From positions 1 through 23,736 of IMG/VR virus record IMGVR_UViG_3300025168_000680: a DNA stretch of 23,736 nucleotides; one strand, given 5' to 3'. A program made the translations under genes and the position numbers. Below the pieces are notes generated by a model. It was not told the DNA's origin. It saw only the letters and a program-made list of their open reading frames with translations, and did not search any database. Positions 1 to 23,736 of the stretch are shown piece after piece; the stretch's first letter is position 1, and every line of letters begins with the position of its first letter. The stretch is from a virus.

Positions 1-115
1 ATCTCCAGAGATCGGGGTGTTCACCGTCGAGGCAATCAAGCGGCGGGTTCCGTTGATCGCTGAGACTGCAACCTATCGCGACTTTGCCCTACGCTGGGCA
101 GACATTCGTTCCTAG
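1..115 (+). CDS. C-terminal fragment of a protein, possibly a MoxR/CobS-like AAA+ ATPase
   Basis: An open frame runs from base 2 to the TAG at 113-115 and gives 37 residues ending RWADIRS; the start lies outside the window. The fragment carries no diagnostic motif. It sits just before a DUF3150 gene and a CobT-like VWA gene. In phages that pair commonly follows a MoxR/CobS-like AAA+ ATPase, so this identity is inferred from position only. A strong intrinsic terminator follows directly, so the fragment ends a transcription unit or marks a partial-termination point before the next two genes. Codon use is GC-rich, like the two genes downstream. Confidence 0.5.
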   Translation, partial: SPEIGVFTVEAIKRRVPLIAETATYRDFALRWADIRS

Positions 116-119
116 TAGG

Positions 120-147
120 GGGGGGGGCTTAGGCCCTTCCCTTTTTT
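120..147 (+). terminator. Rho-independent terminator
   Basis: A G-rich arm (120-128) pairs with a C-rich arm (133-141) across the loop TTAG, giving about nine base pairs including two G-U pairs. A run of six T follows at 142-147. It starts five bases after the stop codon of the upstream partial gene. The G arm lies in a run of ten G (118-127), which is prone to slippage and sequencing error. Confidence 0.8.
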
Positions 148-151
148 CTTT

Positions 152-174
152 CAGGTTAAAATTAACCTGACAAT
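152..174 (+). promoter_or_regulatory. Palindromic site 1 (AGGTTAA-AA-TTAACCT) before the DUF3150 gene
   Basis: CAGGTTAA and TTAACCTG form an inverted repeat with 8-nt arms and an AA centre (152-169), followed by ACAAT. The 20 bases at 155-174 recur exactly at 2368-2387, and the core GTTAAAATTAAC recurs at two further places. The site lies 28 nt before the ATG at 197, just after a terminator and before the ribosome-binding site. That position and symmetry suit an operator for a dimeric repressor or a phage-specific promoter element. No convincing sigma-70 -35/-10 pair is visible around it. Confidence 0.6.
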
Positions 175-196
175 CTTTACATCATGAGGAGTTGTT

Positions 197-1108
197 ATGA
201 CTAAATTATCAGAGAAAGCTGTACTCGTTAAGGTTCACGGCAAGACTTGGCGCGGCGTTGTCAAGGACAAGGAAGCCACGCAGACTGCGGCGGCTAACTT
301 CAACACTACCGACAAGTGGGTGACGTTGAGCAAGCGGCTGGTTGATCCTGCTATCCTGCAACAGCCTAAGAAAATTTTGGGTGCAGCCCGAAACTATCTC
401 CGGGGCAATAGCGCAGGTGCGCTCGACGGCAACCGCATACCCGGTGGCCTCCCTGCTTGGGATGACAATGGCAAGCATATCTTGCCAAATGCTCTGAACG
501 AGCAGGTCCTTCGCAATCTGGGGGAGTTCCAGTCTCAATTCGAGAAGGCAGTGAATGATCTGTCGAGGGTGCTGCCTGATGCTATCGAACAGGCTCGTCG
601 GGAAAACCCGGACCTGTTCAAGGACGGCGACTACCACGGTGATGCCTCCTCGATTATTGCAGAGCATTACGAAATCGGCAGGGAGCTTGATATCATACCC
701 GACGCAGGTGATATCCGCGTATCTGCCAGTGCGGAGTTCGTTGCCGCTCTCAGGGGCGAGGTTGAGGACCGCGCCAACAAGCGGCTCAACGAGGTCGCAG
801 AGCATACCCGCTCTGCGATTATCAGCACAATCCGCCACTTCGCGGATAGCCTTTCCGACTATGACCCGGAAAACAAACGTGCAACCGCGTTCCGCGACTC
901 GACAGTGGACAAGGTGCGGGAGTTAATCCCGGTAGCACGGGCGCTGAACATTGACGGGGATGCGAGAGTAGACAATGCCCTCACAGACATCGTCAGGGTG
1001 CTGGGCAATCGCTCTGCTGCGTCACTGCGTGAGGACGCGATTGATAGGCAGCACGTTGCTGCCGAGGCCACCAAGCTGGCCGACAATCTTGTTTCAATCT
1101 TTAACTAG
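197..1108 (+). CDS. DUF3150-family phage protein
   Basis: This 303-residue protein is largely helical. Its C-terminal half (about 210-300) shows the DUF3150 pattern: FRDSTVDKVRELIPVARALN, a D-rich turn, then a final helix. The ATG at 197 is preceded by GAGGAG (185-190) at normal spacing. Its molecular function is not known. DUF3150 proteins usually sit between a MoxR/CobS-like AAA+ ATPase and a CobT/VWA protein, and here the next gene is exactly such a VWA protein nine bases downstream, so the proteins probably act together as a chelatase-like or protein-remodelling complex (inference). Base composition looks clearly more GC-rich than the small genes after 2412. A terminator and a palindromic site lie upstream, so it probably starts its own transcript. 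Confidence 0.75.
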   Translation: MTKLSEKAVLVKVHGKTWRGVVKDKEATQTAAANFNTTDKWVTLSKRLVDPAILQQPKKILGAARNYLRGNSAGALDGNRIPGGLPAWDDNGKHILPNALNEQVLRNLGEFQSQFEKAVNDLSRVLPDAIEQARRENPDLFKDGDYHGDASSIIAEHYEIGRELDIIPDAGDIRVSASAEFVAALRGEVEDRANKRLNEVAEHTRSAIISTIRHFADSLSDYDPENKRATAFRDSTVDKVRELIPVARALNIDGDARVDNALTDIVRVLGNRSAASLREDAIDRQHVAAEATKLADNLVSIFN

Positions 1109-1117
1109 GAGGTGACT

Positions 1118-2341
1118 ATGTATCAATCCATCACTGATCCAGAATACGGGCGCTTGGTTCGCGCTCGTTCTCGCCTTGGCAGCAAGGCACCGGGCTATGC
1201 TGGTATTGTGTTTGGCTTGCCGTTGATCGAGACCACATTGACCGACACGATGGCGACTGACGGCACCAGTATGTTCTGGAACCGCGCTTTCGTTCAGTCG
1301 GTCCCCGATGCGGAGCTTGAGGCAGTTGTTCTGCATGAGGGGCTCCATGTTACCCTGATGCATCACCTGTTACGCGGTGATATCAACCCTGACCTGTGGA
1401 ATCAGGCTTGTGACTACGCAATAAATATTATTGTGGCAGATGCAGGATTGAAGCTGCCCGACTCGGCATTGTTCGACACCAAATATCGTGGGTTATCTGC
1501 GAAGCAGATTGCCAAGTTGCTGGGCGATGATCAGCAGCAGCAGCAGAGCCAGCCTCAAGATGCTCAAGGTGATGACGGGAAGCCATCTGGCGCACCATCA
1601 AACCCCGATCATGCTGGGGAGATATGGGATGCCACCGACGAAGACGGTGAGCGCCTGTCGGGTGATGACTTGGAAGATGCTGCTGAGGCGGTGCGGCGTG
1701 ACATCATCGTTGCTGCCGAAGTCGAGAAGGTGACAGGTTCCGGCACGATCAACATCAGTGATGGCGTCCTTGATGCCGCCAAGGCTGCAAGTGTTGACTG
1801 GCGGGAAGCATTAGCTGACTTCCTGTCGAAAGCGTTTGGCAGTGAGCCGACATTGGCGCGGCCTAATCGTCGCTTCATTGGGGGCGGTGACTACTTCCCC
1901 TCAACTGAGGGCGTAGGTGGCGGTGACTTGGTGTTCGCTATCGATACCAGCGGCAGCGTCTCATCTCAAGAAGCCCAGCGATTTGCCGATGAGATCGATA
2001 GCTTGCGCGATGTTATCAAGCCTGACCGTGTTGTGGTTATCTACTGCGATGCTCGTATCCAGCGCACTGCTGGGGGCGATCTTTATGATGAGTTCCTCGA
2101 CCACAATGATATCGAGATTGAGAACAAGTCAGGCGGCGGCACTCGTTTCGAGCCGCCGTTCAAGCTGTGTCAACAGGAGGGCATTGATCCTGCCGCACTG
2201 ATCTACTTCACAGACGGCTATGCCAGCCTGTCTAGGGAGGTGCAGCAGGAGACGGGCTTCCCGGTACTTTGGGCATCAACAGGCGTTGATCCAAGGACGC
2301 ACACTGATCCCTTCGGGGACTTTGTGAAAGTGGAGATGTAG
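1118..2341 (+). CDS. CobT-like protein: DUF2201 putative metallopeptidase domain plus VWA domain
   Basis: The 407-residue protein has two recognisable parts. The N-terminal part carries the zincin motif HEGLH (residues 73-77) followed by MHH and a DLWNQACDYAIN helix, as in the DUF2201 putative metallopeptidase domain. An acidic, Gln-rich linker (about 138-190) leads to a C-terminal von Willebrand A domain with a MIDAS set: DTSGS (D276, S278, S280), Thr342 in SGGGTRF and Asp366 in YFTDGY. The family resembles the CobT subunit of cobaltochelatase, which couples metal-dependent VWA contacts to a MoxR/CobS ATPase. Whether the peptidase site is active is unknown. AGGAGG at 1107-1112 favours the ATG at 1118; a GTG at 1112 overlaps that Shine-Dalgarno and is less likely. 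It follows the DUF3150 gene by nine bases, so the two are probably co-transcribed. Confidence 0.85.
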   Translation: MYQSITDPEYGRLVRARSRLGSKAPGYAGIVFGLPLIETTLTDTMATDGTSMFWNRAFVQSVPDAELEAVVLHEGLHVTLMHHLLRGDINPDLWNQACDYAINIIVADAGLKLPDSALFDTKYRGLSAKQIAKLLGDDQQQQQSQPQDAQGDDGKPSGAPSNPDHAGEIWDATDEDGERLSGDDLEDAAEAVRRDIIVAAEVEKVTGSGTINISDGVLDAAKAASVDWREALADFLSKAFGSEPTLARPNRRFIGGGDYFPSTEGVGGGDLVFAIDTSGSVSSQEAQRFADEIDSLRDVIKPDRVVVIYCDARIQRTAGGDLYDEFLDHNDIEIENKSGGGTRFEPPFKLCQQEGIDPAALIYFTDGYASLSREVQQETGFPVLWASTGVDPRTHTDPFGDFVKVEM

Positions 2342-2365
2342 GGGGCACCCCCCCCTCACCTCTAC

Positions 2366-2387
2366 AAGTTAAAATTAACCTGACAAT
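2366..2387 (+). promoter_or_regulatory. Palindromic site 2, sharing a 20-mer with site 1
   Basis: AAGTTAAAATTAACCT (2366-2381) followed by GACAAT repeats site 1 exactly over 20 bases (2368-2387 against 155-174). It lies in the 70-nt gap after the VWA gene, 30 nt before the ATG at 2412, almost the same spacing as site 1. A G-run/C-run stretch (2341-2355) directly after the VWA stop codon could form a small hairpin but has no T-tract. Shared sequence, shared spacing and position before a new gene group suggest a common promoter or operator element. Confidence 0.6.
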
Positions 2388-2411
2388 ATTAAAGGAGGAA
2401 AGGGAATAACG

Positions 2412-2567
2412 ATGAAAAACAATACTAAAATATGCCCAGAATGCAACGGTAATGGATTTGTAGACGTTACTATTTTTGACACGTTGGCTGCTGGGCTTCC
2501 TAACCATCCCCGTGAAGTAAGGCAATGCGAAAACTGCAATTCAAGTGGGGAGGTGAGAGATGACTAA
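2412..2567 (+). CDS. Small Cys-rich zinc-binding protein
   Basis: This 51-residue protein begins MKNNTKICPECNGNGF. CPECNGNGF and CENCNSSG form two CxxC pairs of the CxxCxGxG kind found in DnaJ-type zinc fingers, so a single zinc site is likely. The ATG at 2412 follows AAGGAGG (2392-2398) with normal spacing. Such very small phage zinc-knuckle proteins have no assigned function; roles in binding nucleic acid or a host protein are possible. It is the first gene after palindromic site 2 and overlaps the next gene by eight bases, so the two are probably translationally coupled. Confidence 0.7.
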   Translation: MKNNTKICPECNGNGFVDVTIFDTLAAGLPNHPREVRQCENCNSSGEVRDD

Positions 2568-2727
2568 GTTCCAGAAGTGCCGCAACTGCGGTGGGCTGGA
2601 TGAGCTGCTGATGACTATTGGCGGTAAACAGCAATGGTTCTGCGCTGATTGCGGAACTGAACGGGAGGTCAATGACTTTGATCTCGATACCCCTAGGACA
2701 ATAGCAATAGATAGGTTTGGAGAGTGA
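2560..2727 (+). CDS. Small zinc-ribbon protein
   Basis: This 55-residue protein has CRNCGG near residues 7-12 and CADCG near 28-32, a compact four-Cys zinc ribbon, followed by an acidic tail. The ATG at 2560 lies inside the end of the previous gene and is preceded by GGGGAGGTG. Its stop codon is one base before the next start. Function unknown; the fold suggests contact with nucleic acid or with a transcription or translation factor. With the genes at 2412 and 3769 it makes three tiny Cys-rich proteins in this block. Confidence 0.7.
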   Translation: MTKFQKCRNCGGLDELLMTIGGKQQWFCADCGTEREVNDFDLDTPRTIAIDRFGE

Positions 2728-2728
2728 C

Positions 2729-2917
2729 ATGGAGTGGCATATATGGTACTTAGTGAGTGCAATATGTTCGTTTGTGTGTGTGATATGCCTACTGCCGGTG
2801 GCAGTCAGGCAAGCACGATGCTGGCGACAAATTGCGGCTAATGTTATTGGGTTGGTCTTAACGGTACCTCTAATGACATTAACTTTAACTGCAACAGTGT
2901 ATTTGGTATCGAAATGA
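2729..2917 (+). CDS. Small membrane protein with two transmembrane segments
   Basis: The 62-residue product has two hydrophobic stretches, roughly residues 4-24 (WYLVSAICSFVCVICLLPVA) and 38-60 (ANVIGLVLTVPLMTLTLTAT), separated by a short Arg-rich turn, which suggests a hairpin in the inner membrane. GGAG at 2719-2722 supports the ATG at 2729; an in-frame TTG at 2717 lies within that signal. It overlaps the next gene by four bases (ATGA). I do not recognise the family. Small early phage membrane proteins often affect host physiology or superinfection, but nothing in the sequence shows this. Confidence 0.6.
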   Translation: MEWHIWYLVSAICSFVCVICLLPVAVRQARCWRQIAANVIGLVLTVPLMTLTLTATVYLVSK

Positions 2918-3267
2918 CAAGTGAACTCATGCTCATGCATCGGATGCAGCGCGGCGATGCCACGTTCGATGATCACATTAACTTGGCTCAGTCTCTCATC
3001 TCAAGAGGCTGGGCAGAGAGAATGCCGCCGGATTGGGCTACCGAGGCATTTAGTTTCGCAACAGTCCTTACTGAAACAACAAAGGAGAGAGGTGAAGATG
3101 TCATGCAGGACGTTAGTATCAAAATCAAATACGATCAGGACGAAATTGCGTCTGTTGAAATCAACGGAAAATGCAAAATATCTGTCAGCGATTCAGAAGG
3201 AGAGCAGGTCTATGAAACAACAAAGGCCATATTCTCCTCCTCTGATTGTCGAGAGGACGCCTTATGA
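2914..3267 (+). CDS. Hypothetical protein
   Basis: This 117-residue soluble protein is not one I recognise. The N-terminal half is helical and Met-rich, the middle contains WATEAFSFATVLTE, and the C-terminal part looks beta-rich (IKIKYDQDEIASVEINGKC). The start overlaps the preceding stop as ATGA, typical of translational coupling. Its 3' end overlaps the next gene by 56 bases, so either the next gene's start is truly internal or the exact 3' layout differs. A second in-frame ATG lies at 2929. Confidence 0.6.
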   Translation: MTSELMLMHRMQRGDATFDDHINLAQSLISRGWAERMPPDWATEAFSFATVLTETTKERGEDVMQDVSIKIKYDQDEIASVEINGKCKISVSDSEGEQVYETTKAIFSSSDCREDAL

Positions 3268-3421
3268 ATCGCAGGTAGATTTGCTCTTCAAGGCTAGTCA
3301 CAAAGCTAACTGCGAAGAATTCAAAAGATTGTTTTTTATTAAGGCAAGGGAACTTGTCAGAAAGAGGATTTACGATGGCTATGAAAAGAATTCACATCAA
3401 CTTACCAGACGAAGTGCATGA
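3212..3421 (+). CDS. Small basic hypothetical protein
   Basis: The frame gives 69 residues (MKQQRPYSPPLIVERTPYE...), with a Pro-rich start and a basic helical C-terminal half (KRLFFIKARELVRKRIYDGY). AAGGAG (3198-3203) lies eight bases before the ATG. It overlaps the previous gene by 56 bases and the next by 47 bases in other frames. No family is recognised. The ribosome-binding site and basic helices favour a real gene, but the heavy overlap on both sides lowers confidence. Confidence 0.5.
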   Translation: MKQQRPYSPPLIVERTPYESQVDLLFKASHKANCEEFKRLFFIKARELVRKRIYDGYEKNSHQLTRRSA

Positions 3422-3557
3422 ATCACTTAAAAAAATGTGCAACAAAGAATGTCGAAATGTTTCGGCGCAGGTTCAGTTTCTTATAAAAAACGCGGAGCTA
3501 AAGTATGACAGAGAGAACCCAGCCGCTGGCTCTGAGCTTGTTGGTTTGACCACATAA
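3375..3557 (+). CDS. Ribbon-helix-helix (Arc/CopG-like) DNA-binding protein
   Basis: The 60-residue protein has the compact RHH pattern: a short beta strand KRIHINLP, helix one DEVHESLKKMCNKE, a turn RN, and helix two VSAQVQFLIKNAE. RHH proteins dimerise and place the paired strands in the major groove of short palindromic operators, commonly as autorepressors. AGAGG at 3363-3367 supports the ATG at 3375; a second in-frame ATG follows two codons later. It is a candidate to bind the palindromic GTTAAAATTAAC sites in this window, but this is only inference. A noncoding structured stretch follows. Confidence 0.7.
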   Translation: MAMKRIHINLPDEVHESLKKMCNKECRNVSAQVQFLIKNAELKYDRENPAAGSELVGLTT

Positions 3558-3768
3558 TCATAACGTCCCGGTGGCTGCTGGGTAGTCGCAGAGGCGCTGC
3601 GATAAAGAAGTGGATTAGCTGGTGAATTAGCACCATTAGCGAAGCCGCAAACGCGCCCGGTCCATGTGAGGTTTAAATCATGGCGGCTCTGAGTAGTCGA
3701 TAGGGGGTCTTGTGGAGAAGAAATTCTGAGAAACAAGGCCCCCGCTCCTTAATAAATGGAGACGATTG
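3558..3768 (+). ncRNA. Noncoding, hairpin-rich region; candidate structured RNA or leader
   Basis: No supported reading frame fills these 211 bases. Several complementary segments can be seen: CCCGG/CTGGG near 3567-3582, TCGCAG/CTGCGA (3586-3591 with 3597-3602), TGGTG/CACCA (3620-3624 with 3631-3635), a two-tier stem AGCCG/CGGCT (3643-3647 with 3684-3688) enclosing CCATG/CATGG (3662-3666 with 3679-3683), and an 11-bp stem with one G-U pair (3703-3713 with 3733-3743). Finally CTCC (3745-3748) can pair with GGAG (3758-3761), the likely ribosome-binding site of the gene at 3769. This may be a small RNA, a structured leader or a terminator region. It does not fit a tRNA. Confidence 0.4.
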
Positions 3769-3951
3769 ATGTATAGTTACAGGCATTCACCAAGGGAGAA
3801 TGACGATAGTGAGACAAGGCGCTCGACCAACGCACATCACAGTTGCAAAGTGTGCTCTGGCACCGGGCGTGATCTTTTGATTACACACATAGACGCTTGC
3901 CCTATTTGCACAAGACTAGCCGAAGATCACTACCAGAGATTGAGGCAATAG
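3769..3951 (+). CDS. Small Cys-rich zinc-binding protein
   Basis: This 60-residue protein has a charged N-terminal half and a C-terminal pair of CxxC motifs, CKVCSGTG and CPIC, in the order typical of DnaJ-type single zinc fingers. It resembles the 51-residue protein at 2412 in layout only. The ATG at 3769 follows TGGAG; a TTG one codon earlier is less likely. The Shine-Dalgarno GGAG can pair with CTCC ten bases upstream, so initiation may be controlled by RNA folding (inference). Function unknown. Confidence 0.6.
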   Translation: MYSYRHSPRENDDSETRRSTNAHHSCKVCSGTGRDLLITHIDACPICTRLAEDHYQRLRQ

Positions 3952-3966
3952 AAGAGAGCAACACAA

Positions 3967-4137
3967 GTGAGCACGATAGGTATTTTATTTTTTGGGTTTG
4001 TGATCGTATCATATTTTGTTGGTATGTGGGTGGGCACAAAGATTGCTAGACCCAAAACTATTGCCCCCACACCAGAGAACAAAGCCACAAAAAAGAAATT
4101 GCAAAGTAGAATGGGACTACCCTCACGCAGAGGGTAG
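3967..4137 (+). CDS. Small single-pass membrane protein
   Basis: A GTG start gives 56 residues with one N-terminal hydrophobic segment (about 4-24: IGILFFGFVIVSYFVGMWVG), then a basic cytoplasmic-type tail rich in Lys and Arg. GAAGAGAG about eight bases upstream can serve as ribosome-binding site, and the start is 15 bases after the preceding stop. No family recognised. The stop codon lies inside the terminal hairpin that separates this gene from the convergent primase-helicase gene. Confidence 0.5.
   Translation: MSTIGILFFGFVIVSYFVGMWVGTKIARPKTIAPTPENKATKKKLQSRMGLPSRRG
4117..4137 (+). terminator. Hairpin between convergent genes, weak terminator candidate
   Basis: CTACCCTC (4117-4124) and GAGGGTAG (4130-4137) form a perfect 8-bp stem with loop ACGCA. 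It lies between the end of the plus-strand early genes and the end of the minus-strand primase-helicase gene (stop at 4143), where a shared terminator is expected. Neither side has a clear T-tract, so termination here may be inefficient or Rho-assisted. Confidence 0.45.
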
Positions 4138-4142
4138 CTACC

Positions 4143-5876
4143 CTAATCCTTCATCCAATCGTTGTCCCACACATCAGGGATTTCAGAATAGGTGCCAGTC
4201 ACCACATCGTATTGCAATTCTGACATACCCTGCTTCCCCAAATGTTTAAAGCGAACTTTCCAAACGTGGATTTCGACGCGCTCTGTGTCGAAGTTACGAT
4301 GCACAGTGAACCCAATATCAGCTTTAGCAAACCAACTAGCTGACGCGGAGATGTCGTAACCCTTAGGCACGGGATAGTTGCCATCTGTCTGGCGATATAA
4401 TTTCGCCGGGTGCGCTATGAAAAACACCGCGACATCATGCGCTGCTGCCCAGTTTCTAACCTTAGTCAGCATCTCGCTGATCAGATTGGTTTCGGATTTC
4501 GACCCGACGTTCATCTCCATATAATTGTACGGGTCAATGGTTAATGTCCTGACCCCCATCCGAGATACAGCAGCAGACGCCCTCTCCAAGATATCATCTA
4601 TTGTGGCAGTCGTACCGTCGCTCTGCTCCATAAAAATAAAATGCTCCTTGAGCCAATCAAGCGCACCCTCCATTTCCTCCTCAGACATTCGAGGGCTTGG
4701 CCCGTTATGAAATGGCTTGCCCAGCGTCTTCTCCAAGAACTTACTGATGTGCATATGTGGTGGGTTTTCGAAAGAGCAGACTGCGTGTTTCCAATCGTAT
4801 GTGCGGGCGAGATTAAATAATAATTGATCAACAAACTCTGACTTGCCCATGCTAGGCACCCCGGTGATCACATGCACCATGCCAGATTTGATCGTGAACA
4901 GCTCATCTATATTCGCCAAGCCGGTCGTCAGGCCCTTACCTGCGCCATTCTCATATAGGTTACGCACTTGATCAGCATAATGTTCTGCATCAAACAGGCC
5001 AGCAATAGGCCATCCTTCCGCTGCATCTATAATATTACAGAGTGTAGCCTTGCCATGCTTTAACAAGACATCATTCGCGTCTTTACAATCTTCGGGAAAA
5101 TTAACTGTAAAGCATTTGGATTTACCGATACGCCTTGCCAGTTCTTCAGCAAGCGCCTTGCCCGGTCCATCTCTGTCCACGGCTATGACAATTTTATCGC
5201 ACTCTTTCAAAGCATCATTCGCGTTCCAGACGTAGCTGAACTTGCGATCTTCAGACGGGTCAACCGATCCATCTGACGCCTTCAGCGGTGCGCCGTTTGG
5301 AACTGATATAGCGTTCTTAACGCCAGCTTCCCTTAGCGAAAGCGCATCTATTTCCCCTTCAACAATCACTATCGGGTCTTCAGGTTTTACCCGCTCTATA
5401 CCGTAAAACGAAGAGGCGCTGCCCTCCTGTATGAAATCCTTGATCTCTATGCCACGATATTTGACTGCGTAAATATTATCTGAGACAGGATCGACGTATG
5501 GAAAGCCGCAACATAGCTCCTCTTTGCCAGCTTTTCTCAACCATTTGCTGGCAGACAATACGCGCCCAGAGGATATCACCTCCTCAGACAAGCCACGCTT
5601 CTTCAGGTAAGTGACGGCAGCGTCTTCGATCTTCTCAACAGGCGGCTTAAATTTCACAATATTATCTTGCTTTTCTTCCCTCATTGTTCCCCCATTTTCT
5701 CCGCAATGATGGCAAAGCCACCGGACATCCTTATCGATTACTTTTATCGAAAGGCATTGCTGACGTTGGCTTGACCGCTTGCGTGTATGGCTACAGGCTG
5801 GACAGGTATGCCTGTATTGGCCGTCAGGTTTGTTACCAAATAACGCACGGATTTCGTCTGAGATATCGCTTTTCAC
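4143..5876 (-). CDS. Bifunctional DNA primase-helicase (T7 gp4/Twinkle-like)
   Basis: The 577-residue protein has the full gp4 order. A zinc-binding domain has C25-x2-C28 and C55-x2-C58. A TOPRIM primase core follows with VEGEID (172-177) and the metal-binding DRD (234-236). A RecA-type SF4/DnaB-like helicase domain has Walker A GVPSMGKS (339-346), a Walker B-type TLTIDPYN (Asp448) and FFIAHP (His489). It should unwind the phage fork 5' to 3' and lay down primers. Translation probably starts at the GTG at 5876, with AGAGG six bases upstream inside an exact 11-bp tandem duplication. It lies 34 nt downstream of the RusA gene in the same unit. No DNA polymerase is in this window. Confidence 0.92.
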   Translation of the reverse strand: MKSDISDEIRALFGNKPDGQYRHTCPACSHTRKRSSQRQQCLSIKVIDKDVRWLCHHCGENGGTMREEKQDNIVKFKPPVEKIEDAAVTYLKKRGLSEEVISSGRVLSASKWLRKAGKEELCCGFPYVDPVSDNIYAVKYRGIEIKDFIQEGSASSFYGIERVKPEDPIVIVEGEIDALSLREAGVKNAISVPNGAPLKASDGSVDPSEDRKFSYVWNANDALKECDKIVIAVDRDGPGKALAEELARRIGKSKCFTVNFPEDCKDANDVLLKHGKATLCNIIDAAEGWPIAGLFDAEHYADQVRNLYENGAGKGLTTGLANIDELFTIKSGMVHVITGVPSMGKSEFVDQLLFNLARTYDWKHAVCSFENPPHMHISKFLEKTLGKPFHNGPSPRMSEEEMEGALDWLKEHFIFMEQSDGTTATIDDILERASAAVSRMGVRTLTIDPYNYMEMNVGSKSETNLISEMLTKVRNWAAAHDVAVFFIAHPAKLYRQTDGNYPVPKGYDISASASWFAKADIGFTVHRNFDTERVEIHVWKVRFKHLGKQGMSELQYDVVTGTYSEIPDVWDNDWMKD

Positions 5877-5898
5877 TAGTCACCTCTTAGTCACCTCT
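5877..5898 (-). repeat. Exact 11-bp tandem duplication carrying the primase-helicase ribosome-binding site
   Basis: On the minus strand AGAGGTGACTA occurs twice head to tail, directly before the GTG start at 5876. Each copy contains an AGAGG Shine-Dalgarno-like core; the nearer one is correctly spaced. It lies between the RusA stop and the primase-helicase start. Confidence 0.85.
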
Positions 5899-5910
5899 CC
5901 ATCGGAGATA

Positions 5911-6309
5911 TCAGGAATCACTCAGTCTTGCAACCTTGATAATTGTATGTGGGTTCTCTTTGTCCAGACCATGCAAGATAATTTTTGCCTTAATCTGCCG
6001 ATCATTCTTGATCACATAGTCTTGCAACAGGTCCATAATTAAACTCTCATCTAGGTCAGGACGGCGACTAGCATAAAAGATATGGCAAGCTAGGATAACA
6101 TCGTCTGTTACCAAAGGCTCTAACACCGGGCATTGCCCTCGAAATATCTTCTCGTAGCCACGCGCCTTGTCAGACTTAATTACTGCTGGCCGGTTCCCAA
6201 ACTTAACTAATTTTCTTGAGTTTGATTTGCTTGCCGGTTCCCCAATTATAGTACATTCAAAAAACCAGTTAAATTTTTTACCAAAATCATCTAAATTATC
6301 TATTGCCAT
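5911..6309 (-). CDS. rusA: RusA-family Holliday junction resolvase
   Basis: The 132-residue protein matches RusA in size and pattern: an N-terminal strand with GEPASKSNSRK, then RRPDLDESLIMDLLQDYVIK and NDRQI, with Asp85, Asp87 and Asp103 in the places of the catalytic acidic residues of RusA. RusA dimers cut four-way junctions symmetrically, which would resolve recombination intermediates and branched DNA before packaging. AGGTG seven bases before the ATG is the ribosome-binding site. The gene is divergent from the nuclease gene at 6341, with only 31 bases between the starts, so promoters for one or both must overlap coding sequence. Primase-helicase follows in the same direction. Confidence 0.88.
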   Translation of the reverse strand: MAIDNLDDFGKKFNWFFECTIIGEPASKSNSRKLVKFGNRPAVIKSDKARGYEKIFRGQCPVLEPLVTDDVILACHIFYASRRPDLDESLIMDLLQDYVIKNDRQIKAKIILHGLDKENPHTIIKVARLSDS

Positions 6310-6340
6310 TACACACCTAATTATTTAAGGTCCGCCATTC

Positions 6341-7201
6341 ATGAGGTACACAAACAAAAATGACTTACCTGAGCCTGTCGTTAAAGCTCTGACAGAGTTC
6401 GAGGGTTCACCGGAAAGGATCGATGGTATTCGCGTTACCACGCTTATCGATTCTCCCAGAATTTCACAATTGAGGCAAGAGCACTCACATAATATTACGG
6501 AGGATGTTAGCGAGTTAGTTTATCGCGTCATGGGCACTGCGATACATAAGGTTTTTGAGAATGCCAGCAGCAATTCATATGTTGCTGAAGAGAGGTTGTC
6601 TCATACGGTAGATGGCACCCTTATATCGGGCGCTATCGATCTTCAGTATGAGGACGATGGAGTTGTTGATCTCAAGGACTTTAAAAGCACAAGCGTCTAT
6701 AAGGTCATGCAAGACGGACACCCCGACTGGGAGAAACAACTTAATGTATATGCATTTCTGGTGCGGCACTCCAAGGGGTTAAAGGTTAGATCGTTAAGCG
6801 TTATTGGTGTGTTAAGGGACTGGCGGAAGGCTGACTCAGAGAGAAGGGCCGGGTATCCATCAGCGCCTATTTTGGAGCTTAATGTTCCGCTTTGGTCAGA
6901 GGAAGAGCAGGATGAATTTGTGAGAGAACGTATCCGGCTTCACCGCGTAGCGGAGCTTGAGAAGGAATTTTCTGGACTGCCGGAATGCACAGATGAGGAG
7001 AGATGGACGAGGCCCGGTAAGTGGGCTGTGTACAAAGGCAAGAACAAGCGCGCTCTAAGACTATTTGATACAAAGGAAGAGGCAGAAGCCCTCGCAAACG
7101 AAACGGACGATAGGAGGATTGAAGAAAGAAAGTCTGAGTATGTTCGTTGTTCTAATAATTATTGTCGAGTTAACGAATGGTGTGAGCAATGGTTAGATTA
7201 A
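6341..7201 (+). CDS. PD-(D/E)XK nuclease (RecB/Cas4-like exonuclease)
   Basis: The 286-residue protein has the RecB-type motif order: GTAIH (65-69), GAID (97-100), DLK (110-112) and Q133/Y137 in QLNVYAF. These residues bind metal and catalyse DNA hydrolysis. Cys216 plus a C-terminal cluster C270-x4-C275-x5-C281 resembles the 4Fe-4S arrangement of Cas4/AddB nucleases, although the CxxC spacing of classic Cas4 is altered, so a cluster is likely but not certain. Between them a region with PGKWAVYKGKN and DTKEEAEALA seems inserted. The annealing protein at 7450 lies close downstream, which suggests a resect-and-anneal pair like lambda exo/bet. AAGG upstream supports the ATG. Overlaps the next gene by 13 bases. 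Confidence 0.85.
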   Translation: MRYTNKNDLPEPVVKALTEFEGSPERIDGIRVTTLIDSPRISQLRQEHSHNITEDVSELVYRVMGTAIHKVFENASSNSYVAEERLSHTVDGTLISGAIDLQYEDDGVVDLKDFKSTSVYKVMQDGHPDWEKQLNVYAFLVRHSKGLKVRSLSVIGVLRDWRKADSERRAGYPSAPILELNVPLWSEEEQDEFVRERIRLHRVAELEKEFSGLPECTDEERWTRPGKWAVYKGKNKRALRLFDTKEEAEALANETDDRRIEERKSEYVRCSNNYCRVNEWCEQWLD

Positions 7202-7422
7202 TATTCTTAATAGGTGCGTGTATCATTTTCAGCGGGTGCGTACATATAGTGGTGCCTTCAGCTTTATCTCATATCGTGACCCATTCTAGGTTTGAACGGC
7301 TAGGAGAGAGACTAGACAAGCTGGAAGGTAAAAAAGAAGAGCAGCAAGGGGGACGGAGAGAGGAGCAGAAAGAAGAACAGGCACAGCAACTCGTTTATGT
7401 GCCATCGATATTTCAGAAATAG
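7189..7422 (+). CDS. Small putative lipoprotein with charged coiled-coil tail
   Basis: The 77-residue product starts with MVRLIFLIGACIIFSGC, a short signal sequence ending in a lipobox-like FSGC (Cys17). After it comes a helical stretch RFERLGERLDKLEGK and a Lys/Glu/Gln-rich region. If lipidated it would be anchored in the envelope. The ATG lies inside the end of the nuclease gene, so translation may be coupled. An envelope lipoprotein among recombination genes is unexpected; superinfection exclusion is one possible role, by analogy with early phage lipoproteins such as T5 Llp, with no sequence similarity to support it. The lipobox has Phe at -3, which is not optimal. Confidence 0.55.
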   Translation: MVRLIFLIGACIIFSGCVHIVVPSALSHIVTHSRFERLGERLDKLEGKKEEQQGGRREEQKEEQAQQLVYVPSIFQK

Positions 7423-7449
7423 ATTTATAACAGAAGAAGGTGACAAAAG

Positions 7450-8328
7450 ATGACGACAAAAAAGAACACTTGGCAGACGCTAAGTAAGATTGACTGCACA
7501 GAACATGCCGAGAATAAAAACGGGCTAACTTACCTATCTTGGGCATGGGCATGGGGGATTCTGAAAGAGAACTTTCCTGATGCTACTTTCGAGAAACACT
7601 ATTTTGATGGTGTTCCTTACACGGCGGACACTAGTGGTTTTGCTTTTGTAAAGGTGACGGTGACGGTTGATGGCAATGATCAGACAGAGACATTGCCTGT
7701 CTTGGACTACCGCAACAAAGCGGTAAAAAATCCAGACGCTTTCGCGGTCAATACTTCTTTGCAGAGGTGCTTGACCAAAGCTATCTCATACCACGGGCTA
7801 GGCCATTACATCTATGCTGGTGAAGATTTGCCGCCTAGTGATGGAGACGAGGCCCCCAAGGAAGTGTCTAAGGAAGAGCCTAAAGAAGCGCCTAAGAAAG
7901 TTAAGGATCAACCTAAGGCAGCAAAGCCTCAGGTTAAAATTAACCCAGCCAATGTTAAGTTAGAGGAGTTCCGCTCTCAATTCCTAGACCATCACGCAGA
8001 TATTGTTGAGATGGATGAGGATGCGAAGCTTGCCGACATAACGGAAAGTGACAGCTTTGATGTGGTTCTCAAAGTGTTTGAGACATTCATGCCTCGCATC
8101 CACGATAAGTGGGGATCAGGGCCAGAGGAAGGATACAGCGGTGAAGATATGTACGAGAACAATGATGATTGCGTAAAGGCAATCGAAGGTTTCTACCTAA
8201 AGAACAAAAAGGTGGTTTCAATGCTGTCCTCAGATGCGCCATCTTATCATAAGCAGGTAATGGGTATATTTAAGGCGGCTAAAGGAGCAGCCCAAAAGGG
8301 TGAGCAGTATGAAGGAGTAGCAGCATAA
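7450..8328 (+). CDS. Sak3/DUF1071-like single-strand annealing protein
   Basis: The 292-residue protein has the DUF1071 signature TYLSWAWAWGILKE (27-40) and the conserved NTSLQRCLTKAISYHGLGHYIYAGEDLP. This family (Sak3) belongs to phage single-strand annealing recombinases, which pair complementary strands after resection. The conserved domain covers about 1-130. A Lys/Glu/Pro-rich linker (about 130-172) then leads to a C-terminal helical region of unknown role. GAAGGTGA before the ATG is the ribosome-binding site. It lies in a run with a RecB-like nuclease and an SSB-like protein. The linker DNA contains palindromic site 3, read as QVKINPA. Ends in a TAATG overlap with the next gene. Confidence 0.85.
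   Translation: MTTKKNTWQTLSKIDCTEHAENKNGLTYLSWAWAWGILKENFPDATFEKHYFDGVPYTADTSGFAFVKVTVTVDGNDQTETLPVLDYRNKAVKNPDAFAVNTSLQRCLTKAISYHGLGHYIYAGEDLPPSDGDEAPKEVSKEEPKEAPKKVKDQPKAAKPQVKINPANVKLEEFRSQFLDHHADIVEMDEDAKLADITESDSFDVVLKVFETFMPRIHDKWGSGPEEGYSGEDMYENNDDCVKAIEGFYLKNKKVVSMLSSDAPSYHKQVMGIFKAAKGAAQKGEQYEGVAA
7931..7946 (+). promoter_or_regulatory. Palindromic site 3, inside the annealing-protein gene
   Basis: AGGTTAAAATTAACCC differs from site 1 by one base over 16. It lies inside the low-complexity linker of the annealing-protein gene, where protein constraints are weak. It may be a functional binding site inside a gene or a chance hit. The GGTTAA/TTAACC arms are perfect, which argues against chance. 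Confidence 0.4.
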
Positions 8329-8693
8329 TGAAGGCAAACTTTGGTGGCGGTAACTTCTTTCGCAATAAGCGGAAGATAGAAACCATGAACGTCCGGTTGG
8401 ACTTTGCAAGTAACCACAACCCTAAACAACCCGACTTCTCAGGCGATATTGAGATCACAAAGGATTGCGTGAAGTTCCTTATGGAGGCTTTTAAGAATCG
8501 GGAAACTGATCGTAGTAAACGCCGCCAAACTGAGGGGCAGGAGATCGTTAAGCTAGAGGTTGGTGGTCGCGTGTGGGAAAGCCGCAGCGGCGATCAGTAC
8601 TTCTCTATGTGGCTCCAAGAGCCATACAAGAAACCAGAGCCCCAGCAAGGCCCAGCAGATGAAGTTGAGCTTGATGACGAGATACCGTTCTAA
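8328..8693 (+). CDS. SSB-like single-stranded DNA-binding protein
   Basis: The 121-residue protein has an aromatic/basic N-terminal part, a beta-rich middle (EIVKLEVGGRVWES, QYFSMWLQEPY) and an acidic tail ending DDEIPF, which resembles the C-terminal docking peptide of bacterial SSB. That tail recruits partner proteins in SSB families. No full OB-fold signature is visible to me, so the call rests on size, tail and context between an annealing protein and nuclease genes. The ATG overlaps the previous stop (TAATG), and GAAGGAG lies ten bases upstream. A second in-frame ATG occurs at residue 20. Confidence 0.65.
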   Translation: MKANFGGGNFFRNKRKIETMNVRLDFASNHNPKQPDFSGDIEITKDCVKFLMEAFKNRETDRSKRRQTEGQEIVKLEVGGRVWESRSGDQYFSMWLQEPYKKPEPQQGPADEVELDDEIPF

Positions 8694-8952
8694 GAAATGG
8701 TTAGCGCGTGTCAGGGAAGAGCCGTGCCTAATATGCGGCTCTCCCTACACCGTAGCCCATCATGTAATGTTTACGGCACCCGCCGCCATGTCTCTTAAAG
8801 TACCGGACGATAAGACCGTCCCTTTATGTACTCCTCATCACATGGAGCTTCATATGGATGGTAACGAAAGACGGTGGTGGGCCAAGCAAGGAGTTGATCC
8901 AGAAGAATGGATATCGAAGTTCGAGAGCGAAGTTACGGATTTGAAGCGGTAA
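8674..8952 (+). CDS. HNH-type endonuclease (DUF968/Ref-like)
   Basis: The 92-residue protein has C18-x2-C21 (PCLICGSP), then AHH (His29/His30), then VPLCTPHHMELH with Cys52, His55, His56 and His60, and a Trp-rich tail. This is the compact one-zinc HNH/beta-beta-alpha metal nuclease pattern of phage proteins such as DUF968 and the RecA-linked nuclease Ref. Phage members are thought to process recombination intermediates. The ATG at 8674 gives the usual start a few residues before KKWLARVREEPC; an in-frame ATG at 8659 is the alternative. It overlaps the SSB-like gene by 20 bases and the next gene by 46. Confidence 0.78.
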   Translation: MTRYRSKKWLARVREEPCLICGSPYTVAHHVMFTAPAAMSLKVPDDKTVPLCTPHHMELHMDGNERRWWAKQGVDPEEWISKFESEVTDLKR

Positions 8953-9341
8953 AGACCGCGCTTCGCCAAACAAAGGACGGGATTGCAGTAACAATCGTTG
9001 TCCACCCAAATGATGTCCCCTCTGATCTTATGAGTGATCCGATTGGTTCGCGGTATATGATCGGGATGGCGCGATTGGACGAGCAAGAACAGATTATTGA
9101 GCCTGAAAGCGTGAAGGAAGGTAGAAAACTATCTAATCAAGCTGGGATGTTTTGCAGAGATCAAGTGTTTCAACAGTGGTTAGTAGACGCAGATTTGTCT
9201 TTTGCTGTAGATGAAGAGAGCGCAATCGCCGCAGTGAGAGAGTTTTGCGTTATAGATAGCAGATCAGAGCTTAAATCTAACATCGAGGCACAAACAATGT
9301 GGATAGCGCTGTTAGCCCGGTTTGAATCGAGGGGGGAATAA
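8907..9341 (+). CDS. Hypothetical phage protein
   Basis: The 144-residue protein has an N-terminal strand-rich part with VTIVVHPNDVPSDL and a motif DPIGSRYMIGMARLDE, then a helical part with FCRDQVFQQWL. I cannot name a family. The gene starts 46 bases inside the HNH gene, and a later start is possible but would cut into the strand-rich part. It ends in a TAATG overlap with the next gene. It lies in the recombination run, so a role in DNA metabolism is possible. Confidence 0.6.
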   Translation: MDIEVRERSYGFEAVKTALRQTKDGIAVTIVVHPNDVPSDLMSDPIGSRYMIGMARLDEQEQIIEPESVKEGRKLSNQAGMFCRDQVFQQWLVDADLSFAVDEESAIAAVREFCVIDSRSELKSNIEAQTMWIALLARFESRGE

Positions 9342-9679
9342 TGCACGACGACAAAAAAATAATTCTTGAAGAGGCCACAGACAAAGTCTGCGGAGATCGG
9401 CATGATGATTATGGGGACGCCACACTGAACCACACGCGGATTGCAGCGTTGTGGAATGTCTGGATCACCAATCGAAGATGGGCCGGTAACCCCTTAACAG
9501 CATACGATGTTGCAATGATGATGAACTTAACTAAATTTGCACGGTGTATGAATAAACCTAAGCACGATTCTCATGTTGACATTGCGGGATATGCAGCGGT
9601 TGCGAATGATATTTACGAAACTATAGTTGGAGTAAAGGTTGATGGCGGGACGGAAGAACAGACCAAGACGGATGGATGA
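9341..9679 (+). CDS. DUF6378-like phage protein
   Basis: The 112-residue protein carries the pattern RHDDYGDATLNHTRIAALWN, then LTAYDVAMMMNLTKFARC and HVDIAGYAA, which I recognise as the DUF6378 phage family. The function is not established. The conserved Asp/His/Glu residues on helices resemble those of all-alpha NTP pyrophosphohydrolases, but this is a guess from pattern alone. AGGGGGG before the ATG is a strong ribosome-binding site, and the start overlaps the previous stop. Its last 38 bases overlap the next gene. Confidence 0.7.
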   Translation: MHDDKKIILEEATDKVCGDRHDDYGDATLNHTRIAALWNVWITNRRWAGNPLTAYDVAMMMNLTKFARCMNKPKHDSHVDIAGYAAVANDIYETIVGVKVDGGTEEQTKTDG

Positions 9680-9929
9680 GGTTTCAAGGACTTGGAACAT
9701 TGTTTTTCCTGTCAGGCTAATAGAGAAGATAAAGGCCAAGGCCGCTGAAAGGAGCATAACGGCTGCATCTTTGGTGAGGGAAGAGTTAGACGCTCCTAGC
9801 GAGACCAACAGTAGCGGCTTAAAGGAAAAGATATTTGCGATAATTCGCAAGGAATTTACTTTCCCGAAGTACGCTAACGGCAAAACCTTGGGTGATACGA
9901 TTGTTGATAAGGTGGAAAAGGGACTTTAA
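9642..9929 (+). CDS. Putative ribbon-helix-helix-type protein
   Basis: The 95-residue protein opens with a basic stretch (AGRKNRPRR), then WNIVFPVRLIEKIKAKAAERS followed by ITAASLVREEL, consistent with strand-helix-helix of an RHH domain. The C-terminal half (about 50-95) is a separate helical region. AAAGG precedes the ATG at 9642. It is the last gene of the plus-strand recombination block and may regulate transcription; no direct evidence. The terminator hairpin lies five bases after the stop. Confidence 0.6.
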   Translation: MAGRKNRPRRMDEVSRTWNIVFPVRLIEKIKAKAAERSITAASLVREELDAPSETNSSGLKEKIFAIIRKEFTFPKYANGKTLGDTIVDKVEKGL

Positions 9930-9934
9930 AAAGA

Positions 9935-9963
9935 AGGAGAGCGGGTGACTAATCCGCTCTCCT
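9935..9963 (-). terminator. Rho-independent terminator closing the minus-strand late unit
   Basis: AGGAGAGCGG (9935-9944) and CCGCTCTCCT (9954-9963) form a perfect 10-bp stem with a 9-nt loop. Read on the minus strand, the stem is followed by TCTTTTTAAA, a T-tract. It therefore terminates transcription from the genes at 10101 and beyond. On the plus strand the following bases (ACAACACG) are not a T-tract, so termination of the recombination block would be weaker. Confidence 0.75.
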
Positions 9964-10100
9964 ACAACACGAGGTGACCGCAGCTATAAGATGATAAAAG
10001 CGGCAAGCCAAGGATATCACAACGAATCAGCGGAGAGCAACCCGTGATAGTATCTTTATCTTATACATTTATATGTATACAGGCGGTCATTGTTTTTGTT

Positions 10101-10319
10101 TTATACCAAATAGCACTGCTGCTCACCGTCACAGCAATCTGCTACTGGACGATTACAAGACTCACACTCCATATGCGCTCTCTTGTAAACAAGTCGCGTA
10201 GCCTGACCGCACCACGGACAATCCGATAAATTAGCGTCTTGACCTGTTTTTGCTTTTTGGACTCGCTCTAAGGTTTTTGGACGAATTGTTACGGGGATTA
10301 CCGTCCTTGTGATGTACAT
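10101..10319 (-). CDS. Zinc-ribbon protein of phage type
   Basis: The 72-residue protein carries C34-x2-C37 (CPWCGQ), C52-x2-C55 (CESCNRPV) and then DCCDGEQ, a pattern I recall from many small phage proteins; function unknown. The ATG at 10319 is preceded by GGGAG at nine bases. No other ATG, GTG or TTG occurs in frame before Cys34, so the gene overlaps the previous one by 89 bases in a different frame. It is the last gene of the late minus-strand unit. Confidence 0.72.
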   Translation of the reverse strand: MYITRTVIPVTIRPKTLERVQKAKTGQDANLSDCPWCGQATRLVYKRAHMECESCNRPVADCCDGEQQCYLV

Positions 10320-10452
10320 CTCTCTTATCTCCCTTTTTTAGCTTCCCAGAACTGACCATCTTGCGCCTCGCTTTGTTGCGAGAGTTCCGGTTTGCCTTTT
10401 GTTTCGGCTTGGAATGGTAATTCTTGTATTCTTTTTTGTAATTCCTAGCCAT
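10231..10452 (-). CDS. Small basic HNH-like protein
   Basis: The 73-residue, strongly basic protein (ARNYKKEYKNYHSKPKQKAN...) ends in DVHHKDGNPRNNSSKNLR, the core of an HNH-type motif (His47/His48, Asp50, Asn55, Asn60). It lacks the zinc-binding CxxC pairs of larger HNH enzymes. I recall very similar proteins in many phages, often annotated as HNH endonuclease; activity is unproven. GGAG six bases before the ATG at 10452 supports that start over the in-frame ATG at 10464. It overlaps the 3' end of the oxygenase gene by eight bases and shares its last 89 bases with the zinc-ribbon gene. Confidence 0.72.
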   Translation of the reverse strand: MARNYKKEYKNYHSKPKQKANRNSRNKARRKMVSSGKLKKGDKRDVHHKDGNPRNNSSKNLRASPKSKNRSRR

Positions 10453-11149
10453 TGGCGTCTCCATAAAATATCTTTTGCCATTCCTTGTGGCGCTTTAAAG
10501 GTATGTTAACGTAAGAAAACAATCTCGCCATCCTAATCACGCACCAGTTTAGCATGTTTATCGGAAACGGCAGAGGTTTTACGACATCAATAAATAAAAC
10601 AGACCTGATCTCATCAGTGTCGTTCACGGCAGTGTGCTCATATGTATCGTCAAACAATACACATTTGCCTTCCTTCCAGTGCAACTTCCTGCCATTGACC
10701 GTCAAATAACACTTCTTCTCATTCGGTATATCTAGAGCCAGATGAAGTCTCAGAACGCCCGAGTACGGGCCAGCATGTGGATTTAAAACTTTGCGAGGCC
10801 CCAACACTGAAACATACGCACTAATAATGCTTGGGTGGTCAGATATAATCTTAACAGTCTCAGGCATCTGTTCACAGTTCTTGGGGAACCATATGTTGGC
10901 CCCCTTCAAGAAAAATAAACGCCACTTATCATCATTGGATATTTCCATTTGATGAGGCGATATCTCCTGAAATGGAGCAAAGTCATCGTATCTCTTGATT
11001 AGCTCTTTATACTCAGCCTGTATCACCGAGAAACTATTCTCTAAATCAGACGATCCTGAGAACAGGCAGGCAGGATATATCTCTTGCGTACCCCACTTGT
11101 TATATTTTCTATAAAGGGGCTGTAAAATTTTTTCTACAAAAAGAGCCAC
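10445..11149 (-). CDS. Aspartyl/asparaginyl beta-hydroxylase-like 2-oxoglutarate/Fe(II) oxygenase
   Basis: The 234-residue protein aligns by eye with the AspH catalytic domain: NPHAGP (His125), RLHLALDIP (His136, expected iron ligand), WKEGKCVLFDDTYEHTAVN (His172, second iron ligand) and R182 (expected 2-oxoglutarate contact) before FIDV. AspH-type enzymes use two His ligands, iron, oxygen and 2-oxoglutarate to hydroxylate Asp or Asn side chains, so a virion or host protein could be the target. The C-terminus (200-234) looks amphipathic. It starts with GTG at 11149, one base from palindromic site 4. No strong ribosome-binding site is visible; translation may be coupled to the gene before it. 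Why it lies among lysis genes is not clear. Confidence 0.82.
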   Translation of the reverse strand: MALFVEKILQPLYRKYNKWGTQEIYPACLFSGSSDLENSFSVIQAEYKELIKRYDDFAPFQEISPHQMEISNDDKWRLFFLKGANIWFPKNCEQMPETVKIISDHPSIISAYVSVLGPRKVLNPHAGPYSGVLRLHLALDIPNEKKCYLTVNGRKLHWKEGKCVLFDDTYEHTAVNDTDEIRSVLFIDVVKPLPFPINMLNWCVIRMARLFSYVNIPLKRHKEWQKIFYGDANG

Positions 11150-11165
11150 GGGTTAAAATTAACCT
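11150..11165 (-). promoter_or_regulatory. Palindromic site 4, before the oxygenase gene
   Basis: GGGTTAAAATTAACCT (plus-strand reading) fills the 14-nt gap between the TM/coiled-coil gene and the oxygenase gene on the minus strand. It matches site 1 at 15 of 16 bases and has perfect GGTTAA/TTAACC arms. It could be an operator or promoter element for the three distal genes (oxygenase, HNH-like, zinc ribbon). It also holds the only candidate ribosome-binding bases for the oxygenase GTG. Confidence 0.5.
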
Positions 11166-11505
11166 ATAAATCTGATTTTGGATGCTTTCCATTGTGCATC
11201 TTCTTCAATGAATCAACATCTTTTTGCAAGCCAAGAATAGAAATATCTAATCTTTCAAGAGACCTGTGTAGCCTCTCCCTTGCCTCTGGGCTCATCATTC
11301 CGCTAATAACGTCCATTCTCTGGCCTACCAAGTCAGTAGCATTGTCATTTCGATCAAGACGAGCGTCTAGTTTAGCTAATTTATGAGTGGCATCTTTAAG
11401 GTTCTTATCTATCTCAGAGACCTTTTGACGGACAACAATAAAACTAGTAACCACACTCGCCGCCATGCCAGCTATGGTTATTATCATACGAGCATCGAGT
11501 TCCAA
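11164..11505 (-). CDS. TM-anchored coiled-coil protein, possible i-spanin
   Basis: The 113-residue product has an N-terminal hydrophobic segment (about 7-25: MIITIAGMAASVVTSFIVV) followed by a long heptad-rich helix (about 28-105) full of Lys, Asp and Leu. One N-terminal TM plus a periplasmic coiled coil is the layout of inner-membrane spanins. The TTG at 11505 is one base after the previous stop and has AAGGGA eight bases upstream; an in-frame ATG seven codons on is the alternative. It lies next to a Pro-rich lipoprotein gene, which supports a spanin pair, although the order is the reverse of Rz/Rz1. Alternatively it is an uncharacterised membrane protein. Confidence 0.6.
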   Translation of the reverse strand: MELDARMIITIAGMAASVVTSFIVVRQKVSEIDKNLKDATHKLAKLDARLDRNDNATDLVGQRMDVISGMMSPEARERLHRSLERLDISILGLQKDVDSLKKMHNGKHPKSDL

Positions 11506-11506
11506 T

Positions 11507-11935
11507 TTAGATTCCCTTGGAGCCTATGCCAATAGCGATAACGCAAGATAATCTGGGCGTTCCAATAATGGTGACATAACTATTAATTTGGCCCTCTTTT
11601 AGAAAGGTCGTAAGAAAATGATTGTCCGGCATACTAATTATTTGACCATATAGATTATATTTTTCGTTGCTTAAAGCTGCGTAAAAATTAGGGGGAAAGT
11701 AACAAGGCGCGTCTACCTTCAATAGACCAACGGGCGGCAGTTGATCTGAATAAAAGGCTGGACCCGGTGGCGAAAAATGTTCCACATTCAGGGGTAGCGG
11801 CATTGGGGTGGGCAGCGGAACGGCTGGCCCTCGATTTATATAGGGTTTATCAGAGGAAGAAAAAGGATAATTAGCGCAACCCGATAGAAGAAAAACAGAA
11901 AACAGGAGCGCTAGTCGTATTATCTTACTTGCCAC
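11507..11935 (-). CDS. Lipoprotein, possible o-spanin partner
   Basis: From the GTG at 11935 the 142-residue protein starts with a 19-residue signal (ASKIIRLALLFSVFLL) and a perfect lipobox LSGC (Cys20). A Pro-rich region follows (PAVPLPTPMPLPL) and then a strand-rich C-terminal half. GGAG eight bases before the GTG and the usual signal length favour this start; an in-frame ATG at 11956 has no good ribosome-binding site. Lipidation would place it in the outer membrane. Outer-membrane spanins are Pro-rich lipoproteins, but usually shorter, so the call is tentative. Overlaps the holin gene by 11 bases. Confidence 0.65.
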   Translation of the reverse strand: MASKIIRLALLFSVFLLSGCANYPFSSSDKPYINRGPAVPLPTPMPLPLNVEHFSPPGPAFYSDQLPPVGLLKVDAPCYFPPNFYAALSNEKYNLYGQIISMPDNHFLTTFLKEGQINSYVTIIGTPRLSCVIAIGIGSKGI

Positions 11936-12404
11936 CTGACTTGCTCCGAAATGCACGGGCTTTACTCATAGCCCTATTCCCAAACCAAAAGGCCATTATG
12001 GCGCTAAATATAGCCGCCGTGTCATCGTCCCATGCAGCCTGTATTGCTGCCGTCCACTCCACGTTTTGGCTTGCTATGAGTGCGTATATCAGCGTTCCTT
12101 TGACCGCCGCGAACATGGCAAAGAACAAATAAGTAATGACAGGGCGCACAGAACCCCTAAGACCGTTGACAAAAGAACCAGATTCGAGAGACTGATCATG
12201 TTTATAAATATTCTCCGCTTCAGATATATCTGCCTGTGCATCTAACTCTTCTATCTTCAAGCTAGACAGCTTCTCAGCATACTTGGCCTTCGCCTCAAGC
12301 ATAAGAAGCTCCTGCTCATTGGCTTGCTTTTGCTTAAAATACCCAAGAACCTCAGGTATAATTGATGTAGTGAAGCCCAGTAATGTTCCGAGTAATGATA
12401 TCAT
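11925..12404 (-). CDS. 3-TM holin (GTA_holin_3TM type)
   Basis: The 159-residue protein has a hydrophobic N-terminal segment (1-23), a charged central helix (24-75), the conserved RGSVRP (83-88) and then hydrophobic segments at about 89-111 and 128-142 ending FWFGNR. This fits the GTA_holin_3TM family (PF11351) described in gene transfer agents and related phages. Holins form the membrane lesions that let the endolysin reach the cell wall. It follows the endolysin and two small membrane proteins in the same unit, a normal lysis cassette. It overlaps the upstream gene by four bases (ATGA), so translation is probably coupled. Confidence 0.8.
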   Translation of the reverse strand: MISLLGTLLGFTTSIIPEVLGYFKQKQANEQELLMLEAKAKYAEKLSSLKIEELDAQADISEAENIYKHDQSLESGSFVNGLRGSVRPVITYLFFAMFAAVKGTLIYALIASQNVEWTAAIQAAWDDDTAAIFSAIMAFWFGNRAMSKARAFRSKSGGK

Positions 12405-12697
12405 TTTTTCTTAGCCATCCACGCCGACATGCCCATGTAAGCACCAACAACACCAGCCATACCTATATAAAAAAGCCCAAACAAATCAGATAAAGCCTTG
12501 ATACGGGTGTCCGGGAAGAGTGGCAGGAACAATGCGGCAGTGAAAATAATCATGGTAATCATTGCAACCCATGCCATATGCTTCTGGGCGTCTGCCTTCT
12601 CCTCTGCGATCTCTGCTTGCGAAGCGGCTATTTCGCCCTCTGTGACAACCCCGTCATCATTTATATCAATGGACTGCCTACCGTATGTAGGTGACAT
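12401..12697 (-). CDS. Small membrane protein with EF-hand-like loop
   Basis: The 98-residue protein starts with a canonical 12-residue calcium loop DINDDGVVTEGE (11-22, with D1, N3, D5, T9, E12), then a helix rich in Ala and Glu, and two hydrophobic segments (about 42-62 and 70-93). A calcium-binding N-terminus in front of a membrane hairpin suggests calcium-dependent control of a membrane step, perhaps lysis, because the holin and endolysin genes flank it. I recall such short 'D-x-[DN]-x-DG' membrane proteins in marine phages; no function is known. The start overlaps the preceding TGA by one base. Confidence 0.7.
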   Translation of the reverse strand: MSPTYGRQSIDINDDGVVTEGEIAASQAEIAEEKADAQKHMAWVAMITMIIFTAALFLPLFPDTRIKALSDLFGLFYIGMAGVVGAYMGMSAWMAKKK

Positions 12698-12870
12698 CAG
12701 TATTCTCTATAAAAGATAGATATAATCCCCGAACAACCGCCAACAATCAGCAACAACGGCCAATCAAGTAAGGCCCCCAAGGAAATTAGAATAACTCCAA
12801 TGCCAGACCAAGTCGTAATCTCTCTGGCTCGATTATCTATCCAGTGACAAAGCTTTTGAAAATACTTCAT
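12697..12870 (-). CDS. Small two-TM membrane protein, lysis-cassette member
   Basis: This 57-residue gene has AGGAG followed by GATAAAC before its ATG at 12870, a strong signal. The N-terminus is polar (MKYFQKLCHWIDNRAREITT), followed by two short hydrophobic stretches (about 22-35 and 37-52) that could form a membrane hairpin. The stop overlaps the next start (TGATG). Its place between endolysin and holin suggests an accessory holin or antiholin role, but there is no family evidence. Confidence 0.65.
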   Translation of the reverse strand: MKYFQKLCHWIDNRAREITTWSGIGVILISLGALLDWPLLLIVGGCSGIISIFYREY

Positions 12871-12879
12871 GTTTATCTC

Positions 12880-13275
12880 CTAATAAGACCAAATATTGGG
12901 GCGTGGGCTGTCCTCTTTTACATCTATATGAAGAAACCTAGCGTTACCCTTCTGGTTAACACCTATACCCTTCACCCGATCATCTGCACAGATTAACCTT
13001 AACAGATCATACGCATCTTTTCCAGATACGCCGACATCACACGCCATACCTGTTGAATGTACGCCCCGTGAACTTTTTCTCTCCTCGATAGGATGAAGTG
13101 GGCATCTATAGCCAGACGTTATTCGCATAGACTGTCCGTACTCATCTCTGATAGATTGCATAACATCCATTAACTGCTCACTGATAACTAAGTCATTAGC
13201 GCCACATTGTGCAGTGACGCAATGCTGACAACGAAACTCATCAGGGGAGAAGTTAGGGTATTTTGACCAATCCAC
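12880..13275 (-). CDS. Endolysin, peptidase M15 family (zinc DD-peptidase)
   Basis: The 131-residue protein shows the M15_3 pattern: RITSGYRCPLHP (51-62), GVHSTGMACDVGV with His73 and Asp80 as zinc ligands, and RFLHIDV with His116 as third ligand. Such enzymes cut peptide bonds in peptidoglycan stems, so this is the cell-wall hydrolase of the phage. No signal peptide is seen, so a holin is needed, and one is encoded just downstream. The GTG start overlaps the stop of the giant gene (TAGTG), with GGAG ten bases upstream. Two Cys pairs in the N-terminal part (CQHC) may bind a second metal. Confidence 0.88.
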   Translation of the reverse strand: MDWSKYPNFSPDEFRCQHCVTAQCGANDLVISEQLMDVMQSIRDEYGQSMRITSGYRCPLHPIEERKSSRGVHSTGMACDVGVSGKDAYDLLRLICADDRVKGIGVNQKGNARFLHIDVKEDSPRPNIWSY

Positions 13276-16200
13276 TAGTCTGTTCTCCTCATATATTCTG
13301 ATTTACGTTCTCCGTAATAAGAAACTATCTCATTCATCATTTCTTGGATTTTAATGAACATTTCTTTCTTGTTACTGGCTGACATGCTCGGATCGACATC
13401 AATTTCTCTTTTTAATTTACGCAACTCAGACAGTTCCTTCGATATTATCTTTACATCACCAGCGACATCCAAAAGACCTTCGTTCCTTTTCGCTCGTTCA
13501 TACCAATCATCTGCGCGGCCTTGCTTGTCTAAACTAGCAAGCGTCTTTGTAAATATATCCACTTCATTGGCAAGTTGATAAAAGGCTTCGACAGGCCCGG
13601 TTCCTGCTCTCTCTTGTAAGAACCTACCAAGAACAGGATATTGATCTGGCCTTTTATCGGCAGGCGCAGGAAGGTCTAGATAGTTACGCATGATGCCGTC
13701 AGATGCGAGTAGAGCATACGATCCAACAGTGCCTAGATACCCCCTAACTAGGTGATCAATTTTTCTAGGCTGATAATCTATGTTCATGTCAGCAAGATGT
13801 TGAGACGCAGCTAATGCCAAAGGCGAGGCGGTTGTTGGATCAGCCGCAAAACCTTCTGTCCTGCCCTGAAAATATGGCACGATAGGTTTGCCGGTATAAG
13901 TATCATAATTACCTATTGATTCAATCAAAGGCATCATGGCTTGAGGGAACTGAACGGCAAACGTACCCGTTAAATGACGCACTATAGACCTCAAGTTATC
14001 TGGTTGGTCCGTTTTATCCGCTAAACTTCTTATTATCCGCTCAGGTATAACTTTTCCGACGACACCAAGCTCGAAAGGTATCGGGGCTTTAAATGCAGGA
14101 ACAAAGTCTGAGTCAATCCCAAGCCAGCGAGGACTAATGATCCAGTTCATATCTTTGTCTGTTTCGTTTGCGTTATAATACCACGGGTTCTCTTCTTCAT
14201 CTTCTGACATAAGCCAGAACGAATACATTGCATTCACAGCAACGAAAGTGAGGAACCTATACATAAACCTCTTTTTTCGCTCCTGTTGTGTCATGGTGGT
14301 CTCAGTGCCAACCTTGCCTCGATAGCCTCTATACATAACATCTAAGCCCTGAATTCTAGCGTTCAGGAACGGTATCATGGCAGTAAATGCGTTAAAGACT
14401 GGATTGGAGCCGCGACGACTGAAGTTAATCACCTCTAAAGCCTCAAACATGGCGGCAGTTGGGTTCTGTGTGGTTTTCAAAACCCTGTTATACACGCCAA
14501 TTCTAGCGGCTGTATCGGATGTCGCTGTCAGCTTGTCAAGAGTGTCCCACCATTTAGCTGGATTAAGAGGGCTTCTGCGCTGTTGTTTAAAAATCTTCTC
14601 TGCGCGTTTATCTCTTTTATTATCATAACCGCCAACAAAACCAACAGCCTCTAACGCCTCAGCTTCTGCACTCCCCATAATGGCCTTAGCCAAGCCTACA
14701 GCAGTGGCGGGACCGGGAACCGTTGTAATTCCAGAACTCATCCATGATGACATAGAATCCCTCAGCAAGTTAGCGAGCATAAATCCGGGTTCTTTTGTTA
14801 TAAGCGTCCTAAGCACTTTTGCTGGCGTGGTCAATATGTCGAGAAAGCCCATTGAGAACTCTCCGCTCGACTTCATTGCATTGAGGAGATAGTCATCTTC
14901 CACGCTGTAATAAACAGTCTCACCGTTGATCCTTATGCCCACAGCATTGACACTAGGACTGACAGGACGGGATTTACCCAAACGCTTGGCCATGCCCAAC
15001 TTATGTAAATCTCTAACCGCTCTGGAAGCGGCCACGTTTGCGAGCGAGGCGTGAACAGCCGCATCTAAGTTACGAAGTATGTTATCAAGAGGGCTTTCGA
15101 TCCTTTGACTTGTTTTTACAACCCGCACATTCGAGACTTTATTCATCTTGCGAAGAATATCGGCTCGCGCTTTTGCGCTATCGTAAGTCGTATAAGCCTT
15201 CTCAGTAGAGACATCATTGACCATGACCATATAGGCAGGTTTCCCGCCCTTTAACTCTTTCGGGGCCGGTATGCCATACATATTTTCAAATAACCTGTTA
15301 TTAGGATCATTCGATATTTGATCCAAATCTCCAGATTTATCTAAATCTGGATTAACAACATCATACAACGATCCGGCATCATCATACGCTTGACGGTAAA
15401 ACGGTAGATAATCAGCGTTTTGCATCCATAACTTAGCAGCTTCAGCGCTAATAACGCCCGTGTCACGCATCATGTTTACCAAAGCCTTATTCCATAATTG
15501 ATATTCTCGATACGCTCTCTCCACCGCTGGATTGTTAATTCCAGCCTGTATCGCTGTCTCTATCTCGGCATCTGTGAATGTTCTTTCGCGGCCTTCTCTT
15601 TTTAAGCGCTGTGCGCGGCGACCAGCGCCGTATAGCTGGAAGGTGCCTAGCATTTGATTTTGATCAAGCTCTGCAAATATTTCTGCCAACCCTTTAAGGT
15701 CGCTAGGCTTTTCGTATTGCAAAGTAATGGTTTCCCCGGTTGCTGGGTCAACATATCCTTCAATGCGCGTCTCTCTCTGCAATCTCTCGAAAGCTTCCTC
15801 GTACTGTCGTTTAGCAGCAGGGTCAGAGCTATCGTTGATCAGCTTCTCGTTCAAGGCAGTGATGAGACCACCGCTCCTGATTAAAGGGCCTTTTGTAATG
15901 GCAGCGGCTGACACCCCCTTTGATCTCTCAAGTTGAGAAAATGCTGTCCAAGCATGAGATTCGACAGACATCTTCTGTATCTCATCAGATTTTTCAGCCA
16001 TATATCTTTGACCAGCGTACCTATCTTGGAAATTTGTTCTCCACCACAACCAATTTGGACGATCTCGCGGATCGTTCATCTTCATGCTGCCCATGATCTT
16101 ATCAAAGAAAGTCTCATTCTTCTCTTCGTTAAACTTTTCTTTGACAAGACGCTTCTGATCTTGCGTCAGACCGTTGTCTTGACGCCTCAAGCTAAACTTG

Positions 16201-19200
16201 CTTTTCAGGCTCAGTATTTCTCGCTCTACTTTTCTTGCTTCTGGCGGGTTGATGGCGTCATTCATCCCCTCATCTACAGCCTTCTGCACTTCTAGCGTTC
16301 TGTCGGGATTAACAGATACGGCAGGTTGCGGTATTGGGGTGTTTTTAACTTTATCTGACGGGCCAATGAATGATGTCACCAGTTGGGCGGTCTGGCGGCC
16401 AGCAAATTTTGGATTTTCTCTTACGAAGCTGGGGCTAAGAACATCATAGTATACAGGCTCGAATACAAAGACGGCAGGATAGCCAAAGTCTTCACTCTTC
16501 CACTCAAGCCTGTATCGACTATTGCCTGTGGGGCCGCTTTGCTTCTTCACATCAAAGCCGCCAGCCTTAGGATTATTGCGGAAAGGCCAGTACGCTTTGA
16601 GGGCTGCTCTAGCTAAGTCCTCTACGTTAGCGTGAACCCCGTATGTGTGGACGGGAACTTTCGCTTGATGTTTCTCGTAATGCGCTGCGCCAAAGCCGAC
16701 TGATCTTTCTGCTTTTGCCGGGTCTTCTACTACTCTATCAAAACCGTTTGGAACAAAAACATCGGCAGACTGCCCCTTGCCATCTGGGTCAGTGATGACA
16801 AGACGCGGGTAATAGCCTGCGTCATCTTCTGGAGACAACGGGCGTCCAACGAAAGCTGAAGTTGGAGCGCCAATTGCCTTCAGGTATCTATTTAGATTAC
16901 CCCGCTGGGTCTCTATGTTTCTTGCGAGGGAGAACTTCTGTCTATCTTGAGACCTGATTTCTCTAAAGCGTTGAGCAGCCTCGTCCGAACTTCTTCTCGC
17001 GTCATCTCTGGCGTTATCGCTGTAAGTTCCAGATTGTTTGAGTTGCTCGATTCCGTCTGGCGTTCTGATTTCATTGAATGTCCTCAAGTCAAATATTGCG
17101 ATCTGATCTGCACTATTGGCAATATAGAGCGCAGTGTCAACTTCATTGTAAATGTTGACTGCGTCAAGATAATAAAGATTATCGTCCTTATTAAGCCAAC
17201 CGCCAGCGTAGACCTTATTGCCTGTTGCTTGTGATACGTCAAACAGCATGTCGGCATATTCGTTAACGGTATTTTCATTAAGCTCGGACGCCTTAATTGT
17301 CATCTCCGCGTCTTTAATAGGAGCAACAGCATAACCCTCAGGGGCAGGCTGACCATCTACGGTGACAGTAAACCCTTCAGGGTTAGATTTGATGAATTTT
17401 AAGAGCGTTTCGTTTGGCCTTGCGAGGGAGAACTTCGTTTGCGCTCCATCAGCTTCACTAGGTTGTCTGCCATCTTCTCTACCTCTTCCCGCGACATCGA
17501 CGGCGTCTCCTCTGCCCCCTCTCCCCACGGTCTGTAAAACATTTCCTTTGGCATCTAATTCAACTCCTTCATTTATGATTTTTTTAAATGCTTGAGCATA
17601 ATCAATGTTCAAGTTTTCTTTTGTGCGAACACCCAGCTTCTTGTAGAGGTTCTTCTCTGGATACCAAAGAATAGCCTGAAGATCGGCGTTTGTTACATCA
17701 TACCCGCTGGCAACCAACTTTTTACGGGTTTTATCTATTATGCGGCGAACAGCGTTGCGGAAGTTGCCCCCAGAAGGCGCATCCTGAGGCTTGTTTTGTT
17801 GCGTCACAATAGCCTCAGCAGCTTTAGCCCACTCTGGCTTATTATACTCTTCCCGCTCATAAAGAGCGCGTATTTCAGGCGTCCGAAACAAACGATCATG
17901 CTCCCGACGCAATTCATCAGCTATCTCAACGAGAGCATCAACATCTAAAGTAGACTTAGCGTCAAACACAGATGATATTAAGAAATTATCCCCACGCTTC
18001 TCAGGATCGGCTTGGAGACCTTTTATAAGGCGATCAGCTTGTGGGCCTATCAAATCCGGCTTACCAATCAATCGACCAGTTAGACGGCCAATGGTTCGCA
18101 TCAACCACATATCGATAGTTACTGGCTCAAAGTTCCCGTTTAAGTTTTGATAAAAACCCTGCCCAATCTTTGGCCCTAAAAGGAAAGACCCATAAACAAC
18201 AGTGTCTACGTTTTCTCCGCTGGGTGGCTTATAGCCTGCGTCTCCCAGTTCCTTAACCGTGAACTGTTTATCGAATAGCTCCTTAACACCTTGCGGCCCC
18301 ATTTTGTCAAGAAGACCATTGAGCATGATAAAGTTGCCACGCATCGAAGGCCCGTGTTTGCCCTTTGAATATTCAGGGAAACGACCATTCTCTCGGTAAT
18401 AGTCATACACCTCTGTAGTGTAGACAGAGTTCTCCATAACAGGCGTGTTTTGACTGGTTACAGAAAGAGCCGCCAAGAACGCAAACCGTGCATCGGGATC
18501 GGTCTTAATTTCAGGATACAACTCAGCCGCAATATCAACAGCCTCACTAACCGTCTCACTGTACCAGTTAGCTGCGTTGCCAGTCTTTCTCAGGGCGGCA
18601 AGCGCTTCACCAGCAAGAACATCAGATATCAAGCCATCATAACTTGTATCGTTCTCGATAAGGACGCCCTCTTTACCAATTTTATTGCCAAGAACTCTTT
18701 TAGCCCTAGAGTTGAGAAGACGAGACACATAGCCCACATTATTTCCCGTGCGCTTCGCGAAATCATCGTTGTACAGAATGTCAAGAATGGACAAGCGGCG
18801 GGGCCTGCTACGGGGGCCAACACGCTTCCCAGCGACCTCAGTGTCATCGTGCTCAGAATTCTTGGCAGAAAAAACTGGGTCTCTTGGGTCTACAGGTTTA
18901 CGGGCTAATGAATACTTGCCCTCTATAGTGGCTTTTTGCCTATCTAGAGCGCTCTCCTCATCTCTGGACAAACGCCTTTCTATAAAGCGAGAGAGCGTCT
19001 CACGCGGAACGTCAGAGGCCCTGACGCGCCTTCTAATATTGCCGTCCTGAACTGTATCAGCGCCTATTATACGGCGAGCAACGCCATCCAATTGAACAGG
19101 ATATAGAGAGTATTTAACGCTCTCAGGGTCAATTGTTGTGGGGTCTTCACCCTGCTGCCGCATTCTTTTTATTTGAAAATACAGGTCATCGTTTGTAATC

Positions 19201-22200
19201 CCGACATCCCGCGCATCACGGGCGGGACCAACACGATTAATCTCGGCTACTTGTTCTGATGTCAGTTTATCTGCGTCATATGCTTGGGGGAGATAACCGG
19301 GATTATAAGAAGCAAACTCATCATCTGACATTGTGAGAAGCCGAGGGTTCCTCTGAACGACTTCATTAGCTGTAAGAGCGTCTGCTGGAGCGTCTGGGGC
19401 TTGATCACCAACAGCGTCGGGTGGAGCATCTGGAGCCTGTAATCCGACTTCTACGTCCCTTTGTCTAGCGCCTAGAGGAGAACGCAGACCATCAAACATT
19501 TGCTCGGCAGATATTATGTCTGCATTTGTAAAGCCGTTTGATAAAGATTTAAAGAAATCAACAATACGGTTGAACAAGCTTCTGGGCTTGCCTGTCAACT
19601 TCACATTGCCATCTGCCCAATACCTAAACGCATCAGCAATAGATTCTTCGATTAGGAGTTCTTCTGTTGGAGGTGTTTTCTTGCCATTTCCAGCATATGT
19701 CCCGTCTTCTCTTAGCTCTGTATATCTTGCTACTATGTCTTGGTAAAAAGTTAACTTATCGCCCTTGCGCTTATTATTCTTTGCATATTTTTCTAGAACG
19801 GCAAAGTCGGCATCCGTAAAAACACTGAGCGATTTAAGGGCGTGTATAACTTCATGATTAAGAACACCCTTCAGGTTATTTTTAACCGCAGTCGTTGTTT
19901 TCGCGCCTATATTGGCTAAGTCTAAGGCAAGAGATATTAAAACCTTACCGTTTACAGGGTCGGTAGCGGCACCCTCGCGCCCCTCAGTCAAAGTATCAAC
20001 AAGCTTAACCCGTATATCCTCCCCAATCTTCATTCCCTTGGGCAGCGCTCTCTGGAACCTCTTTAACTCCTCACCTATGGACTGATTAATATCATCCATT
20101 CTGAGTTGAGCATCTGTCTTGACAGTTGAGTTTTCTATGCGATTTTTAAAATCGCGACTTGCTTCGGGTATTGACCTTGTATCACCGGGCGCTCTGTCAC
20201 GCGGAATTTGTATGCCGGGACCAAGAGTGAAGTCAGCAAGGGTTTCTCTCCTTCTTGCCTCTTCTGCTTCTTGCCTTACAGCGTCACCCTCTATTTGCTC
20301 ACCACGCCTAAGTGGACTATCTAGGTCACGGGCCTCTGCATCATATACAGAGCGGCTCATCCACCTATTCTTCCTAGTGGGATGCTCTATAAGATCACCA
20401 CGATCTACAGCAGAATTGATAATAGACTCGGTCGGAGCGCCACGCTTTAAGTCCAAGGATTTATTAATGTCAGACTTTAGGATGCCGTTCTGGCCTTTAC
20501 GTTTTGCCAGAGAAACAACGGCAGCATATTGAGTGCCAGAAAACTCTGGCTTCTTAATCACGGGCAGACGCTGAGGCCCATCACCCGGAAGCGCTGGCAT
20601 CTGTTCAACCGCTTCATACAGGTAACCTAGCTGACCCGGCGATACGCTTGGGCTATCGATGCGAGCGCTGCCTATCAAACGCTGTGCAAAGCGCTCAAAG
20701 CCAACATCCTCGACCATAATATTCTTTTGTTCAGCAAGGGATAAGACATCATCAGGCGTTACCTCAAGAGAGGATGACGGGGCTACCTGAGATATAATCT
20801 CTTCAGAGACGCCAGCTTCCGCTAAATCACCCGGCGTTAAGAGATCGTCCGGGCTAAACGTGCGTTGACCAGTTTGTACGCGCCTTGCGTTTAATTGGGT
20901 AACCGTGTCACCGGGCAAGTCCGATACAGGTATACTGTCCGTAACCTGTGTCTTGCGAGCAGCGTCTAATAAAGCCCCCGTTGAAACATTGGCCGAATCA
21001 GGGCCGTAACCCGCACCCTTGATTGCTTCGGCTGCTAAACGGTTGGTCTCTGCCCTGTCTTGTGTCTCAAGAAGATCGTTGACCCCTAAATTAATACCGT
21101 CTCTAAATTCAGCAGCCTGTTGACTGGTTGCGAAATAAGGCGAAACTTTGACGCCCTGCTTGGACTGAACGAAAGAACCCTTGTTGGTGGTGCTAACTTC
21201 ATAAGCATCAGGTGTGCCAAGCTCATCAGCCGCCACAATTGCGCCACGATTGAACGACAAAGGAAGATCACCCGCGAAATCAGATAGCGTCTGCTCAACA
21301 AGAGACGAAACATCTTCACCCTCATTGATAAGTGTATCGCTGGCTTCACTCAAATCCTCCAAAAGAAGCGTGGGCTTAGGAGGTGCCGGCGCTGGTAGCG
21401 CTAATGGCAAAGCATCTGCCTGACCAACAGGGCCAGCCTCTCTAATTTTCTCTTGCTCTTGAGCCTTCTCAAGCTCTTGTCTCACTTCTTCTTGTTGTTG
21501 AATCGCCCTGCGATTGCGTAAGCCCGGAACTATAAGCTCTAAGCCACCTTGGAATATAGCGCCTGCGCTGGCACCATACCCAAAATCAGCCATAGCTGAT
21601 TCACCAACCTCTAAATTAGGATTGTACAATCCTTTTTCTGTTAAATCCTGAAGATAGCCAGCAAACGCTTCCTGCGCTCCCTCACCAATACCTACTGAAG
21701 CTACCCTTCGCGGCCCTGTTTTAAACAAAATATTAGCGGCATCACCCAAGATTTTGTTTCTGGTCTCTGAAGGTACTGATTTGGGTATTCCCTTAGATAA
21801 TATCTTCCCCACCATCGTAACAGGGGCGAGTTCACTCAGACCAATTCCGCCACCCAGCAGTATAGCTTGTTTTAAATTTTCCTCAGCAGCGGGATACTTG
21901 CCGCCTTCCTTCTCATACAAATTAAGAATACGCTCTGCCTGATCTCCAGCGCCAGCGCCAACGGCTAATCCTGTTGTGCCACCAGTCCCAACCACCTTTC
22001 CTGCTACATTTAATCCTCTAGTCGCCAGTTGACCCGCCGCAGCGGTGGCCCTACCGGCTAAACCCGCCTGACCAAGGCCGGGAATAAAAAAGCTGGCAAA
22101 CGAACCAAGGGCATTGCCCACGCCGTAGCTTGTAGAGGTTGTATCTCCCCCAAAAGTCTCTCTCAAACTTTTTTGAGATTCTCTACCCCACTTAACAAAA

Positions 22201-22487
22201 TCATTCTCTGCCAAGTCGTCAGACAAACCCAGCGAGTATGCGAGAGCGCCAGCGCCCTCAACCGCAAGAGGCACCATAGAGGTGAAGCCGGTAAGAAAAC
22301 CGCTCACGGGGTTCATTACCGCATCGCCTACTTCTTCAAAGAATCCCGGCTCTTCATATCCGATTCGCTGATTAAAATCGGATCGATCCATATCTGAATA
22401 ATGTTTTTTGTACAACGCATTGGATAGCTGTTCGTCCGACAGATCGTCGTACATGGGGTATTTTTCGCGGAAAGATTTTAAATCCAT
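13275..22487 (-). CDS. Giant 3070-aa polyvalent virion-type protein (zincin, wHTH, HhH-like and LPD38-like modules)
   Basis: Visible modules in order: an N-terminal motif (5-44) with YPMYDDLSDEQLS; a Gly/Ala-rich, partly hydrophobic region (60-225); a winged-helix-like segment (about 650-710); a gluzincin-type site with HEVIH (878-882) and EESIADAF (947-954); a possible HhH-GPD-like segment with GPKIGQ (1438-1443) and Asp1459 in VTIDMWLMR; a segment with ADLQAILWYPEKNLY (about 1600); a domain with GFTVTVDGQPAPEGY (about 1690-1830); and an LPD38-like region (about 2520-2760). K[FY]SL motifs at 1125, 1191, 1685, 1851 and 2097 separate modules. Polyvalent proteins of phages are thought to enter the host with DNA and act early. 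I see no RNA polymerase motifs. The start has only a distant GAGG. The order before the endolysin gene suggests late expression and packaging in the virion. Confidence 0.85.
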   Translation of the reverse strand: MDLKSFREKYPMYDDLSDEQLSNALYKKHYSDMDRSDFNQRIGYEEPGFFEEVGDAVMNPVSGFLTGFTSMVPLAVEGAGALAYSLGLSDDLAENDFVKWGRESQKSLRETFGGDTTSTSYGVGNALGSFASFFIPGLGQAGLAGRATAAAGQLATRGLNVAGKVVGTGGTTGLAVGAGAGDQAERILNLYEKEGGKYPAAEENLKQAILLGGGIGLSELAPVTMVGKILSKGIPKSVPSETRNKILGDAANILFKTGPRRVASVGIGEGAQEAFAGYLQDLTEKGLYNPNLEVGESAMADFGYGASAGAIFQGGLELIVPGLRNRRAIQQQEEVRQELEKAQEQEKIREAGPVGQADALPLALPAPAPPKPTLLLEDLSEASDTLINEGEDVSSLVEQTLSDFAGDLPLSFNRGAIVAADELGTPDAYEVSTTNKGSFVQSKQGVKVSPYFATSQQAAEFRDGINLGVNDLLETQDRAETNRLAAEAIKGAGYGPDSANVSTGALLDAARKTQVTDSIPVSDLPGDTVTQLNARRVQTGQRTFSPDDLLTPGDLAEAGVSEEIISQVAPSSSLEVTPDDVLSLAEQKNIMVEDVGFERFAQRLIGSARIDSPSVSPGQLGYLYEAVEQMPALPGDGPQRLPVIKKPEFSGTQYAAVVSLAKRKGQNGILKSDINKSLDLKRGAPTESIINSAVDRGDLIEHPTRKNRWMSRSVYDAEARDLDSPLRRGEQIEGDAVRQEAEEARRRETLADFTLGPGIQIPRDRAPGDTRSIPEASRDFKNRIENSTVKTDAQLRMDDINQSIGEELKRFQRALPKGMKIGEDIRVKLVDTLTEGREGAATDPVNGKVLISLALDLANIGAKTTTAVKNNLKGVLNHEVIHALKSLSVFTDADFAVLEKYAKNNKRKGDKLTFYQDIVARYTELREDGTYAGNGKKTPPTEELLIEESIADAFRYWADGNVKLTGKPRSLFNRIVDFFKSLSNGFTNADIISAEQMFDGLRSPLGARQRDVEVGLQAPDAPPDAVGDQAPDAPADALTANEVVQRNPRLLTMSDDEFASYNPGYLPQAYDADKLTSEQVAEINRVGPARDARDVGITNDDLYFQIKRMRQQGEDPTTIDPESVKYSLYPVQLDGVARRIIGADTVQDGNIRRRVRASDVPRETLSRFIERRLSRDEESALDRQKATIEGKYSLARKPVDPRDPVFSAKNSEHDDTEVAGKRVGPRSRPRRLSILDILYNDDFAKRTGNNVGYVSRLLNSRAKRVLGNKIGKEGVLIENDTSYDGLISDVLAGEALAALRKTGNAANWYSETVSEAVDIAAELYPEIKTDPDARFAFLAALSVTSQNTPVMENSVYTTEVYDYYRENGRFPEYSKGKHGPSMRGNFIMLNGLLDKMGPQGVKELFDKQFTVKELGDAGYKPPSGENVDTVVYGSFLLGPKIGQGFYQNLNGNFEPVTIDMWLMRTIGRLTGRLIGKPDLIGPQADRLIKGLQADPEKRGDNFLISSVFDAKSTLDVDALVEIADELRREHDRLFRTPEIRALYEREEYNKPEWAKAAEAIVTQQNKPQDAPSGGNFRNAVRRIIDKTRKKLVASGYDVTNADLQAILWYPEKNLYKKLGVRTKENLNIDYAQAFKKIINEGVELDAKGNVLQTVGRGGRGDAVDVAGRGREDGRQPSEADGAQTKFSLARPNETLLKFIKSNPEGFTVTVDGQPAPEGYAVAPIKDAEMTIKASELNENTVNEYADMLFDVSQATGNKVYAGGWLNKDDNLYYLDAVNIYNEVDTALYIANSADQIAIFDLRTFNEIRTPDGIEQLKQSGTYSDNARDDARRSSDEAAQRFREIRSQDRQKFSLARNIETQRGNLNRYLKAIGAPTSAFVGRPLSPEDDAGYYPRLVITDPDGKGQSADVFVPNGFDRVVEDPAKAERSVGFGAAHYEKHQAKVPVHTYGVHANVEDLARAALKAYWPFRNNPKAGGFDVKKQSGPTGNSRYRLEWKSEDFGYPAVFVFEPVYYDVLSPSFVRENPKFAGRQTAQLVTSFIGPSDKVKNTPIPQPAVSVNPDRTLEVQKAVDEGMNDAINPPEARKVEREILSLKSKFSLRRQDNGLTQDQKRLVKEKFNEEKNETFFDKIMGSMKMNDPRDRPNWLWWRTNFQDRYAGQRYMAEKSDEIQKMSVESHAWTAFSQLERSKGVSAAAITKGPLIRSGGLITALNEKLINDSSDPAAKRQYEEAFERLQRETRIEGYVDPATGETITLQYEKPSDLKGLAEIFAELDQNQMLGTFQLYGAGRRAQRLKREGRERTFTDAEIETAIQAGINNPAVERAYREYQLWNKALVNMMRDTGVISAEAAKLWMQNADYLPFYRQAYDDAGSLYDVVNPDLDKSGDLDQISNDPNNRLFENMYGIPAPKELKGGKPAYMVMVNDVSTEKAYTTYDSAKARADILRKMNKVSNVRVVKTSQRIESPLDNILRNLDAAVHASLANVAASRAVRDLHKLGMAKRLGKSRPVSPSVNAVGIRINGETVYYSVEDDYLLNAMKSSGEFSMGFLDILTTPAKVLRTLITKEPGFMLANLLRDSMSSWMSSGITTVPGPATAVGLAKAIMGSAEAEALEAVGFVGGYDNKRDKRAEKIFKQQRRSPLNPAKWWDTLDKLTATSDTAARIGVYNRVLKTTQNPTAAMFEALEVINFSRRGSNPVFNAFTAMIPFLNARIQGLDVMYRGYRGKVGTETTMTQQERKKRFMYRFLTFVAVNAMYSFWLMSEDEEENPWYYNANETDKDMNWIISPRWLGIDSDFVPAFKAPIPFELGVVGKVIPERIIRSLADKTDQPDNLRSIVRHLTGTFAVQFPQAMMPLIESIGNYDTYTGKPIVPYFQGRTEGFAADPTTASPLALAASQHLADMNIDYQPRKIDHLVRGYLGTVGSYALLASDGIMRNYLDLPAPADKRPDQYPVLGRFLQERAGTGPVEAFYQLANEVDIFTKTLASLDKQGRADDWYERAKRNEGLLDVAGDVKIISKELSELRKLKREIDVDPSMSASNKKEMFIKIQEMMNEIVSYYGERKSEYMRRTD
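16921..17436 (-). repeat. 18-bp direct repeat encoding the KFSLAR junction motif
   Basis: CTTGCGAGGGAGAACTTC (plus-strand reading) occurs exactly at 16921-16938 and 17419-17436. On the minus strand both encode (K)FSLAR in the giant protein (residues 1685 and 1851). The identical codon choice, where synonyms would also do, suggests a recent duplication or recombination of a module at this junction. Confidence 0.75.
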
Positions 22488-22493
22488 GACAAT

Positions 22494-23736
22494 TTATTGC
22501 CTCGGAACGGAGCTTCTAAGCTCCAAAACATCTTGCTTACCGGCAGCTTGAGGGCCAAACTTTTGTTCAGCTTGTTGAATAATGGACCGACCTGCTGGTG
22601 TGCTTCGGAGTGCATTAGTAATTGGTATCAGCCCCTTATGAACACCATACAACACCATATCATCATTACCTGTAATTGTAAGGTTATCTTTTTTAGCCGC
22701 AGTTTTTATCTCGTAGTTTCGGCGTGTGTCGTCTGCGGCGTTCTTAAAGAATTTTGTTATTTGACTGTCCCTTCTTAAATTAGCAGTCTCCTGCTTGAGC
22801 ATTTGGTTGTCCAAAGCAAAGGAACTTGTTGCCCTGCCCTGAATAGCCATTACAGAAGCCTTAATAGCCTCCGCTCTAAGCAACTCATCAGACTTGCCTT
22901 TGTTTTTAGGGTCTGCCCTCAAAATGGCAAAATTAGAGGTTGTTAGCTCATCAACCGCCCTTCGGTCAGCATCCGTTTTAACTGTAGCTACAGCTAATTG
23001 AGTTGCTCTATTTTCCGCAGCGCTCTCAATCTTGGCCTTCTCTACCGCCAAAGCCTGTGCAGAAGCACGGGCTTTCCCTGCCAACTCCAAGGTTTTTGCG
23101 GCCCTGTTTTCATCTCCCTTTATCTCAGCCTCTCTGGCTTGCATTAGCCTAACTTGAGCTTTTCTAGCCTCTTCTCTTTGAGCGGCGTCAAGCGTTGCAA
23201 TGTCCATGTCTAGCTTAGACATATCTTTGATCAAAGACAGACCCTGCTTTTTCACTTGCTCATTGCCAGCCGTGTATCCAATCATAGCGTTTGTTAACGC
23301 AACAAGAGTTGGCTGGTTACCCTTTAGTACAGCAGCCGCTGCCGTCATGAATGGCAATCCGCTGTTATCGAGAGCTTTAATTCTATTTTCATATTCTGAT
23401 CGAATATCCTTCATGCCTTTAGGGACGGCGTCTCTTTCCTTTTCTTCTTTGAACGTAGCCTCAAGGTCTTTGGTGATTTTCTTTCTAGCCTCTGAGTTGT
23501 CGGGCAGAAGACCACCATATATTTTATTGAAACTTTCTATTGTATCAACATTGCCAATCTCAACGGCTTTGGCCCCTGAGCCTAAGCGCTGACCAAGACC
23601 GGGTACAGTTACCCCCGGAAGAGCCGCCCCAGCGCCCGGAGCACCGCGAGGAGTAACGCCCGGAACAGCGCCCTGAGCATTCCCCCTAGACGAGCTTGTT
23701 GCTTCTCTAACAGTAACTTCGTCCCCCGCAGTAGCA
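22494..23736 (-). CDS. Ala-rich coiled-coil structural-type protein, 5' end outside window
   Basis: The frame is open through the window edge, so the true start is beyond 23736; 413 residues are visible. The outermost part is rich in Gly, Pro and Ala (GVTPRGAPGAG). A long helical middle is rich in Ala, Lys and Glu (EEARKAQVRLMQAREAE), with the look of a long coiled coil. The C-terminus has NDDMVLYGVHKGL and a Gln/Arg-rich end. No family is recognised. It lies six bases upstream of the giant gene in the same orientation, so a second internal virion protein is the likeliest reading; an ATG at 23414 is in frame but has no reason to be the true start. Confidence 0.65.
   Translation of the reverse strand, partial: ATAGDEVTVREATSSSRGNAQGAVPGVTPRGAPGAGAALPGVTVPGLGQRLGSGAKAVEIGNVDTIESFNKIYGGLLPDNSEARKKITKDLEATFKEEKERDAVPKGMKDIRSEYENRIKALDNSGLPFMTAAAAVLKGNQPTLVALTNAMIGYTAGNEQVKKQGLSLIKDMSKLDMDIATLDAAQREEARKAQVRLMQAREAEIKGDENRAAKTLELAGKARASAQALAVEKAKIESAAENRATQLAVATVKTDADRRAVDELTTSNFAILRADPKNKGKSDELLRAEAIKASVMAIQGRATSSFALDNQMLKQETANLRRDSQITKFFKNAADDTRRNYEIKTAAKKDNLTITGNDDMVLYGVHKGLIPITNALRSTPAGRSIIQQAEQKFGPQAAGKQDVLELRSSVPRQ

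Follow-up and report, generated by a model that had tools for sequence, protein, structure and literature searches.

A phage-encoded PF05118 oxygenase related to bacterial lipid hydroxylases, located beside lysis-type genes and possibly acting on host membrane lipids

Human AspH is described as acting in the lumen of the endoplasmic reticulum (ER) on EGF-like domains, with the substrate aspartate gripped through Arg688, Lys666, and Gln627 (PMC6817910). OlsC, of the same superfamily, is described as 2-hydroxylating ornithine lipid at C2 of the secondary acyl chain (PMC11001654), and deletion, complementation, and expression work is reported to have identified a Brucella “lpxO” as OlsC (PMC5767591). 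That case is a precedent for misnaming within this family. The figure legend of a marine survey names both ornithine lipid and hydroxylated ornithine lipid (PMC4796936), and a review names a different enzyme, OlsE, for hydroxylation in marine roseobacters (PMC11631085); that other enzyme may be the source of the hydroxylated ornithine lipids known from the sea. PF05118 genes have been published under the AspH name for Limnohabitans phage DC33 (PMC12195039), for cyanophages P-HM1 and P-HM2 (PMC3037559), and among the core genes of pelagimyophages (PMC7029224). A literature search for phage-encoded lipid hydroxylases turned up no report, and the combination of phage, ornithine lipid, and hydroxylase gave nothing relevant among the matches listed.

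The DNA analyzed here (the window) is the 23,736-nt stretch of IMG/VR record IMGVR_UViG_3300025168_000680. Its oxygenase open reading frame (ORF) lies at positions 10445 to 11149 on the minus strand, with a GTG start at 11149 and a stop at 10447 to 10445, and encodes 234 amino acids (aa) assigned by Pfam and alignments to the PF05118 2-oxoglutarate (2OG)/Fe(II) oxygenases, the OlsC/LpxO/AspH superfamily. The PF05118 (Asp_Arg_Hydrox) match (E = 8.9e-43, 146.3 bits, profile positions 2 to 157 of 157) passed the curated cutoff of 22.6 bits, and an AspH-type fold was predicted, in agreement with the AspH-like hydroxylase core proposed in a preliminary description of this DNA; the motifs quoted there (H125-A-G-P128, R134-L-H136-L-A-L139, F166-DDTYEHTAVN176, and R182) are all present. 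The GTG start and full frame were kept in all three nonidentical close relatives (L003, L004, and L005; 88 to 96% identical), a count from which two identical copies of the window oxygenase (L001 and L002) were left out. A chance ORF was ruled out by the PF05118 match together with this retention. No second domain was found within the 234 residues, and among PHROGs only two families corresponded to the oxygenase, both of unknown function.

The window oxygenase is a real, intact, and widespread phage enzyme. When 2.9 million viral contigs were scanned with alignment A1, 274 of 368 candidates were confirmed as relatives, and the best 80 of the 274 that were kept represent 61 distinct proteins, 49 to 100% identical to the window oxygenase. 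Among 50,697 cultured phage records, 14 matched it at an E value of ≤0.01, none over more than 80% of the query; with the protein of locus L062 as the query, 8 records matched, 4 of them over at least 80% of its length and at 31 to 34% identity. Two of the L062-matched records, on inspection, evidently consist of bacterial DNA and carry genes resembling lpxO. Two contigs in the phage collection (CAKLQH020000005.1 and AFYI01000007.1) are apparently bacterial and carry lpxO-like genes, with fadB as a neighbor in one and phn and fdh genes in the other. More remote carriers of the same domain include Pseudomonas phage Itty13 (only 63 bits with the phage profile) and cyanophages P-HM1 and P-HM2 (44 and 37 bits), and PF05118 fold matches to giant viruses and remote phages were found in BFVD, the top seven at 20 to 28% identity to the phage enzyme. 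The primase of the window was 30 to 33% identical to its best cultured phage matches among those listed.

Patterns used for the scan of genome contigs were strict and returned one relative (L088, PBMQ01000020.1), so that plasmid and phage records are the sole source of the bacterial rows compared below. An archaeal home of the family was considered and rejected, because this lone match, in a “Euryarchaeota” metagenome-assembled genome (MAG), is phage DNA: its oxygenase gene is flanked by a terminase large subunit gene and a portal-like gene (by eye), and an HNH-like gene is also present. Its placement in the MAG is likely a binning artifact. Across 194 genomes of a Euryarchaeota sample, PF05118 exceeded the cutoff only in this MAG, and three others gave matches below the cutoff.

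Residue roles were taken from the structure paper on human AspH (PMC6817910) and transferred by sequence alignment. The iron ligands correspond to His125 (AspH His679) and His172 (His725), the contacts at the C-1 carboxylate end of 2OG to His136 (His690) and Arg134 (Arg688), and those at the C-5 end to Arg182 (Arg735) and Ser114 (Ser668). The third iron-site position in the window oxygenase is Gly127, and iron is ligated by the two histidines alone. All six residues were invariant in the 61 distinct viral relatives, which rules out a decayed enzyme. The preliminary description had singled out His136 and His172 and had regarded loss of either in relatives as evidence against its reading; every catalytic residue is kept in the relatives, so that this argument fails (both histidines, 61 of 61). 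Both residues are real and His172 is an iron ligand, but His136 is a 2OG contact and the second iron ligand is His125. Judged from these residues and the predicted fold, the chemistry is almost certainly that of an Fe(II)/2OG hydroxylase.

An AlphaFold2 model based on 29 family sequences (pLDDT, 91.2; pTM, 0.89) included C-terminal helices at residues 197 to 208 and 212 to 228. The best matches among solved structures were to AspH, both by structure (Foldseek E = 1.9e-14; Z = 22.5, root mean square deviation of 2.6 over 191 residues) and by sequence to human AspH (E = 1.3e-11 with the single sequence and 7.7e-25 with a 16-row profile). Because no OlsC or LpxO structure was among the rows shown, the first rank of AspH does not choose between substrates. 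Human AspH (PDB 5apa and 5jqy) has the same fold, two-histidine iron site, and 2OG residues as the phage oxygenase, but in the alignment it ends at about residue 209 of the phage enzyme, which places the phage helix at 212 to 228 beyond the AspH end. Hydropathy analysis of the oxygenase gave no transmembrane (TM)-like stretch. The N-terminal helix was amphipathic (moment, 0.61) and the C-terminal helix less so (0.47), values that stand by themselves with no control set. From these modeled helices, the oxygenase is probably cytoplasmic and peripheral on the membrane surface.

The best NCBIfam model for the oxygenase was OlsC (NF052565; E = 2.2e-58, 197.5 bits, residues 12 to 233 of 234), followed by LpxO (NF033391; 108.2 bits), in a search that returned no AspH model to compete with these two. 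The LpxO score is under that model's 500-bit cutoff, and the OlsC score is so far under the 450-bit equivalog cutoff, which two bacterial OlsC rows passed at 534 and 536 bits, that the oxygenase is not OlsC itself. The OlsC model matched all 29 members of phage alignment A3 (187 to 221 bits in the eight phage rows shown), and it gave 120 to 124 bits for two LpxO rows, 95 to 164 bits for eight other bacterial PF05118 rows, and 22 and 31 bits for two cyanophage rows. The phage rows therefore lie above the general PF05118 background and far below the equivalog cutoff. Two Pseudomonas rows reached 231 and 289 bits, and a Mycobacterium homologue encoded beside a peptide-synthetase gene reached 217 bits, above the window oxygenase. 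In the reverse comparison, the profile built from 29 phage proteins gave 240 bits for the Pseudomonas JS425 homologue, 229 to 230 bits for three OlsC proteins, 113 to 121 bits for four LpxO proteins, 69 to 100 bits for peptide-synthetase-linked enzymes other than that of Mycobacterium, and 75 bits for human AspH, a score lowered because that row is a partial stretch of 162 residues. The JS425 gene adjoins a CDP-alcohol phosphatidyltransferase gene and lies two genes from a phosphocholine cytidylyltransferase gene.

OlsC aligned with the window oxygenase over nearly its full length at 37 to 38% identity (42 to 43% with L062), and LpxO, which has the same domain, aligned at 25 to 30%. OlsC and the phage enzymes have in common the HxGP iron motif, Ser114, an FQxIS segment (also found in the Pseudomonas JS425 and Mycobacterium rows), and an H-x-x-W-x-x-x-F tail, which was present in 61 of 61 phage proteins, 3 of 3 OlsC proteins, and 0 of 4 LpxO proteins. 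The tail reads HKEWQKIF in the window oxygenase and HKEWEKRF in OlsC; human AspH ends before it. The iron site is HxG in OlsC, AspH, and the phage enzymes (HAG in the window), whereas all four LpxO rows have HRD, with Ala or Thr in place of Ser114. The phage enzyme also differs from OlsC in starting about 20 model positions later and in having DDTY where OlsC has DDAY. The phage enzymes have Leu (or Met) at position 78 and Tyr at position 112, OlsC has Thr and Met there, and AspH has Gln and Lys, so that the substrate side of the phage enzymes does not match that of OlsC either. Of the AspH substrate residues, Arg688 is kept (as Arg134), but Lys666 and Gln627 are replaced by Tyr112 (invariant in 61 of 61 distinct viral relatives) and Leu78 (Leu or Met in 16 of 16 rows), respectively, and the AspH TPR domain is absent. 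By alignment and its own-cutoff tests, the oxygenase is a PF05118 member that is neither an OlsC equivalog nor an LpxO equivalog and that is without the AspH substrate-binding pair.

Trees were built with 16 phage rows (15 that were <80% mutually identical, plus L088) selected from the 61 distinct proteins and L088. Tree 1 had 36 rows and tree 2 had 32, with four long rows (L008, L101, L104, and L110) removed; L009 and L012 (P-HM1 and P-HM2) were left out of both, and L099 (no ORF of 150 aa), L105, and L010 were unused. In these small trees, which include only a stretch of human AspH and draw their bacterial rows solely from plasmid and phage records, the phage rows formed one clade (100/99 in tree 1) and grouped with OlsC and LpxO at 83/90 in tree 1 (with L101 also inside) and 83/93 in tree 2, both unstarred. 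A larger group in tree 1 (93/88) excluded human AspH and the peptide-synthetase-linked rows except that of Mycobacterium. The trees fix no order among phage, OlsC, and LpxO, with phage plus LpxO at only 56/18 in tree 2 and phage plus OlsC not rejected (P = 0.42). By these sequence comparisons, the nearest characterized relatives of the phage oxygenase are the lipid acyl 2-hydroxylases of the OlsC/LpxO branch. A lipid substrate is given about an even prospect, ahead of a protein or a small molecule.

It is unlikely that the oxygenase is a protein Asp/Asn beta-hydroxylase like AspH, acting on a virion protein or a host protein. Such a role would agree with the PF05118 domain, with the lead of AspH among matches to solved structures (Z = 22.5), with iron and 2OG residues identical to those of AspH, and with the surroundings of the oxygenase in 33 of 63 loci, where the neighbors are packaging or virion-type genes and a substrate in the virion would come naturally; the trees also did not reject a clade that joins the phage rows to AspH and three peptide-synthetase-linked rows (P = 0.072). 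A clade of phage and human AspH alone, however, was rejected (P = 2.7e-6 and 7.3e-6), the Lys666/Gln627 pair is replaced, the 234 residues hold no other domain, and the ER lumen and EGF-like domains are the described setting of human AspH. The EGF-type hydroxylation consensus had no match when all six frames of the 23.7-kb window were searched. The preliminary description had suggested virion proteins as substrates, with the giant protein as an example, and the lipid-hydroxylase relatives, the replaced residue pair, and the lack of this consensus and of cysteine in the giant protein all argue against that suggestion. As an AspH-type EGF substrate, the giant protein was ruled out by the last two observations.

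A hydroxylase of a small molecule, a free amino acid, or a lipopeptide precursor, of the peptide-synthetase-cluster or L-proline cis-4-hydroxylase type, is quite unlikely. Six fetched bacterial PF05118 genes had a peptide-synthetase or adenylation-domain gene no more than two genes away, one of the six being the Mycobacterium gene whose product is close to the phage clade, and L-proline cis-4-hydroxylase was a weak match (E = 0.015). The other five nevertheless scored far below OlsC and the Pseudomonas homologue with the phage profile, and no biosynthesis gene was recognized in the neighbor families scanned, most of which are without annotation.

Within the window, the oxygenase gene lies near the end of a minus-strand run. 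The run includes a 3070-aa giant ORF without cysteine (13275 to 22487), the last base of which is the first base of an ORF for an endolysin-like M15 peptidase (12880 to 13275; phrog_894, lysis). These are followed by genes for a 57-aa small membrane protein (12697 to 12870; by hydropathy and eye), a 98-aa protein with two TM-like stretches (12401 to 12697; phrog_27150, unknown function) and a 159-aa protein with one (11925 to 12404; phrog_6637, unknown function), both possible holins by eye, a 149-aa lipoprotein-like protein with an LLSGC lipobox (11507 to 11956; outer-spanin-like by eye), and a 113-aa one-TM coiled-coil protein (11164 to 11505; inner-spanin-like by eye). The placement of the oxygenase next to lysis genes in the preliminary description thus holds for lysis-type genes as recognized by the M15 endolysin match, hydropathy, and eye. 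On its other side is an HNH_3 gene (10231 to 10464) on the same strand, whose first 20 nt coincide with the 3' end of the oxygenase gene; the two are possibly cotranslated. A 72-aa ORF on the minus strand (10101 to 10319) overlaps the HNH gene; its cysteine pairs (CPWC, CESC, and CC) appear zinc-ribbon-like by eye.

The oxygenase locus was compared across 63 loci, comprising those of the 61 distinct viral proteins, that of L088, and that of the window, a repeat of L001. Lysis-type neighbors were found in 23, terminase/portal-like or linked genes in 16, virion-type genes in 8, other terminase genes in 9, and another setting in 6 (with a DNA-polymerase-like gene nearby in some); 1 was unplaceable. 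The portal, DNA-polymerase, and lysozyme labels and some others, including several of the lysis type, were assigned by eye. The oxygenase thus recurs in phages of several backgrounds, for the most part near genes presumed to be late, and no single substrate gene accompanies it throughout. Directly after the oxygenase, 13 of the 16 terminase/portal-group loci encode a conserved protein of about 230 aa (L084, 2411 to 3109, and 12 more), one member of which matches phrog_3704, labeled “ferredoxin”; a functional partnership with the oxygenase is possible.

The reading preferred here as a whole, with a roughly even chance of being correct, is that the oxygenase is made with the lysis genes and acts on a host membrane lipid, one acyl chain of which it hydroxylates at C2. 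The protein would be an active cytoplasmic Fe(II)/2OG oxygenase near the OlsC/LpxO branch of PF05118, holding iron on His125 and His172 and 2OG on Arg182/Ser114 and Arg134/His136. Presumably made late, together with the lysis genes, it would be held by its amphipathic end helices on the inner face of the host cytoplasmic membrane and would hydroxylate carbon 2 of an acyl chain of an ornithine or other amino-acid lipid, or of a lipid A precursor, converting 2OG and O2 to succinate and CO2. The hydroxylated lipid may tighten or otherwise alter the envelope, so that it holds until the holin triggers or blocks competing phages. No match to PF13444, the OlsB-type acyltransferase family, was found in the 16 related and possibly fragmentary viral records scanned; the host would therefore have to supply the lipid, and the window enzyme differs from OlsC in being phage encoded with no ornithine lipid synthesis gene found in those records. 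Against the link to lysis, 39 of the 63 loci are without lysis-type genes beside the oxygenase. It is possible, at somewhat less than an even chance, that a membrane-lipid acyl 2-hydroxylase of their own, masked by the name “aspartyl/asparaginyl beta-hydroxylase,” is present in many uncultivated phages, which during infection would use it to remodel host aminolipids, phospholipids, or lipid A. If so, phages would alter host-membrane chemistry, envelope strength, lysis timing, or superinfection would be tuned by virus-driven hydroxylation of existing host lipids, and mass spectrometry of virion proteins for +16 Da would be the wrong place to look. For a family with 274 viral-contig relatives, membrane lipids would be a different and easily tested substrate from that implied by the AspH name.

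Lysogenic conversion, in which the oxygenase would be lipid-modifying cargo of temperate phages and, in place of a lytic-cycle function, the modified envelope of a lysogen would exclude other phages, is improbable. In 16 of the 63 loci (L013, L017 to L019, L021, L022, L024, and L028 to L036), the oxygenase is followed at a distance of at most two genes by a tyrosine integrase-family gene on the opposite strand, a call for which one of the 16 loci was scanned with PHROGs, and these phages may therefore include temperate members. The vicinity of an integrase is a usual place for conversion genes. No integrase, however, is beside the oxygenase in the window or its nearest relatives, other phage groups have the oxygenase among packaging genes, and in the window the oxygenase shares its strand with the lysis-type genes.

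The palindromic site described previously between the oxygenase and the lysis genes is real: GGTTAAAATTAACC, operator-like, occupies positions 11151 to 11164, one base from the oxygenase GTG, and is touched by the stop codon of the 113-aa coiled-coil gene. Separate control of the oxygenase, also suggested earlier, is possible given a conserved palindrome at the start codon, but a promoter and terminator scan of the region was not above chance, with 6 promoter-like sites found versus 7.2 expected. Copies of GGTTAAAATTAACC with 0 or 1 mismatch occur at five places in the window (154 to 167, 2367 to 2380, 7932 to 7945, 11151 to 11164, and 19874 to 19887), that at 7932 inside an ORF at 7450 to 8328, and at ≤3 mismatches there were 10 matches versus 1.9 expected, each site being counted on both strands. 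Of 80 viral loci, 12 have the one-base gap between palindrome and start codon, and each of these is of the window or L013 type (with the gap in L017 counted from an ATG start); in the L013-type loci, an inner-arm base is changed (GGTTAAAAATAACC), leaving five paired bases per side. Copies of GGTTAAAATTAACC recur in related phages, for example in L013 at 7980, 11889, and 15990. From its distribution, GGTTAAAATTAACC looks like a phage-wide operator, and a DNA-binding regulator covering the oxygenase start region is plausible. Two small plus-strand proteins (3354 to 3557 and 9639 to 9929) appear ribbon-helix-helix-like by eye and are candidate binders of the palindrome.
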